From Acidimicrobiales bacterium (lineage in GTDB: Bacteria; Actinomycetota; Acidimicrobiia; Acidimicrobiales; Aldehydirespiratoraceae), in assembly GCA_029263175.1 (NCBI GenBank), contig JAJCXZ010000098.1, positions 1 through 58,930 of the forward strand: a stretch of 58,930 bases of DNA, read 5' to 3'. A model generated the notes under the pieces. That model ran no database searches, was not told the origin of the DNA, and saw only the letters and a program-made list of their open reading frames with translations. This document shows, one piece after another, positions 1 to 58,930 of the stretch. The position numbers and the translations under genes were made by a program. Each line of letters starts with the position of its first letter. Within the stretch, counting starts at the first letter, position 1.

Positions 1-1129
<1,129 letters not shown>

Positions 1130-1138
1130 GAGCGACGC

Positions 1139-1444
1139 CTACCCCCTCAACACCGACAGATCATCGGCGGTGGCATCCGCTCGACGACGAGTGATCGCCA
1201 CAACCAACGCGAGGCCGACGACGACCTCCACAGCCGCGACCACCAGGACAAAGAACACGGCGATCTGACCGCCGACATCATTCAGATCCGAACCGAAGGC
1301 CACGAACGAAATGTTGACAGCGTTGAGCATCAGCTCCACACACATGAACATCACGAGTGGGTTGCGGCGTACCAAGAGGCCAGTGGCACCGATGGAGAAC
1401 ATCGACGCCGACAACACGAGGTACCAGGTGGTGGTGAGCTCCAC
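1139..1444 (-). CDS. nuoK: NADH-quinone oxidoreductase subunit K
   Basis: Small membrane subunit of complex I (101 residues, the usual length) with three hydrophobic helices. The family-typical NPLVMFMCVELMLNAVN segment carries the conserved membrane glutamate of helix 2, and a second acidic residue lies in VVAAVEVVVGLALV. The ATG overlaps the last base of the nuoJ stop codon, so the two are almost certainly co-translated. It lies between nuoJ and nuoL in the standard nuo order. Confidence 0.97.
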   Translation of the reverse strand: MELTTTWYLVLSASMFSIGATGLLVRRNPLVMFMCVELMLNAVNISFVAFGSDLNDVGGQIAVFFVLVVAAVEVVVGLALVVAITRRRADATADDLSVLRG

Positions 1445-2115
1445 TACGACTCCCTGTTGCCTTCGCTGGAGACTTCCGCTCCAGAATTCCCGCTGTCACC
1501 GTCGTGAGGCGTGTCTTCATCGTTGGCGCCGGCCGGAGCGAGGCTCGGCAGCTCCAACGAGGCCGGCTCGAGATCGGCCAGCACATCCTCACGACGAATC
1601 GACCGGGTGAGAACAACCGCGCCGATCACCGCGATGGTGAGCAATGCCGCCGTGATCTCGAAGCCAAAGGCGTAGTCGGTGAACAGCACGCGGCCGATGC
1701 GCTCGATGTCGGTCAGGCCGTTGTCGAGAGCGTTCTCCGCGGATGCGGGAGCGCTGCCGGTGGCGCCGTCGACGCTCCAGCCGACCGTGACGATCGTGAG
1801 CGCAGCGATCGAGGCGCCGACCACCAAGGCCAACTCTCGCTGGCCACCGATCGGATCGATGCCCAGCTCTTCAGCCTTGTCGACGCCGAGCAGCATGATC
1901 ACAAACAGGAACAGGATGACGATGGCGCCCGCGTAGACCACGACCTGCACGGCCGCGAGGAAGTGCGCATCCTCGATGAGGAACAGCAGAGCCACACCCA
2001 TCAGAGTCTGGATCAGAAACAGCGCCGAGTGCACTGGATTCCTCGACAGAACGACACCGAGGGCGCCGACCAGCACGATCACGGCGCTGATGATGAAGAC
2101 GATCTCCTCGCTCAT
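1444..2115 (-). CDS. nuoJ: NADH-quinone oxidoreductase subunit J
   Basis: Membrane subunit of complex I, 223 residues. The N-terminal helices read SRNPVHSALFLI, then ALLFLIEDAHFLAAVQVVVYAGAIVILFLFVIML, which is the hallmark NuoJ region. A soluble loop and a fourth and fifth helix follow. The C-terminal tail (about 35 residues, acidic and low-complexity) contains a palindromic repeat encoding NSGAEVSSE just before the stop. The likely ribosome site GGAGGG upstream of the ATG is itself the arm of another copy of that palindrome (2124-2142). The start is 48 bases after the nuoI stop. Confidence 0.97.
   Translation of the reverse strand: MSEEIVFIISAVIVLVGALGVVLSRNPVHSALFLIQTLMGVALLFLIEDAHFLAAVQVVVYAGAIVILFLFVIMLLGVDKAEELGIDPIGGQRELALVVGASIAALTIVTVGWSVDGATGSAPASAENALDNGLTDIERIGRVLFTDYAFGFEITAALLTIAVIGAVVLTRSIRREDVLADLEPASLELPSLAPAGANDEDTPHDGDSGNSGAEVSSEGNRES
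1466..1484. repeat. palindromic repeat, copy A, in the nuoJ 3' end
   Basis: CTGGAG-ACTTCCG-CTCCAG: 6-bp stem, 7-base loop. Read on the coding strand it encodes SGAEVSS in frame, seven codons before the nuoJ stop. It shares the loop ACTTCCG and downstream AGAATTCCC with copy C, but stem bases differ in compensating pairs. Confidence 0.75.
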
Positions 2116-2123
2116 GTCACACC

Positions 2124-2142
2124 CTCCGGACTTCCGCCGGAG
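2124..2142. repeat. palindromic repeat, copy B, in the nuoJ leader
   Basis: CTCCGG-ACTTCCG-CCGGAG. It lies 9 bases before the nuoJ ATG, and its arm supplies the likely ribosome site GGAGGG. It also falls inside a 13-codon open frame (2117-2158) in the same phase as the other copies, encoding MRFGDSPAEVRRV. Confidence 0.75.
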
Positions 2143-2163
2143 AATCCCCGAAACGCATCGCGC

Positions 2164-2850
2164 TCACCCATCGTTCTCGCTCCGGACTTCCGCCGGAGAA
2201 TTCCCACCATCGGTGCTGATCGTGCCCGCCGACTGCCCGACCTCGGGAGCGCGGACGCCGTAACCGAGCTCACCGGCCCAATGGACCGAGCCTTCGTAGC
2301 GGTGATCACCGGCAGACGAGGTGGCGCGCATCCAGCCCGAGGTCAGCTGGTCATCGCCCTCGCGCCAGTCTTCCCACGGCATCTTTTGGGGCATGCCGTC
2401 GTCATCGACCACGAGTTCGTTCTTTGTGTAGATGGCATCGTTGCGGTTGGTGAAGGAGAACTCGAACAGCTTCGACTCGGTGATCGCCTGCGTCGGGCAC
2501 GCCTCTACACACAGGTCGCAGTGGATGCACCGCAGGTAGTTGATCTCATAGACGTACCCGAACCGCTCGCCGGGTGAGGTTGGATCGTCAGGGTCGTTGT
2601 CGGCGCCGCGCACATAGATGCACTTCGCCGGACAGACACCGGCGCAGAGTTCGCAGCCGATGCACTTCTCCATGCCGTCCTCGTAACGGTTGAGAACGTG
2701 GCGGCCGTGGAAACGCTCGGGCTTCGGTCGCTTGTTGTCCGGAGCACCTTCCTTCGCCTTGCCGCCCCGATAATCGCCGGTGACACGATCCTCGAAGAGC
2801 TTCTTGAAGGTGACCGCAAAGCCGCGGAGATAGTCGAGTGGATCAGCCAT
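2164..2850 (-). CDS. nuoI: NADH-quinone oxidoreductase subunit I (2x[4Fe-4S])
   Basis: Peripheral-arm subunit carrying clusters N6a and N6b, which pass electrons toward NuoB. Two ferredoxin motifs are visible: CIGCELCAGVCPAKC (Cys63, 66, 69, 73) and CIHCDLCVEACP (Cys108, 111, 114, 118). At 228 residues it is longer than many bacterial NuoI proteins because of a C-terminal extension. That tail ends in a palindromic repeat encoding NSPAEVRSE six residues before the stop. The ATG overlaps the end of nuoH by 8 bases. Confidence 0.97.
   Translation of the reverse strand: MADPLDYLRGFAVTFKKLFEDRVTGDYRGGKAKEGAPDNKRPKPERFHGRHVLNRYEDGMEKCIGCELCAGVCPAKCIYVRGADNDPDDPTSPGERFGYVYEINYLRCIHCDLCVEACPTQAITESKLFEFSFTNRNDAIYTKNELVVDDDGMPQKMPWEDWREGDDQLTSGWMRATSSAGDHRYEGSVHWAGELGYGVRAPEVGQSAGTISTDGGNSPAEVRSENDG
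2180..2198. repeat. palindromic repeat, copy C, in the nuoI 3' end
   Basis: CTCCGG-ACTTCCG-CCGGAG, perfect 6-bp stem. It encodes SPAEVRS in frame, close to the nuoI stop, and is followed by the AGAATTCCC flank shared with copy A. Confidence 0.75.
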
Positions 2851-4084
2851 TGGCGTCCTCCATCGCTTTGATGCGCTCGGATCGAGCAGTGTTGATCGCG
2901 GCCGTCAGCAGCGTTGCCATCAGACCGCAGAAGGCCATGAAACCGAGCACGAAGGCATAGGTCTTGGTGGTGCTCCAGTTCTCGGAATCGCCGACACGCA
3001 GACCCGCCAACATGATGAACCAGGCGAGCGACAGCGGGATGAGAAGCTTCCAGCCGAGATCCATGAGCTGGTCGTAGCGGAAGCGCGGGAGGGTCGCCCG
3101 GAACCAGACGAACATGAACAAGAAGATGAAGAGCTTGAGGAAGAACCAGACCGTGCCGATCCACCAGCCCTCGGGCAGGAAGAGCGCCGGTCCGGCAGGG
3201 CCACCGAGGAACAAGGTGACGATCACGGCCGACATGGTGATCGTGTTCATGAACTCGGCGAGGAAGAACAGGGCGAAGCGGATCGACGAGTACTCGGTAT
3301 GGAAGCCGCCGACCAGCTCCTGTTCGGCCTCGACAAGGTCGAAAGGAGGGCGGTTGAGCTCGGCGGTGCCGGCAATCAAGAACACGACGAACGGCACGAA
3401 GCCGGTGACGATGATGTTCCAGTTGGGAATCCCGAATGCACCAAGCGAGAAGCCGGGAGCAGCCTGATCGAGCACCATGTCGTGGGTGCTGAGCGAACCC
3501 GTTTGCAGGACAACGGCCGCGATGGCGAGACCGAGCGCCGCCTCGTAGGAGACCATCTGCGCCGAGGCACGAACCGAGCCGAGCAGCGGGTACTTCGAGC
3601 CGGAACCCCAACCGGCGAGCATCACGCCATAGATGGCGATCGAGGACATCGCCAGGAAGAACAGGATGCCCATCGGCGGATCGGCGACCTGCAGGAACGT
3701 GTCGTGACCGAACATGGTCACGACACCGTCACCATCATCGCCGTTGAAATCACCACCAAGGGGCACGACTGCGAAGACGAGGAACGCCGGCACCAAGGAC
3801 AGGTACGGTGCCAACTTGAAGGCGAAGCGGTCGGCGTTGTCGGGGACCAGGTCCTCTTTGAAGAACAACTTGATGCCGTCGGCCAGGGTCTGGAGGATGC
3901 CCCACGGACCGGCGATGCTCGGGCCGATTCGGTTCTGCATGTCGGAGATGAGCTTGCGTTCGAACCAGACCATCAACATCACGGAGATCAGCAGGAAGAC
4001 AAACGCAACGACGACCTTCAGCAAGGTGACGAGAAGGTCACCCATGAAGTCGCCGACATAGAGGGGGTCGAGGCCGAGGATCAT
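2843..4084 (-). CDS. nuoH: NADH-quinone oxidoreductase subunit H
   Basis: Membrane subunit that forms the quinone-binding chamber with NuoB and NuoD. It has 413 residues and eight or more hydrophobic helices. Diagnostic segments include VWFERKLISDMQNRIGPSIAGPWGILQTLADGIKL near the N-terminus and AELNRPPFDLVEAEQELVGGFHTEYSS in the middle, which carries the acidic residues of the quinone/proton-coupling region. The ATG at 4084 overlaps the nuoG stop by 4 bases, which indicates coupled translation within the nuo operon. Confidence 0.98.
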   Translation of the reverse strand: MILGLDPLYVGDFMGDLLVTLLKVVVAFVFLLISVMLMVWFERKLISDMQNRIGPSIAGPWGILQTLADGIKLFFKEDLVPDNADRFAFKLAPYLSLVPAFLVFAVVPLGGDFNGDDGDGVVTMFGHDTFLQVADPPMGILFFLAMSSIAIYGVMLAGWGSGSKYPLLGSVRASAQMVSYEAALGLAIAAVVLQTGSLSTHDMVLDQAAPGFSLGAFGIPNWNIIVTGFVPFVVFLIAGTAELNRPPFDLVEAEQELVGGFHTEYSSIRFALFFLAEFMNTITMSAVIVTLFLGGPAGPALFLPEGWWIGTVWFFLKLFIFLFMFVWFRATLPRFRYDQLMDLGWKLLIPLSLAWFIMLAGLRVGDSENWSTTKTYAFVLGFMAFCGLMATLLTAAINTARSERIKAMEDANG

Positions 4085-6564
4085 GAGCGCTCCACCCGCA
4101 CATCGGTGACCGGTTGCGAGGCGTCGATCAGCTGGTTGGCGTTGGCGCCCGGAGAGTTGGCCGGAATGGCGGCCGAGCCGGCGGGCACCCCCGGGTCGGC
4201 GATGACCGGGGTCATCAGCTCGCCCTTGTTGGAGATCAGCTGCACGACACTGCCCGCCTCGACCCCGAGCTTGTCGAAGTCGGCGGGGTTGAGACGCAGT
4301 TCGATGGAACGAGCGAGACCGGCACTCGATGGCGAGTGGCTCAGGGTCGTGCCGGCGTCGTACATGCGGCGCGTGGCGACCAGCCGGAGCGAGTACGCGT
4401 CATTGGCCGGGTCGACGCTTCCGCTACCGGCGGGTTCGGCGATGGATCCGTTGCCGGAACACAACACACCTTCGACGCCAGCCGCGGCGAGTGCCGCCTC
4501 GGTCAGATCTCCGTGGACGGCCGACAAGGCCGCGAGTTCGGCTCGGGCGGCTGCGGGTGACTCGATGCCGAGGTCCTTGCCGAGACGCTGCGCAATCTGG
4601 GCGGCGATCATCCAGTCGGATCGTGCAGTGCCACAGGGCGTGACCTTTTGCTCACAGACACTCACTCGACCTTCGAGATTGGTGAACGTGCCGTCGACTT
4701 CGGTGGCGGCCGCGGCGGGAAGGACGAGATCGGCGTGGGCCACGAGTGAGGCGTTGGGCAACGTGTCGATGGCGATCACCGTGGCCGCACCGGCGAGACC
4801 GGCCTCGGCCGCTGCCGCCTCCGGGAAGTCGCTGAGCGGGTCAGCGCCCAACAGCACAAGCACGTCGATATCGCCCGCAGCGGCTGCGGCGAGCATGCCG
4901 GCCGTGTCCAAGCCCGTGGACTCGGGGACAGAACCCCAGGCCTCGGCGAACGCCTCGCCGCCATCAGCGAGCGTGGTGCGACCGGGAAGCAACCCCGGCG
5001 CAAGGCCCGCGTCGAGGGCGCCGTGCACGTTTCCACGACGTAGGGCCGACAGGAAGGAAACATCGGCCAAGCCGTTCAACGCGGTGGCGGCGTCAACGAT
5101 TGCAGCCGAGGATTCCGCGAGCGACGCTCGTCCGAGCACAACCGTGACGGGGCCGCTGATGGATGCGGCTGCGGCCGCAATCGCGTCGGCCGCAACGCCG
5201 GCGGCGTCGGAGGCCGTCCCGGATCCGGCGGCGACAACGGCCGCGGCGAGATCGCCGAGCTCGCCTGGGCGGGGATGCAGCGAGTGAGCCGCGATGCCCG
5301 ACAGTCCGGTGCGGTGGGGCGTGAGTTCGATCAGCGTGGCGCCGTCGTTGACCACGGCGTGTCGCAGACGCAGGAAGAGCGCGCCGAGATCTTCCTTGGG
5401 GTCGGGGCCCGCAAGGATGATCGTGCCGCCGGGGCGGCACGCATCGGCGATGGTGGCCCGGGGTAATCCGAGAACCACCGCGGCCGGAAGACCATCGCCG
5501 AGCTGAGCGTCGACATTGTCGGTGCCGAGGATGCCCTTGGCCAGTTTGGCCCAGGCGTACTGGGCCTCGTTGGTGAGACGGGCGCCACCGATGACACCGA
5601 TGCGAGCAGGATCAACGTCGGTCAACACATCGACGATGGTGCTCATCGCCGCGGCCCAACCGGTTGAGGCCAGGTCGCTTCCCGAGTCGGCCCGAGCCAT
5701 CGGCTGGGTGATGCGGTTCACGCTGTTGAGTGCCTCGAACGCGAAACGTTCCTTGTCCGAGAGCCAACCCCAATTGACCGACTCGCTGTCGACACCGAGG
5801 ACACGAAGGACCTTGTTGCGTGACGACTGCACGGTGATGCGCGAGCCGACCGAGTCGGTCCACGCCGTGGAGAGGTTCTCTTCGAGATCCCACGGGCGAG
5901 CCTTGAATCGGTAGGGCTTGGCCGTGAGGGCCCCGACCGGGCAGATCTGCACGGTGTTGCCCGAGAAGTAGGAGGCGAACGGCTCGTCGGGGAACGTGTT
6001 GACCTGGGTGTTGTTGCCCCGGTCCATGAAGTGGATCAGCGTGTCGCCTGCCACCTCGTCGGCAAAGCGGGTGCAGCGGTCGCAAAGGATGCAGCGTTCA
6101 CGGTCGAGGTAGACGGTGTCGCTGATGGCGATCGGCTTCTCGTAGTGACGCTTCTCTTCGATGAACCGTGACTCACCGGGCCCGAAGGCCATGGTCTGGT
6201 CCTGAAGCGGGCATTCGCCGCCCTTGTCGCAGACCGGACAGTCGAGCGGATGGTTGGCGAGCAGGAACTCGAGGACGCCGTCCTGGGCCTTCCTGGTGAG
6301 CTCGCTCTCGGTGTCGACGGTCATTCCATCGGTGACCGGCAGCATGCAGCTCGGCTGCAGGGCCGGGCCACGGCCGGTGTCGACCTCGACGAGACACATG
6401 CGACACATGCCGACCGGCGACATACGCGGGTGGTAACAGAATCGGGGGATGTAGGTGCCGGTGCGCTCGCAGGCGTCGATCAACAATTCGCCCGGGTTGG
6501 CCTGGATCTCTGCGCCGTTGACCGTGACCGCCACCGTCGAGACAGCATCTTGGGTGTCGGTCAT
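4081..6564 (-). CDS. nuoG: NADH-quinone oxidoreductase subunit G
   Basis: Large iron-sulfur subunit of complex I (827 residues). An N-terminal 2Fe-2S domain has Cys43, 54, 57 and 73 (N1b). It is followed by the His105/Cys109/112/118 cluster (N5) and by Cys158/161/164/208 (N4). I see no cysteine set for the extra N7 cluster known from some bacterial NuoG. The remainder is a molybdopterin-oxidoreductase-like fold without obvious cofactor function, very Ala-rich between about residues 430 and 620, with the late ADLVLPAAAATEVDGTFTNLEG signature. The start overlaps the nuoF stop by 4 bases. Confidence 0.97.
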   Translation of the reverse strand: MTDTQDAVSTVAVTVNGAEIQANPGELLIDACERTGTYIPRFCYHPRMSPVGMCRMCLVEVDTGRGPALQPSCMLPVTDGMTVDTESELTRKAQDGVLEFLLANHPLDCPVCDKGGECPLQDQTMAFGPGESRFIEEKRHYEKPIAISDTVYLDRERCILCDRCTRFADEVAGDTLIHFMDRGNNTQVNTFPDEPFASYFSGNTVQICPVGALTAKPYRFKARPWDLEENLSTAWTDSVGSRITVQSSRNKVLRVLGVDSESVNWGWLSDKERFAFEALNSVNRITQPMARADSGSDLASTGWAAAMSTIVDVLTDVDPARIGVIGGARLTNEAQYAWAKLAKGILGTDNVDAQLGDGLPAAVVLGLPRATIADACRPGGTIILAGPDPKEDLGALFLRLRHAVVNDGATLIELTPHRTGLSGIAAHSLHPRPGELGDLAAAVVAAGSGTASDAAGVAADAIAAAAASISGPVTVVLGRASLAESSAAIVDAATALNGLADVSFLSALRRGNVHGALDAGLAPGLLPGRTTLADGGEAFAEAWGSVPESTGLDTAGMLAAAAAGDIDVLVLLGADPLSDFPEAAAAEAGLAGAATVIAIDTLPNASLVAHADLVLPAAAATEVDGTFTNLEGRVSVCEQKVTPCGTARSDWMIAAQIAQRLGKDLGIESPAAARAELAALSAVHGDLTEAALAAAGVEGVLCSGNGSIAEPAGSGSVDPANDAYSLRLVATRRMYDAGTTLSHSPSSAGLARSIELRLNPADFDKLGVEAGSVVQLISNKGELMTPVIADPGVPAGSAAIPANSPGANANQLIDASQPVTDVRVERS

Positions 6565-7979
6565 GAAACGGCCCCTGCGTTCATTGGAGCGGCAGAAACG
6601 GGAATGGTGTCGCGCTTGGTGATCTTCGCGTCGTACTCGTGGCGGAAGCGGCGGATGGTCGACGTGATCGGGGCGACCGATGAAGGACCAAGCGGGCAGA
6701 TCGTGGTCTGCTTCGGAGGGAATGGCACGGCCTCGAGATCCTGCGACGGATCGGCGGCCACGGGATAGGGCCCGGGTGAGATGTTGTCGGCGATGTCGAG
6801 CAGCATGTCGATGTCGCTCGGGCGGCCTTCACCATCGAGAATGCGCTGGAGCACCCGCTCCTCCCAGGTGGTGCCTTCCCGGCACGGGGTGCATTTGCCG
6901 CAGGACTCGCGGGCATAGAAGCGCACGAGCCGCAGCGCGGCCTTGACCGCGTCGGTGGTTTCGTCCATCACGATGAGTGCACCGGAGCCGAGCATCGATC
7001 CCGCCGCCCCGACCGCCCTGGCCTCGAGGGGCAGATCCAGCTGCTCGGGAAAGAACCATGGGGCCGAGCCGCCGCCGGGTACGAACATTTTGAGCTCGTG
7101 ACCTTCGCGGATGCCCTGGCAGAAGTTGTCGCCATAGAAGAGGTCGCGGAATGTGGTGACACCCTGCTCGATCTCGTAGACGCCAGGACGCTTCACGTGA
7201 CCTGACACCGCAACCATGCGGGTGCCGGGCGCGGTCTCGGAGCCGTACGTCGTGTATTGGTCGGCGCCGTTCTGCATGAGCCACGGCAGGTTGGCCAGCG
7301 TCTCGACATTGTTGACGATGGTGGGTTGGCCGTAGAGACCGATCGCAGCCGGGAAATATGGCGGCTTCAGACGCGGCATACCGCGATTGCCCTCGAGGCT
7401 CTCGATGAGCGCCGTCTCTTCGCCGACGATGTAGGCGCCGGCACCCCACGTGAGGGTGATGTCGACGCTGAAGTCGGTGCCGAGAATGTTCTTCCCGACA
7501 TAGCCCCTGGCATAGGCGTCGTTGAGGGCTTGGCCGATGCGCTCCTGGGCCAGAGCCATCTCACCGCGGACGTAGAGGAAGCATTGGGCGAGGCCGAGGG
7601 CGTAACAGGTGATGAGGCAACCCTCGATTAGCTGGTGCGGGTCGCGCTCCATCAGCAGCCGGTCCTTGTAGGTGCCGGGCTCGCTCTCGTCACCATTGAC
7701 GACGAGGTAGTACGGGAACTTGCCAGGAGGCATGAACCCCCACTTGACACCGGCGGGGAAGCCGGCGCCGCCACGACCGAGAACCGTGGCGTCACGAACC
7801 TCGGTGTGGACGTCGGCCGGCCGTCGGCTCAGGGCGGTGCGCAGACCTTCGTAACCACCGGTGGCCTCCGACCGTTCCATCGTGTACGAATCCTCGTAGG
7901 GGAATCGGCTGGTGACGATCTTGGGACCGTCGTTGTCGACATACCCGGCTGCGTGAGGGATGTAGTCGTGGGTCGGCAT
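6561..7979 (-). CDS. nuoF: NADH-quinone oxidoreductase subunit F
   Basis: NADH-oxidising flavoprotein subunit (472 residues). The FMN-binding glycine loop GRGGAGFPAGVKW and the nucleotide/flavin segment NGDESEPGTYKDR are both present. Toward the C-terminus ESCGKCTPCREGT supplies three cysteines of the N3 [4Fe-4S] cluster, and CPLG near residue 435 supplies the fourth. Overlaps at both ends (ATGA with nuoE, 4 bases with nuoG) place it firmly in the operon. Confidence 0.98.
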   Translation of the reverse strand: MPTHDYIPHAAGYVDNDGPKIVTSRFPYEDSYTMERSEATGGYEGLRTALSRRPADVHTEVRDATVLGRGGAGFPAGVKWGFMPPGKFPYYLVVNGDESEPGTYKDRLLMERDPHQLIEGCLITCYALGLAQCFLYVRGEMALAQERIGQALNDAYARGYVGKNILGTDFSVDITLTWGAGAYIVGEETALIESLEGNRGMPRLKPPYFPAAIGLYGQPTIVNNVETLANLPWLMQNGADQYTTYGSETAPGTRMVAVSGHVKRPGVYEIEQGVTTFRDLFYGDNFCQGIREGHELKMFVPGGGSAPWFFPEQLDLPLEARAVGAAGSMLGSGALIVMDETTDAVKAALRLVRFYARESCGKCTPCREGTTWEERVLQRILDGEGRPSDIDMLLDIADNISPGPYPVAADPSQDLEAVPFPPKQTTICPLGPSSVAPITSTIRRFRHEYDAKITKRDTIPVSAAPMNAGAVS

Positions 7980-8671
7980 CAGACGGGTCCCTCGCTGCTT
8001 TCGCCGGGGACTTCCGCCCCAGATCCCCCAGCGCTGGTCACCGAGAGATCGGCGCCTTCCGGCGCGTCATTCCGGACCAGCCACACCGGGGCTTCGCTGG
8101 CATGCTCGGGCGGATGGATGCCGGCACCGGAGCCGGACGGGATCGACTGGCGCACACGAGCGAGCGTGCCGTGCTCGGGAATGTCGTCGGCGTTACCGGT
8201 GCGGATGTCGTCGATCAACTCATCGAATTCGTCGATGGTGATTCGGTGACGGAAGCGGTAGTTGACCTGCAGGGCCGGCGCTTCGGTGCAGGCTGCGATG
8301 CACTCCACGTCTTCCACGGTGAACATTCCGTCGGCGGTGGTGCCGCCGGCCTTCACACCGAGCTTCTCCTCGGCGTGAGCGAGCAGCTCTTCGCCGCCGA
8401 GCAGCTGGCACGACAGGTTGGTGCACACATTGACCATGTACTTGCCCACCGGGTGGAACTTGAACATCTCGTAGAACGAGCCGGTGCCCTTGACCTCAGC
8501 CGGCGTGGTGCCGGTGAGCTCCGCGATCTGACGCATGGCGTCATCGGTGACCCAGCCGTCCTGCTCCTGAGCCAGATGCAACAGCGGGATCAGTGCCGAC
8601 TTCGGCTTGGGATACCGGGAGATGATCTCGTGCGCTGTGGCCAGGTTGGCGGCACTGAAGTGATCCGTCAT
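7979..8671 (-). CDS. nuoE: NADH-quinone oxidoreductase subunit E
   Basis: Thioredoxin-like 2Fe-2S subunit (cluster N1a) of the NADH dehydrogenase module. The ligand pattern CTNLSC (Cx4C) followed by CIAAC (Cx3C) is intact. The core ends near residue 170. It is followed by an unusual tail of about 60 residues rich in Gly, Pro, Ser and Glu, making the protein 230 residues against about 160-170 for typical members. The tail ends with a palindromic repeat encoding GGSGAEVPGE shortly before the stop. The ATG overlaps the nuoD stop by 4 bases. Confidence 0.97.
   Translation of the reverse strand: MTDHFSAANLATAHEIISRYPKPKSALIPLLHLAQEQDGWVTDDAMRQIAELTGTTPAEVKGTGSFYEMFKFHPVGKYMVNVCTNLSCQLLGGEELLAHAEEKLGVKAGGTTADGMFTVEDVECIAACTEAPALQVNYRFRHRITIDEFDELIDDIRTGNADDIPEHGTLARVRQSIPSGSGAGIHPPEHASEAPVWLVRNDAPEGADLSVTSAGGSGAEVPGESSEGPV
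8004..8022. repeat. palindromic repeat, copy D, in the nuoE 3' end
   Basis: CCGGGG-ACTTCCG-CCCCAG: stem with one mismatch, same 7-base loop, followed by AGATCCCC. It encodes GAEVPG in frame near the end of the extended NuoE tail. Confidence 0.65.
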
Positions 8672-9999
8672 CGGTCGACCTCACCCATGATCGGATCGAC
8701 GCTCGAGATGATGGCGACACCGTCAGCGATCAAGCCGTTCTGCATGAGGTGGGGCATCGTCTGCACATTGATGAAGCTCGGGCCGCGGACGTGCATGCGG
8801 TACGGCGTGGAGGTGCCGTCGCTCACCAGGTAGACGCCGAGCTCGCCGCGAGGCGACTCGACACAGGCGTAGGCCTCACCCTCGGGGACCTTGTAGCCCT
8901 CGGTGAAGATCTTGAAGTGATGGATGAGCGCTTCCATCGACTGATCGATGCGCACCCGCGGTGGCGGAGTGACCTTCTTGTCCTGGACTCGGTAGTCACC
9001 GGCAGGCATCTTGTCGAGAATCTGTTCGACGATGCGCATTGACTCGCGGATCTCGTTGAGGCGGATGGCGTAGCGGTCGTAGCAGTCGCCGTAGGACCCG
9101 ACGATGACGTCGAAGTCGACCGCGCTGTAGGCGAGATACGGCTCGTCGCGACGAAGATCCCAGGCATAGCCGGTGGAACGGAGGATCGGACCAGTGGCGG
9201 AGAGGGCGAGGGCTTCGTCGGCGTTGAGGACGCCGACACCCTGGAGGCGTTCGCGCCAGATGGGCTGCCCGGTCATGAGGATGTCGTATTCCTCGAGGCG
9301 GGGTGGGATCAGCGCGAGGAGGTGCTCGACGTCGGCCTCCCAGCCGTCAGGCATGTCGGCCGCCACGCCTCCGGGGCGGATGTAGTTGTGGTTCATACGG
9401 AGGCCGGTGACCTTCTCGAAGAACCGCAGCACTTCCTCGCGTTCGCGCCAGCCGTAGATCATCATCGAGACGGCGCCGAGGTCCATGCCGTTGGTGGCCA
9501 TGAACAACAGGTGTGACGACATGCGGTTGAGCTCGCACATGAGCATGCGGATCCAGGTGGCCCGCTCCGGAACCTCGATACCCAGCAGCTTCTCGGTGGC
9601 GAGGCTGAACGCCAGCTCGGTGAAGAGCGGCGAGGCGTAGTCCATACGGGTGACGTTGGTGCCACCCTGAAGATACGTGAGCTGCTCGGCCTGCTTCTCC
9701 ATGCCGGTGTGCAGGTAACCGACCACGGGCTTGGAGCGGAGGACGGTTTCACCCTCCATCTCGAGCATCAGGCGCAACACGCCGTGAGTCGACGGATGCG
9801 AGGGGCCCATGTTGAGCAGGACCCGCTCGTCATCGGCATCGGTGTTGGGGTCGTTGCCGATCTCGGCGCACTCGGCTTCGCTCAGGCGGAGCACGGCGGA
9901 GTCGCTGCCGCGACGCTTCACACGCTCGGCACCGTCGATATTGTCGCCGAGGCCGCCGGCCTCGGACTGCTCAAGGTGCTCGGGATCGGTCAGGGTCAT
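8668..9999 (-). CDS. nuoD: NADH-quinone oxidoreductase subunit D
   Basis: 49-kDa-type subunit that lines the quinone site with NuoB and NuoH. It has 443 residues. After a variable N-terminus of about 55 residues the conserved core begins with LLNMGPSHPSTHGVLRLMLEMEGE and the quinone-site histidine region, then GYLHTGMEKQAE, and ends with the typical RGPSFINVQTMPHLMQNGLIADGVAIISSVDPIMGEVDR. It is hydrogenase-large-subunit-like but lacks metal-ligand cysteines, as expected. The start overlaps nuoC by 4 bases. Confidence 0.98.
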   Translation of the reverse strand: MTLTDPEHLEQSEAGGLGDNIDGAERVKRRGSDSAVLRLSEAECAEIGNDPNTDADDERVLLNMGPSHPSTHGVLRLMLEMEGETVLRSKPVVGYLHTGMEKQAEQLTYLQGGTNVTRMDYASPLFTELAFSLATEKLLGIEVPERATWIRMLMCELNRMSSHLLFMATNGMDLGAVSMMIYGWREREEVLRFFEKVTGLRMNHNYIRPGGVAADMPDGWEADVEHLLALIPPRLEEYDILMTGQPIWRERLQGVGVLNADEALALSATGPILRSTGYAWDLRRDEPYLAYSAVDFDVIVGSYGDCYDRYAIRLNEIRESMRIVEQILDKMPAGDYRVQDKKVTPPPRVRIDQSMEALIHHFKIFTEGYKVPEGEAYACVESPRGELGVYLVSDGTSTPYRMHVRGPSFINVQTMPHLMQNGLIADGVAIISSVDPIMGEVDR

Positions 10000-10532
10000 C
10001 GTTGGTTGCTCGCTGCTTTGAATTGCACCGGGATCGATCCAACCGCGTAGTCCTTACGCAGCGGGTGTCCGACCCAATTCTCGGGCATGAGCACCCGGCT
10101 CATGTCGGGATGATCCGAGAACACGATGCCGAACATGTCGTAGACCTCACGCTCGAGGTACTCGGCGCCGGGGTAGAGATCGAATGCGGTGGCGATCGTC
10201 GGCTCGTCACCATCAAGCTGCACGCGAATGCGGATGCGCTCACGACGCTGATGGTTGATGAGCGCAGTCACCAGCTCGAAGCGACCGGCCTCGATGCCCT
10301 CGGGGAGCGAACGTTTGCCAGCATAGGTCAGATAGTCGACGGCGGTGAGGTCGATCAGCTGGTCGAAACCATCGGCATGAGCTGCGGTGATCGTGTCGAG
10401 ATAGGTGTCGCTGGTGGCGTGGAGGATGACGTCGCCATTGGAGTCGGCCACGATGGCGTCATAACGAAGCGTTGCGATCGCAGCAGCCTCAGCTACGTCG
10501 TCGGCAGCCTCGGCTGCGATTTCGTCACTCAT
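9996..10532 (-). CDS. nuoC: NADH-quinone oxidoreductase subunit C
   Basis: 30-kDa-type peripheral subunit, 178 residues. The family signature ERIRIRVQLDGDEP...ATAFDLYPGAEYLEREVYDMFGIVFSDHPDMSRVLMPENWVGHPLRKDY is readable (given here in pieces), including the EREVYDMFGI and HPLRKDYA segments. The N-terminal 20 residues are Ala/Glu-rich and variable. It is separated from nuoB by two bases and overlaps nuoD, in the standard nuoABCD order. It is a separate gene rather than a nuoCD fusion. Confidence 0.97.
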   Translation of the reverse strand: MSDEIAAEAADDVAEAAAIATLRYDAIVADSNGDVILHATSDTYLDTITAAHADGFDQLIDLTAVDYLTYAGKRSLPEGIEAGRFELVTALINHQRRERIRIRVQLDGDEPTIATAFDLYPGAEYLEREVYDMFGIVFSDHPDMSRVLMPENWVGHPLRKDYAVGSIPVQFKAASNQR

Positions 10533-10534
10533 AT

Positions 10535-11131
10535 TCAGCCCCCGATGGTGAGGCCGGCGGTCTGCCCGTCGCGCTGCTCGATCGTGATTCCTGCCCCGGC
10601 ACCAGAAGCTTCACGGCGCTGCGTGAGCTCGCCGCTCTGGATCTTCTCGTGCAGGGTGAAGATGGCGTGCATGAGGGTTTCGGGACCGGGCGGACAGCCC
10701 GGGGCGTAGACATCGACCGGCACCACCTGGTCGACACCCTGCACGATTGCGTAATTGTTGAACATGCCGCCGCTCGAAGCGCACACGCCCATGGAGATGA
10801 CCCACTTGGGTTCCATCATCTGGTCGTAGACCTGACGAAGAACCGGGGCCATCTTCTGCGAGACACGGCCGGCCACGATCATCAAATCGGCCTGGCGGGG
10901 CGACGCCCGGAAAACTTCCATGCCGTAGCGGGCCAGGTCGTAGTGAGCAGCACCGCTCGCCATCATCTCGATGGCGCAGCAGGCGAGACCGAACGTGGCG
11001 GGCCAACAGCTGCGGGCTCGCGCCCACTTGACCAGGTCTTCGATGTTGCCGGTGAGGAAGTTGTGGTCCATCCCCTCGAGGCCGGACTCAGCGATCGAGT
11101 TGGAGTCGCCCAGAAGCGGAATCTGCGCCAT
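10535..11131 (-). CDS. nuoB: NADH-quinone oxidoreductase subunit B
   Basis: PSST-type subunit that holds cluster N2, the electron donor to quinone. It has 198 residues. The four cluster cysteines are visible in [11 protein letters not shown] (adjacent pair), [10 protein letters not shown] and [10 protein letters not shown]. The C-terminal 30 residues ([22 protein letters not shown]) are a variable tail. The ATG overlaps the last base of the nuoA stop. Together with NuoD and NuoH this confirms a complete quinone module. Confidence 0.98.
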
Positions 11132-11607
11132 CAGGCAGCTTGCCCGTCGTCAGCGGGGATTCCACGATCCTCGAGGCCGACTCGACGGATCGTGGTCTCA
11201 ACCGTGCGATCAGGCGAAACTGCGCCACTCGGGCGGGCAACCTGCTTCAGCGGACCCCACTCGAGGGCGCCGTTTCCGATCAGGTACACAAACGATTCGA
11301 ACACCGCAAAGGTGAACACCATGATCAGAACAAGGCCGAACACACCCAGGCCACCGAAGGCAACGGCATAGGGGTAGAAGAAGATGATCTCGATGTCGAA
11401 GACGATGAAGATCATCGCCACGAGGAAGAAACGGACCGGGAATCGCTCTGGCGTCTCACGACTCGGGACGATGCCGCACTCGTACGCGGCCCGCTTGGCA
11501 AGTGATGGATTGCGCGGAGCCAGCAAACCAGAGGCGATGAAGCTGCCCGCCGCAAACGCAGCTGCGAGCAGCAAGAGCGCCAGCAAGGGAAGGTACTGGC
11601 CCAGCAT
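11131..11607 (-). CDS. nuoA: NADH-quinone oxidoreductase subunit A
   Basis: Small membrane subunit of complex I, 158 residues with three hydrophobic helices. The conserved AYECGIVPS loop and [28 protein letters not shown] segment are diagnostic. The C-terminal 35 residues are a polar extension not needed for the fold. It is the first nuo gene, yet it starts only 3 bases after the stop of the preceding membrane-protein gene. The nuo operon is therefore probably read from a promoter further upstream, with the cytochrome genes. Confidence 0.97.
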
Positions 11608-11610
11608 GCG

Positions 11611-12729
11611 CTAGCCCGCCTGGAACTCGGCCCGCCGCGCCATGACGAGCTTGTCGCGCTCGTGAAGCATGTAGCAAAGGCCGAGGAAGATGATGAGCGA
11701 ACCGATCGTGATCATGGCGGGCACGAGACGCAGGTTGCCGAGGTTGCGGATCATGATGATCGAGACGATCGGCGCGTCCGGGTCAACTTCTGGTCGCTTC
11801 GGAGCGGTGCCCGGAAGGTTGGTCGTCGACTCCTCTGTGACCTGCTGGATCTGCACGATTCCGTAACGAGTCGGGTGCGTGATGGTGAACGCGGTGCGGA
11901 CCTGGGTTTCGATTCGATCCCAGCGGTTGGGATCCTCAGGGAGGCCACGCTTGCCACCAATGGTGAAGGCGTCGAGCACCTTGAAGTCGGCCGCGGTCTG
12001 GAAGTCGAAGTCGCTGGACGCGAGCAGCATTGCGATGGCGGACGCCTGGGCCTCACCTGACTGGGCGGTGGACAGAAGCGTCCATCCACCGAGATCACTG
12101 TTGTCCTGGTCGATCAGTCCCGGTGCGATTGCCGCCAACTCAGAGAGAGTGGTGGCTTCGTTCTTCGCCTGCTCCTCCGCCGCCAGGGCCTCGATTTCGT
12201 CATCGGACAGACCCTCGGTCTGATCGGGCGTGAGCGACTCAGCAGTGACCACACCGTATTCGGCCCAGGCGGTCTGCACCTCGACGACATGTTCGGCATC
12301 GTCGGCGGAGAGGCCGGTTGTCGCCATCGTCAGTGCATCGTCGCCGTACTCGTCGATCAAGTCATCGACCGCGGCCACGACGACCGAGTGGGCGTCCCGG
12401 AGATTCTCAGTGGCGAGGCTGTCAGTCTCATCGAGCGCGGCAAACGTGAAATGTCCCTCGGTGTCGGTGCCTTCAACGATCTCAACCGGCTCCCACACCG
12501 GAGAGTCGCCCGCGTAACCGATTCCGTAGATCCACCAGACCGAAGCCATGATCGCCATCCAGCCGAAGAACCCGGCCAGCGTTATCAGAGTGCCGAGGCG
12601 GGGTCCGGAGTTGGTGCTGACAATGAGCCAGATCGAGCCCATCAGCACCACGACGCCGGTGAGGACGGCCATGAAGCCACGGATCTCGGGGTCCCACGCG
12701 AGACCGGCGATGATGTCGAGCATCTCCAT
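11611..12729 (-). CDS. unrecognised membrane protein linking the cytochrome and nuo genes
   Basis: I do not recognise this 372-residue protein. It has two N-terminal membrane helices (about residues 17-38 and 45-68, the second with WMAIMASVWWIYGIGY). A soluble domain of about 260 residues follows, acidic and Ala/Thr-rich in its first half, and then a single C-terminal helix near 335-357 with a short basic end. No heme or cluster motif is present. Its ATG overlaps the stop of the di-heme cytochrome gene, and nuoA follows 3 bases after its own stop. Co-translation suggests a subunit or assembly factor of the respiratory complexes, which is inference from position only. Confidence 0.85.
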   Translation of the reverse strand: MEMLDIIAGLAWDPEIRGFMAVLTGVVVLMGSIWLIVSTNSGPRLGTLITLAGFFGWMAIMASVWWIYGIGYAGDSPVWEPVEIVEGTDTEGHFTFAALDETDSLATENLRDAHSVVVAAVDDLIDEYGDDALTMATTGLSADDAEHVVEVQTAWAEYGVVTAESLTPDQTEGLSDDEIEALAAEEQAKNEATTLSELAAIAPGLIDQDNSDLGGWTLLSTAQSGEAQASAIAMLLASSDFDFQTAADFKVLDAFTIGGKRGLPEDPNRWDRIETQVRTAFTITHPTRYGIVQIQQVTEESTTNLPGTAPKRPEVDPDAPIVSIIMIRNLGNLRLVPAMITIGSLIIFLGLCYMLHERDKLVMARRAEFQAG

Positions 12730-14213
12730 CAGAGATTCCTCTCGAACGCGACGATTGCATCGATCTGCTCGTCAGTGAGCAGGGCAGGGTACGAGAACTC
12801 ATCGCTGTTGCCAATGGTGGGGCCAACGGGTGACGAGTCGGTAGCGGGGCCGAAGCCGGGCATCTGGCCGTTGCCGCCGGAGCCGCCACGACCATAGGTG
12901 GCGCCGATGGTCTGACCCCTGGTGATGAAGTCTGCGTGACTGGCAGCCGTTTCGAACTGTTCGAGCTCTGTGCCGCCACGGAGGTTCGGACCGAAGAAGC
13001 CGCCACCCTGGGTGTACTCGTCGAGGATCGGCTGGTCGGTGCCGTGAAGCTCAAGGCTGTAGGGCCCGGTGGCGTCGAAGCTCCAGCCATAGGTGTGGCA
13101 GCGAGCGCAACTGTAGGACCCCGCCGCCGCAGTGTTCGTGAAGAGGATCTCGCCGTATTCCAGATACAGCTCCTGGCCTTCAACTTCACCAGGAGTCGAA
13201 AGCAACTCGAGGGCAGCGAAGCGCCAATCCTCCTCGTTGCCTTCGTTGTCGAGCGCAGGGTTGTCGGCCAGGGCCGCATCCCAGGCGCTCTGACGGACCG
13301 CGTCGACGTCGGCGAGCCATGACTCAACCGCCGCCTCGAGCGCTCCGGCGTGTTCAGCCTCGGTGGCAAGAAGTACTTGGGCCGCTTCGTTGTCGGCAAT
13401 ACAACGGGGGTCATCGCCTTGCTCGGTGCAGTCGAAGCCGAAGGTGTCGCGACTGGCCAGGGTGACGTCGCGGGCGGTGGCGTCCTTCGCTTCGTTCACC
13501 TCGCGCAAGGCGATTGCCCATTCGGCGTCGCTCTCGGCGCGAAGCTTGGTCTCGACGCCCTCACGGATGCCGTTTGCGACCTCTGTGTTGATCTGATCCT
13601 CATCGATCTGAATCGACCGGATGTAGTAGACCACTTCCTCGAGCTGCTGATCGGTGAGCGGGCCACCGCCACCAGCACCCCATGCCGGCATGACGCCATT
13701 GCGGCCGAAGTTGAGGGTATGGATGACCTCGTCCTCGGTGAAGCGGGAGAGCAGGGTGTTCAGCGCAGGAGCCTTCCAGCTGACCTGGGCGACGAACTCG
13801 CCGCTTTCGGTGGTGATTGCCGTGGAGACCGAGCCGCCCGAGCCCTCGGAGCCATGACAGGCAACGCACTGAGCGCCTTCCAGGTAGATCTCCTCGCCGC
13901 GGTTGGTGAAAATGCGGTCGGTGTCGACGTCGCGGCCTTCATGACGACCGGGTTCGCCGAGCCAGTACAACGGCAGCGTGATCGCAGTGATGGTCAACAA
14001 GACGAGGCTGGAACCGAGCGCGAGGTCGAGACGCTTGGTCTCGAGTTCGTCATCGTCCATGTAGGGACGCCGGTTGGCGGCCAACTCGATTTCGGAACCG
14101 AGCTCGTCACGCGCGGATCGAATGTTGAAGTAGATGTAGACGAGGCCACCGATAAAGACGATCGCCAAAATGACGAGGCCGATGGTTCGTTGTGTTGAAG
14201 CGGCGAGCAGCAT
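12729..14213 (-). CDS. membrane-anchored di-heme cytochrome c
   Basis: Electron carrier of the quinol oxidase/reductase module, 494 residues. Helices lie at about residues 10-30 and 66-86. Two cytochrome c domains follow: CVACH at 116-120 with a likely axial Met175 (GVMPAWG), and CARCH at 369-373 with a likely Met451 (GQMPGFG). Between them lies a spacer of about 180 residues rich in Glu/Asp/Ala. Actinobacterial QcrC is also di-heme, but there the heme domains precede the anchor; here the anchors come first and the hemes are far apart. It is coupled to the Rieske gene upstream and the membrane protein downstream. Confidence 0.9.
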   Translation of the reverse strand: MLLAASTQRTIGLVILAIVFIGGLVYIYFNIRSARDELGSEIELAANRRPYMDDDELETKRLDLALGSSLVLLTITAITLPLYWLGEPGRHEGRDVDTDRIFTNRGEEIYLEGAQCVACHGSEGSGGSVSTAITTESGEFVAQVSWKAPALNTLLSRFTEDEVIHTLNFGRNGVMPAWGAGGGGPLTDQQLEEVVYYIRSIQIDEDQINTEVANGIREGVETKLRAESDAEWAIALREVNEAKDATARDVTLASRDTFGFDCTEQGDDPRCIADNEAAQVLLATEAEHAGALEAAVESWLADVDAVRQSAWDAALADNPALDNEGNEEDWRFAALELLSTPGEVEGQELYLEYGEILFTNTAAAGSYSCARCHTYGWSFDATGPYSLELHGTDQPILDEYTQGGGFFGPNLRGGTELEQFETAASHADFITRGQTIGATYGRGGSGGNGQMPGFGPATDSSPVGPTIGNSDEFSYPALLTDEQIDAIVAFERNL

Positions 14214-14273
14214 GCGCGTGGATAACTCTGGATCTTTGGTGTGAATACTCAGCTGGGGAACGGACGGAGGTTA

Positions 14274-15152
14274 CTAGTGGCTCGACTGGCCGATGCAGTT
14301 GGGGCCTTCGGCTTCCTGGCCAGTGGTGTTGGTGCCGATCGGGGGGCCCTGCACGATTGCGCCGGTGTTGACGGTAAGTGAACCGTCGGCACCGATGGAC
14401 ATCGCGAAACGGTCCATGCCGCGAGGGGCGGGACCGCCGCGCTTCTCGCCAACCCGGTTGTATTGCGATCCATGGCAGGGACATTCGAACCACTGCGAGG
14501 TGCCGCAGGAGGGCACACGACAACCGAGGTGAGGGCACTTCTGGTAGAGAGCAATAATGCCGCCGTCGAGGCCGAGAGTGTGGCCTGCTTCCATTCCGGC
14601 GAGTTCAGGAGCCGAGTACGCCGCCCGAGCCTTCTCGATCGCACCGTTGGGATACTCGGTGAGCCACATTCGGCCTTCGGCCTTGTAGAGGAACCCGTTG
14701 TTGCTGCGGATCTCGGCGAGCAGATCGGTCACGAGGCCGACCTTGAAGGCCGAACCGAAACCGCCGCCGAGCTGCGGCCACAGGAACGCAATGCACGCGG
14801 CGCCGAATCCGCCCAGGCCGATCTGCATCATGAGAACGATCGACCGGTTGAAGAACTGGCGCCGGCTGACGCCGATGATCTCGGGATCGGGCGGTACATA
14901 CGGGGCAGGGGGCGCAGAGTCGCCTGCAAGAACAAGCTGCTTGGACGCGGCCTTGCGGTCGAGCGCGGCGGCCTTCTCGACCTGCTTGCCGGAGAGCTCG
15001 GCTTCTGAGCCGAGTGCAGAGCTGGCGGCGTCGCGCTTCTTCGTCTCGCTGGACAAGATGCCAAGCGCCTCGTCGGCCTGTCGGCCGCGCATGGTGGCGA
15101 ACACGGCAATGCCGGCCAGAACGACGATTGCGATTATTCCGAGGGTGATCAT
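14274..15152 (-). CDS. Rieske [2Fe-2S] protein of the cytochrome bc/b6f-type complex
   Basis: 292 residues from the ATG at 15152, chosen because AAGGAG lies at good distance before it and a longer frame would overlap the upstream gene. A membrane helix (1-19) is followed by a linker, a twin-arginine-like SRRQFF (96-101) and a second helix (106-125). Rieske box 1 is CPHLGC (ligands Cys206, His208) and box 2 is CPCHG (Cys224, His227), with Cys211/Cys226 placed for the usual disulfide. The N-terminal helix before the RR motif resembles actinobacterial QcrA architecture, but the flanking cytochrome b is split, unlike theirs. Confidence 0.94.
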   Translation of the reverse strand: MITLGIIAIVVLAGIAVFATMRGRQADEALGILSSETKKRDAASSALGSEAELSGKQVEKAAALDRKAASKQLVLAGDSAPPAPYVPPDPEIIGVSRRQFFNRSIVLMMQIGLGGFGAACIAFLWPQLGGGFGSAFKVGLVTDLLAEIRSNNGFLYKAEGRMWLTEYPNGAIEKARAAYSAPELAGMEAGHTLGLDGGIIALYQKCPHLGCRVPSCGTSQWFECPCHGSQYNRVGEKRGGPAPRGMDRFAMSIGADGSLTVNTGAIVQGPPIGTNTTGQEAEGPNCIGQSSH

Positions 15153-15168
15153 TGGCAGTCTCCTTTGC

Positions 15169-15945
15169 TCACAGCTCGAAGAAGAGTCCGGCTTCCCAGG
15201 GGAAGACGAAGTTGAAGCCGGGGCCACGGAAGAACGAGCCGATCATGACGAGAACTGCCCAGAACATCAGGTGCATCGTCATCAGTGAGATCGCGAACTT
15301 GCGGTCCTCCGGCTTGCTCGAGGGGTTTCGGTCGATATAGGGGGCCAGAATCAGCACAAAGAGGCCGATACCCGGGATGGTCACGCCGGCAACCATCGGA
15401 TGGAACATCGTCAATAGTTCCTGAAGCCCCAGGAAGTACCAGGGCGCCTTCGACGGATTTGGCGTCTGGTTGAAGTTGGCCAACTCGAGCAACGGCGCGT
15501 TGACGAAGATCGAGAAGATCAGGATGAATGCCGTGATGAACAAGGCCGCCGCGAACTCCACCACAAGGAGATGGGGCCAGGTGTGGACCTTGTCCTGGGG
15601 TGCCGACTTGGTGTCTTGAATGGAGCCGGACTTGACGACGGTGAGCAATCGCTGGGTGTTTCCGCCGGGACCGGTGAGCACTGGCCCACCAGCCGCGGTC
15701 GCAGGGGCCGCCGCCGTGGGGGCGGTGGCAACGGCACCGGCTTCCGCTCCGCCCGACTTGGCCTTGGCCGCCTTCGAGCGCTCGAGCAAGTGCGCAGGGA
15801 TCTTTGACTCGGCCTCCTGTTGCTCGGCGGCATCATCGCCGCCTCCGCCAGACGCGACGGGTGCCGCCGCTTCTGCTTTTTCAGCCGCCGCCTTGGCGCG
15901 AGCCTCTTCGGCCCGCTTCCGGAGGTGTTCGGGAACTTCAGTCAT
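15169..15945 (-). CDS. cytochrome b C-terminal half (subunit IV-like) with extended N-terminus
   Basis: 258 residues from the ATG at 15945 (GGGAGAA upstream). The first 110 residues are soluble and Ala/Lys/Glu-rich. They contain the motif VPEHLRKRAEEARAK (4-18) and a second version IPAHLLERSKAAKAK (49-63); a third version occurs in the cytochrome c at 17922. Three helices follow. The quinol-oxidation loop reads SKAPWYFLGLQELL, so the usual PEWY is APWY at 167-170 with no glutamate. It follows the b6-like gene by 19 bases and completes a split cytochrome b. Confidence 0.9.
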   Translation of the reverse strand: MTEVPEHLRKRAEEARAKAAAEKAEAAAPVASGGGGDDAAEQQEAESKIPAHLLERSKAAKAKSGGAEAGAVATAPTAAAPATAAGGPVLTGPGGNTQRLLTVVKSGSIQDTKSAPQDKVHTWPHLLVVEFAAALFITAFILIFSIFVNAPLLELANFNQTPNPSKAPWYFLGLQELLTMFHPMVAGVTIPGIGLFVLILAPYIDRNPSSKPEDRKFAISLMTMHLMFWAVLVMIGSFFRGPGFNFVFPWEAGLFFEL

Positions 15946-15964
15946 GTTCTGTTTCTCCCTCGTC

Positions 15965-16756
15965 CTACAGCGGCCCCGAGATTCCGCCGTCCTTGCGGAC
16001 TCTCCAGAAGTGAATCGCCATGAATATGACGACAACGAATGGAAGCAGCAGAACGTGGAGCACGTACCAACGAAGCAGGGTGTCAGTGCCGATCTCTACG
16101 CCACCCAGCAACACGAACCGCACCTGGTCACCGAACACAGGGGTATACCCCATCATATTGGTGCCCACGGTGACGGCCCAGAGTGCCAGCTGATCCCACG
16201 GCAGCAGATAGCCGGTGAACGACAGCAACAGCGTGAACTGGAGGAGCATCACGCCGATCACCCAGTTGAATTCGCGGGGCGGCTTGTAGGCACCGTGATA
16301 GAAGACGCGCGCCATGTGCAGGAACACGCTCAACACCATGAGGTGGGCTGCCCATCTGTGCATGTTGCGCACCAGCAAGCCGAAGGTCACCGTGTTCTGG
16401 AGGGTGTAGATGTCGTCCCAGGCCGCGGCCGCCGTCGGGCGGTAAAAGAACATCAAGAAGATGCCTGTAACCGTGAGATGGATGAACAAGAGGAACGACA
16501 GGCCACCGAGGCACAGGGTGTAGCTGACCTTCACCGCGTGGCGCTTCACCTTCACCGGGTGCAGGTGGTAGAGCACACTGTTCATGATCACGTATGACCG
16601 ATTACGCGGGCTATCGGTGTAGCCCTTCCGGAATATCGAACCGGGCCGGAAAATCGAGTTCCACGCCTGCGAACCCTGGATCTGATCCCCCATCTGGGAC
16701 ATCGAATCCTGCATGCGCTGCGGGAACGGTTTCTTCACATCTTCGTCGGTAGCCAT
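15965..16756 (-). CDS. cytochrome b N-terminal half (b6-like)
   Basis: 263 residues with four membrane helices. The heme-ligand histidines are His133 and His147 in NMHRWAAH...FLH (13 residues between) and His234 and His249 in YVLH...AIH (14 between). The 14-residue spacing in the second pair is the cytochrome b6 pattern rather than the mitochondrial one. GYLLPWDQLALWAVTVGTN is the conserved loop before the Qo region. The polypeptide ends after four helices, and the remaining helices are encoded by the next gene. About 60 N-terminal residues are soluble. Confidence 0.93.
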   Translation of the reverse strand: MATDEDVKKPFPQRMQDSMSQMGDQIQGSQAWNSIFRPGSIFRKGYTDSPRNRSYVIMNSVLYHLHPVKVKRHAVKVSYTLCLGGLSFLLFIHLTVTGIFLMFFYRPTAAAAWDDIYTLQNTVTFGLLVRNMHRWAAHLMVLSVFLHMARVFYHGAYKPPREFNWVIGVMLLQFTLLLSFTGYLLPWDQLALWAVTVGTNMMGYTPVFGDQVRFVLLGGVEIGTDTLLRWYVLHVLLLPFVVVIFMAIHFWRVRKDGGISGPL

Positions 16757-16780
16757 TAAAAATCGTTGTTCTCCTGCGCC

Positions 16781-17197
16781 TCAGCTGAGACGCATTCCGT
16801 ATCCGTAGCCGTGGGTGTTGGTGCGTTGATGGGAGTCGCCCTCAGCCGGCGCATCGCCGATCTTGCCGAGGATGATGACGCCTGTCGGGCAACGATCGAC
16901 GCAAAGTGCGCACCGGGTGCACACATCATCGTCGATCGTGAAGATCACATGATCGTTGGGGTCGCTGCCCGGTTGCTCGGTGCCGATCGCTTCGTCGATC
17001 GCATCCGGGCTCACCATGAAGATGCACTTCCATGGGCAGATGTCGACACAGCCCTCGCACATGATGCATTCGGACTGGTCGATGTGAATGAACTGTTTTG
17101 GTTTGACCTGCTGACTGAGCCACGCCGCGTCGACTTCCTGAAGGACGTAGTCGTCCCGGAAGACCGGCATCGGAGGGTTCGCGTCGACCTTGCTCAC
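16781..17197 (-). CDS. 2x[4Fe-4S] ferredoxin-like protein of the cytochrome b cluster
   Basis: 138 residues. Two cluster-binding motifs are CIMCEGCVDICPWKC and CTRCALCVDRCP, separated by about 45 residues with an acidic insert. The N-terminal 40 residues (FRDDYVLQEVDAAW) and the Gly/Tyr-rich C-terminus are not typical of free ferredoxins. It overlaps the upstream membrane-protein gene by 4 bases and precedes the b6-like gene by 24. A role as an electron-input or docking subunit of this bc/b6f-type complex is inference. Ferredoxin-like proteins are not part of the canonical actinobacterial qcrCAB complex. Confidence 0.88.
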   Translation of the reverse strand: MSKVDANPPMPVFRDDYVLQEVDAAWLSQQVKPKQFIHIDQSECIMCEGCVDICPWKCIFMVSPDAIDEAIGTEQPGSDPNDHVIFTIDDDVCTRCALCVDRCPTGVIILGKIGDAPAEGDSHQRTNTHGYGYGMRLS

Positions 17198-17646
17198 GAC
17201 GACGAGCCCTCCTTGATGAGCGGACGACCGAAGACGGAACGCTCAGGCGTAGCGGCGCCGGTGTCCTGACCACGCTTCTGCCAAATCGACCAGAGGGCGA
17301 TGTTGGCGCCGAGGGCGACGGTGTAGATGAGGACGGCAATGATGTCGCGAAGCACGACATAGGTGATGTCGAGGGGCATGAAGCCGCCATCACGGGAGTG
17401 CTTCAGGATTCCCCCCGGGCCGACAAAGAACTTGTCGACCCGCCAGTTCAGCTCGTTGTCCGCCCACACCAGCCACTGGTGAGGAACGACGCCGTAGACC
17501 CAGAACATCAAGAAGAAGACAACGAGTGAGCCGAGCATCGCTTCGCCCCACGTAACGGGCGCATCGACCGGACGCCGCTTTGAATACGCGACGATGCCGC
17601 CTGTGATCCCGAAGGCAACGATGCAGGACAGAACAAAAGCAACCAC
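17194..17646 (-). CDS. small membrane protein, first gene of the respiratory gene train
   Basis: 150 residues, not recognised by name. Helices lie at about residues 2-20 and 38-58 (AMLGSLVVFFLMFWVYGVVPHQWLVW) and 95-120 (TYVVLRDIIAVLIYTVALGANIALW). Between the last two is the soluble segment WADNELNWRVDKFFVGPGG. The C-terminus is polar. It overlaps the ferredoxin gene by 4 bases, so it may anchor that protein at the membrane (inference). Its start faces the divergent cytochrome c gene across 275 bases that should contain the promoters of both. Confidence 0.85.
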   Translation of the reverse strand: MVAFVLSCIVAFGITGGIVAYSKRRPVDAPVTWGEAMLGSLVVFFLMFWVYGVVPHQWLVWADNELNWRVDKFFVGPGGILKHSRDGGFMPLDITYVVLRDIIAVLIYTVALGANIALWSIWQKRGQDTGAATPERSVFGRPLIKEGSSS

Positions 17647-17921
17647 GCTCGACTCCAGGTGGGAGGCGGGAGTTCACGAACTTCGTGAAACCGCGCACAA
17701 GTGTAGTCCCGTTGGGCCAAAGCCCTCGGGTTGGGTGAACGGTTTACCACGGCAATTCCGGTCTCCACACATTCGGCGACAGATCTCGCGACATTCCCGC
17801 GCCGTCTTGGCGGGACGTGCGACACTGCCTCTATCCTCTACTGGTCTGTGTCATCTCCTGTCTGAACAGGATCGGGTGAGGGCACAACCAATCTGTCCTT
17901 AGCCCCGCACCGGAGACCACG
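17647..17921. promoter_or_regulatory. divergent intergenic region between the respiratory operon and cytochrome c
   Basis: 275 bases with no convincing gene. It separates the start of the long minus-strand respiratory operon from the plus-strand cytochrome c, so it must hold both promoters. I see a 14-base palindrome CCTGTCTGAACAGG at 17857-17870, about 52 bases before the cytochrome GTG. I could not assign -35/-10 boxes with confidence. Confidence 0.5.
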
Positions 17922-18746
17922 GTGACCGAACTACCCGAGCATCTGCTGAAACGAGCTGCCGAAGCCCGCGCTCGCCTTACCGGCGAAGGCGGCGGAGGTG
18001 GCGATACGGCCGGTGGCGACGCCCCGGCGGCAACGCCTGCCGTTGCTGCCCCGGTGGCCGCAGCCACACCAGCAGTTCCCGAGGAGCCCAAGGCTCCCGA
18101 ACCCGTCGCCCCGTATGTCGAGGCCGGCCTGAACCGCAAGACCATTCCGGCGTGGATCATCCCCGTCCTGTTGTTCTTGCCGATCTGGGCCATCTACTAC
18201 GTCGGCTTCCTCGAGAACCCCCCGGCCGAGGCCGGTGGTCTCCTGGTCGAGGGTGGCGAGATCTACAGCGGCCAGTGCTCGAGCTGCCACGGCGGCACCG
18301 GTGGCGGCGGCACCGGCCGCCAGCTCAACGACGGCCAGGTCCTACTGACCTTCCCAAGCGTCGAAGCGGGCGCGAGCTACGACGGCCTCGCCGGCCAGAT
18401 CGCATGGGTCGCCAACGGCACCGCAGGCACGACCACTGCCACATATGGCGATCCCGCCCGTGGCGGCGGCGCCCACACTCCCGGCAGCTTCGGTCAGATG
18501 AGCGGCTTCGGTGGCGGCCTGTCAGCTGAAGAACTCGTCGCCGTCGTCCACTACGAGCGTGTCACTCACGGCGGCCTCGACGAAGCCGCCGCCGAGGCCG
18601 AGCTCCACCTGCTCGAGGAGCTTCTCCGGGTGATGGAAGAAGAAGGCACCGATCTCGGCTCCGGACTTCAGGCCGAAGACATCCAGCACCTCGTCGACAC
18701 CGCCCGCGCCAGCGCCGGCGGGGATGCGGAAGCCGCTGCCGGCTGA
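17922..18746 (+). CDS. membrane-anchored mono-heme cytochrome c
   Basis: 274 residues from a GTG start. The N-terminus is soluble and Ala/Pro-rich, beginning with LPEHLLKRAAEARAR (4-18), the same motif found twice in the subunit-IV-like protein. A single helix spans about 76-96 (PAWIIPVLLFLPIWAIYYVGF). The heme site is CSSCH (119-123) with a probable axial Met193 in GQMSGFG. The C-terminal 60 residues are acidic and helical. It is divergent from the respiratory operon and a likely electron acceptor for it, passing electrons to a terminal oxidase not in this window. Confidence 0.9.
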   Translation: MTELPEHLLKRAAEARARLTGEGGGGGDTAGGDAPAATPAVAAPVAAATPAVPEEPKAPEPVAPYVEAGLNRKTIPAWIIPVLLFLPIWAIYYVGFLENPPAEAGGLLVEGGEIYSGQCSSCHGGTGGGGTGRQLNDGQVLLTFPSVEAGASYDGLAGQIAWVANGTAGTTTATYGDPARGGGAHTPGSFGQMSGFGGGLSAEELVAVVHYERVTHGGLDEAAAEAELHLLEELLRVMEEEGTDLGSGLQAEDIQHLVDTARASAGGDAEAAAG

Positions 18747-18774
18747 CCCGGCCGACCGTAGGTGTCCCAGTCCG

Positions 18775-19611
18775 TCAGCCGAGGCTGCCGCGGAGCTCGG
18801 TCGCCAACGCTGACAGCTGCGGACTGCCCTCGAGCATGGCCATCTTCGCGTCGACCTGTCCACCGTCGACCGGCCAGCCGAGCACCATGGCGGTGAAGGT
18901 CTCGGAGAGATCCTCATGGGCCGCGCTCATGGCATAGTCGTTGACATAGTCGGATTCGTTGTCAGAACCGACAGCGCCCGGCCAGAACGTGGAGGCGTAG
19001 TCAGCCAGCACCGAGTCCGGGGCGGCGCAGCCGAGTTCGATTCTCACTCCAACGCATTCACCTTCACCGAAGGCGAAGACGCCGGGGGCAAGTGTCACGA
19101 CATGGCTGAGCTCGTGAACGATCGTCTCCCTGATCAACACCTGGTCACCGAGGTCGGCGAGATCGAGGCTGAGGATCCAGCCACCACCGGCGGCGGGGTG
19201 AACGACACCGACGAGACCGCGGCTCTCTTCTTCGATGACCGAGAGTTGGCGGAGTTCACTGCGCAGTGACTGCGGCCAGATGGCGTCGACCAACTCCCAT
19301 GTGGCAGCGATATCGTCGTCGTCGATCGGCCCCTCGGGCTGACCATCGACGACGACGACATCACCAATACGAATGACGTCTTGGCGATAGGCAACCCGCT
19401 CCACGGCGCGGGCCGTGTCGTCGCCCAGAGCGACGCCGGCTTGGCCGACATCGGTCGTCGGGGCGTCAGGGCGAAGGCTCCCGGAAATGATCATGAACGC
19501 GACAGCGGCCGAAGCCACGCTCAGAACGAACAGTCGGAAGGGGTTGGACGACATCTGCATCTTTGCTCGGACTCGATCGTAGAAACCATTGGACTCAGCA
19601 ACATGAGGCAA
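18775..19611 (-). CDS. putative membrane-anchored zinc metallopeptidase
   Basis: 278 residues from the first ATG; starts at 19560 or 19554 (MQMSSNPF) are also possible. A hydrophobic segment (about 26-44) suggests a signal anchor. A zinc-peptidase motif HELSH (166-170) sits in RETIVHELSHVVTL. Downstream AAHEDLSETF has the E-D-x-x-E arrangement (Glu233-Glu237) often seen for the third ligand of gluzincin-type peptidases. No close family is recognised. It converges with the cytochrome c gene and is probably monocistronic. Confidence 0.8.
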   Translation of the reverse strand: MPHVAESNGFYDRVRAKMQMSSNPFRLFVLSVASAAVAFMIISGSLRPDAPTTDVGQAGVALGDDTARAVERVAYRQDVIRIGDVVVVDGQPEGPIDDDDIAATWELVDAIWPQSLRSELRQLSVIEEESRGLVGVVHPAAGGGWILSLDLADLGDQVLIRETIVHELSHVVTLAPGVFAFGEGECVGVRIELGCAAPDSVLADYASTFWPGAVGSDNESDYVNDYAMSAAHEDLSETFTAMVLGWPVDGGQVDAKMAMLEGSPQLSALATELRGSLG

Positions 19612-19722
19612 ACGGCTCCCGCGTATAGGTCACCTGCCCGGGTTGTTTCGCCCGCGATCATGGTGAGTACGGATTGAACGCCCCGCGATCAAGTGTCGGG
19701 GCAGTGAGGTCGAGGAGACCAC

Positions 19723-21357
19723 GTGGACATCACGATGACTGACGCATGGCGGGCGCTCCGTGCGCACGCGGAACACTTCGCCGACCTCGAGCTCCGCTCG
19801 CTGTTCGCCGACGACCCGGACCGAGTCGACCGGATGACGCTGTCCGTCGGCGACCTCGTGGTCGATTGGTCGAAGCACCGCGTCACTCAGGCGGTGCTCG
19901 CTGATCTGGCCGCGCTGGCCGAGACCACCGGAGTGGCCGACCGGGCTTCAGCGATGATGCGAGGCGACCGTGTCAACACCACCGAGAACCGAGCGGTGTT
20001 GCACACCGCGCTGAGGGCACCGGCGGGCCGGGTGGTGGAGGTCGATGGCGAGGATGTTGTGGCCGGCGTGCACCGTGTGCTGCACCAGATGGCGGCGTTC
20101 ACCGATCGTGTGCGCGATGGAGACTGGGTCGGCGCGACCGGGTTGCCGATCGAGACGGTCGTGAACATCGGAATCGGAGGGTCCGACCTTGGACCGGGGA
20201 TGGCTTACGAGGCGCTCGCGGCGTTCCGTCATCCACGAATTCGCTGCCAATTCGTCTCCAATGTGGACGGCAGCGATCTCGCGGCAGCCGTCGCCGACCT
20301 GGACCCGGCGACCACCATGTTCGTGATCTCATCGAAGACATTCACCACTCAGGAAACGCTCACCAACGCCAAGTCAGCTCGGCGCTGGCTGGTCGATCGA
20401 CTGGGGGAGGATGCAATCGCCAAGCACTTCGTCGCCGTGTCGACCAACGCCGACGAGGTTGCCGAGTTCGGGATCGACATCGCAAACATGTTCGGGTTCT
20501 GGGACTGGGTCGGCGGTCGCTACTCGGTCGACTCCGCCATCGGCTTGCCACTCATGCTCGCGATCGGGGCCGAGGCGTTCGGCGAGATGTTGGACGGATT
20601 CCGGATCGTCGATGAGCACTTCGTCTCGACTCCGATCGAGGAGAACGTGCCCGCCCTCCTCGGTTTGATCGAGGTTTGGTACCGCACCTTCTGCGACCTC
20701 CCGACTCGGGCCGTGCTCCCCTATTCGCGCTACCTCCATCGCTTCCCCGCCTACCTTCAGCAACTCGACATGGAGAGCAACGGCAAGTGCGTGCGAATCG
20801 ACGGTGAGCCGGTCACGTACGAGACCGGGCCCATAGTCTGGGGCGAGCCGGGGACGAACGGTCAGCACTCGTTCCACCAGCTCTTGCACCAGGGAACCAC
20901 GGTGGTGCCGACCGACTTCATCCTGATGGGGGCGCCCGACCACACCGATGATCAGCTCTCCGGCGTCGAAGCCCACCACGATCTCCTCGTGGCGAACTGC
21001 TTCGCCCAGTCGGAGGCTCTTGCGTTCGGCAAGACCGCAATGGAAGTGGCGGCGACGGAGACCAACCCGGCGCTCGTCAGCCATCGCACGTTCCCGGGCA
21101 ACCGTCCGTCGACGATGATCATGGCTCCGAGGCTCACGCCGTCGGTCCTCGGCCAGCTGGTGGCGCTCTACGAGCACCAGGTGTTCACCCAAGGTGTGGT
21201 GTGGGGGCTCAACTCCTTCGACCAGTGGGGCGTCGAACTCGGCAAGGTCCTGGCCCTTGCCATCGTCCCCGAGCTCACCTCAACCGACGAGCCGGCCCTA
21301 GACCACGACGCCAGCACCAACGCCCTCATCCGCCGGTACCGGGCACTGCGCCCCTAA
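19723..21357 (+). CDS. pgi: glucose-6-phosphate isomerase
   Basis: Interconverts glucose-6-phosphate and fructose-6-phosphate in glycolysis. 544 residues, the usual length. Diagnostic motifs are present: [36 protein letters not shown], and [20 protein letters not shown] with the catalytic Glu/His region, followed by the C-terminal [13 protein letters not shown]. The GTG at 19723 is preferred over the ATG at 19735 because GAGGAG lies five bases before the GTG. A 55-bp inverted repeat begins directly after its stop codon. Confidence 0.97.
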
Positions 21358-21412
21358 CCGAAATTGCTGCCGCCAGACCCCGTCAGAGGGGGACAATCGA
21401 CTGCAATTTCGG
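21358..21412. repeat. 55-bp inverted-repeat element, copy 1
   Basis: Starts immediately after the pgi stop. The ends are CCGAAATTGC and its reverse complement GCAATTTCGG (10-bp arms), with CAGACCCCGTCAGAGGGGGA in the centre. It matches the copy at 22176-22230 at 51 of 55 positions in the same orientation. It may act as a transcription terminator between the convergent pgi and lipoprotein genes, or be a REP/MITE-like element. Confidence 0.85.
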
Positions 21413-21434
21413 GTGTGCCGCAGACGGCCATCCG

Positions 21435-22106
21435 TTAGCCGCAGGTGATCTGGAAGGTCCCTTCTTCGATCTGAAGGAGGCTTGCGTCGCCGGCCCTCGA
21501 CTGGAACCACGACTCCTCCTCGAAGAACGTGGCGGTTCCGCTCGCCGTGTTGCCGTCGATCGAGAAGTTGGTGACGCCGATGCCTGGCGGTAGATCCGGA
21601 TACCGTTCGTACCACGTCTCGTCGGCGATCCACTCAGCTTCTCCAGCAGTCTGAATGTTCAGCGTCACTTGGGGCGGGTCGGTGAAGTCGCCGCCGGGCA
21701 GAGTCAGCGCCAGCGTGTCGCCGGTCTCCATGATGTCGTCATTGCTCGTGAGTATCGCAAAGAACCCTCCGAAGAAGTCGGCGTCGCACGATGCGAGAAT
21801 GTGGTCTGGAAGCAACGTGAACTCCCAGGTCTCCGCTCCGATCGTGATGACCCCCACGCCCCCGTGGTCGTCGACCATGGCGTCCAACAGTTCCTCGGCA
21901 TCCTCCACCAGCTCATCGACGTCGGCGTCGACATCGATGGATGGCGTCTCAGCATCATCCGACTGTTCGGCGTCATCGGACGCTGCCGGTTCGTCGCCCC
22001 GAGCGTCTGTCGTAGAGTCCTCGTCGCCACCGCCGCAAGCAGCGAAAACCAATGCCGCCACCGCGACAAGGCTCCAGATGCCGGACCGAGTCGTTGTTGA
22101 TGTCAT
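21435..22106 (-). CDS. predicted lipoprotein of unknown function
   Basis: 223 residues from the ATG at 22106. The N-terminus MTSTTTRSGIWSLVAVAALV leads into a lipobox FAAC followed by GGG, so it is probably a surface lipoprotein. Residues 25-65 are acidic and low-complexity. The C-terminal domain (about 75-223) is beta-rich, with segments such as TLALTLPGGDF and GTATFFEEESW, and reads like a ligand-binding or immunoglobulin-like domain, but I do not recognise it. The gene is bracketed by two near-identical 55-bp inverted repeats, which suggests it sits in an inserted or mobile block. Confidence 0.85.
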   Translation of the reverse strand: MTSTTTRSGIWSLVAVAALVFAACGGGDEDSTTDARGDEPAASDDAEQSDDAETPSIDVDADVDELVEDAEELLDAMVDDHGGVGVITIGAETWEFTLLPDHILASCDADFFGGFFAILTSNDDIMETGDTLALTLPGGDFTDPPQVTLNIQTAGEAEWIADETWYERYPDLPPGIGVTNFSIDGNTASGTATFFEEESWFQSRAGDASLLQIEEGTFQITCG

Positions 22107-22175
22107 GAAATCGAGAATAGTCGCAGCCAGAGCAGCGACGCAGGCCCTCCGACGGCACGTACCCGACACCCCCAT

Positions 22176-22230
22176 CCGAAATTGCTGCTGCCAGACCACG
22201 TCAGAGGGGGACAATCGGCAGCAATTTCGG
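22176..22230. repeat. 55-bp inverted-repeat element, copy 2
   Basis: The ends form perfect 13-bp arms, CCGAAATTGCTGC and GCAGCAATTTCGG, around a centre that contains GTCAGAGGGGGACAATC. It is 51/55 identical to copy 1. It lies 16 bases before the phzF ATG and 69 bases before the lipoprotein ATG, so it occupies their shared divergent promoter region. Confidence 0.85.
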
Positions 22231-22246
22231 GGTGTACGGTGCGCGG

Positions 22247-23116
22247 ATGCGTCCGTTCAAGCAAGTTGATGTTTTCACCGCCGTTCCGTACAAGGGCAAC
22301 CCGGTGGCAGTGGTGTTCGATGCCGATGACCTGTCCGACGAGGAGATGCAACAGTTCGCGCATTGGACGAACCTGAGCGAGACCACGTTCCTGCTGAAGC
22401 CCACCGACCCCGACGCGGACTATCGAGTACGGATCTTCACGCCGGGCTCGGAGTTGCCCTTTGCCGGCCACCCCACCATCGGTACCTGTCACGCGTGGCT
22501 CGAAGCCGGCGGCGTTCCGACCAATGAAGGCACCGTCGTGCAGGAATGCGGCGTCGGTCTCGTGCGCCTCCGCCGCTCGGACAATCGGCTCGCCTTCGCC
22601 GCCCCCGACCTGATCCGTGGAGGCCCAGCCGGTGAGGACGACATCGCGAAGGTCTGCCTGATCCTTCAGATCGACCGTGCCGACGTGCTCGACGCCCAAT
22701 GGTGCGACAACGGACCCGGGTGGATCGCGGTTCGCCTCGCAAGTGCGGAGGCTGTCCTGGCTCTCGAACCCGACTTCAGCGCCGTGGAGAGCTACGACGT
22801 GGGCGTCGTCGGGCCCAATCCGATCGGCGTGATCGGCAAGGTCGGCGCCCTGGCGTCCACTGGCGGTGAGCCGGCCATCGAAGTGCGCGCGTTCTTCCGA
22901 GCCGGCGGACAACCAGCCGAGGATCCGGTCACTGGGAGCCTCAACGCTGCGCTCGCCCAATGGCTACTTGCCGATGGCACGCTCAGCGCGCCCTACGTCG
23001 CCGCGCAGGGAACCGCCCTCGGCCGCGCCGGGCGGGTTTTCGTTGATCAAGCCGACGGCGAAATCTGGGTCGGCGGCGACGCCGTCACCTGCGTGGACGG
23101 TCACGTCGATATCTGA
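22247..23116 (+). CDS. PhzF family isomerase/epimerase-like protein
   Basis: 289 residues from the ATG at 22247; an upstream GTG at 22232 is possible. Features typical of the PhzF/DapF-like fold are NPVAVVFDADDL near the N-terminus, NLSETTFLL with the putative catalytic glutamate, LPFAGHPTIGTCHAWL, and DPVTGSLNAALAQWL in the second half. The reaction and substrate cannot be predicted, since PhzF relatives include phenazine isomerases and many uncharacterised proteins. It converges with the phosphotransferase gene through a strong hairpin. Confidence 0.93.
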   Translation: MRPFKQVDVFTAVPYKGNPVAVVFDADDLSDEEMQQFAHWTNLSETTFLLKPTDPDADYRVRIFTPGSELPFAGHPTIGTCHAWLEAGGVPTNEGTVVQECGVGLVRLRRSDNRLAFAAPDLIRGGPAGEDDIAKVCLILQIDRADVLDAQWCDNGPGWIAVRLASAEAVLALEPDFSAVESYDVGVVGPNPIGVIGKVGALASTGGEPAIEVRAFFRAGGQPAEDPVTGSLNAALAQWLLADGTLSAPYVAAQGTALGRAGRVFVDQADGEIWVGGDAVTCVDGHVDI

Positions 23117-23143
23117 GTCACACTGGGCAGACCCCAGCGTGAC
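23117..23143. terminator. bidirectional hairpin between convergent genes
   Basis: An 11-bp stem (GTCACACTGGG pairing with CCCAGCGTGAC, one G-T mismatch position) closes over a 5-base CAGAC loop. It fills exactly the 27 bases between the phzF TGA and the stop codon of the opposing gene. No long T-tract follows on either strand, so the terminator role is inferred from position and stem strength. Confidence 0.7.
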
Positions 23144-24217
23144 TTAGTGGTAGCGGGAGTGGGGCGCGAACTCTCCGATGTACTGCCACGCCTCGTGTTG
23201 ACGGTACGCATCGACGGCGCGGGTGATCACGCGCTCGAACAGCTCTTCGCCCCGCTTTGTCGTATCGCCTTTGGTCGCGCCGCCGTGGCACCACATCGCC
23301 AGCCAGAAATTCAAGGTGATGAGGTAGCTCCGGAAGAGGTCATCGAATTCGAGGTAGCCGGCGTCCATCGACGAGATGGTGTCGAAATACAGCCGGAACA
23401 GATCCTGCTCGTGGCGGCGCCGGAACCCGGGGTCGAAGTTGGTCGCCATGAACGGGCAGAGATCGCCCATCCCGTCGCCGCGACCAACCAGCTGCCAATC
23501 AATCAGAACCAGTTCGCCAGCGTCGAAAAACATGTTGTCGAGTCGGAAGTCGTTGTGGCACAGGGTGCGACTCATCGACCCGTACGCCACCAACAGGTCG
23601 CTGATGGTCGGGATGAACCGTTCCAAGTGAGCGACGACGTCCGATCCGAGAAGGTCGCCGTACATGTTCACCACCGCAGGGAACGACGCCTCCGCCATGC
23701 CCTGCAGCCCAAGATTGAGCGGGCTGTCGATCGGTGGCACCCACTCGAGTTCGTCGACGTTGCCCCACCACCGTCCGTGCATCCGCGCCGCCCCCACCAT
23801 CGCCGCGCCGGCTTGCTCAAGCGTCCCGCCCGCGTGGTGATCACCTGCCTCCAGATGACCGACGTCTTGGAGGATGAGGCAATACTCGTCGGCCTCGACA
23901 TCCATCTCGTTGTAGACCGCGTTGGCCGTGCGCACCCTCAGCTGGGGAATGACCTCCTTGTAGGCTCGAGCCTCGCGCTCGTAGACCTGCAGCAGCAACC
24001 CGATCGGTTTCAGCCCGCCATCGGTCGTGGGAATCTTGGCGATCAGCGTCTGCGGCCCGTTGACGCCGTCCTCATAAGCGAGCGTGAGCCGGGCCAGCTC
24101 TCCGAGAAACCCCTCGCCCACCGCGATGCGCTGCTGATCAACCGAGGCGACCGGTTTGCCGAGCACGCCCGCGAGGAAGGCAGTGTCGATCTGGTCGAGG
24201 GAGGTGGGGATGGCCAT
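23144..24217 (-). CDS. aminoglycoside phosphotransferase/ecdysteroid-kinase-like protein
   Basis: 357 residues with a protein-kinase-like fold. The N-lobe has GEGFLGELARLTLAYED and the lysine in TLIAKIP. The catalytic loop is LCHNDFRLDNMFF (Asp as base, Asn as metal ligand) and the metal-binding motif is LVLIDWQLVGRGDGMGDL. Members phosphorylate small molecules, often of unknown identity, and the substrate here is unknown. The gene stands alone between the hairpin at its 3' end and an unrelated flavoprotein gene upstream. Confidence 0.9.
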   Translation of the reverse strand: MAIPTSLDQIDTAFLAGVLGKPVASVDQQRIAVGEGFLGELARLTLAYEDGVNGPQTLIAKIPTTDGGLKPIGLLLQVYEREARAYKEVIPQLRVRTANAVYNEMDVEADEYCLILQDVGHLEAGDHHAGGTLEQAGAAMVGAARMHGRWWGNVDELEWVPPIDSPLNLGLQGMAEASFPAVVNMYGDLLGSDVVAHLERFIPTISDLLVAYGSMSRTLCHNDFRLDNMFFDAGELVLIDWQLVGRGDGMGDLCPFMATNFDPGFRRRHEQDLFRLYFDTISSMDAGYLEFDDLFRSYLITLNFWLAMWCHGGATKGDTTKRGEELFERVITRAVDAYRQHEAWQYIGEFAPHSRYH

Positions 24218-24283
24218 CGGGCGAACCTAACCCAGACGTTCGGCGGGCACCCACGAGAACAGACGGGGTCTGCCGCCGCCCGT

Positions 24284-25462
24284 TCAACTCCGACCGGCCC
24301 AGGCGCCGGTGCTGAGACAGGCTTGGAGGAGGTAGCCGCCGGTGGGGGCTTCCCAGTCGAGCATCTCGCCGGCGACATGGACACCGGGTCGGGCTCGTAG
24401 TTGGAGAGAGTCGTCGACGGCTGACCAGGCGACGCCACCGGCGGTCGAGATGGCGCGCTCGATCGGCGCCATCGAGGTGATGCGCACCGGGACAGCCTTG
24501 GCCAGCGCGGCCATCCCCACCGAATCGCCAGGAAGCCGGTTGCCCGTGGCCTCGCGCATCAGCGATATGCCCACCGGCTTGATGCCGGCGCGGCGAAGAT
24601 AGGTCGAAGCACTGTCTTTCGGCCGCTTCGTCTCGAGTCGAATCGCAAGGCCGTTGTGCGAGACGTCGGGGAGGAGATCGATGTGGATAGTGGCCACACT
24701 CCGTTCACCGAGCTGGCGGCGAATCGCTGGTCCGAGACTGTAGATGGGGCCGCCTTCGAGTCCGTCGCGTGTGATCACGGGTTCGCCACGAACGGTCAAG
24801 CCATCGATCGAAACCGCCGCATTCTTCAGTGGTTCTCCTTCGAAAGCGGCCAGGTGTTCGGGGGTCCAGTCGACGAGCACCCCAGCATTGGCGGCGGAGA
24901 GTTCGACGCACTCGATCCCCGCATCACGGAGAATCCCGACCCAGCTTCCATTGCCGCCGACGCGAGGCCAGCTCCCACCACCGAGCGCCAGCACGATCCG
25001 ATCGGCCCGCAGCTCATGTTTCGATCCGTCTGCGGCAACGGTCTCGACTCCCCCATCGACGAAACCGGTCCAAGTGAGGCCGGGACGGAAGTCCACCCCC
25101 ATCTCCACCAATCGCGAGAACCAGACCCGCAGGAGAGGCGTGGCCTTCTGCGCTGCTGGGAACACCCGTCCACTGGAGCCGACAAACGTTTCGGCGCCAA
25201 GCTCGTCGGCCCACGCGCGGAGCACTTCAGGGTCAAAGGCTCGAAGCATCGGTTCGAGCTGAGGACGCGCTGGGCCATACCGATCCAGGAAGTCGTCGAA
25301 CGGCTCGCTGTGGGTCAGGTTGAGTCCGCTTCGTCCCGCGAGTAGCAACGTCCGTCCAAACGACCGCCGCTGATCGATCACGGTTACACGATGACCGGCA
25401 GCTGCAAGCGTTTCCGCGGCCATCAACCCGGCTGGACCTCCACCGACGATGATGGCTTTCAT
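24284..25462 (-). CDS. HI0933/BaiN-like FAD-dependent oxidoreductase
   Basis: 392 residues. The N-terminal dinucleotide-binding motif is GGGPAGLMAAETLAAAGHRV, followed by GRTLLLAGRSGLNLTHSE, which is typical of the HI0933-like flavoprotein family. A second nucleotide-related glycine stretch is LALGGGSWPRVGGNGSW. The C-terminal AGEMLDWEAPTGGYLLQACLSTG is the usual FAD-contacting end. No electron partner is encoded nearby and the substrate is unknown. The start is the ATG at 25462. Confidence 0.92.
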   Translation of the reverse strand: MKAIIVGGGPAGLMAAETLAAAGHRVTVIDQRRSFGRTLLLAGRSGLNLTHSEPFDDFLDRYGPARPQLEPMLRAFDPEVLRAWADELGAETFVGSSGRVFPAAQKATPLLRVWFSRLVEMGVDFRPGLTWTGFVDGGVETVAADGSKHELRADRIVLALGGGSWPRVGGNGSWVGILRDAGIECVELSAANAGVLVDWTPEHLAAFEGEPLKNAAVSIDGLTVRGEPVITRDGLEGGPIYSLGPAIRRQLGERSVATIHIDLLPDVSHNGLAIRLETKRPKDSASTYLRRAGIKPVGISLMREATGNRLPGDSVGMAALAKAVPVRITSMAPIERAISTAGGVAWSAVDDSLQLRARPGVHVAGEMLDWEAPTGGYLLQACLSTGAWAGRS

Positions 25463-25619
25463 CGTGGCCGGCCTTCGACGATTGCGTCGTGGTCGATCCG
25501 CCAGAGATTGCGGCTCGTCTGGGTCGCAAGGGACGTGAGGTGATGAGCCATGATCGGACCAAGCAGCGGCTGCCCGGTCTCCTTGTCTACGGCGAACGGC
25601 TGACCCATCGGATGTTGTA

Positions 25620-25653
25620 TAGCCGCTGCACGTCGCCGAAGTCGCAGCGGCTA
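25620..25653 (-). terminator. strong hairpin downstream of the YceI gene
   Basis: A perfect 10-bp inverted repeat, TAGCCGCTGC and GCAGCGGCTA, surrounds a 14-base loop. It lies 58 bases beyond the YceI stop on the minus strand and starts at the TAG that ends the duplicated tail. It is probably the YceI terminator, and no T-run was seen. Confidence 0.6.
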
Positions 25654-25704
25654 CGACTTGCGGATGATCAGCTGGAATTCGACAACGCCGCGCTCATCGC
25701 CGCT
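25651..25704 (-). pseudogene. orphan duplicate of the YceI C-terminal tail
   Basis: Directly after the YceI stop, and in the same frame, a second short open segment encodes GDERGVVEFQLIIRKS and then TAG. It parallels the real end ADEGILEFQLVVAKG, and matching codons are offset by exactly 60 bases. Two TGA codons separate it from the gene, so it should not be translated as an extension. It looks like a remnant of a tandem duplication or of a second YceI copy. Confidence 0.6.
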
Positions 25705-25710
25705 TCATTC

Positions 25711-26445
25711 TCAGCCCTTGGCGACGACGAGCTGGAACTCGAGGATGCCTTCGTCGGCGATCGAGACGACGACCGGCGCCGAGGGGGGCGTGATGTTGAA
25801 GTCCTGCCACACAACATCGACAGATCCGGTGACGACGCCGAAGCCATCGTCACGAATGAGGGCGGTGATGGCGAAGGTGACTTCGTTCGTGGTGCCGTTG
25901 ATGGTGAGATCGCCCACCGCATCGACCGCTACCTGATCGCCGTCGGCGAGCCCGGCAGCCAGCTCGACGGGCTGTGTGAGCGTGAATGTCCCGGTCGGGT
26001 GGTTGGTCGCGTCGATGGTGTTGCGAATCGCCCGCTCGCGACGAGAGTCGTTCGAAACGATGGTGTTCATGTCCACGGCGATCTGGGCCGCCGTGAGCGT
26101 GTTGCCGTCGATCGTGAGCGAGCCGGTGACACCTCCGGACCGTCCCACCGCGGTGACCGCCCCGACGGTGAGCTCCTCATCGACTCGGAAACCGGCGAAG
26201 CTACCGCTCGCCGTTTCGAAATCGAACGTTCCGATCTCGTCATCGATGACCCAAATGCCGTTGATGTCGCCGTCAAAGCCGGCCACCGCCGCATCGTCGG
26301 CTGCGAGGTCCGCATCGAGCTGTGCGTTGGCGTCGTCCACTGACACCGCCTTCGGTGCATCGTCTTTGAAAACGAACCACCACACCGCGATTCCGAGAAT
26401 CGCCACTACCGCGAGTGCTCCACCGATCAACGTCTTCTTGTTCAT
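25711..26445 (-). CDS. YceI-like domain protein with N-terminal membrane anchor
   Basis: 244 residues from the ATG at 26445, chosen because AAGGA precedes it by six bases; a TTG two codons upstream is less likely. One helix (about 6-25, GGALAVVAILGIAVWWFVF) anchors the protein. The rest is a YceI-type lipocalin-like barrel: GIWVIDDEIGTFDFETASGSFAGFRVDEEL, RNTIDATNHPTGTF and GDLTINGTTNEVTF are characteristic. Family members bind polyisoprenoid or other hydrophobic ligands in the cell envelope. It is followed by a duplicated tail and a hairpin. Confidence 0.92.
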   Translation of the reverse strand: MNKKTLIGGALAVVAILGIAVWWFVFKDDAPKAVSVDDANAQLDADLAADDAAVAGFDGDINGIWVIDDEIGTFDFETASGSFAGFRVDEELTVGAVTAVGRSGGVTGSLTIDGNTLTAAQIAVDMNTIVSNDSRRERAIRNTIDATNHPTGTFTLTQPVELAAGLADGDQVAVDAVGDLTINGTTNEVTFAITALIRDDGFGVVTGSVDVVWQDFNITPPSAPVVVSIADEGILEFQLVVAKG

Positions 26446-26576
26446 ACCCAATCCTTGTTCGCCCTGCGTGTTCGGGGGTCAGTACGCAAGGCGGTCCAGT
26501 CTGGTTCGCGAAAGCAAGAACGAGACGCAGCACACCTCGGAGCACCCGCCGCAACTGCGGCAGATGCATCGTTTGC

Positions 26577-27848
26577 TCAGAGCAACGCTGCAACTTCGGC
26601 TACTGCGGCGAGGGTTTCCTCGATCTCGGCATCGGTGTGGGCGAGCGACGGGAATATCGCTTCGTACGCACCGGGCGCGAGGGTGATGCCGCGGTCGAGC
26701 ATGCCGTGGAAGAACTTGGCGTAGACGCCGTTGTCGCAGATCGCCTTGGCGCTGTCGAAGTCGGTCGGGGCGGTGTCGCCGAAGAACAGCCCTACGAGCG
26801 GACCGATCCGCGGAACGACGGCGGCGATGCCGGCCGCATCAAAGGCGGCCTGCATGCCGTCGGCCAGCCGGGTGGCGATGCTCGTGAGTTCGTCGTAGGC
26901 CTCAACCGTGAGGTGCTGCATCGCGGTAAGGCCCGCGGCGGTTGCCAACGGGTTCCCCGACAAGGTGCCGGCTTGGTAGACACCGCCGAGCGGGGCGAGG
27001 TTGCCCATGATCTCGTGGGATGCACCAAAGGCCCCCATGGGGAGTCCGCCGCCGATCACCTTGCCGAAGCACCAGATGTCGGGCTGCACACCGAACCATT
27101 CCGCGGCACCGCCGCGGCAGAGCCGGAAGCCGGTGATCACCTCGTCGAACATCAGCAGCGCACCGGCGGCATCGCAGGCTTCCCGGATCCCTTCGAGGAA
27201 ACCAGGGGCCGGGCCGACGAGGCCCATGTTCGCGGCGATCGGCTCGACGCAAACGACAGCTACCGTCTCGTCGATCTCGGGCACCACGTTGAACGGAGCA
27301 ACGACCGTATCGGCCACCGCACCCGCCGTCACCCCTTCAGAACCGACCAGACCCTGCTGAGCAACGCCGGAACCGCCGGCCACGAGGAGCGAGTCGGAGT
27401 GGCCGTGATAGTTACCGGCGAACTTGATGATCTTGTCGCGGCCAGTGGTGCCGCGGGCGAGACGGATCGCTGACATCGTGGCTTCGGTGCCGCTGGAGAC
27501 GAGCCGGACCTTGTCCATGCCGTTGACCCGGGAGGTCATCTCCTCGGCAATCAGAACCTCGTTCTCCGTCGGCGCGCCATAACTGGTGCCACGGGTGGCG
27601 GCATCCTGGATGGCCGCGATGATCGCCGGGTGAGCGTGGCCGAGGATTGAGGGGCCATAGCTCTGCACGTAGTCGATGTAGCGGCGTCCTTCGACGTCGT
27701 AGACGAACGGACCCTCGGCCCGGGCCACGAAGTACGGCGTCCCGCCAACGGAGCCAAAAGCTCGAACCGGCGAATTGACACCGCCGGGGATGACGGCTTG
27801 AGCGCGCGCAAAGAGGCTTGCGTTGGTGTTGGTCACTCGAGGCTCCAT
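26577..27848 (-). CDS. hemL: glutamate-1-semialdehyde 2,1-aminomutase
   Basis: Makes 5-aminolevulinate from glutamate-1-semialdehyde, the second step of the C5 tetrapyrrole route started by HemA. PLP enzyme of 423 residues, the usual size. It begins with ARAQAVIPGGVNSPVRAFGSVGGTP. LLMFDEVITGFR holds the PLP-ring aspartate, and the Schiff-base lysine lies in FGKVIGGGLPMGAFG. YQAGTLSGNPLA is also typical. It is the last gene of the hem operon, 10 bases after the hemB stop. Confidence 0.97.
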   Translation of the reverse strand: MEPRVTNTNASLFARAQAVIPGGVNSPVRAFGSVGGTPYFVARAEGPFVYDVEGRRYIDYVQSYGPSILGHAHPAIIAAIQDAATRGTSYGAPTENEVLIAEEMTSRVNGMDKVRLVSSGTEATMSAIRLARGTTGRDKIIKFAGNYHGHSDSLLVAGGSGVAQQGLVGSEGVTAGAVADTVVAPFNVVPEIDETVAVVCVEPIAANMGLVGPAPGFLEGIREACDAAGALLMFDEVITGFRLCRGGAAEWFGVQPDIWCFGKVIGGGLPMGAFGASHEIMGNLAPLGGVYQAGTLSGNPLATAAGLTAMQHLTVEAYDELTSIATRLADGMQAAFDAAGIAAVVPRIGPLVGLFFGDTAPTDFDSAKAICDNGVYAKFFHGMLDRGITLAPGAYEAIFPSLAHTDAEIEETLAAVAEVAALL

Positions 27849-27858
27849 CCAAGCGGCC

Positions 27859-28839
27859 TCATTGGAGGCCTTCGGCGATCAGTCGGGAGAAGTAGGTGAG
27901 GATGAGATCGGCGCCGGCTCGCTTGATGGCGCCGATGTGTTCGAAGGCAACCGGTTCGAGTTCGAGCCAGCCCTGGATGGCGGCAGCGTGCACCATCGCG
28001 TACTCGCCACTCACGTGGTAGGCGGCGAGCGGGATGTCGATCTCTTGGCGAGCCCGAGAGATCACGTCGAGATACGGCATGGCGGGCTTCACCATGACGA
28101 TGTCGGCGCCCTCGCCGATGTCTTCGCGAATCTCCTCCATCGCCTCGCGGGCGTTGGCCACGTCTTGCTGGTAACCCTTGCGGTCACCGCCGCCGACGAT
28201 GGTGACGTCGACCGCATCGCGGAATGGGCCGTAGAGCGCCGTGGCGTACTTGGCCGCATAGGCAAGGATGGCGACCTCGTCGAAGCCGGCATCGTCGAGC
28301 GCTTCTCGAATGGCGAAGACCTGTCCGTCCATCATCCCGCTCGGGGCGACGATGTCAGCGCCGGCGGCGGCCTGAGCGACTGCGATCTGTGCGTAGATCT
28401 CGAGCGTGGCGTCATTGTCCGGCTGGCCGTGATCGTCGAGCACCCCGCAATGGCCATGATCGGTGTATTCATCGACACAGAGGTCGGGAATGATCACCAG
28501 ATCGTCGCCGTGATCGTCGCGAAGGTCTTGTATGGCGAGCTGCACGATGCCGTCGGGACTGAACGCCTCGGAACCCTCGTGGTCCTTGTTGAGGGGAACG
28601 CCGAAGAGCATCACGGCGGGGACGCCGAGATCCTTGAGCTGGCGGGCCTCTTCGCGGAGCGACTCGCGGCTGTGCTGCATCTGACCCGGCAGCGAACCGA
28701 TCGGCTGCGGCTCATCGATGCCTTCGCGCACGAACAGCGGCGCAATGAGATCATCCGGATGAAGTCGGGTCTCGCGCACCATCCGCCGGAGGGCGGGCGT
28801 GCGGCGGAGGCGGCGAAGGCGGCGCTGCGGGAAACTCAC
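27859..28839 (-). CDS. hemB: delta-aminolevulinic acid dehydratase (porphobilinogen synthase)
   Basis: Condenses two 5-aminolevulinates to porphobilinogen. 326 residues from a GTG start. The active-site lysines are in LAYAAKYATALYGPFRDA and IVMVKPAMPYLD. The metal loop reads LCVDEYTDHGHCGVL. One of the three cysteines of the zinc-type site is Asp, so metal use may differ from the zinc enzymes. The N-terminus RRLRRLRRTPALRRMVRET is the usual arm. It is positioned between the HAD gene and hemL. Confidence 0.97.
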   Translation of the reverse strand: MSFPQRRLRRLRRTPALRRMVRETRLHPDDLIAPLFVREGIDEPQPIGSLPGQMQHSRESLREEARQLKDLGVPAVMLFGVPLNKDHEGSEAFSPDGIVQLAIQDLRDDHGDDLVIIPDLCVDEYTDHGHCGVLDDHGQPDNDATLEIYAQIAVAQAAAGADIVAPSGMMDGQVFAIREALDDAGFDEVAILAYAAKYATALYGPFRDAVDVTIVGGGDRKGYQQDVANAREAMEEIREDIGEGADIVMVKPAMPYLDVISRARQEIDIPLAAYHVSGEYAMVHAAAIQGWLELEPVAFEHIGAIKRAGADLILTYFSRLIAEGLQ

Positions 28840-28862
28840 CCCGCGAGGCTACCGCCTCTCGT

Positions 28863-29507
28863 TCAGAGGCCGAAGCGGGGGAAGGGGAAGTCGAGGAGGG
28901 ATTCCAGGACGAGGTCGGCGTCGGGGTGGACGTCGAGTTTGGTGATTCGGTTGGGGACGACGATGCAGGTCATGCCGGCAGCCTTGGCGGCTGAGCAGCC
29001 GTGCTTTGAATCCTCGATGACGAGCGTTTCTGCGGGGTCGACTGCCAGAGCGGCGGCAGCCGCGAGGAAAAGGTCCGGATGCGGCTTGCCACGGTCGACG
29101 TGATCACGGGTGCGGACGGCGGCGAAATGGTGACGCAGTTCGAGGCGCTCGAGATGGGGATCGACCCAGGAGATCGGCGAACTACTCGCCACGGCCAGGG
29201 GGAGATCGGCGGCCACAACCGCTTCGATGACGGCCACGACACCCGGCAGGGCGGGGACGGTAGAGCGCGCGTGTTCGTGGGCTTCGCGTGCCCGTTCGAT
29301 CGCGGCGGCGTCCGGAGGACGTCCGAGTCGTTCTTCGAGATGTTCGTGCAGCGGGCGGTTGTCGGCCTTGCCGATCGAGTGCACCCAGTCCTCTAGGTGA
29401 ACTTCGAGATCGTGGGCGGCATAGGCAGCTCGCACCATCTCGAAGATCGGCCACTCCGTATCGGCGATGGTGCCATCGAAATCGAATATGACGGCAGAAG
29501 GAATCAC
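28863..29507 (-). CDS. HAD-superfamily hydrolase within the hem operon
   Basis: 214 residues from a GTG start. HAD motif I is FDFDGTIADTE, motif II is AVASSSPISWV, motif III lysine is in RGKPHPDLF, and motif IV is VIEDSKHGCSAAKAAG. The cap and sequence resemble beta-phosphoglucomutase or phosphonatase-like phosphatases. It lies between hemD and hemB in a run of six heme genes, 15 bases after the hemD stop. No heme-pathway step needs such a phosphatase, so its role there is unknown; it could be housekeeping repair or phosphate removal. Confidence 0.92.
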   Translation of the reverse strand: MIPSAVIFDFDGTIADTEWPIFEMVRAAYAAHDLEVHLEDWVHSIGKADNRPLHEHLEERLGRPPDAAAIERAREAHEHARSTVPALPGVVAVIEAVVAADLPLAVASSSPISWVDPHLERLELRHHFAAVRTRDHVDRGKPHPDLFLAAAAALAVDPAETLVIEDSKHGCSAAKAAGMTCIVVPNRITKLDVHPDADLVLESLLDFPFPRFGL

Positions 29508-29522
29508 CAGGTGATCATGGCC

Positions 29523-30719
29523 TCAGTCGAGATCGAGAGCGAACCAATGGTGGGCGTGGGGCTCATTGTTGAACGGCTCGACCTCTTGAAAGCCCGCCGA
29601 CCGGTACAACGCGATCGCCTCCGTGAGCGACTCGTTCGTCTCGAGCTGCACTCGCCGGAGACCCAGCCTTCTCCCCTCCGAGACGAGCCGATCGAGAAGC
29701 CCTCGACCGAGCCCCCGACCGCGCACCGACGGATCGAGCCACATCCGCTTGATGTCGGCGACATCGGGGGCAACGAGCTTCAGACAGCCGCATCCCACCG
29801 GTCGGCCGTCGAGGCGGGCGACCAGGAAGAGGCCGTTGGGAGGCGACACTTCGTGAGGGTCAGAGGTGAGGACGACGCCGCGATTGAGCCCGGTCTCGAA
29901 GCGATCATCGATATCGGCGAAGTACCGCTCGAGACACCACTGAGCATCGACCGACGCGGCATCTTCGGTGTGGATCACGACCTGGTCGCCGAAGTAGTCG
30001 ATGAGTGCTTCCACAAGACCCGGGATCGTATGAACCGCAGCTTCGATGGTGACCTCGATGCCGCGGTCAGCGGCGACCTCGGCAGTGGCCGGGCCGATGG
30101 CGGCGACAACCGGCGGAAGACCATCGGCACCGACCTGGTCCACGAGATGGGTGACGGTGGAACCCGACGTGAACGCCACGGCGTCGGCATTGCGGCAGAC
30201 CTCCCGGTCAACGTCGTCGAGTTCCACGGGGATGGTGCGGTACACGGGCACGTCATCGACAAGCCACCCCGCGGTGCTCAGCTCGTCCGGCAGCACCGGC
30301 CGCGCCGACTCAGCGCGAGCCAGCACCACTCGCCCGCCCGACGAAGAAGGTGCGGGGAAGACCTCGAGAAGGCCTTCGGCGATCGATCGATCCGGGACCA
30401 GATCGACGGCGAACCCGAGGGATTCCGCTCGAACTCGAGTGCCAGGACCGATGCAGGCGACGCGGACACCTCCCGGCACATCGGTCGGGTCGACCCGAGA
30501 TGCTCCGTTGGGACTCGTGAAGACCAACCAGTCACCCGAACCAAGCGACCGGAGCGCCGCCTGCAAGGCCTCGCCGCCGTCCGTCGGATCAGCAATGTCG
30601 ATGACCGGGATCGAGACGGCCGCCGCCCCGGCCGCCTCGAGCGCTTCAACGAGTGCCGCAGCCTGATGGCGCGGGCGTGTGAGCACCACCCGGAGCCCGG
30701 ACAGTGGCATGACGGTCAT
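29523..30719 (-). CDS. hemD: uroporphyrinogen-III synthase fused to a GNAT acetyltransferase
   Basis: 398 residues, about 150 more than a normal HemD. Residues 1-241 are the HemD fold: GLRVVLTRPRHQAAALVEAL, WLVFTSPNGASRV, a bipartite core, and AVAFTSGSTVTHLVDQVG with VVAAIGPATAEVA. Residues 245-398 form a GNAT N-acetyltransferase with the acetyl-CoA loop RGRGLGRGLL (333-342) and the C-terminal LYRSAGFQEVEPFN. HemD closes hydroxymethylbilane to uroporphyrinogen III. The ATG overlaps the hemC stop (ATGA). The acetyltransferase target is unknown. Confidence 0.94.
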   Translation of the reverse strand: MTVMPLSGLRVVLTRPRHQAAALVEALEAAGAAAVSIPVIDIADPTDGGEALQAALRSLGSGDWLVFTSPNGASRVDPTDVPGGVRVACIGPGTRVRAESLGFAVDLVPDRSIAEGLLEVFPAPSSSGGRVVLARAESARPVLPDELSTAGWLVDDVPVYRTIPVELDDVDREVCRNADAVAFTSGSTVTHLVDQVGADGLPPVVAAIGPATAEVAADRGIEVTIEAAVHTIPGLVEALIDYFGDQVVIHTEDAASVDAQWCLERYFADIDDRFETGLNRGVVLTSDPHEVSPPNGLFLVARLDGRPVGCGCLKLVAPDVADIKRMWLDPSVRGRGLGRGLLDRLVSEGRRLGLRRVQLETNESLTEAIALYRSAGFQEVEPFNNEPHAHHWFALDLD

Positions 30720-31621
30720 CGAATATCGGCGAGGAGGTCCGTGCCCCCAGAATCGTCGAGCAGGAAGCGTGCCACACCCCGACCGAGCGCATCAGGATCT
30801 GAACCGCGCCGCCGTTCCCGAATGAGGACTCGTCCATCCAGAGACGACAACATCCCGACCAGCTCGATCTCTCCAAGGACCTCATCGTCGAGCAGCACTG
30901 CATGCGCGCCGGCGGGAAGGTCGCAGTCGCCTCCGAGTTCGGCGAGGAAGGCCCGCTCGGCATCGACAACCCGGCGGGTCGGTGCGTGATCGATCACGGC
31001 CAACGCGGCGAGGGTTTCGGCGTCATCGGCACGGCACTCGATCATGAGCGCGCCTTGTGCCACCTGGGGGACCATGAGCGAAGGGTCGAGCACGTCGACA
31101 ACGCCGGCATCGATGTCCAAACGTTCGATTGCGGCAGCGGCCATGACGATTGCGTCGAAGCCGGCGGCCTTCTCCAGACGGGTCTGGATGTTGCCCCGGA
31201 GCTCGGAGAAGTTCAGGTCCGGACGATGCCAGGCCATCTGCGCACGACGACGCACTGAACCCGTGGCGATCCGCGCACCTGGAGCAAGCGAATCCCACGC
31301 CGCGCCGACAAGCGCGTCACGAGCATCTGCTCGCGTGGGGATTGCAGCGACAACCAGCTCGTCGGGAGTCACAGCGGGAAGATCCTTGCCGGAGTGAACA
31401 GCGAAATCGGCCCGGCCATCGAGAACCGCCGCCTGGACTTCCTTGACGAAGACTCCCTTGCCACCCATCGAATGAATCGGCACATCCGTGTGCCGGTCAC
31501 CGACGGTGGACACGACCACCTCTTCGATCGCACGGCCGAGCAGCTCGGCCACATGGCGGGTCTGCCACAACGCCAACGCACTCCCGCGCGTGGCGGCTCG
31601 AAGCGGCGTTGACGCGGTCAT
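30716..31621 (-). CDS. hemC: hydroxymethylbilane synthase (porphobilinogen deaminase)
   Basis: Polymerises four porphobilinogens to hydroxymethylbilane. 301 residues. Conserved features are RAATRGSALALWQT, the active-site aspartate in ADFAVHSGKDLP, IATGSVRRRAQ and LRGNIQTRLEK. The dipyrromethane cofactor cysteine is Cys233 in ELGGDCDLPAG. The gene starts 6 bases after hemA and overlaps hemD. The order hemA-hemC-hemD behind rex matches the arrangement known from other actinobacteria. Confidence 0.97.
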   Translation of the reverse strand: MTASTPLRAATRGSALALWQTRHVAELLGRAIEEVVVSTVGDRHTDVPIHSMGGKGVFVKEVQAAVLDGRADFAVHSGKDLPAVTPDELVVAAIPTRADARDALVGAAWDSLAPGARIATGSVRRRAQMAWHRPDLNFSELRGNIQTRLEKAAGFDAIVMAAAAIERLDIDAGVVDVLDPSLMVPQVAQGALMIECRADDAETLAALAVIDHAPTRRVVDAERAFLAELGGDCDLPAGAHAVLLDDEVLGEIELVGMLSSLDGRVLIRERRRGSDPDALGRGVARFLLDDSGGTDLLADIR

Positions 31622-31627
31622 GGAGCC

Positions 31628-32887
31628 CTAGAGATCGAACAGATCGCGCAGCGACTCGGCCAAACGATCGCCGCGTGCCTTGCCCGCCGCGTCCTTCAAT
31701 CGAACCGTGGGTTCGTGGAGCAGCTTGTTGACCACACCGCGGGCCAGCGCTTCGACTGCGACGCGCTCGGTGGGTTCGAGGTCGGCGAGCTTGGCGGCGA
31801 ACCGTTCGAGTTCTCCATCAACGATGGTGTCGGCCTGGCCGCGGAGCTGGCCGATGAGAGGCGCAACCTCTCGAGCGGAATTGATGGCGTGGAATCGATC
31901 GACCTCCGAGTTGACGATGTGTTCGACATCGACCACAACCGCGGTGCGGCCTTCCATCTGAACCTCGATGAACTCGCCGATGGCCTCCATGTCGAGAAGG
32001 GTGACACCTCGGAGCTCGGTGGCCGCGGGGTCGACGTCACGCGGCACAGCCACGTCGACAATCAAGAGCTCGCGACCTTCGCGGGATGAGAGGAGATCGG
32101 CGACAGCCGCACGTTCGAGAATCAGCTCCGTCGCTCCGGTGGTGGTGACGAGCACATCGACGCTCGCCAGCGTCTCCGTGAGATCGTCGAGGGCGACGGC
32201 TTGGCCACCACAGACGCCGGCGAGCCGTTCAGCCCGCTCCCACGTGCGGTTGGCGATGAAAATCTGCTGGGCACCGGCAGCGGCCAGTGTCTTGACCGTG
32301 CCTTCGGCCATGTCGCCGGCACCGAGCACCAGCACGGAGCGGTCGGTGAGACCATCGAGTCGGTCCTGCGCCAAGGCGACAGCGGCCTGGCTGACCGAGG
32401 CGATGCCGCGACCAATGGCGGTCTCGGTGCGGACCCGCTTGCCACACTCGACTGCGTGTCGAAACAGCGGTTCGAGGGTGGAACCCAGCGTGCCTTCCGA
32501 GCGCGCGGTGTCCCAAGCGGTTCGGACCTGGCCGAGGATTTCGTGCTCGCCGACGACGGCGGAGTCGAGACCGGACACAACCGAGAAGAGATGGCGGACC
32601 GCTTCGATGTCGTGCAATGCGTAGAGATGGTCGGCAACGTCTTCCGGAGCCAGGCCGGCATGGCGACAAAGGAACTCACGCACGTCGTGATAGCCGCCGT
32701 GGAAACGTTCGGCGAGGGCGTAGACCTCGATCCGGTTGCAGGTGCTGAGGACCACGACTTCGGAAAGGTTCTCCGCCGTGCCGAGATCGGCGAGCGCCTT
32801 CGACAGTTCATCGGGCGCGACAGTCATGCGTTCAAGAGAATCGAGCGGCGTAGACCGATGATTGCAGCCGATAGCGACGAGAGACAT
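31628..32887 (-). CDS. hemA: glutamyl-tRNA reductase
   Basis: First committed enzyme of the C5 tetrapyrrole route, reducing glutamyl-tRNA to glutamate-1-semialdehyde. 419 residues. The N-terminal AIGCNHRSTPLDSLERM and catalytic Cys50 in VVVLSTCNRIEVYA are visible. The NADPH domain has VLVLGAGDMAEGTVKTL and FIANRTWERAERLA. The C-terminal dimerisation helix is present. It lies 53 bases downstream of rex, so a Rex operator before rex would control it too. Confidence 0.97.
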   Translation of the reverse strand: MSLVAIGCNHRSTPLDSLERMTVAPDELSKALADLGTAENLSEVVVLSTCNRIEVYALAERFHGGYHDVREFLCRHAGLAPEDVADHLYALHDIEAVRHLFSVVSGLDSAVVGEHEILGQVRTAWDTARSEGTLGSTLEPLFRHAVECGKRVRTETAIGRGIASVSQAAVALAQDRLDGLTDRSVLVLGAGDMAEGTVKTLAAAGAQQIFIANRTWERAERLAGVCGGQAVALDDLTETLASVDVLVTTTGATELILERAAVADLLSSREGRELLIVDVAVPRDVDPAATELRGVTLLDMEAIGEFIEVQMEGRTAVVVDVEHIVNSEVDRFHAINSAREVAPLIGQLRGQADTIVDGELERFAAKLADLEPTERVAVEALARGVVNKLLHEPTVRLKDAAGKARGDRLAESLRDLFDL

Positions 32888-32940
32888 CGGCGTCTACCGT
32901 ACCCTCCCCGCGGGCCGAGATGCCCGTCGGGCGACGACCG

Positions 32941-33588
32941 TCACGTCTCAGCGTTTTCGATCGAACGATGCAGGTGGAAGCCGAGGATCTGAAGCTCTGT
33001 GGCGAGGTCGACGGCCCGCAACTCGACGTCGTCGGGCACCACGAGAACGGTTGGCGCGAAACTCATGATCGACTTCACGCCTGCGCCCACCAGCGCATCG
33101 GCCACAGCTTGTGCTGCGCTCGCCGGAGTGGCGATGACGCCAATGGCGATCTCGAATTCGCTGACCACTGCGCCGAGTTCGGCTGGCGCGAACACGGGCA
33201 CACCGTCGATCGTGGTGCCGATCTTGTCGAGATCGGTATCGACCGCGGCAGCCACCGGAAAGCCGGCGTCGGTGAACCCCGTGTGGTTGGCAAGCGCTCG
33301 ACCCAGGTTGCCGAGTCCACAGACCACGACCGGCCATGTGTGGGCGAGTCCGAGCGCACGACCGATCTCGAACTTCAGATAGTCGAGTTCGTAGCCGACG
33401 CCGCGCGTGCCGTAGGTGCCGAGGTACGACAGATCCTTCCGAACCTTCGCGGCATTGACTCCGGAGAGATCTGCCAGTTCCTCGGACGAAACCGTGACCT
33501 GCCCGGACGGCGCGACCTCATCAAGCGCCCGCAGGTAGAGCGGGAGCCGAGCCACCGTTGCTTCGGGGATGTGTCCCGATCCGGCCAT
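32941..33588 (-). CDS. rex: redox-sensing transcriptional repressor Rex
   Basis: NADH/NAD+-sensing repressor, 215 residues. The N-terminal winged helix carries ELADLSGVNAAKVRKDLSYLG followed by TRGVGYELDYL. The Rossmann domain starts with VVVCGLGNLGRALANH and ends with the domain-swapping helix near ELQILGFHLHRS. In actinobacteria Rex represses respiratory and heme genes when NADH is high. The operator-like site 18 bases upstream (33606-33623) points to autoregulation and control of hemACDBL. Confidence 0.97.
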   Translation of the reverse strand: MAGSGHIPEATVARLPLYLRALDEVAPSGQVTVSSEELADLSGVNAAKVRKDLSYLGTYGTRGVGYELDYLKFEIGRALGLAHTWPVVVCGLGNLGRALANHTGFTDAGFPVAAAVDTDLDKIGTTIDGVPVFAPAELGAVVSEFEIAIGVIATPASAAQAVADALVGAGVKSIMSFAPTVLVVPDDVELRAVDLATELQILGFHLHRSIENAET

Positions 33589-33605
33589 GCTTCCAACTTA
33601 CGACT

Positions 33606-33623
33606 TTGTGCACGGCTTCACAA
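33606..33623. promoter_or_regulatory. predicted Rex operator
   Basis: TTGTGCACGGCTTCACAA closely matches the Rex consensus TTGTGAANNNNTTCACAA; the left half-site deviates after TTGTG. It lies between the rex start and the divergent MFS gene start (33668), so it could control both. The site was recognised by eye from the known consensus. Confidence 0.8.
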
Positions 33624-33667
33624 TCACAATCGCACAAGCAATGGGACCTCAGTAGTCTCACACCGCG

Positions 33668-34891
33668 ATGTCGAACCCCGCCGGTGAACTCTTGAAAAAC
33701 AGGGATTACCGCGGCTTCCTGCTCGCCCAGACGTTCATCGCGGGCATCAACGGCACCTCCCGATTCACGTTCGTTTGGCTCGTCATCACCCTCACCGACT
33801 GGACCGCTGCGGAAGGGCTCGTCGCGGTCTGCCTCGGCCTACCCGCGATGCTGTTCTCGCTTCCTGCCGGTGCCTACTCCGATCGCGTGGACCGAAAGCG
33901 CATGTTCGTCAGGTGGACAACGGTGCTCGTCATTGGCCTCGCCACCTTCACCGCGGTGATCGCTGCCGGCTGGGCCACCCCGTTCTGGACCGGTGTGGCC
34001 GCAGTATTCATCGGCACCTTGATCACGGTGAACCCACCGAACCTGAACGCGATGGTTCCGTTGCTCGTTCCGGGTGATCGCCTGATGAACGCCGTAGCTC
34101 TCCAGAACGGTGCCATGCAGGCAGCGGGATTCAGCGCCGTGATCATCGCCGGCGTATCCATCGAGGTACTGGGCGACGCTGGTGGCTTCGCGCTCCTCAC
34201 GGTTTTCGCGACGATCTCCCTACTCAACATCCGCAAGGTTGTCATTCCCCCTGACAAGGTCACCGAGGGCTCGAAGCAGGCAGCGGGCGAAAGCCTCGGC
34301 AAGTCCATCCGCAGCGGATTCGCCTACGCGGCGCGGACGGAACCGATCCGCAGCCTCCTGCTGATCAGCCTCGTGCTCGGTAGCTCGTTCGCGGTGATGC
34401 AGATCTCGATGCCGCGGGTGGTCGAGGACGTCTACGAACGCGAGGCCGCCAGCGCCGGCTCGGTACTCGGGGCGTTCGGCTTCGGCATGCTCCTCAGCTC
34501 GGCATTCATGGCGAACCGGACCAGCGTCAACCACGGCCGGAACATGGCCATCTGCATCGGCCTCGGACTCGGCGGCGGTCAGTTCGCGCTGAGCTTTGCC
34601 CCCGGGCTCTGGATCGCTGTTGCGGTGATGTTGGTTTGGGGGATGAACGCCGGGGTCGCCATGGCCAGTCATCGCACCGTCCTCCAACACAACACCTCAT
34701 CGGAGATGATGGGACGCGTGATGGGGCTCATGATGATGGGTTTCATGGGCGGACTTCCGATCGGTGCCGGCATCGCCGCCGCGTTGTCGCGGCTCATGGG
34801 ACCGACCGACACGATGCGCATGGTTGGCGCCGTCACCGTCGTTCTTGCTGCCGGCCTCACCTGGCGGAAGTCGATGCGCTCGCTGCGTTAG
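33668..34891 (+). CDS. MFS transporter, EntS-like exporter family
   Basis: 407 residues with about ten to twelve hydrophobic helices. The loop after helix 2 reads GAYSDRVDRKRMFV, the MFS motif A variant of the MFS_3/EntS group. A long central loop lies near residues 195-215. Substrates of this group include siderophores and drugs; none can be inferred here. It is divergent from rex and shares the intergenic region that holds the Rex site. Its TAG stop overlaps the opposing gene's TAA stop by 4 bases. Confidence 0.9.
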   Translation: MSNPAGELLKNRDYRGFLLAQTFIAGINGTSRFTFVWLVITLTDWTAAEGLVAVCLGLPAMLFSLPAGAYSDRVDRKRMFVRWTTVLVIGLATFTAVIAAGWATPFWTGVAAVFIGTLITVNPPNLNAMVPLLVPGDRLMNAVALQNGAMQAAGFSAVIIAGVSIEVLGDAGGFALLTVFATISLLNIRKVVIPPDKVTEGSKQAAGESLGKSIRSGFAYAARTEPIRSLLLISLVLGSSFAVMQISMPRVVEDVYEREAASAGSVLGAFGFGMLLSSAFMANRTSVNHGRNMAICIGLGLGGGQFALSFAPGLWIAVAVMLVWGMNAGVAMASHRTVLQHNTSSEMMGRVMGLMMMGFMGGLPIGAGIAAALSRLMGPTDTMRMVGAVTVVLAAGLTWRKSMRSLR

Positions 34892-35859
34892 ACCGGCTCG
34901 ACCAGCTCGGCCAGACCGATGCCGGCCTCGCCTCCGCACGCGTAGAAGAGGAACGTGTGACCGTCGTCTTCGAGGATGCACGGATCACGCAGTTGGTTGA
35001 CGAGCTCGTTGACCGCACCCCGCAGGGATGGACGGAGGGGCTCCTCGGCACCCTCCCACCCGCGCTCGGGCCGCATGATCTCCACCGGTTCGCTCTCGCT
35101 CCACTCCATCCAGTCTCGGCGGAGATCGATCGTGCTGCGAAGAATCCGCTCCGGGCAGTCTCCGGCTCGGGTCCAGTAGACCTCGAGTGTGTCGCCGGCC
35201 AGGCGCACCGCGGAGTGACGCATCGCGGGCTCGAACAGTGTGGGGCCGGTAATGAAGCCCACCCGTCCGTCGGCTGAGCGGCAGACCGTGCCCGGCATGA
35301 CCAACGCGTAGTGCCAGCCGCGGTACTCGAACACCCGGAAGTACGACGGCCCGAGCAGCGGCTCGGCCGTGGTGAATTTGACACCGTCGCCCGATTTCGC
35401 CCGGCGCGTGCATTGACGACCAAGGGATTCGAGTCCGTGGAAGTACATCACGATCTCGCGGCGCTCTTCATCGACGTGAACGTCGGGCGAAGCGATATGG
35501 GGGATGACCAGATCGGACCGGAGGTCAGCCGGCGCGACCGTGCCGAGCTCGGCGGTCCAGGCCGCCTCGATCCTTTCGAACGCCTCGGCGTCGAGGTCGA
35601 TCTCTTCGGTCGGAAAGTGCGAGTCGGCGAGCTGGAGGGCACCGGGCGGATGGACTGTCCACGGCCCTCCGATCGCATCCGCGTACGCAAGGCGGATGTG
35701 AGCTCCCTTGTGATCGGCGAAGTAGAGGTAGAACCGCCCCAGTCGATCAGTGACCCAGTCCGGGACACGGATGACCGACGGACCCTGGATGTTGTGGCCG
35801 ATACTCGGATCGGAATCGGGCGAGATGATCGGCGCGTCGCCAAGCCGCTCGACCCTCAC
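34888..35859 (-). CDS. beta-propeller glycosidase-like protein (GH43/GH130-like)
   Basis: 323 residues. Repeated blade-like segments are seen, for example GPSVIRVPDWV...GRFYLYFADHKGAHIRLAYADAIGGPW, IVMYFHGLES and NELVNQLRDPCILEDDGHTFLFYACGG. This resembles five-bladed GH43/GH130-type propellers, with acidic residues placed at blade starts. No signal peptide is seen, so it is probably cytoplasmic. The precise family and activity are uncertain. It converges with the MFS gene by a 4-base overlap and follows the acyl-CoA ligase gene by 3 bases. Confidence 0.75.
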   Translation of the reverse strand: MRVERLGDAPIISPDSDPSIGHNIQGPSVIRVPDWVTDRLGRFYLYFADHKGAHIRLAYADAIGGPWTVHPPGALQLADSHFPTEEIDLDAEAFERIEAAWTAELGTVAPADLRSDLVIPHIASPDVHVDEERREIVMYFHGLESLGRQCTRRAKSGDGVKFTTAEPLLGPSYFRVFEYRGWHYALVMPGTVCRSADGRVGFITGPTLFEPAMRHSAVRLAGDTLEVYWTRAGDCPERILRSTIDLRRDWMEWSESEPVEIMRPERGWEGAEEPLRPSLRGAVNELVNQLRDPCILEDDGHTFLFYACGGEAGIGLAELVEPV

Positions 35860-35862
35860 TGA

Positions 35863-37362
35863 TCAACCGCCGAGTTCGCGGCGGACGATCTTGCCGCCCA
35901 AGCCCCTGGGGATCTCGTCGACCACGTCGATCTTGGTCGGGCATTTGTAGCGAGCGAGCTCGGTCGCACACCACTCGATCAGGTCGTCTTCTTCGACGAC
36001 ACGCCCACGTTCGGCCACCACGAACGCCTTCACCGCTTCACCACTGTGGGGATGGGCCACGCCAATGACGCCGGACTCGGCCACTGCGGGGTGGGCGTTG
36101 AGCACTCTCTCGACCTCAGCCGGGTAGACGTTGAACCCGGAGACGATGATGAGATCCTTCACCCGGTCGACGATGTAGAGGTAGCCGTCGTCGTCGACCA
36201 CGGCGATGTCGCCCGTGTGAAGCCAGCCCTCGCCATCAAGCGCACGCAGGGTCGCCTGATCGTCGCCGAGGTAACCCAGGAAGACATTCGGGCCTCGCAC
36301 GAGAATCTCGCCGGCGTCGCCGATGTAGACATCGTCGCCGTCCGTGTCGACGACTCGCACCTCGACGCCCGGAAGCGGACGCCCGATACTGCCAACGGGC
36401 GTTTCGTCCTCGGTCGACACGGTGACGCTCGGTGATGCTTCGGTGAGGCCGTAGCCCTCGAAGATACGGACGCCGAAACGGCCCATGACATCTTCGACAA
36501 CACGGTCCGGCAGCGTCGCCGCTCCCGACACCGCCAAACGGACCGTCGACAGCGCGTCGTCAGGAAGCAGCTCGACCTGGCTCATGGCGGCCCACATCGT
36601 GGGCGGGCCGACCAACAAACTCACTCGTTCCTCGGCCACGGTCTCGAACATCGACACCGGATCGAAGCGCTCGACGAGCACCAGGGTGGCACCGCTCCAG
36701 AGGGTGAGGTTCAGAATCGAATTGAGCCCGAGCACATGGAAGAGCGGGACGACACAGAGCGCGACATCATCGGGGCGAGCGACTCGGCCACCGGTCGACT
36801 GAACCTGGCGGAGGTTGGCGGCGAGGTTGCCGTGGGTGAGCATCGCGGCCTTCGGCTCACCGGCCGTGCCACTGGTGAAGAGAAGCGCGGCGAGATCATC
36901 GTCGTCACGATCGATCCGCTCGGCGGGCGTGATGTCTTCTCGGAGTGCGTCGAGGTCGACGGCGCCATCGATCTCGACCCCAGCCGGAACGAGGACATGT
37001 TCGAGCCCGTGCGTCGCCGCCCGATCGAGGTCTCGGAGCACGGAGACTCCTGCCGGGCCCGCTATCACGGCTCGCACGTCGGCAGCCGCGAACTCGCGCT
37101 CGACCTCACGAGCCGGACTCTGCGGATTGAGCGGCACCGCGACCATGCCGGCACCAAGGATCCCGAACCAGGCGCGGACGAACCGGAAGTTGGTCCCACA
37201 GAGGATTGCGACCCGGTCGCCGGGCTCGAGGCCCAGGGAGTTGAGCACCCCCCGAGTCTTCGCCACCTCCTCGCGGAGTCGCCCGTAGGAGATGCGATCA
37301 CCACCGGCAACGATCGCGGTGCGATCGGCGGGATGGTCATCAATGAGACTTGCGAGATTCAC
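35863..37362 (-). CDS. AMP-forming acyl-CoA synthetase (fatty-acid CoA ligase family)
   Basis: Activates a carboxylic acid with ATP to acyl-AMP and then acyl-CoA. 499 residues from the GTG at 37362, chosen because AAGGGAAG lies just before it. AMP-binding motif: LLFTSGTAGEPKAAMLTHGN. Further motifs are IFEGYGLTEASPSVTV, GWLHTGDIAVVDDDGYLYIVDRVKDLI and the C-terminal lysine region CPTKIDVVDEIPRGLGGKIVRREL. The chain length of the substrate is unknown. It is transcribed divergently from the secreted CAP-domain gene. Confidence 0.94.
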   Translation of the reverse strand: MNLASLIDDHPADRTAIVAGGDRISYGRLREEVAKTRGVLNSLGLEPGDRVAILCGTNFRFVRAWFGILGAGMVAVPLNPQSPAREVEREFAAADVRAVIAGPAGVSVLRDLDRAATHGLEHVLVPAGVEIDGAVDLDALREDITPAERIDRDDDDLAALLFTSGTAGEPKAAMLTHGNLAANLRQVQSTGGRVARPDDVALCVVPLFHVLGLNSILNLTLWSGATLVLVERFDPVSMFETVAEERVSLLVGPPTMWAAMSQVELLPDDALSTVRLAVSGAATLPDRVVEDVMGRFGVRIFEGYGLTEASPSVTVSTEDETPVGSIGRPLPGVEVRVVDTDGDDVYIGDAGEILVRGPNVFLGYLGDDQATLRALDGEGWLHTGDIAVVDDDGYLYIVDRVKDLIIVSGFNVYPAEVERVLNAHPAVAESGVIGVAHPHSGEAVKAFVVAERGRVVEEDDLIEWCATELARYKCPTKIDVVDEIPRGLGGKIVRRELGG

Positions 37363-37484
37363 GGGCTTCCCTTGGGAGTGGACAACCCGGCAATTCTGGC
37401 ACGCCTTCGGCCCCAGCAACTACTGGAGCGGATCCCACTGTCGGCCTCAAGACCAGGGGCGCGCGAGCCGACGGGAACAAAGAG

Positions 37485-38210
37485 ATGCAGCGCGCGTTGG
37501 ATTCCTCGCCAAAACCAGGATTTTCGGTCCGTTTCGGGGCTATCTGTGCAGTATTGCTCGCGCTGGTCGCCACCCTCACGGCCGGCAGTGCGGAAGATGC
37601 ATCCGCCAACAGCTCAGACGAAGCCGCGTTCGTATCGGCGTTGAACCAGGTTCGCGCCAACGCCGGCCTGCCGACACTCACCGTGAACGCTCAGCTCTCG
37701 AACCTCTCGCGCGGCCATGCACAGGTCATGGCCGATGCCGGCGACATCTTCCATGCGGACCCGATCAGCGCCGGCTATAGCGGCGCCTGGTCGAAGATCG
37801 GCGAGAACGTCGGCGTCGGCGCCAACGTCCAGGTTCTCGTCGACGCGTTCGTCGCCAGCCCTGGCCACTACGCCAACATCGTCGACCCGTCGTTCACCCA
37901 GATCGGCGTCGGTGTCGTCTGGCGCGACAACGCGTTGTACACGACGCACCGCTTCCTTCAGATCCCCGGCGAGACGGCAACGACAACGACGGTGGGGCCA
38001 CCCCCGACCACCACGGCAGCGCCGCCAACGCCCACTGACCCGCCGCCGACCGCCCCACCGCCGACCACGACTGCCGGAACGAATCCGAGCCCTCAGCCGT
38101 CTGCGCCGACCGTTCCGCCGACCACCACGTTGCCCCCGCTCGCGCCGCCGTCGATAGCTGCGGCTCGCGTCGTCACGCTGGTCGAGATGGTCGAACTCGT
38201 CGGCACCTGA
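37485..38210 (+). CDS. secreted CAP/SCP-domain protein
   Basis: 241 residues from the ATG at 37485. The N-terminus has a signal peptide (about residues 15-40, SVRFGAICAVLLALVATLTA then GSAEDASA). The CAP domain follows: FVSALNQVRANAGLPTLTVN, LSRGHAQVMADAGDIFH, WSKIGENVGVG, and SPGHYANIVDPSFTQIGVGVVW. The C-terminal 60 residues are Pro/Thr-rich with repeats of PPTTT type, as in cell-wall linkers. Actinobacterial CAP proteins are usually extracellular with unknown activity. It is 6 bases before the ABC transporter genes but probably independent. Confidence 0.93.
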   Translation: MQRALDSSPKPGFSVRFGAICAVLLALVATLTAGSAEDASANSSDEAAFVSALNQVRANAGLPTLTVNAQLSNLSRGHAQVMADAGDIFHADPISAGYSGAWSKIGENVGVGANVQVLVDAFVASPGHYANIVDPSFTQIGVGVVWRDNALYTTHRFLQIPGETATTTTVGPPPTTTAAPPTPTDPPPTAPPPTTTAGTNPSPQPSAPTVPPTTTLPPLAPPSIAAARVVTLVEMVELVGT

Positions 38211-38216
38211 ATCTCA

Positions 38217-39173
38217 ATGACGCCCGAACCAATCATCACCGCGAGCGGACTCACGCGCTCGTTCGACGGGCGGATCGCGCTTGATGGCCTCAACCTCGAG
38301 GTCCAGCAAGGCGAGGTGCTCGCGCTGCTGGGGCCGAACGGTGCCGGCAAGACCACCACAGTGCGTCTTCTCAACGGCGTGCTCGCGCCCGATTCGGGAC
38401 GGGCCACGGTGCTCGGGCTCGACCCGGCAACGCACGGGGACGATGTACGCCGACGGACCGGAGTGCTCACCGAAAACGCCGGGCTCGACGATCGACTGAC
38501 TGCTCGGGAGAACCTCGAATACACCGCTCGAATGCGCGGATACTCGAAGACCGAAGCCCGTGACCGCGTGAACGTCCAGCTCGACCGGTTCGGCATGCAC
38601 GACCAAGCCGATCAGCGCACCGTCGGATTCTCGACCGGCCAGCGCAAACGGGTGGCGCTCGCCCGGGCACTGCTGCACGACCCCGACATCCTCTTCCTCG
38701 ACGAACCGACCTCGGGCCTCGACCCGAGCGCGACTCGCGATGTCACCGACCTCATCGGGTCCCTCGCCCGTGAACACGGCCGCACCGTCGTCCTGGCGAC
38801 GCACTTCCTGGGCGAGGCGGGCCGCATCGCCGACCGAATGGCCGTCCTCGACCACGGCCGCCTCAGGGCAAGTGGCCGCCCGGAAGAACTCGCCGCCGAG
38901 CTCTGGGACGGCATACCCGCTGACATCGACCTCGGCGGGCCGCCGACCACCCGGGTAGTCGATCTCGTCCAAAGCCTGCACGGCGTTCTTCACACTGTGC
39001 CGCGGGCTGCGGGCCTCACCGTCGGAGTTCGCGACAGAGCAACGATGGCAGGCGTCCTACGGCAGCTCGCCGCCCACAACATCGACGTGTTCGGGGCAAA
39101 CCTCCGGCGGGCATCAATGGAAGACGTCTACTTCGCACTCGAGGAATCTTTCACCACCGAGTCGGTGTCTTGA
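38217..39173 (+). CDS. ABC exporter ATP-binding protein (NatA-like)
   Basis: 318 residues. Walker A GPNGAGKTT (39-47), signature FSTGQRKRVALARAL, Walker B ILFLDEPTSGLD, and the H-loop VLATHFLGEAGRIADRM are all intact. The length and the extra C-terminal domain of about 90 residues match the ABC-2 exporter ATPases (NatA, drug exporters). The stop overlaps the permease start. With the permease it should form a homodimeric exporter; the cargo is unknown. Confidence 0.95.
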   Translation: MTPEPIITASGLTRSFDGRIALDGLNLEVQQGEVLALLGPNGAGKTTTVRLLNGVLAPDSGRATVLGLDPATHGDDVRRRTGVLTENAGLDDRLTARENLEYTARMRGYSKTEARDRVNVQLDRFGMHDQADQRTVGFSTGQRKRVALARALLHDPDILFLDEPTSGLDPSATRDVTDLIGSLAREHGRTVVLATHFLGEAGRIADRMAVLDHGRLRASGRPEELAAELWDGIPADIDLGGPPTTRVVDLVQSLHGVLHTVPRAAGLTVGVRDRATMAGVLRQLAAHNIDVFGANLRRASMEDVYFALEESFTTESVS

Positions 39174-40030
39174 CCACGTTGTCCACGTCCCCTGCTGATG
39201 TACCGGCCAACCGCCACGGGCGGGATTGGCCGGTCATCTGGGCAATCGTCGGCCGCGACCTGCGAGCCATACGCCGCAGCAAGGCCGTCGTCCTGCCGAT
39301 GATGTTGGTGCCCATACTGCTGATGGTCGTGCTGCCGTTGGTGATCGGATACGCCGCCGCCCAAGCAAGCAGCCAGAACAACGCAGCTCTCGGGTTTCTT
39401 GATGCCGTGCCCGATGCGCTGGCGGCCGAGATCTTGGCGCAGCCACCCCAGGAGCAGCTGCTTCGACTGGTCCTCGGCTATCTGTTGGCTCCGCTTTTCA
39501 TGATCGTGCCGCTGATGGTCTCGGCCGTCATCGCCGCCGACGCATTCGCCGGCGAGAAGGAACGGCGCACCATGGAGACGCTGTTGCACCTCCCGATCAG
39601 CGATCGCGACCTGTTCCTCGCCAAACTCCTCACGAGCTACATCCCTGCGCTCGCGGTGACGTGGGGAGGATTCGCTGCCTTCACCGTCGTCGCCAACGCG
39701 GTTTCGTGGCAATACGTGGACGGACTCATCGTTCCCAACCAACTCTGGCTGGTGATGGTTCTCTGGGTCGCCCCCGCAGTGGCCATGGTCGGCCTCGGCG
39801 TGATGGTCCGCGTCTCGGCGCGAGCAAGTACGAGCCAGGAAGCGAATCAGCTTGGTGGTGCTGTGATCCTGCCGCTCATTTTTCTCGCCGTCGGACAGTC
39901 GACCGGACTGCTTCTCGTCGACCTCGAGGTCTCGATCGGTGTCGGCGCGCTGCTGTGGCTGCTCGCCTTGCTGCTCGTCTGGCGCGGCGCCTCGCGCTTC
40001 GCGAGAGACCGCATCGCGGCCTCGACCTAG
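39170..40030 (+). CDS. ABC-2 type exporter permease (NatB-like)
   Basis: 286 residues from a TTG start that overlaps the ATPase stop by 4 bases. The first cytoplasmic segment VIWAIVGRDLRAIRRSKAVVLPMMLVPILLMVVLPLVIGY is typical of ABC-2 permeases. The central VIAADAFAGEKERRTMETLLHLPISDRDLFLAKLL is the conserved coupling region of Na+/drug exporters. About six hydrophobic helices are present. Its TAG stop overlaps the TAG stop of a tiny minus-strand membrane-peptide gene. Confidence 0.92.
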   Translation: MTTLSTSPADVPANRHGRDWPVIWAIVGRDLRAIRRSKAVVLPMMLVPILLMVVLPLVIGYAAAQASSQNNAALGFLDAVPDALAAEILAQPPQEQLLRLVLGYLLAPLFMIVPLMVSAVIAADAFAGEKERRTMETLLHLPISDRDLFLAKLLTSYIPALAVTWGGFAAFTVVANAVSWQYVDGLIVPNQLWLVMVLWVAPAVAMVGLGVMVRVSARASTSQEANQLGGAVILPLIFLAVGQSTGLLLVDLEVSIGVGALLWLLALLLVWRGASRFARDRIAAST

Positions 40031-40116
40031 CGAGCGAGCAGGAAGAACTGAAGCGCGCCGGCGCCCAGAATCATCATCAGCAGTATGGCGATCACGATGG
40101 TGGTGCCGCTTCTCAT
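40027..40116 (-). CDS. 29-residue single-helix membrane peptide
   Basis: This small gene encodes 29 residues: MRSGTT, then a hydrophobic stretch IVIAILLMMILGAGALQFFL, and a final LAR. A positive N-terminus followed by a 20-residue helix is typical of bacterial membrane microproteins. Its ATG overlaps the TGA of the SAM hydrolase gene (ATGA), so translation would be coupled. It ends in a 4-base CTAG stop overlap with the convergent permease gene. No homologue is known to me. The codon use and overlaps on both sides favour a real gene. Confidence 0.6.
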   Translation of the reverse strand: MRSGTTIVIAILLMMILGAGALQFFLLAR

Positions 40117-40985
40117 GATTCTCCGTTTCGACGGCCGAGTTCGACGTGGGTGCCCGCGCCGCCTCGATCGCCTTCGTCGAGGGGTCGCAGTTTGACCTCG
40201 ATCGCTTCGCCGAGGCCCAACTCAGCGGCGGCTGATCCGCGAGCGATGGCCACCGAAACCAGGCCGCTGGAGTCAACGATCAACCCGGCGGTGCCAACCG
40301 GGATCTGTTCATAGGCATCGACCCGCACCGCGAGTCGCTGTTCACCTGCAACCTCGAACTCCATCTCGCGCCCGAAGACGTCGATCTCGTCGGGGGCGAC
40401 GTTGAGTTGGCAATTGCCGTAGTGGTCGACCCAGAACACCTCGCAGGCGAGTTCACCGTCGGCGAAATGTGAGAGCGGCATCACGCCGGGGACGAGCAGG
40501 GCAGGATCGATCTCGGGGCCGAGCGCCTCGATGGGGACCCCGTTGCAGAGGTGGGCGGCCGCGGGAGCGAAGACATCGCGGCCGTCGAACGTGGCACCCC
40601 CGCTCAGCGGGAGGGTGTATTCGGGATTGCGAATCTCGAAGGCGCGGGTGGCGCCGCCCACCAGGGCGACGGCGGGGCCCAGCAGCCCATTGTCGGGACC
40701 CACGAGAATCGACGCGCCGTGACCAACCTCAACCGCAACTGCTCGACGGTTGGTGCCGACGCCAGGGTCGACGACGGCAACAACCACGCCGGGGTTCAGG
40801 TAGTTGGCAGCACGGGCGAGGGCGAGGCCGCCACCACGGACATCGTGACGATTCACGCCGTGGGTGATGTCGACGACCCGCACCTCTGGCGAAATCGAGT
40901 GGATGACCGAATGCACGACGCCGACGAACTCGTCGGTGAGGCCGAAGTCGGACAGGAAGGAGACCGTGTTGAAACGCAAGCTCAC
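40113..40985 (-). CDS. SAM hydrolase/SAM hydroxide adenosyltransferase (DUF62 family)
   Basis: 290 residues from a GTG start. The family shares its fold with fluorinase and chlorinase (SalL) but most members hydrolyse S-adenosylmethionine to adenosine and methionine. Key segments are SFLSDFGLTDEFVGVVHSVI (catalytic Asp region), DITHGVNRHDVRGGGLAL, VVDPGVGTNRRAVAV, LVGPDNGLLGPA and ATFDGRDVFAPAAAHL. The C-terminal barrel contains DHYGNCQLNV, as in the hydrolases. It lies 9 bases after proC. Why cells carry this enzyme is poorly understood. Confidence 0.94.
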   Translation of the reverse strand: MSLRFNTVSFLSDFGLTDEFVGVVHSVIHSISPEVRVVDITHGVNRHDVRGGGLALARAANYLNPGVVVAVVDPGVGTNRRAVAVEVGHGASILVGPDNGLLGPAVALVGGATRAFEIRNPEYTLPLSGGATFDGRDVFAPAAAHLCNGVPIEALGPEIDPALLVPGVMPLSHFADGELACEVFWVDHYGNCQLNVAPDEIDVFGREMEFEVAGEQRLAVRVDAYEQIPVGTAGLIVDSSGLVSVAIARGSAAAELGLGEAIEVKLRPLDEGDRGGAGTHVELGRRNGES

Positions 40986-40994
40986 GGGTCGACG

Positions 40995-41783
40995 CTATCC
41001 ACCGAGCTCGCGGGAACGATCAGTGGCCGCCTTCACGACTCGACCGACCAGGCCCATGAAGTCGGCCTCGGCGAACACTTCGAGCCCGGCTTGAGTGGTG
41101 CCGTTCGGAGAGGTCACGTTGATCCGCAGCTGCGCGGGGTCCTCGCCGCTCTGGCTCAGCAATGTCGCCGCGCCGAGCAGCGTCTGCCGGGTGAGTGCAT
41201 CGGCAGTCTGCGGGGTCAGACCTTCGGCGATACCTGCCGCGATCATGGCTTCGGCGAGATGGAAGACGTAGGCGGGCCCTGAACCCGAGACACCCGTGAC
41301 TGCGTCGATATCGGTTTCGTCGACGACGACGACCGTGCCGACCGCCGTCAGGATCTCGGCCGCCCAGTCGAGATCGGCCGCGGTGGCCGCTGATCCACCG
41401 GCGATCGCAGCAGCTCCCCTGCCGACCAGTGCAGGAGTGTTGGGCATGCAACGAACGACCCGGGTGCCGTCGGGAAGCCCCATCTCCATCGTGTCGGTGC
41501 GCACACCGGCGGCAATCGACAGCACCCGTCCGACTCCCGCCTCGCTGAGTACGGGCAGCACGACCTCGACGATGTGGGGTTTCACGGCAATGACGGCATC
41601 GATGCCGGACATCGGCGCGTTGCCGACGGAGATGCCGGGGTACGTCGCATCGAGTACAACCTGTCGCTCAGCGGCCGGCTCCACGACATGGAGTTCGTCG
41701 GCGTTGGCCCACCCGTGTTCGATGAGTCCGCCGAGTAGCGCCTCGGCCATCTTGCCGCCACCGACCATCTGAAGTTTCGTCAC
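40995..41783 (-). CDS. proC: pyrroline-5-carboxylate reductase
   Basis: Last step of proline synthesis, NAD(P)H-dependent. 262 residues from a GTG start. The N-terminal Rossmann motif is VGGGKMAEALLGGLIEHG. VIAVKPHIVEVVLP, VRCMPNTPALVGRGAAAI and the C-terminal SGSGPAYVFHLAEAMIAAGIAEGL with ITSPNGTTQAGL-type ending (VTSPNGTTQAGLEVF) are diagnostic. A 10-bp-phased direct repeat lies about 100 bases upstream. The 3' neighbour is the SAM hydrolase gene. Confidence 0.97.
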   Translation of the reverse strand: MTKLQMVGGGKMAEALLGGLIEHGWANADELHVVEPAAERQVVLDATYPGISVGNAPMSGIDAVIAVKPHIVEVVLPVLSEAGVGRVLSIAAGVRTDTMEMGLPDGTRVVRCMPNTPALVGRGAAAIAGGSAATAADLDWAAEILTAVGTVVVVDETDIDAVTGVSGSGPAYVFHLAEAMIAAGIAEGLTPQTADALTRQTLLGAATLLSQSGEDPAQLRINVTSPNGTTQAGLEVFAEADFMGLVGRVVKAATDRSRELGG

Positions 41784-41881
41784 GCCCGCACGGTATTCGG
41801 TGGCGAAGGATTCCGTGAAGGGCGACAGGCGACGGCTTCCACACTTCCCCGAGTGGGCCGCCGCCCGTCGAGGATCACACT

Positions 41882-41899
41882 ACATGAAACAACATGAAA
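41882..41899. promoter_or_regulatory. 10-bp-phased direct repeat upstream of proC
   Basis: ACATGAAA occurs twice with starts exactly 10 bases apart (41882 and 41892), in an AT-rich patch of an otherwise GC-rich gap of 144 bases between the CBS gene and proC. Helical-phase spacing suggests an operator for a direct-repeat binding regulator. No regulator can be named. Confidence 0.45.
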
Positions 41900-41927
41900 T
41901 GCAACACAACGGCACGGCTCGATCGAA

Positions 41928-42359
41928 CTACCTCCCCGTGATGTAGTTGTTGAGTTGCTCAGCCTCGATTTCGAGTTCACGCACTCGGGCGTTCACCACG
42001 TCGCCGATGCTGACGATCCCGATCAGGTTGCCATCTTCAGTGACGGGGACGTGGCGGAACCGTCGGTTGGTCATCTCCGCCATCAACTGTTCTGTGGTGG
42101 CCTCCTTCGAACAGGTGACGACATCTGCCGTCATGAGATCTCCGGCAGTGAGATCCATCGTCGACAATCCGTGTGCGGCGAGTCCCCGCACGATGTCGCG
42201 TTCGGAGAGAATGCCGTTCAACGTCGCGCCGTCAGCGGACACGACCAGGGCGCCGACGCGATGAGCGGCCAACGCCGCGACCGCATCTGCGATGGAGGTG
42301 CCCGGCAGGACCGTGGCCACGTTGCCGCCTTTGCGCTGGAGGAGCTGGCTGATCAACAT
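41928..42359 (-). CDS. two-CBS-domain protein
   Basis: 143 residues from the ATG at 42359, selected because GAGG precedes it by six bases; longer starts at 42389 or 42503 lack support. Two CBS domains are evident: VLPGTSIADAVAALAAHRVGALVV...GILSERDIVRGLAAHG and VVTCSKEATTEQLMAEMTNRRFRHVPV...GIVSIGDVVNARV. Such stand-alone proteins bind adenine nucleotides and act as energy sensors. The C-terminus ELEIEAEQLNNYITGR is the common ending of this subgroup. It lies between YbjN and proC. Confidence 0.94.
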   Translation of the reverse strand: MLISQLLQRKGGNVATVLPGTSIADAVAALAAHRVGALVVSADGATLNGILSERDIVRGLAAHGLSTMDLTAGDLMTADVVTCSKEATTEQLMAEMTNRRFRHVPVTEDGNLIGIVSIGDVVNARVRELEIEAEQLNNYITGR

Positions 42360-42433
42360 TGAGGACCTCGATTCGACTGGTCCGTCCATTGTTGCAGGGT
42401 CCGGCTGCCTCGTGCCGGGCGACCCTGCCCGGG

Positions 42434-42898
42434 TTAGTCCTCGAAACGCGAGGCGAAGCCGATTCGCAACGCCGGTTCGAAGATCTGCTCGACCGCGGCC
42501 CACATCGAGCCGAGGATCCGGTCGAGTTCAACCTCGGTTACGGCTGCCACCGGCAGCGAGCCCGCGAGGAAGACAGCTTCCTCCTCGCCGATCTCCAGGT
42601 TCAGACCGGTGAGCTTGCGGTTGCGACGGAGAAGGTGAGCGTAGAACTCGCTCTCGTTCTCTTCGGGCGCAGGCATCACATACGTCTCGTAGCGAAGGGT
42701 CCGCTGACCGAGAGTCAGCCACGCAGTCCAGACGTCCTTCTCTTCGCCGAGCAGGCGCACGTACCAGCGCACGATGTCACCGGTGTCTCGTTCGACCGTG
42801 TCGATCGCGGGATTCGCGGCCGACTCGCTTTCGAGCCACTCGTCGATTCGGGCTTCGAGCGCGGCCAGTTCCTCAGGCGACGCGGGAGGCGACTGCAC
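42434..42898 (-). CDS. YbjN-domain protein
   Basis: 154 residues from a GTG that overlaps the mshA stop by one base. The core DVWTAWLTLGQRTLRYETYVMPAPEENESEFYAHLLRRN...LNLEIGEEEAVFLAGSLP is the YbjN (type III chaperone-like) fold. Mycobacteria also have a YbjN-like gene next to mshA, so the pairing is conserved beyond this organism. The function of this group is not established, and a chaperone or regulatory role is commonly suggested. Confidence 0.88.
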   Translation of the reverse strand: MQSPPASPEELAALEARIDEWLESESAANPAIDTVERDTGDIVRWYVRLLGEEKDVWTAWLTLGQRTLRYETYVMPAPEENESEFYAHLLRRNRKLTGLNLEIGEEEAVFLAGSLPVAAVTEVELDRILGSMWAAVEQIFEPALRIGFASRFED

Positions 42899-44109
42899 TA
42901 CGCCAGGCAGTCGACGAGGGCGCGAGCCGAAAGGTCGTCGTAGACGCGCCGCAGGCGTGCTGCCATCGATGTCCAGGTGTAGGCGCTCGCAGCTTCAGCG
43001 GCCCGCAACGAGAGCCGGTCAGCGAAGACCGGGTCGCCGAGGATCCGGTCAACGGCTGCTGCGAAGTCGGCGGGGTTGCGGCCACTCACCCGGAGGCCGG
43101 TGCGGCCGTGGTCGACGAGTGTGCGCAGGCCGCCGACATCAGAGGCCACGACAGGCGTACCGCACGCGGCGGCTTCGAGCGCCACGAGACCGAAGGACTC
43201 GGACCGGCTCGGTACGAGGCAAAGATCAGCGGCCCGGTAGTACGTCGACAACACGTGGTGCGGCTGGGGCGGGATCATGGTGACCCGGTCGACGAGACCG
43301 CGATCGTGGATGATCTTCTCCACGCGTCGAACCTCGTCGTCGCCCTCGAGGCCGCTGGACCCGCCGACGATCACGAGGCGAGCGTCGGAACGCCCAACCA
43401 GATCGAGTGCTTCGACTGCGACGTCGACACCCTTGAGCGGCTGGATCCGGCCGACGAACAAGAGCACGGGTTCCTGTCCCCAACCGAGCGCGTGGCGAGC
43501 ACCACGACGGGTGCCAGGAGAGAAGAAGGCGTGATCCACACCGGGCGGCACCACCTCGATGCGATCTGGGTCGGCGCCGTAGTGCGTGACGAGTTCATGC
43601 AGCTCGGTGACCGAGTTGGCGGTGATGACATCGCTGCATGCGATGACGTCGGCTTCGGCATCGATGCGATCCTGAGGCTCGAGATCACCGGTTTCGGCCT
43701 TGACGCGAGCGAGCGTGTGGAACGTCGAGACGAGCGGCAGCTCGAGTTCGTGCTTGAGGCGATGACCGGCGACACCACTGAGCCAGTAGTTGGCGTGGAT
43801 GACGTCGACGGGGTGCTCGAGGAGATCGGCACGAACGCGATCGGTGAACTCGTCCACGATCGACGGCAAGTCTTCCTTGGCGAGATCGACCGGACCGGCG
43901 TCGATGTGGCGCACCCGACAGCCGGGTTCGACCTCGACCACATCGGCCAGGCCCTCGGCCCAGCGACGCACATAGACGGTGCATTCCGTGCCGGCCTGGG
44001 CCAGCGAAGACACCAGCTCCCGGACGTAGACGTTCATTCCACCCGCGTCGCCGCCGCCTGGCTGGACCAGAGGGGACGTGTGCAAGGAAAGAACGGCTGC
44101 TCGGTTCAC
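42898..44109 (-). CDS. mshA: D-inositol-3-phosphate glycosyltransferase (mycothiol synthesis)
   Basis: Transfers GlcNAc from UDP-GlcNAc to inositol-phosphate, the first step of mycothiol synthesis. 403 residues, GT4 family, GTG start. The MshA hallmark LSLHTSPLVQPGGGDAGGMNVYV is at the N-terminus (given here as contiguous motif pieces LSLHTSPLVQPG and GDAGGMNVYV). ANYWLSGVAGHRLKHEL and the donor-site SESFGLVALEAAACGTPVVA are also typical. Mycothiol is the actinobacterial thiol, so this gene supports the taxonomic placement. Other msh genes are not in the window. Confidence 0.92.
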   Translation of the reverse strand: MNRAAVLSLHTSPLVQPGGGDAGGMNVYVRELVSSLAQAGTECTVYVRRWAEGLADVVEVEPGCRVRHIDAGPVDLAKEDLPSIVDEFTDRVRADLLEHPVDVIHANYWLSGVAGHRLKHELELPLVSTFHTLARVKAETGDLEPQDRIDAEADVIACSDVITANSVTELHELVTHYGADPDRIEVVPPGVDHAFFSPGTRRGARHALGWGQEPVLLFVGRIQPLKGVDVAVEALDLVGRSDARLVIVGGSSGLEGDDEVRRVEKIIHDRGLVDRVTMIPPQPHHVLSTYYRAADLCLVPSRSESFGLVALEAAACGTPVVASDVGGLRTLVDHGRTGLRVSGRNPADFAAAVDRILGDPVFADRLSLRAAEAASAYTWTSMAARLRRVYDDLSARALVDCLA

Positions 44110-44168
44110 GGCTTACTCAACCGATCTGATGCCCGTGGCATTCCGAGTCGCACAAACCATTGACATGA

Positions 44169-44726
44169 TCAGGTAGGGCTCACGGGCGCTTCGCCCCCGG
44201 CGATGCGGCGGGCGAGCTCGTCGTTGATGGAGTCGATAGCACTGTGAAGGAAGTGGCGAGCGCTCGACAGCTCCTCTTCGAAGTTGGCGAGAGCAATCAC
44301 CGCAGCGGAGAGAGCATCGTCCTCGAGATCGGCAACGGAGGTGACCACGTTGGGGCCAACGGCTCTGTCGAGTTTGTCGGTGAGCGGGTCGACGACATGG
44401 TCCGGCGGGTCGAGTTCTTGCTCCACACGGCCACTTCCGGCCCCGCGAACGCCGCCGCTCAACATCTCTGGCAGTCGCTCGACAAGGTCGCGCAGACTCC
44501 CGCCGCCGCCGTTGGTACGGCTCTCGGTCTCCTTGGCCAACAGGTCAAGGCGACCCTGGGCAACCCGGCGGACATAGGACAGGCCGTTCTCGAGATCGGT
44601 GCATTCCCGACGCATCTCACGGACACGATCGGTCGGCACGTCGACCAAACCGGACAGGTAGGTCGGCTCAAGCACGCGTTGCAGGTCAGGAATCATCGGA
44701 GCGGAGCCTACCGGCCTGAGCTTCAC
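44169..44726 (-). CDS. RsiG-like c-di-GMP-binding anti-sigma factor homologue
   Basis: 185 residues from a GTG overlapping the previous stop. Two helical segments carry the spacing E-x3-S-x2-R-x3-Q-x3-D that defines c-di-GMP binding in RsiG. Copy 1 is exact (Glu46, Ser50, Arg53, Gln57, Asp61). Copy 2 has Glu150, Ser154, Arg157, His161 and Asp165, with Gln replaced by His. In Streptomyces RsiG holds the sporulation sigma factor WhiG inactive when c-di-GMP is bound. No WhiG-type sigma gene is in the window. A disordered Gly-rich linker lies at 70-110. Confidence 0.85.
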   Translation of the reverse strand: MKLRPVGSAPMIPDLQRVLEPTYLSGLVDVPTDRVREMRRECTDLENGLSYVRRVAQGRLDLLAKETESRTNGGGGSLRDLVERLPEMLSGGVRGAGSGRVEQELDPPDHVVDPLTDKLDRAVGPNVVTSVADLEDDALSAAVIALANFEEELSSARHFLHSAIDSINDELARRIAGGEAPVSPT

Positions 44727-44959
44727 CCGCCTGAAACGGGTGGGAGCACGGCGACTTCGTCGCTGTCGACAACAGCCTGATCACGGTCGGCGGGTTCGCC
44801 GTTGCACCACACTTTGCAGGTGTCGAGCAACCCCACGAAATGGGCGCCGTAGCGTTCGCCGGCCTGGTCGAGGATCTCCCCGACCGTGGCGCCGGGGAAC
44901 TCATCAGACCCTGTTCCGGCCGCCTCTCGGGCACTCGCGAACAGTCGAAGTCGAGCCAT
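44723..44959 (-). CDS. MoaD/ThiS-family sulfur-carrier protein
   Basis: 78 residues with a beta-grasp fold pattern: MARLRLFASAREAAG at the start and DEVAVLPPVSGG at the end. The C-terminal Gly-Gly needed for adenylation and thiocarboxylation is present. The ending VAVLPPVSGG is typical of MoaD (molybdopterin synthase small subunit), but the absence of moaE nearby leaves the exact role open. It is the first gene of the run leading to mshA and proC. A molybdenum hydroxylase is encoded about 6 kb away, so a cofactor need exists. Confidence 0.88.
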   Translation of the reverse strand: MARLRLFASAREAAGTGSDEFPGATVGEILDQAGERYGAHFVGLLDTCKVWCNGEPADRDQAVVDSDEVAVLPPVSGG

Positions 44960-45099
44960 GACGTCACGCTATCTGCGACGAACGAGGGCCGGTTCAGCCC
45001 CAGCGAATTCGGCAGCTTCCTCACCAGAGATCCATCAGTTCGGTCTCGCCGGCCATCGCCACGGTCGAGTCGGCCCTGCAGCTCGAACTCTTCGACCTG

Positions 45100-45246
45100 A
45101 TGGTTCGGTGGGTGGACTACGCCAAGAGCGAGGTCGCCGCCTGGCCGAGCACCGACGGCGTGGGTCTCAACGACCGCACCGAGGCGATCCTGCACAGCAT
45201 CAAGGAGCGTCGCTCTGTGCTGGAGTCGCCGTCGAAGCCGTCTTAG
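45100..45246 (+). CDS. possible small protein (48 residues), start uncertain
   Basis: From the ATG at 45100 the frame encodes 48 residues (MVRWVDYAKSEVAAWPSTDG..., ending in SPSKPS) and stops at a TAG that overlaps the opposing GNAT gene's TAA by 4 bases. Strong G/C at third codon positions continues upstream of the ATG (ATVESALQLELFDL), and the frame is open back to about 44960, yet without any ATG, GTG or TTG. The true start may be further upstream with a rare start codon, or a sequence error may hide it. No family is recognised. Confidence 0.4.
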   Translation: MVRWVDYAKSEVAAWPSTDGVGLNDRTEAILHSIKERRSVLESPSKPS

Positions 45247-45743
45247 CTGCGCCGGATCTCGTACTCCACGTCGCCTTGCTCAGCTCCCTCGAGCGGCTCG
45301 AGCCAGTCGAGCTGAAACGTGCGCACGTAGCTCATCTCGCAGGCCTCCAGCACGCGGCGAGAGCGCTCGTTGACCGCCATCGTCTGCGCCCAGATTCGAA
45401 CGAGATCCGGGCCGGCGAAGCCGACATCGATCACTGCCCTGGCTCCCTCGGAGGCGTAGCCGCGACCCCATTGCCGGCGGTTGAGTCGGTATCCCAACTC
45501 GGCCTCGCCGGGTCCGGACGGTCGCAGCCCGAACCATCCCACGAACTGGAGGTCGGCATCATGGGCGATCCACCGGTGGCCCAACGAGGACCGAACGATC
45601 TCAGCCACGTCGATACGAGGTGTCGGCTTGCCGGTGATGAACCGCATGACCTCCGGATCGGCGTCGAGTTCGACGAGAAGATCGATGTCGTCCATCGTGA
45701 TGGGAACGAGCCGGAGGCGATCAGTGTCGATTCGTCGGATCAT
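45243..45743 (-). CDS. GNAT N-acetyltransferase (RimJ/RimL-like)
   Basis: 166 residues from the ATG at 45743 (MIRRIDTDRLRLVPI). The fold signature RLRLVPITMDDIDLLVELDADPEVMRFI is followed by the acetyl-CoA region GYRLNRRQWGRGYASEGARAVIDVGF and the late NERSRRVLEACEM. It matches the GNAT group that acetylates ribosomal-protein or other N-termini, although many members have unknown targets. The start lies 46 bases downstream of the stop of a small conserved gene. Confidence 0.9.
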   Translation of the reverse strand: MIRRIDTDRLRLVPITMDDIDLLVELDADPEVMRFITGKPTPRIDVAEIVRSSLGHRWIAHDADLQFVGWFGLRPSGPGEAELGYRLNRRQWGRGYASEGARAVIDVGFAGPDLVRIWAQTMAVNERSRRVLEACEMSYVRTFQLDWLEPLEGAEQGDVEYEIRRS

Positions 45744-45789
45744 GCGGTCACCAGACTCACACCCGTGATCAGAACGACACGAGGCTTCA

Positions 45790-45981
45790 CTATCGACGCT
45801 CGTTGCCGCGCTTGTAGTTGCCGGTGAGGCGAGCCATGAGTTCTTGATCATCGGCATCACCCACATCGGCATCGATATCGACAAGGACGATGAAATCGTC
45901 GGCCTTTCGCCCGCGGAGCGTGGCGGCCCGTCGACCGTGATGCGTGATCACGACGTCGCCGTTCTTGCGACGCGTCCACAT
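45790..45981 (-). CDS. small conserved actinobacterial protein (63 residues)
   Basis: 63 residues from the ATG at 45981, which has GAAGGA four bases upstream. The sequence starts MWTRRKNGDVVITHHGRRAATLRG and ends MARLTGNYKRGNERR. I recognise this short basic pattern as a small protein recurring in actinobacterial genomes, but no function is known. A GTG at 46008 in the same frame is a less likely start. It lies between the GNAT gene and the divergent histidine phosphatase. Confidence 0.75.
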   Translation of the reverse strand: MWTRRKNGDVVITHHGRRAATLRGRKADDFIVLVDIDADVGDADDQELMARLTGNYKRGNERR

Positions 45982-46122
45982 GAATCCTTCAGGGGCAGCG
46001 ATGCACACAGTCTGGCCGATACCTAGGGTCTGCCCCTTTTCGCCGAGACGATCGGCTGACAACCAAGTCGATCCCAACCCATCCGCTTCACTGTCACAGG
46101 GCGCCATTACGGTCGGCCGCGC

Positions 46123-46722
46123 ATGCTGAATCTCCTCCTCGCCCGTCATGCACAGAGTGAATGGAACGCCCTCGGTCGCTGGCAGGGGCAGTCCGACCCT
46201 CCCCTTTCCGAACTCGGCTGGGCTCAGGCACGCGCCGCGGCGTTCAACGCCGGCGTGTTCGACGCGATCGTGGCAAGCACGCTCGAGCGTGCCTTCAACA
46301 CCGCCACCACGATCAGTGAGGCCACAGGTGTGGGGCCCGTACTCGTCGACGAACGGCTCATGGAGCGCCAGGCCGGCGAATATCAGGGCCTTACTCGCGA
46401 CGAGATCGAGCAGCGTTGGCCCGGAAATCTTGCCGCACGCATCTGGCCACCGGGCTGGGAGCCCGACGCTGACCTGGTCGGTCGTGCGCTCGAGGCCATG
46501 GACGAGATCCATCTCCGCACCGCCGGTTACGGCGAGGTCCTCGTGGTCACCCACGGCGGACTGATCTATTCGATCGAGGAGCACCTCGGTGAACGTCGGG
46601 GCCGCATCCCCAACCTCGGCGGCTGCTGGGTTCATCACGACGGCAAGCGCTGGAAGCTCGGCGAACGCATCGAACTCGCGCCCGACGACATCACCCTCGA
46701 CGCTGATCGCGACGCGGTCTGA
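46123..46722 (+). CDS. histidine phosphatase (phosphoglycerate mutase-like)
   Basis: 199 residues. The catalytic motif is LLLARHAQSEWN, where RHA replaces the common RHG. Further features are SPTLERAFNTA-like ASTLERAFNTATTI, the glutamate in ERLMERQAGEYQG, and the second histidine in VLVVTHGGLIYSI. The branch includes phosphoglycerate mutases, alpha-ribazole phosphatases and broad phosphatases, so the substrate is open. The stop overlaps the start of the YgjP gene (TGATG), so the two are coupled. Confidence 0.92.
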   Translation: MLNLLLARHAQSEWNALGRWQGQSDPPLSELGWAQARAAAFNAGVFDAIVASTLERAFNTATTISEATGVGPVLVDERLMERQAGEYQGLTRDEIEQRWPGNLAARIWPPGWEPDADLVGRALEAMDEIHLRTAGYGEVLVVTHGGLIYSIEEHLGERRGRIPNLGGCWVHHDGKRWKLGERIELAPDDITLDADRDAV

Positions 46723-47279
46723 TGACGATCGAGCGCTCGAGGGTCGCCGCACCAGATCGCGACCCATCGCATCCGTCTGTGGCGGGACGGCGCATGTCCA
46801 CTCGCTATCCGGTCGAGGTGATCCGCAGCGACAAGCGCAACAAGACCGTGTCGGCCAAGATCGTCGATGGTGTCATCCGAGTGCGTATCCCCGCCTGGAT
46901 GACCGCGGCGGATGAGGAGCGCTTCGTCGATGACGTGGTCGAGCGCATCGAACGTGAACGTAAATCCGCGGCCGTCAACCTCAACGGCCGGGCACGCACC
47001 CTCGCTCGCGAGTTCTCTCTCCCCGAGCCGGAGTCGATCACCTGGTCGAAGGTGCAGCGCCAACGGTGGGGTTCGTGCACGATCGACTCACGCGACATCC
47101 GCATCTCGGACCGTCTCGTCGATGTACCTCCGTGGGTTCTCGACTACGTGATCGTCCACGAGCTTGCGCACCTGATCGTTCCCCATCATGGGCCCGAGTT
47201 CGACGCCATCGTCGAGCGGTATCCCTTGGCTGAACGAGCCACCGGCTACCTGTTGGCTGTCAGCGACCGGCCCCGCTGA
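46722..47279 (+). CDS. YgjP-like zinc metallopeptidase (DUF45 family)
   Basis: 185 residues. The C-terminal half has KVQRQRWGSCTIDSRDIRIS and the zinc motif YVIVHELAHLIVPHHGPEF (HELAH plus a downstream His), the signature of the YgjP/WSS1-like metallopeptidase group. The N-terminal 24 residues are polar and might not be translated if Met25 is used. The stop overlaps the convergent ABC1 kinase gene by 20 bases. The substrate is unknown. Confidence 0.92.
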   Translation: MTIERSRVAAPDRDPSHPSVAGRRMSTRYPVEVIRSDKRNKTVSAKIVDGVIRVRIPAWMTAADEERFVDDVVERIERERKSAAVNLNGRARTLAREFSLPEPESITWSKVQRQRWGSCTIDSRDIRISDRLVDVPPWVLDYVIVHELAHLIVPHHGPEFDAIVERYPLAERATGYLLAVSDRPR

Positions 47280-48720
47280 TACCGCTGGCCACCCACGCCG
47301 CTTCGTCCTCACCCATCGGGGTCGACGGCGCGGCATCGGTCCACACCCACAACTCCTCTGAGATCGCTCGCCAGTTGGCGGTCGCTTCGAGCTTGCCCAT
47401 CAGCGAGAACAGGCCGAGATTGATGCGCTGGATGAGGGCGAACGTGGGCGGCACGTTGGTGTGCTTGAGAATCGCGTTCGTGCGCGCGTCGAACGTCTTG
47501 TAGAGCAGGCGAGCGCTGTACTCGGGGGTCACGGTCAGCGGCTCGTTCTCGAGGATCAGTTCGTAGTAGGCCGCGAACCAGTCAAAGATCTCATCATCGC
47601 TGAACGGTGCACCTGGCCGCAGGACTTCCACCTCTTCGGCCGTGCGGCGGAATTCGGCGGCATCACGATCGAGCATCGCTCGGATGAGGCGGGCGAATTG
47701 GTCGACCTCGTCCTCCTCGAAGTGCTTCACCAATCCGAAGTCGATGAACGCCACCCGGCCATCGTCGGCCAGCAGGTAGTTGCCCGGATGCGGGTCACCG
47801 TTGAAGACGTACTGACGGTTCAGGCTGCGAAATACGAACCGGTAGAGGATCTCGCCGACCCGATCCCGCTCTTCCTGCGGCCGGTTGTAGATCTCCTCGA
47901 AACGAGTCCCCTCGACCAGCTCCGTCGTCAACACGTCGCGGGTGCTGAGTTCCTCGATCACGTCGGGAATCCAGATGTGCGGGTGGCCGCGGTAGTAGTC
48001 GACAAAGGCCCGGACATTGGATGCTTCGTTGAGATAGTCGAGTTCTTCGTTGACCCGAGCTCGCAGCTCGGCGACCAACTCGTTGGGATCGAGACCGGGG
48101 AAGATCATCGACAGCATCATCGCCAGCGCTTCGGAGTTGTCGAGGTCCGCGGCAATGACGCCCGCAATGCCTGGGTACTGGACCTTCACCGCGACCTTGC
48201 GGCCGTCGACCGTGATCGCCCGATGGACCTGCCCGATCGACGCCGATGCCATCGGTTCGGTGTCGATCTCCTGGAACAGCTCATGCAGGGGTGCGCCGAG
48301 CGAACGCTCTATCTCGCTGAGTGCCAGGTCGCCGGGCATCGGTGGCGCATCGCTGCGCAAACCGGCGAGCGCTTCGCGCATCGGCTCCGGCATTCCTTCG
48401 TCGAGATAGCTGGCCATCTGACCGAGCTTCATCATGGCGCCCTTCATATTGCCGAGGGCAGCCACCACGTCGTCGGCGTCCCGGCGCTCGAGACCGGCCT
48501 GAAGTCGACGTCGCGTCTCGTCGGACGCCAGCCGCTGTCGACCCTTCGTCCAGGTGCGATCGGTGACACGGCGTGCGGCAAGCAGGGCCATGGCCGTCGT
48601 GCGCTGAGCGCGGTTGGCATGAGCGATCGGGCCGTCTTCAGTGGTGCCCCTGCCGAGGCGCCAAACGACCAGCGCACCACCGACGAGCATCAGGAACAGC
48701 AGGCGCAGGCCGCGCCACAT
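47260..48720 (-). CDS. ABC1/UbiB-family atypical kinase
   Basis: 486 residues. The family-specific KxGQ motif is in KGAMMKLGQMASYLDE. The nucleotide loop is ASASIGQVHRA, the lysine is in KVAVKVQYPG, and the catalytic region is FNGDPHPGNYLLADDGRVAFIDFGLVKHF. An N-terminal hydrophobic segment (4-20) may anchor it. UbiB/COQ8 proteins support quinone or lipid metabolism; in a menaquinone organism its role is unclear. It lies one base after the stop of the small acidic gene. Confidence 0.95.
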   Translation of the reverse strand: MWRGLRLLFLMLVGGALVVWRLGRGTTEDGPIAHANRAQRTTAMALLAARRVTDRTWTKGRQRLASDETRRRLQAGLERRDADDVVAALGNMKGAMMKLGQMASYLDEGMPEPMREALAGLRSDAPPMPGDLALSEIERSLGAPLHELFQEIDTEPMASASIGQVHRAITVDGRKVAVKVQYPGIAGVIAADLDNSEALAMMLSMIFPGLDPNELVAELRARVNEELDYLNEASNVRAFVDYYRGHPHIWIPDVIEELSTRDVLTTELVEGTRFEEIYNRPQEERDRVGEILYRFVFRSLNRQYVFNGDPHPGNYLLADDGRVAFIDFGLVKHFEEDEVDQFARLIRAMLDRDAAEFRRTAEEVEVLRPGAPFSDDEIFDWFAAYYELILENEPLTVTPEYSARLLYKTFDARTNAILKHTNVPPTFALIQRINLGLFSLMGKLEATANWRAISEELWVWTDAAPSTPMGEDEAAWVASGISGAGR

Positions 48721-48721
48721 G

Positions 48722-48925
48722 TCAGCCTTCGGCCGTGGTTTCGTCGGTCAGCGCGGCGGTCAGCGCTTCCGCTTCGTCGATTTCATCCGCGTCGAGCGCA
48801 CGCAATGCGGTATCGACACTCTCGAGATCCGACTCGAGCTGATCCAGCTCGGCATCACCCTCGACAGCATCGCCGTCGACCGCGGACTCAGGCTCTTGAT
48901 TCGGGGTTTCCTCGGCGTCGTACAT
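48722..48925 (-). CDS. small acidic coiled-coil protein
   Basis: 67 residues from the ATG at 48925 (MYDAEETPNQEPES); an earlier ATG at 48964 would add 13 residues. The sequence is highly acidic. Residues about 27-55 (AELDQLESDLESVDTALRALDADEIDEAEAL) form a likely helix that resembles the N-terminal coil of TraR/DksA-type proteins, but no zinc finger follows. It ends one base before the ABC1 kinase start, so they are probably coupled. Function is unknown. Confidence 0.65.
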   Translation of the reverse strand: MYDAEETPNQEPESAVDGDAVEGDAELDQLESDLESVDTALRALDADEIDEAEALTAALTDETTAEG

Positions 48926-48993
48926 CGACGCCGAGGGTACCCACGTCACACGGGCATGTGGCATGGCCCCGCCGGAGCGGGCAGGCTTCAGCA

Positions 48994-50592
48994 ATGACTG
49001 CTCGCCTGAATGCTCCGACTCGCTACGCCCGCGCCGGGATGGTGTCGACCATTGACGCCATCGCCACGGCGGCCGGCGTCGACTTGATTCGTCGCGGCGG
49101 GTCCGCCGTCGACGCTGCCATCGGGGCCAATGCCGCGCTCGCCGTGATCGCACCGAACATGTGCGGCATGGGCGGTGATCTGTGGGCGCTCGTTCACGAC
49201 GGCTCGGGCGCTCCGCTGACCTTGAATGCCGCCGGGTTCGCCGGGTCGGGGGCCGACGCCGACCGGGTGCGCGCCGAAGGCCACGACTACATCCCGTTGA
49301 AGGGCAACATCTCCTCGGTCACGGTGCCTGGTGCTGTCGACGGCTGGCTCGCGCTCCACGAGCGGTTCGGGCGATTGCCGCTGGGCGATGTGTTGGCCGA
49401 AGCGATACGACTCGCTGACGAGGGGTACGCGGCGTCGCCCGGGCTGGCGAGCGGCGCCCACCTCGTCGCGGCTGTGCCCGACAACACCGACATCCCCAGT
49501 GACCTCACTCGTGGCCAGCTCGTTCGGCGGCCCGGGTCGGCGCGAGCGCTTCGGGCAGTCGTCGCTCAAGGGCGGGCCGGGTTCTACGGTGGCGAGTTCG
49601 GCGAAGGCCTCCTCGCGTTGGGCGATCGTCTCACCGGCGACGCGCCCAACGAGTTCACGACCGACGATCTCGAACGTCCGATCGCGCAGTGGGTGGAACC
49701 GGTGCGGGCTGAGGCATTCGGACACGTGCTGTGGACGACCCCGCCGAGCTCCCAGGGATACCTCACGCTGTCGGGGGCATGGATTGCCGAGGGACTTCCC
49801 CTTCCCGCGGAAGCCAACGATCACTGGGCGCACCTCCTCATCGAGGCCGCCTCCCAAGCCGGCCACGATCGGATGCGAGTACTGCACGAACATGCGGATG
49901 GCCAAGCACTGGTCGACCCCGCGCTTCTCGCCCCCCGTCGCGCGGCGATCGATCTGGAGCGAGCGGGGAACGTCGCCCCACCCGCCGCACTCGGCGACAC
50001 CACCTACCTCTGCGCTGTCGACGGCGACGGCATGGGCGTGTCGCTCATCAACTCAAACGCCAGTGGGTTCGGCGCCCACCTCGTCGCCGGTAGTTCTGGC
50101 ATCTTCGTCCACGACCGCGGCATCGGATTCTCACTGCTCCCCGGCCATCCCGCCGAGTACGCGCCGGGCCGACGGCCGCCGCACACACTGTCGCCGACGT
50201 TGGTCACCAAGCCAAGCGGCGAATTGCATCAGGTGCTCGGCACGATGGGCGGCGACGCTCAGCCACAAATCCTGCTCCAAGTGATCGCCCGCTCCCTTGG
50301 CCTGGGTGAGTCGCCGGGGAAGGCGATCAGCGCAGCTCGCTGGACGCTCGGACCCGACGACCACTCCGCCGGCTTCGAGACATGGCGTCCTGGCCTCGGG
50401 CGGCGGGTGATCGTCGAGGATCCGACCCTCGGGTGGCACGACGGCCTGGCTGCACGGGGCCACGTCACCACTGTGGTCGACAAGGACCCCGGAGCGTTCG
50501 GTCATGCTCATCTCATCGAAGTGACCGAGCACGGCACGCTCGCGGGCGCGGCCGACCCTCGCGCACTCATGAGTGCCGCGTTCGGGTGCTGA
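48994..50592 (+). CDS. gamma-glutamyltransferase-family Ntn hydrolase
   Basis: 532 residues from the ATG at 48994. The protein cleaves itself before a threonine in this family; the likely nucleophile is Thr336 in LGDTTYLCAVDGDGMGVSLI, where TTY replaces the common TTH. The N-terminal VSTIDAIATAAGVDLIRRGGSAVDAAIGANAALAV and IAPNMCGMGGDLWALV are typical. There is no signal peptide, unlike periplasmic GGT. Cytoplasmic relatives include YwrD and the oxamate amidohydrolase HpxW of purine breakdown, which fits the neighbouring molybdenum hydroxylase and amidohydrolases. Confidence 0.9.
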   Translation: MTARLNAPTRYARAGMVSTIDAIATAAGVDLIRRGGSAVDAAIGANAALAVIAPNMCGMGGDLWALVHDGSGAPLTLNAAGFAGSGADADRVRAEGHDYIPLKGNISSVTVPGAVDGWLALHERFGRLPLGDVLAEAIRLADEGYAASPGLASGAHLVAAVPDNTDIPSDLTRGQLVRRPGSARALRAVVAQGRAGFYGGEFGEGLLALGDRLTGDAPNEFTTDDLERPIAQWVEPVRAEAFGHVLWTTPPSSQGYLTLSGAWIAEGLPLPAEANDHWAHLLIEAASQAGHDRMRVLHEHADGQALVDPALLAPRRAAIDLERAGNVAPPAALGDTTYLCAVDGDGMGVSLINSNASGFGAHLVAGSSGIFVHDRGIGFSLLPGHPAEYAPGRRPPHTLSPTLVTKPSGELHQVLGTMGGDAQPQILLQVIARSLGLGESPGKAISAARWTLGPDDHSAGFETWRPGLGRRVIVEDPTLGWHDGLAARGHVTTVVDKDPGAFGHAHLIEVTEHGTLAGAADPRALMSAAFGC

Positions 50593-50627
50593 GTGTGCGG
50601 GTTTCTTTCCGGAACTGCTCCCCGTGC

Positions 50628-50642
50628 TTTACGCTTTGTAAA
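50628..50642. promoter_or_regulatory. AT-rich palindrome before the molybdenum hydroxylase operon
   Basis: TTTACGCTTTGTAAA has 5-bp arms (TTTAC/GTAAA) and lies 16 bases before the ATG at 50659 in a 66-base gap. It could be an operator or overlap a promoter -10 region. Its proximity to the start suggests translation or transcription control of the operon. Confidence 0.4.
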
Positions 50643-50658
50643 TGAGGGCACCCGCGAA

Positions 50659-52113
50659 ATGACGGCCGGACAAGTGCACCACGTGCAGAGACCGGGCCGG
50701 GTCGTGCAGGCTGTCGAGCGTCCGCGCAGCCTCACCCACGCATTGGAGATTCTGACGGCCGACCCGGACGTCCGTCCGATCGCGGGTGGCACCGACCTCC
50801 TCCTCGACCTGCACCGCGGTGGGCCGGGCGAGCCGGTCACCCTTCTCGACCTGAGCGGGCTTGCGGAACTGCGCGGCATCTCGATCGACAATGGCCGCGT
50901 CCGCATTGGCGCCGGAGTCACCCACAATGAGGTCATCGCCCACCCCGACATGACGACGGTCGGCTTGCCATTGGCCCAAGCGTGTCTGGAGATCGGGTCG
51001 CCACAATTGCGCAACCGCGCCACGGTGGCCGGCAACATCGCGACGGCCAGCCCGGCCAACGACACGATCTCCGCTCTCCTCGCCCTCGACGCCAGCGTCA
51101 CGCTGGCTTCACTCGACGGCATGCGCACCATCGCACTCGATGACTTCTTCGTCGGTTTTCGCACGACGGCGATCGAACCAGGCGAACTCATCACTGCGAT
51201 CGAATTCCCGGCGTTGTCGTCTCCCGACGGTGGGATCTGGGTGAAGCTCGGCAACCGCGCCGCCCAGGCCATCTCGGTCGTGCACCTCGGTATCGTCGTC
51301 GATCGAGACGATGTCGGGGTCGTGCGAACAGCGCGATTGGCGATCGGCAGCGTTGCCGCCCGAGTGGTCCTTCTTCCCGAGGCCGCTGCTGCACTCGTGG
51401 GTTCCCGTCTCACCGGCGACGCCATCGAGCGAGCCGCTGAGGCAGCCGTCGACGCGGTGGCGCCCATCGACGACGTTCGCGCGACCGCCACGTACCGCAT
51501 CGACACCATTCCCACCCTGGTCACCCGAGCCCTCGATGCGATCCGAGCCGGGCGCTCGACCACTGAATGGCCGGCTCGCCCGATCTGCCTGACGCGCAGG
51601 TCCGGAGAACGTCGCTCCGTTGATGAGATGGCATCGATCAATGACCGCACCGAAGTCAGCGTCACGCTCAACGGCCGAAAGTTCGCCGCCGCGGGTGCGG
51701 CCTCCGCCACCCTGCTCGATTGGCTGCGCGACGAGGCCGGTCTCACCGGCACCAAGGAAGGATGTGCGGAAGGCGAGTGCGGTGCGTGCACCGTGCAGGT
51801 CGACGGCCGCAGCGTGATGAGTTGCCTCGTCAACGCCGCCCAGGTCGACGGCGCCGAGATCCTCACCGTGGAGGGCATCGCCCCCGGCACGGGCCAACCC
51901 CATCCGATCCAGCAGGCCTTCGTCGATGAGTTCGCGGTCCAATGCGGATTCTGCATTCCCGGGTTCATCGTGTCGGGCGCCACCCTGCTCGAAGAGGTGA
52001 GCGACCCCACCGACGACGAGATACGGCTCGGTCTCTCGGGCAACCTCTGTCGCTGCACCGGCTACTACCCGATCATGCAGGCCATCCGATCCGCGGCGGT
52101 GAGCGACACATGA
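50659..52113 (+). CDS. molybdenum hydroxylase FAD and [2Fe-2S] subunits, fused
   Basis: 484 residues from the ATG at 50659 (GAGGG upstream). Residues 1 to about 300 are the FAD subunit (CoxM type): VRPIAGGTDLLLDLHRGG and IGSPQLRNRATVAGNIATAS. Residues about 324-484 are the two-cluster 2Fe-2S subunit (CoxS type): CAEGECGACTVQVDG, CGFCIPGFIVSG and NLCRCTGYYPI. In xanthine dehydrogenases the 2Fe-2S part comes first; here it is last, as if adjacent coxM and coxS genes had fused. The stop overlaps the large-subunit start. It passes electrons from the molybdenum site to an unknown acceptor. Confidence 0.93.
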   Translation: MTAGQVHHVQRPGRVVQAVERPRSLTHALEILTADPDVRPIAGGTDLLLDLHRGGPGEPVTLLDLSGLAELRGISIDNGRVRIGAGVTHNEVIAHPDMTTVGLPLAQACLEIGSPQLRNRATVAGNIATASPANDTISALLALDASVTLASLDGMRTIALDDFFVGFRTTAIEPGELITAIEFPALSSPDGGIWVKLGNRAAQAISVVHLGIVVDRDDVGVVRTARLAIGSVAARVVLLPEAAAALVGSRLTGDAIERAAEAAVDAVAPIDDVRATATYRIDTIPTLVTRALDAIRAGRSTTEWPARPICLTRRSGERRSVDEMASINDRTEVSVTLNGRKFAAAGAASATLLDWLRDEAGLTGTKEGCAEGECGACTVQVDGRSVMSCLVNAAQVDGAEILTVEGIAPGTGQPHPIQQAFVDEFAVQCGFCIPGFIVSGATLLEEVSDPTDDEIRLGLSGNLCRCTGYYPIMQAIRSAAVSDT

Positions 52114-54350
52114 GCATCGGTCAATCTCCCGTTCGCCAGGACGCTGCACCCAAGGCCGACGGCTCCATCCAGTACGCCGGCGACGCCGTCCCCGACAACG
52201 CGCTTCATGCCGTGATCGTGTTCTCCGGCAGGCCCCACGCCCGCATGGTGTCGATGTCGACTGATGCCGCCCGGGCCATTGCCGGGGTCGTCGATGTGAT
52301 CACAGCCGCCGACGTGCCTGTCAATGAATACGGCCTCACAATGCTGGACCAGCCCGCGCTGGTCGGCGTCGACCACACCGGAGTCGCAGCGGTGGATGGA
52401 GCCATCAGCCGATGGGAAGCCGACCAGATCGCCGTCGTGATCGGCGAGTCGCGGGCAGCCGCGGGCGCCGGGGCGGCAGCCCTCGACGTCGACTGGGAAG
52501 ACCTTCCAATCCTCGGCACGATCGACGACGCGCTCGCCCCTGACGCTCCGCTGCTGCATCCGGAGAACGGGTTGCCGACGAACGCCTACCACCCGCTGAA
52601 GATCCGCAGGGGCGATCTCGAAGCGGGTTGGGCCGACGCCGAGGTCGTGATCGAGGGCACCTACACCGTCCCTCATCAAGAACATGCCTATCTGCAGCCC
52701 GAGGCGGGCACCGCCTATATCGACGACGAAGGCCGAGTGACGATCGAGGGCGGGGGTCAATGGACCACAGAGGACCGCGAACAAGTCGCTCACGTTCTCG
52801 GCCTGCCCGACGAACGGGTGCGGATCGTCTACAAGGCGATCGGCGGGGCGTTCGGTGGCAAGGAAGACATGTCGATCCAGATCGCACTCGGTCTCGCCGC
52901 AATGCGGTTGGCCGAGCGTGGAGAACGTCGGCCGATCCACTGCCGCTGGTCACGCGAGGAATCGATCGTCGGCCACCACAAACGCCACCGGGGCCGGATT
53001 CACCTTCGGCTCGGTGCCACCAACGAGGGCATCATCACGGCCCTCGAGGCCGACGTCACCCTCGATGCGGGCGCCTACAACTACACGTCCAACAAGGTCT
53101 TGGGCAACGCTCATTTGACCGTCAGCGGCGCCTACCGCGTTCCCAATGCGCGTATCGACAGTCGCGCCGTTTACACCACAACCGTGCCCGGCGGCGCGTT
53201 CCGGGGATTTGGTGGACCGCAGGGAGCGTTCGCCATCGAAACGACGATGAACAAGCTTGCCGCAGCGCTCGATATCGATCCGGTCAAACTGCGTCTGCTC
53301 AACGCTGTGGTCGACGGAGACGAGGGAATCACCCAGGCCGTGCTGCCCGAGGGAGTCACTGCTGTCGAGGTCATCACCGCGTGTGCCGGCCGAGCCGCGT
53401 TCAACGAACCAATGGCCGACGTGGAGCCGTTCGCGCCGATCGCCACACTGCCGCCCGAGCCGACGGTGACCCGGCGGGGCCGCGGGTTTGCCACCAGCTT
53501 GAAGAACGTCGGCTTCTCGTTCGGCTTCCCCGAACGTTGCGAGGCCGAGATCCATCTGCACGGCGACGGTGACGAGCCGACGTCAGCCGACCTGTTCCAT
53601 GGGGGAGCCGAAGTCGGTCAGGGCAATCATCTGGCGATGCGCCAGATGACCGCCGAGGTAACCGGCGTGACCCTCGACCGGATACGCGGGCACTTCTCCG
53701 ACACGGCCACATCCGGTGACCCCGGCTCGGCGTCGGCCAGCCGCTTGACGTTCATGTCCGGCAACTCGATCCTCGGCGCCGCCGAGGAAGCCGAGAAGGC
53801 GTGGCGCGATGGCCAGAGGCCCGCCATCGGCAGATTCCGTTACACGCCGCCGCCGACCGAGTCTCTCGACGAAGAGACCGGCGAGGGCCAACCCAACTTC
53901 TGCTACGGCTACATGGCGCAAGCGGTCGAGGTCACCGTCGATACCGGCACCGGCCACATCCGTGTCGACCGAGTGACCTCAACCCACGACGTCGGCCGCG
54001 CCATCAACCCACGCATGCTCCGGGGCCAGGTCGAGGGTGCCGTCGTGCAGGCCCACGGATACGTGCTGAGCGAAGACCTGCAGGTCAGCGACGGGTTCAT
54101 CACCAACCCGCGGCTGAGCGCCTACCTGATCCCCGGCATCGGCGACATTCCCACCGAAGTCGACTCTCAGATCCTGGAACTGGCAGATCCACTCGGTCCC
54201 TTCGGCGCCCGCGGTGTGGCCGAGATGCCGTTCATCACCTACGCGCCGGCTGTCATCGCCGCCGTTCACGACGCCACCGGGGTCTGGTTCGACGAGTTCC
54301 CGCTCACCCCCAGCCGCGTCGTGGCCGGTCTGCGAAACGCCGGGATCTGA
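52110..54350 (+). CDS. molybdenum hydroxylase large subunit (xanthine dehydrogenase type)
   Basis: 746 residues from an ATG overlapping the previous stop. Cofactor and substrate regions include YLQPEAGTAYIDDEG, IGGAFGGKEDM, the substrate-pocket motif GGAFRGFGGPQGAFAIE, HGGAEVGQGNHLAM, and the C-terminal GARGVAEMPFITYAPAV with the probable catalytic Glu705. The AFRGFG motif fits xanthine-type hydroxylases and not CO dehydrogenase, which has a cysteine loop there. The likely reaction is hydroxylation of an N-heterocycle or aldehyde. The amidohydrolase gene follows 3 bases later. Confidence 0.94.
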   Translation: MSIGQSPVRQDAAPKADGSIQYAGDAVPDNALHAVIVFSGRPHARMVSMSTDAARAIAGVVDVITAADVPVNEYGLTMLDQPALVGVDHTGVAAVDGAISRWEADQIAVVIGESRAAAGAGAAALDVDWEDLPILGTIDDALAPDAPLLHPENGLPTNAYHPLKIRRGDLEAGWADAEVVIEGTYTVPHQEHAYLQPEAGTAYIDDEGRVTIEGGGQWTTEDREQVAHVLGLPDERVRIVYKAIGGAFGGKEDMSIQIALGLAAMRLAERGERRPIHCRWSREESIVGHHKRHRGRIHLRLGATNEGIITALEADVTLDAGAYNYTSNKVLGNAHLTVSGAYRVPNARIDSRAVYTTTVPGGAFRGFGGPQGAFAIETTMNKLAAALDIDPVKLRLLNAVVDGDEGITQAVLPEGVTAVEVITACAGRAAFNEPMADVEPFAPIATLPPEPTVTRRGRGFATSLKNVGFSFGFPERCEAEIHLHGDGDEPTSADLFHGGAEVGQGNHLAMRQMTAEVTGVTLDRIRGHFSDTATSGDPGSASASRLTFMSGNSILGAAEEAEKAWRDGQRPAIGRFRYTPPPTESLDEETGEGQPNFCYGYMAQAVEVTVDTGTGHIRVDRVTSTHDVGRAINPRMLRGQVEGAVVQAHGYVLSEDLQVSDGFITNPRLSAYLIPGIGDIPTEVDSQILELADPLGPFGARGVAEMPFITYAPAVIAAVHDATGVWFDEFPLTPSRVVAGLRNAGI

Positions 54351-54353
54351 ACC

Positions 54354-55736
54354 ATGCCGCGCAGGCCCGATCCTGCCGACCTGATCCTGCGGGGCACGGT
54401 CGTCACGATGAACACCCAGCGAGAAGTCATCGACGACGGTGCCGTCGCCATCGCCGGAAACCGCATCGTCGGGGTCGGTTCGCGGGCGGACGTCACGGCC
54501 GACTTCCCCGAAACCACGGTCGCCGGTCGCGCCGACGACCTGGTCGTACCGGGCTACGTGAACGCCCACCAACACCTCACCGCCGATCGACTCGTGCAGT
54601 CGTCGATTCCCGACGACCTTCCTCCCGGCGAATCGATCTTCGAGTGGGCGGTGCCGACCCACGCCGCGCTCACTCCCGACGACGATGAGCTGACGGCCAC
54701 GCTCACCCTGGCCGAGGGCCTGACCAACGGGATCACCACCACGGTGGAGGCCGGCACTGTGGCCCATCCGTCACGGGTCGCCGCGGGCGCTCGCGCCATA
54801 GGTGCTCGCATCACACTCGGCATGTGGGGCTGGGATGTCGAAGACGGCCCGTTCGCCGCGCCGCCAGACGAGGTGATCGCCCGCCAGGAGTCACTCTTGG
54901 CGGAGGATCACGGCGCACTGATCACCGCCTGGGTCACCCTCGTCGGGCACGACCTGATGAGCGATGCCTTGCTCACCAAGGCCTCCGCCCTCGCCCGGCG
55001 AGAAACCACCGGCCTCACCTTCCATCTCTCCCCCACCACGGGCGACGTCGATGCCTACCTGGCCCGCACCGGTCGCCGGCCGATCGAGCATCTCGCCGAT
55101 CTCGGGGTGCTCGGTCCCGAGGTACTGATCGCTCACGGGGTGCACCTCTCCGATTCCGAAGTCGAGCTCATCACCGATTCGGGCACCGCGGTGGCGGCCT
55201 GCCCCTGGGCCTACTTGCGGCTGGGGCAGGGAACGAGCCGGGAGTTCCGTCATCTCGATCTCTGGAACCGGGGAGGGCGCCTTGCGCTCGGATGCGACGC
55301 GGAGAACGCCGGCGATGCCGTCGATGGTCTCCGGGCGGCCGCCCTCTTCGCCGGCCTTGCCAAGGACGTGCCCGTCGATCCGACGCGCTTCGGAGCTCAT
55401 GAGGCATTCGAGCTCCTGACGATTCGCGGCGCCGAGGCCATCGGGATGGCCGATCAGATCGGATCGATCGAAGTCGGCAAGCAGGCCGACCTCGTCGTTC
55501 ACGACCGCACCGGCCCGTCGTGGTATCCCCACGCCGAGGATGTCGTGCTCCAGTTGGTCTGGGGAAGCGACGGCCGCTCGGTCCGCGATGTGTGGGTGGC
55601 CGGTGAGCAGGTGGTGGCCGACAATCGCCCGACGCGGGTGGATCTCGGTGAGCTCGCACCAGTGGCCGCGGAGGCGCGCCGGTCGCTGCTGGACCGGGCC
55701 GGGGTCACGCCCCGTCCGAAGTGGTCGAGCCGCTGA
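54354..55736 (+). CDS. amidohydrolase (SAH deaminase/TrzA-like family), operon copy
   Basis: 460 residues, metal-dependent TIM-barrel hydrolase. Metal ligands are NAHQH (His72, His74), His224 in FHLSP, the AHGVH region (His261, His264) and Asp315 in GCDAEN. In most deaminases of this family the third His is followed by a catalytic glutamate (HxxE); here that position is Pro227. Also GCDAEN replaces GTDG. It ends with the usual IGSIEVGKQADLVVHD. Its position 3 bases after the hydroxylase suggests it acts on the hydroxylated product. Confidence 0.9.
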   Translation: MPRRPDPADLILRGTVVTMNTQREVIDDGAVAIAGNRIVGVGSRADVTADFPETTVAGRADDLVVPGYVNAHQHLTADRLVQSSIPDDLPPGESIFEWAVPTHAALTPDDDELTATLTLAEGLTNGITTTVEAGTVAHPSRVAAGARAIGARITLGMWGWDVEDGPFAAPPDEVIARQESLLAEDHGALITAWVTLVGHDLMSDALLTKASALARRETTGLTFHLSPTTGDVDAYLARTGRRPIEHLADLGVLGPEVLIAHGVHLSDSEVELITDSGTAVAACPWAYLRLGQGTSREFRHLDLWNRGGRLALGCDAENAGDAVDGLRAAALFAGLAKDVPVDPTRFGAHEAFELLTIRGAEAIGMADQIGSIEVGKQADLVVHDRTGPSWYPHAEDVVLQLVWGSDGRSVRDVWVAGEQVVADNRPTRVDLGELAPVAAEARRSLLDRAGVTPRPKWSSR

Positions 55737-55824
55737 TTCGTGCCCTCCCGCCTGATCCCCACCGGATGGTCAGACCAACAGACCGCGAGTAGTGTCGGGA
55801 CCCGAACGCAGCCGGAGGAGCCCC

Positions 55825-56355
55825 GTGACGTATCCCAATATTCTCGTATTCGTCGATTTCCCTGTCGATGACGTGGTGGCCGCCACCAGGTTCTACGAAA
55901 CGGTCATGGGATGGGAGATCGAGGAGCGCATCCCGGGTGTGTTCAATCGCATCGTCCCTGGACAGAACCAGAAGGTCGATGACGGGTCGCAGGGTCCCAG
56001 CGGCAACCTCCACATGGGCATCTCGCTGGCCACCGATCCACGACCAGACCCACGGCCGCTCGCCGATCGGGGCAAGAACCACATGCACGACACCGGCCGC
56101 ACCACGCGGGCGTGGATCCTCATCTCCGATGACGATGACATGGACGAGATCATGGATCGCGCCGTCGCCAACGGCGCCACCGAGGAATGGCGCCACCATT
56201 TCTGGACGGAGTTCGGTGGCGCGAACGCGTCGTTCCGCGATCCGTGGGGCAACCAGCTGATGCTCTGGCAGCACCTCGAGGGCATCGAGCAGGACGAAGA
56301 AACCCACGAGTTGATCGGTGATGCCAAGCTGCCCGACGGCTGGACCATCGAGTAG
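55825..56355 (+). CDS. VOC (glyoxalase/bleomycin-resistance) family protein
   Basis: 176 residues from the GTG at 55825, chosen because GGAGGAG lies four bases before it. The fold begins YPNILVFVDFPVDDVVAATRFYETVMGWE and ends with NASFRDPWGNQLMLWQ, the typical paired beta-alpha-beta-beta-beta modules. Some metal-ligand positions are plausible, such as His in GNLHMGI and Glu near the end, but the activity cannot be called. It is convergent with the second amidohydrolase, 12 bases away. Confidence 0.9.
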   Translation: MTYPNILVFVDFPVDDVVAATRFYETVMGWEIEERIPGVFNRIVPGQNQKVDDGSQGPSGNLHMGISLATDPRPDPRPLADRGKNHMHDTGRTTRAWILISDDDDMDEIMDRAVANGATEEWRHHFWTEFGGANASFRDPWGNQLMLWQHLEGIEQDEETHELIGDAKLPDGWTIE

Positions 56356-56367
56356 CGCCCGCCCGGC

Positions 56368-57753
56368 TCAGTAGATCGGGAACTTCGATTTGTCGGGGAG
56401 TCCGCTGCGGGTCGTGATGGCCTCGCCGGCGCGCTGAGCCGCGGCATAGAGCGCCGCTTCGTCGACGGTGGTCATGGCCCCGTCCTCCACGAGCACGCGA
56501 CCGTCGCACACGACGGTGTGAACACCGCGCCCATCGGCCGACCACACCAGCTGGTTCATCACGTTGAGCAGCGGTCGCCACTCGGGCCGTTCGGTGTCAT
56601 GAAGGACCAGATCGGCCTTCTTGCCGACCTCGAGAGAGCCGATCTCATCGCCCATCTGCATTGTCTCAGCGCCGCCGAGGGTGGCCATCTCAAACGCCCT
56701 CTCGGCGGGGAACATCTGCGGATCCTGCCGGGCGTCCTTGAACAGGCCGGCCACGAGATAAGTAGCGCGCATGAGGTCGGAGTAGTTCGACGCGTTGTTG
56801 CCGTCGGTGCCGATGCCGACATTGATACCGGCCATCACCATCTCTGGCATCTTCCCGACCTGGGTGATGCCGTAGCTCACCTTCAGCGCGGTGGTCGGGC
56901 AGTGCGCGACGTGAACCCCGGTCTCGGCCATCACCGCCAGTTCCTGATCGTCGATCTGCACGCAGTGGGTGATGGCGACGTCAGGGCCGAGGACCCCGAG
57001 CTCGGCCAGATGAATCATCGGTCGTTGCCCGAACTCCGCGACGAACCCCTCGGGGTCGAGCTTGGCCGGCGACATGTGAAAGCTCATGCCGGTGCCGTGT
57101 TCGGTGGCAAGTTCGCGCGCCGCTCGCCACAAGGGGTCAGAGCAGGTGGTATGACCGACAAGGGTCGACCAGGCGCCGAGCCTGCCGTCGGCGACTGAGC
57201 CGAAGTCTTCGAGCTGGTGCTGAAGAAACGCGATGGCCTGATCGGTGTCCTGCTTGTAGACGTCGGGCTCCGGAGGAAGGTCCCACACCCAACGGCCGAC
57301 TCGGCCACGGATACCCACCTCGTCGAGGCCGTCGACCACCTCGTCGAGGAAGCGGATCGTGCCGGCCTCCAGGAATGTGGTGGTGCCCGACTTCAGCATT
57401 TCCACGGCAGCGAGCTGACCGGACAGGCGCTCCTCCTCCGCGGTGTGGACGGCGTAGAGGGGACACAACCACATGAACACGTTCTCTTCGAATGGTGTGT
57501 CGTCGGGGACATAGCCCCGGGTGAGCGGTTCGCCGGTGATGTGGATGTGGGTATTGACCAGACCGGGTGTGACCACGAAGCGGTCGCCGCCGACGGTCCT
57601 GGCTGCCCGGAAGCGTTCCTCGAGATCGGCGGCTTTGCCGACGGCCACGATCTCGTTGCCGCGCACAGCGACCGCACCATCGCGAATGATGTCGCGGGTG
57701 GCGTTCATCGTGACGACGTACCAGCCCTTGACGAGCAGATCGATCTCTTCCAT
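56368..57753 (-). CDS. amidohydrolase (SAH deaminase/TrzA-like family), second copy
   Basis: 461 residues from the ATG at 57753 (AGAGGAA upstream). It is a paralogue of the gene at 54354, similar in length and motif order. Ligands are NTHIH (His69, His71), His226 in FHMSP, His263 in THC, and Asp317 in GIGTDGNN. Here GTDGNN is kept, but the position after the third His is again Pro (229) in place of the HxxE glutamate. The ending GDEIGSLEVGKKADLVLHD is typical. It follows the methyltransferase gene by 19 bases and may be co-transcribed with it. Confidence 0.92.
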   Translation of the reverse strand: MEEIDLLVKGWYVVTMNATRDIIRDGAVAVRGNEIVAVGKAADLEERFRAARTVGGDRFVVTPGLVNTHIHITGEPLTRGYVPDDTPFEENVFMWLCPLYAVHTAEEERLSGQLAAVEMLKSGTTTFLEAGTIRFLDEVVDGLDEVGIRGRVGRWVWDLPPEPDVYKQDTDQAIAFLQHQLEDFGSVADGRLGAWSTLVGHTTCSDPLWRAARELATEHGTGMSFHMSPAKLDPEGFVAEFGQRPMIHLAELGVLGPDVAITHCVQIDDQELAVMAETGVHVAHCPTTALKVSYGITQVGKMPEMVMAGINVGIGTDGNNASNYSDLMRATYLVAGLFKDARQDPQMFPAERAFEMATLGGAETMQMGDEIGSLEVGKKADLVLHDTERPEWRPLLNVMNQLVWSADGRGVHTVVCDGRVLVEDGAMTTVDEAALYAAAQRAGEAITTRSGLPDKSKFPIY

Positions 57754-57772
57754 GGGGATTCCTCTCGGATGG

Positions 57773-58867
57773 TCAGCGGGGCTTGGTAGCAGCGGGCTTT
57801 GTCGCAATGAAGGTTTGCTGGAACCCGATGGGTTCGATGAGTCGAAGCGCTTCGAATCCGGCATCGACCAGCCACTCCGAGAAGTCCCGGTGGGTGAATG
57901 TGAACCCCCTCACGGTGCTCGCCATCATGGTGGTTCCCATCAGGACGGCGTGGGGATTGGACTTTCGTTCCATGTCGGGGAAGTAATCGGCCAGCAAGAG
58001 GCGGCCACCGGGGGCGAGCGCGTCGAATGCCCGACGGATCAGGTGCCGTGCACCGTCCGCTCCCTCGGTGCGACACACGTGTCCGAGCACGACGAGGTCA
58101 TAGGCGCCCGACTCGATGTCGATCGTGTGGAAGTCTCCGGCCCGGAACTCGCACCGGTCGGCCACGTCGTGCTCCGCGGCCTTGCGCCGGGCGACATCGA
58201 CGACGCCGTCGAGGTCGTTGACAACTGCGGTGCCATCCGGGCAGCTTTTCAATATGGCGATCGCCCAGGGGGCACCGCCGGCCCCGAGGTCGAGGACGCG
58301 ACTGGCCGGGTTGGCCGAGTAGCGAACCTTCAGATCGGCGCGCCCGGCACAGCGGAACATGGTGGTGAAGGTTCCCTCGACGAGGGGCACATAGAACGCG
58401 GCCGGATCATCTTCGATCGGTGTGGCCGGCCGCCCGTCGCGCACGGTGTCGGCAAGTCGCGTCCAGTTCCCGTGAGGGCCGGGGGCAACGGGCACGAGCG
58501 ACGCCATGGTGGCGGGTCCATCGCTCACGAGATACCGCCGCGCGGTGTCGTTGAGCTCATAGAGGTCGACGAACTGGTCGAGCAATCCCTGAGCCACCAC
58601 TCCATCGAGGAGGGAGCGCAGGTGGTCGACCGGCAGATCCAACTTGGCGGCCAACTCCTCCACACGAACGGGCCCCGTCCACTCGAGGGTGTCGAACACG
58701 TCGAGTTCGAGAGCCGCAACGAGGATGTAGTAGCGGCCGAGACCCTCGATCGCGGCCCAGACCGGGGCCGCGGCCGGTGGTTTGAAGTCGCTCCACGGGC
58801 GGCCCGTGTGGGCCATGGTGTGCGACTTCTTCAGCTCCGGATACGGCGGGTCTCGGGGTTCGTTCAC
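57773..58867 (-). CDS. O-methyltransferase family 2-like SAM-dependent methyltransferase
   Basis: 364 residues. An N-terminal winged-helix dimerisation domain (residues about 35-110: GRYYILVAALELDVFDTL...LRSLLDGVVAQGLLDQ) precedes the SAM domain with VLDLGAGGAPWAIAI, ADRCEFRAGDFHTI and APGGRLLLADYF. This layout is typical of small-molecule O-methyltransferases of plant-like and polyketide pathways. The substrate is unknown. It is adjacent to the second amidohydrolase and the truncated reductase gene, hinting at a catabolic or detoxifying group. Confidence 0.92.
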   Translation of the reverse strand: MNEPRDPPYPELKKSHTMAHTGRPWSDFKPPAAAPVWAAIEGLGRYYILVAALELDVFDTLEWTGPVRVEELAAKLDLPVDHLRSLLDGVVAQGLLDQFVDLYELNDTARRYLVSDGPATMASLVPVAPGPHGNWTRLADTVRDGRPATPIEDDPAAFYVPLVEGTFTTMFRCAGRADLKVRYSANPASRVLDLGAGGAPWAIAILKSCPDGTAVVNDLDGVVDVARRKAAEHDVADRCEFRAGDFHTIDIESGAYDLVVLGHVCRTEGADGARHLIRRAFDALAPGGRLLLADYFPDMERKSNPHAVLMGTTMMASTVRGFTFTHRDFSEWLVDAGFEALRLIEPIGFQQTFIATKPAATKPR

Positions 58868-58888
58868 GGCACGGTGTCAGGATCAGTG

Positions 58889-58930
58889 TCAGGGCTTCAG
58901 GATGATCTTGCCGAAGAAGTCGCTCGACAA
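58889..58930 (-). CDS. C-terminal end of a probable zinc-type/quinone oxidoreductase (partial)
   Basis: The last 13 codons plus stop of a minus-strand gene that enters from the right edge: LSSDFFGKIILKP. The ending GKI(I/V)LKP is characteristic of MDR-family NADPH:quinone reductases. Only this tail is visible, so the identification rests on a short motif. It ends 21 bases before the methyltransferase start. Confidence 0.6.
   Translation of the reverse strand: MSSDFFGKIILKP

What the first reader, a model, noticed from the sequence alone, without database searches (positions are those of the whole stretch)
44169..44726. RsiG-like protein with one perfect and one altered c-di-GMP motif
Both helices show E-x3-S-x2-R-x3-(Q/H)-x3-D with identical spacing. 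The first is exact (46/50/53/57/61); the second has His161 for Gln. RsiG links c-di-GMP to WhiG and sporulation in Streptomyces, while deeper lineages have single-motif versions. This two-motif version with a substitution, in a non-Streptomyces setting beside mshA, may be an evolutionary intermediate or control a different sigma factor.
Basis: partly seen in the sequence, partly recalled or inferred. Interest (0 to 1): 0.65.

Follow-up and report, generated by a model that had tools for sequence, protein, structure and literature searches.

The report
Twin-motif RsiG anti-sigma factor, Acidimicrobiales
This gene encodes an ordinary member of a known switch protein that probably holds a partner sigma factor inactive while the signal molecule c-di-GMP is bound; its 'altered' motif is the commonest form among the relatives examined, and comparisons suggest the switch controls grappling-hook pili in many of its relatives.

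Summary
The ORF is an RsiG (PF22802 matches twice, E 1.2e-23; S. venezuelae RsiG E 2.4e-12). The predicted fold is a long helical hairpin whose best PDB match is S. venezuelae RsiG.

Twin-motif RsiG is already reported from Acidimicrobiales (3 of 4 species, PMC8325347). I found RsiG in 247 of 395 genomes of the class. Gln in motif 1 with His in motif 2 is the commonest combination (35 of 90). It is not an intermediate: the two helices are 18% identical, the lowest of 91 proteins (mean 30%).

The genome has a WhiG orthologue (63% identical to S. venezuelae WhiG) that keeps the residues contacting c-di-GMP; its second FliA-type sigma does not. RsiG and WhiG co-occur: 237 both, 10 and 16 alone, 132 neither.

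New here: WhiG-type promoters (TCAAG-N15-GCCGATA, at most one mismatch) precede ORFs in 24 of 40 type IV pilus regions from RsiG+/WhiG+ genomes, against 1 of 20 from genomes where neither was found. The window's own pilus genes show only weak candidates.

The parts
44169..44696 (-). rsiG coding sequence, likely true start ATG at 44696 (175 aa); the longest ORF runs to a GTG at 44726
   Evidence: ORF; Pfam RsiG; start conserved in relatives
44514..44633 (-). first long helix (residues 32-71 of the 185-aa reading)
   Evidence: AlphaFold2 model, mean pLDDT 90.0, pTM 0.83
44544..44591 (-). c-di-GMP motif 1, E46-S50-R53-Q57-D61
44199..44321 (-). second long helix (residues 136-176)
44232..44279 (-). 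c-di-GMP motif 2, E150-S154-R157-H161-D165
42898..44109 (-). mshA-like glycosyltransferase gene (name from recall), 59 nt downstream of rsiG on the same strand, probably the same operon
   Evidence: order kept in 14 of 14 named close relatives
44723..44959 (-). MoaD/ThiS-like small protein gene just upstream of rsiG on the same strand (name from recall)
42434..42898 (-). YbjN-like gene downstream of mshA (name from recall)

Best explanation
The gene encodes the RsiG anti-sigma factor of an uncultured Acidimicrobiales bacterium. As in S. venezuelae, one chain folds into an antiparallel two-helix coiled coil whose two E-x3-S-x2-R-x3-(Q/H)-x3-D motifs grip a c-di-GMP dimer. The loaded protein then clamps the sigma2 and sigma4 domains of WhiG (contig C26 of the same genome) and keeps it off RNA polymerase. 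When c-di-GMP falls, WhiG is released. Q57 and H161 would each stack on a guanine, so His is a functional equivalent. In this class the WhiG regulon most likely includes the type IV pilus genes. Shown here by computation: identity, predicted fold, motif conservation, the WhiG partner with its contact residues, co-occurrence, and WhiG-type promoters in the pilus clusters of relatives. Inferred: ligand binding, the stacking roles, WhiG inhibition, and pilus control in this particular genome.
For: RsiG domain twice, E 1.2e-23. S. venezuelae RsiG by sequence and fold: 6pfv_B TM 0.67/0.76, Z 13.8 against 9.0 for the best unrelated chain. Motif Ser and Arg are invariant in 90 of 90 relatives on both helices. 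WhiG orthologue: E 1.3e-94 to 6pfj_A, 63% identity, K36/G40/R41 matching K57/G61/R62 of S. venezuelae. Co-occurrence 237/10/16/132 in 395 genomes. One RsiG gene in the genome and 32 GGDEF matches. In the same family, G205 has a broken rsiG and no WhiG found at E 1e-50, while its congeners G271 and G392 have both. WhiG-type promoters at ORFs in 24 of 40 pilus regions of RsiG+/WhiG+ genomes against 1 of 20 regions from 17 genomes where neither was found.
Against: No binding or regulation was measured. In the window's own pilus cluster I found only weak promoter candidates: CTCAAG, a short spacer and GCCGATGG before pilB, and GCCGATGG without a good -35 before pilA. The published consensus at spacer 15 is not enriched in the own genome (44 against 68 control). 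37 of 247 RsiG+ genomes have neither a strong PilT nor flagellin, including the close relatives G271 and G392, so pili cannot be the whole regulon everywhere. 10 genomes have RsiG without WhiG and 16 the reverse; incomplete assemblies explain some of these at most. At up to two mismatches the refined promoter pattern exceeds its control in the RsiG-/WhiG- pilus regions as well (38 against 14). Genomes sharing ancestry are not independent.
Confidence: 0.9

Rival explanations
1. It is an RsiG that partners the second FliA-type sigma (contig C83) or another sigma instead of, or as well as, WhiG.
For: The genome has a second sigma over the FliA/WhiG cut-off (200.6 bits, cut-off 189.6).
Against: That sigma keeps only one of the three c-di-GMP contact residues (K-F-Q against K-G-R) and is 37% identical to S. 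venezuelae WhiG against 63% for the C26 protein. RsiG tracks WhiG across the class.
Confidence: 0.05
2. It is an evolutionary intermediate between single-motif and twin-motif RsiG.
For: It has two motifs that differ at one site, and Acidimicrobiales lie outside the main families with RsiG (PMC8325347).
Against: Helix identity is 18%, the lowest of 91 proteins (S. venezuelae 34%, mean 30%). Both motifs are strongly conserved in 90 of 90 class proteins examined at Ser and Arg. Twin-motif forms were already reported from the order (PMC8325347).
Confidence: 0.02
3. It keeps the RsiG fold but no longer senses c-di-GMP (a constitutive or differently regulated anti-sigma).
For: His161 departs from the S. 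venezuelae residue, and helix 2 is otherwise diverged from helix 1.
Against: Nine of the ten motif residues are canonical, and His occurs in a single-motif RsiG shown to bind c-di-GMP (PMC8325347). The genome has 32 GGDEF matches.
Confidence: 0.03

Closest known systems
S. venezuelae RsiG (PDB 6PFJ/6PFV, twin-motif, monomeric)
   Same: Two motifs with the same spacing on a hairpin, same predicted fold, WhiG orthologue with the same contact residues.
   Different: 31-33% identity over the fold; His for Gln in motif 2. A sporulation role was not examined here.
Twin-motif RsiG of Acidimicrobiales (3 of 4 species in PMC8325347)
   Same: Same order and same architecture; this gene is a further member.
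   Different: In the sections I read, that paper gives no motif variants or regulon for this order.
Rubrobacter / Thermoleophilia single-motif RsiG (PDB 7LQ2-7LQ4 for Rubrobacter)
   Same: Same motif; in Rubrobacter the switch is proposed to control type IV pili, which matches the promoter pattern found here in relatives.
   Different: Those are short and homodimeric; this one carries both motifs in one chain.

Membership tests
RsiG (PF22802) | RsiG domain by profile, both repeats | tested here: met
   E 1.2e-23, 83.1 bits, cut-off 27, two stretches; both repeats over cut-off in the genome search, 55.7 and 32.4 bits
RsiG (twin-motif) | Two E(X)3S(X)2R(X)3[Q/H](X)3D motifs | tested here: met
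   46/50/53/57/61 and 150/154/157/161/165; His at the fourth place is an accepted variant (PMC8325347 for motif 1; 52 of 90 relatives in motif 2)
RsiG (twin-motif) | Antiparallel coiled coil with a linker, RsiG fold | tested here: met
   Predicted, not solved: pLDDT 90.0, helices 32-71 and 136-176; 6pfv_B TM 0.67/0.76, Z 13.8, rmsd 3.9, 156 aligned
RsiG | Cognate WhiG in the genome with the three c-di-GMP contact residues | tested here: met
   C26 sigma, E 1.3e-94 to S. venezuelae WhiG, K-G-R kept
RsiG | c-di-GMP made in the organism | tested here: inconclusive
   32 GGDEF matches, but catalytic residues were not checked
RsiG | Binds c-di-GMP | not testable with these tools
   needs a binding assay
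RsiG | Sequesters WhiG in a c-di-GMP-dependent way | not testable with these tools
   needs purified proteins or two-hybrid
WhiG type IV pilus regulon (as proposed for Rubrobacter) | Flagellar-type promoters before pilus genes | tested here: inconclusive
   Clear in relatives (24 of 40 regions); only weak candidates in the window's own genome

The most novel reading that the evidence does not exclude
[quoted passage not shown] Pilus control would then be the older role, and sporulation a later recruitment. In this class the guanine-stacking pair also follows a rule: at least one of the two residues is aromatic (His, Phe or Tyr), and the Gln/Gln pair of S. venezuelae was not seen (0 of 90).
Probability: 0.55. 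Interest if true: 0.5.

Novelty: new member of a known kind. Interest (0 to 1): 0.35.

Why it matters
As an anti-sigma factor the protein is expected. The comparison around it matters more. If the WhiG-type promoters before pilus genes are used in Acidimicrobiia, the same c-di-GMP switch runs pili in two separate actinobacterial lineages, with both the single-chain and the two-chain form of RsiG. That would support the view that sporulation control in Streptomyces was added later. The Phe, Tyr and His variants at the stacking site are ready-made natural mutants for testing how RsiG reads the c-di-GMP dimer.

Tried and rejected
Promoter consensus TAAA/GCCGATAA with a 14-16 nt spacer and no mismatch in the own genome: no match. 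Spacer 15 with up to 2 mismatches: 44 matches against 68 for the reversed control, so mostly chance. The two one-mismatch sites lie in a contig that looks alphaproteobacterial (L011) and in L012 pointing into the end of a gene.

Spacers 13-17 were then scanned in 40 pilus regions of relatives. Spacer 16 stood out (57 against 12, though the control had one exact match and the forward pattern none), spacer 17 weakly (19 against 9), the others not. In 60 RsiG-flanking regions spacer 16 gave 13 against 5. The refined consensus TCAAG-N15-GCCGATA was derived from the spacer-16 sites of those same pilus regions, so its score there is partly circular. The published consensus, apart from the choice of spacer, is independent of them and shows the same contrast (57 against 12 in RsiG+/WhiG+, 9 against 11 in the others). 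At up to 2 mismatches the refined pattern is also above its control in the RsiG-/WhiG- set (38 against 14), which tells against a clean contrast.

Partial scan of the own genome with the refined pattern (77 loci, 379 kb, some overlapping, and 28 of them brought in by a similar pattern): 3 matches with one mismatch at spacer 15; 4 at spacer 14, one before pilB, equal to the control's 4; at up to 2 mismatches 45 against 16 reversed at spacer 15, duplicates removed from the first count only. Flagella as the regulon: no flagellin found in the own genome, and 181 of 247 RsiG+ genomes have none. Evolutionary intermediate: rejected. Pfam also lists HTH_Cmi2_C below its cut-off and DUF7174 weakly, and NCBIfam a weak HrpB2 match; all ignored.

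Limits of samples: the 90 RsiG proteins are the 30 best-scoring loci plus 60 of the further places listed, so they lean towards strong matches. One of them (L115) was dropped from the helix comparison by its length rule. The 40 pilus regions were picked by hand from the best PilT rows (229 of 395 genomes are over the cut-off), one per genome; 19 of the 40 genomes also have flagellin. The 20 control regions come from 17 genomes, 12 of them of one family, f5. Of the 22 genomes, G288, G371, G377 (56-75% complete) and G100 (500 contigs) were left out before the scan, and G364 was not fetched. 'Absent' WhiG means none at E 1e-50 among the few candidates scored per genome.

Full report
WHAT IS THERE. 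The minus-strand ORF 44169-44726 encodes 185 aa from a GTG. In 11 of 14 named close relatives the longest ORF starts at MI(P/R)(D/E)L, so the ATG at 44696 (175 aa) is the likely start. Pfam RsiG matches in two stretches, E 1.2e-23, and the best solved relative is S. venezuelae RsiG, E 2.4e-12 over residues 34-183. The AlphaFold2 model has mean pLDDT 90.0, pTM 0.83 and long helices at 32-71 and 136-176. Foldseek puts four S. venezuelae RsiG chains first (TM 0.63-0.67 by query; the next hit has E 0.94), and VIA-align gives Z 13.8 (rmsd 3.9, 156 aligned) against 9.0 for the next unrelated chain; for long helices Z below about 13 would mean little by that tool's own note.

WHERE IT IS. The window is contig C98 of a 4.4-Mb assembly, 97% complete with 3% contamination. 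The nearest named relatives are uncultured MAGs, titled Acidimicrobiales, Acidimicrobiaceae, Acidimicrobiia, Actinomycetes or Actinomycetota; the best RsiG is 87% identical. The MoaD-like, mshA and YbjN-like genes lie around rsiG on one strand in 14 of 14 of these. In the wider class, mshA follows within 1.4 kb on the same strand in 32 of 60 loci, mshA and YbjN-like both in 25, and the MoaD-like gene lies upstream within 2.7 kb in 44. In the window the gaps are 26 nt before rsiG (from the likely ATG) and 59 nt after it (coordinates), so an operon is likely. The names of the neighbours are from recall.

THE 'ALTERED' MOTIF. Among 90 class proteins, the fourth motif residue in helix 1 is Gln 57, His 33; in helix 2 it is His 52, Phe 21, Gln 15, Tyr 2. 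Combinations (helix 1/helix 2): Q/H 35, Q/F 21, H/H 17, H/Q 15, Q/Y 1, H/Y 1, Q/Q 0. Ser and Arg are present in both helices in 90 of 90. All 14 named close relatives have Q/H (12, 2). So the form in the window is the commonest in the sample. PMC8325347 (Results in full, Discussion and one Methods section read) reports Gln-to-His as frequent in motif 1 of 130 twin-motif homologues, says His is suited to the same stacking contact, and measures c-di-GMP binding by the His-bearing Conexibacter protein. It also reports twin-motif RsiG in 3 of 4 Acidimicrobiales. What I did not find in the sections read is the mirrored pattern (His or Phe in motif 2) or the absence of Q/Q in this class.

NOT AN INTERMEDIATE. 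The two helices share 18% identity here, 34% in S. venezuelae and 30% on average over 91 of the 92 aligned proteins, against 9% when the register is shifted. The window protein is the lowest of the 91, so it is the most diverged from the duplication, not nearer to it.

THE PARTNER. Two sigma factors exceed the FliA/WhiG cut-off. The C26 protein is 63% identical to S. venezuelae WhiG (E 1.3e-94) and keeps K, G and R at the places that contact c-di-GMP in the crystal structure (places from PMC8325347); the C83 protein is 37% identical and has K, F, Q. Of 30 WhiG loci, the own one included, 26 have K-G-R and 4 K-S-R. The C26 gene sits beside xerC-like and dprA-like genes (names from recall); PMC4255298 (passages read) notes that whiG-like genes share local synteny in actinobacteria. 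Over 395 genomes of the class, RsiG and WhiG at E 1e-50 occur together in 237, RsiG alone in 10, WhiG alone in 16, neither in 132. A telling case is G205, in the window's family. Its rsiG lacks the stretch before the motif-1 Ser, runs through three reading frames, and has Cys for the motif-2 Arg; no WhiG was found at that threshold, while its congeners G271 and G392 have both. An assembly error in that MAG is not excluded.

WHAT IT MAY CONTROL. No flagellin was found in the own genome, but it has a type IV pilus cluster on C49: PilT by profile (404.6 bits), with pilA, pilC and pilB beside it by their sequences (names from recall). It has 32 GGDEF matches. A strong PilT match (E below 1e-40) is found in 203 of 247 RsiG+ genomes and 36 of 148 others. 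Following the Rubrobacter approach of PMC8325347, I scanned 40 pilus regions of RsiG+/WhiG+ genomes (603 kb). TAAA-N16-GCCGATAA with up to 2 mismatches gave 57 sites against 12 for the reversed pattern; 35 of the 57 lie between 25 nt inside and 150 nt before an ORF start. The refined TCAAG-N15-GCCGATA with at most one mismatch gave 42 against 0. 29 of these are just upstream of an ORF of 100 codons or more, in 24 of 40 regions; by eye 26 of the 29 ORFs look like prepilin, PilB-like, PilM-like or DUF4388-like genes (recall, from the N-termini). In 20 pilus regions of 17 genomes where neither protein was found it gave 2 against 1, and 1 of 20 regions has one before an ORF. At up to 2 mismatches the refined pattern gave 133 against 20 in the first set and 38 against 14 in the second, so the contrast is strong but not absolute. 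The signal is not due to flagella alone: 13 of 21 regions from flagellin-free genomes have it, 11 of 19 from the rest. Shared ancestry makes the p-values optimistic, and the control set is phylogenetically narrow (12 of 17 genomes from one family).

In the window's own cluster the candidates are weak: CTCAAG, a short spacer and GCCGATGG just before pilB, and GCCGATGG without a good -35 before pilA. The close relatives with RsiG and WhiG (G271, G392) lack a strong PilT, so in this family the regulon may be something else. 37 of 247 RsiG+ genomes have neither a strong PilT nor flagellin.

LITERATURE. Full-text searches for RsiG with Acidimicrobi (2 papers), WhiG with type IV pil and c-di-GMP (5 papers), WhiG with Acidimicrobi (4 papers) and Acidimicrobi with type IV pil and c-di-GMP (2 papers) listed no title or abstract start that describes this regulon in the class; PMC8325347 gives the general frame. 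The library holds only open-licence papers, and most of the listed papers were seen as listings only. PMC13232838 (abstract start in the listing, passages) adds that in Streptomyces the phosphodiesterase RmdB competes with RsiG for WhiG.

VERDICT. A correctly spotted, ordinary twin-motif RsiG with its WhiG. The sequence oddity is normal for its class. The part worth following is pilus control in Acidimicrobiia.

Noticed in passing
G205:C43:14500-19500 (L222:2018-2472): Broken rsiG (stretch before the motif-1 Ser missing, three reading frames, motif-2 Arg replaced by Cys) in a genome where no WhiG was found at E 1e-50, in the genus of two genomes with both: perhaps a natural joint loss.
   Followed up: partly
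L042, L046, L055, L057, L060, L065, L068, L072 and others: Phe (21 of 90) or Tyr (2 of 90) at the guanine-stacking place of motif 2; the Gln/Gln pair is absent in 90 class proteins.
   Followed up: partly
G000:C83:10898-11560 (L004): A second FliA-type sigma in a genome where no flagellin was found, with a C-terminal extension and without two of the c-di-GMP contact residues; role unknown.
   Followed up: partly
pilus regions L227-L266: A DUF4388-like gene (name from recall; starts such as MSLQGTLETFPL) with a WhiG-type promoter is seen in several pilus regions.
   Followed up: no
G000:C6 (L011, L015): Contig with pdxJ-acpS-lepB-like order (names from recall) that looks alphaproteobacterial; perhaps a contaminant of the assembly (3% contamination).
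   Followed up: no
37 of 247 RsiG+ genomes, e.g. G271, G392, G035: RsiG with neither strong PilT nor flagellin; what the switch controls there is open.
   Followed up: no
window:42434-44959: MoaD-like - rsiG - mshA - YbjN-like order is kept in 14 of 14 close relatives, and mshA follows rsiG in 32 of 60 wider loci, tying a c-di-GMP regulator to a mycothiol gene (names from recall).
   Followed up: partly
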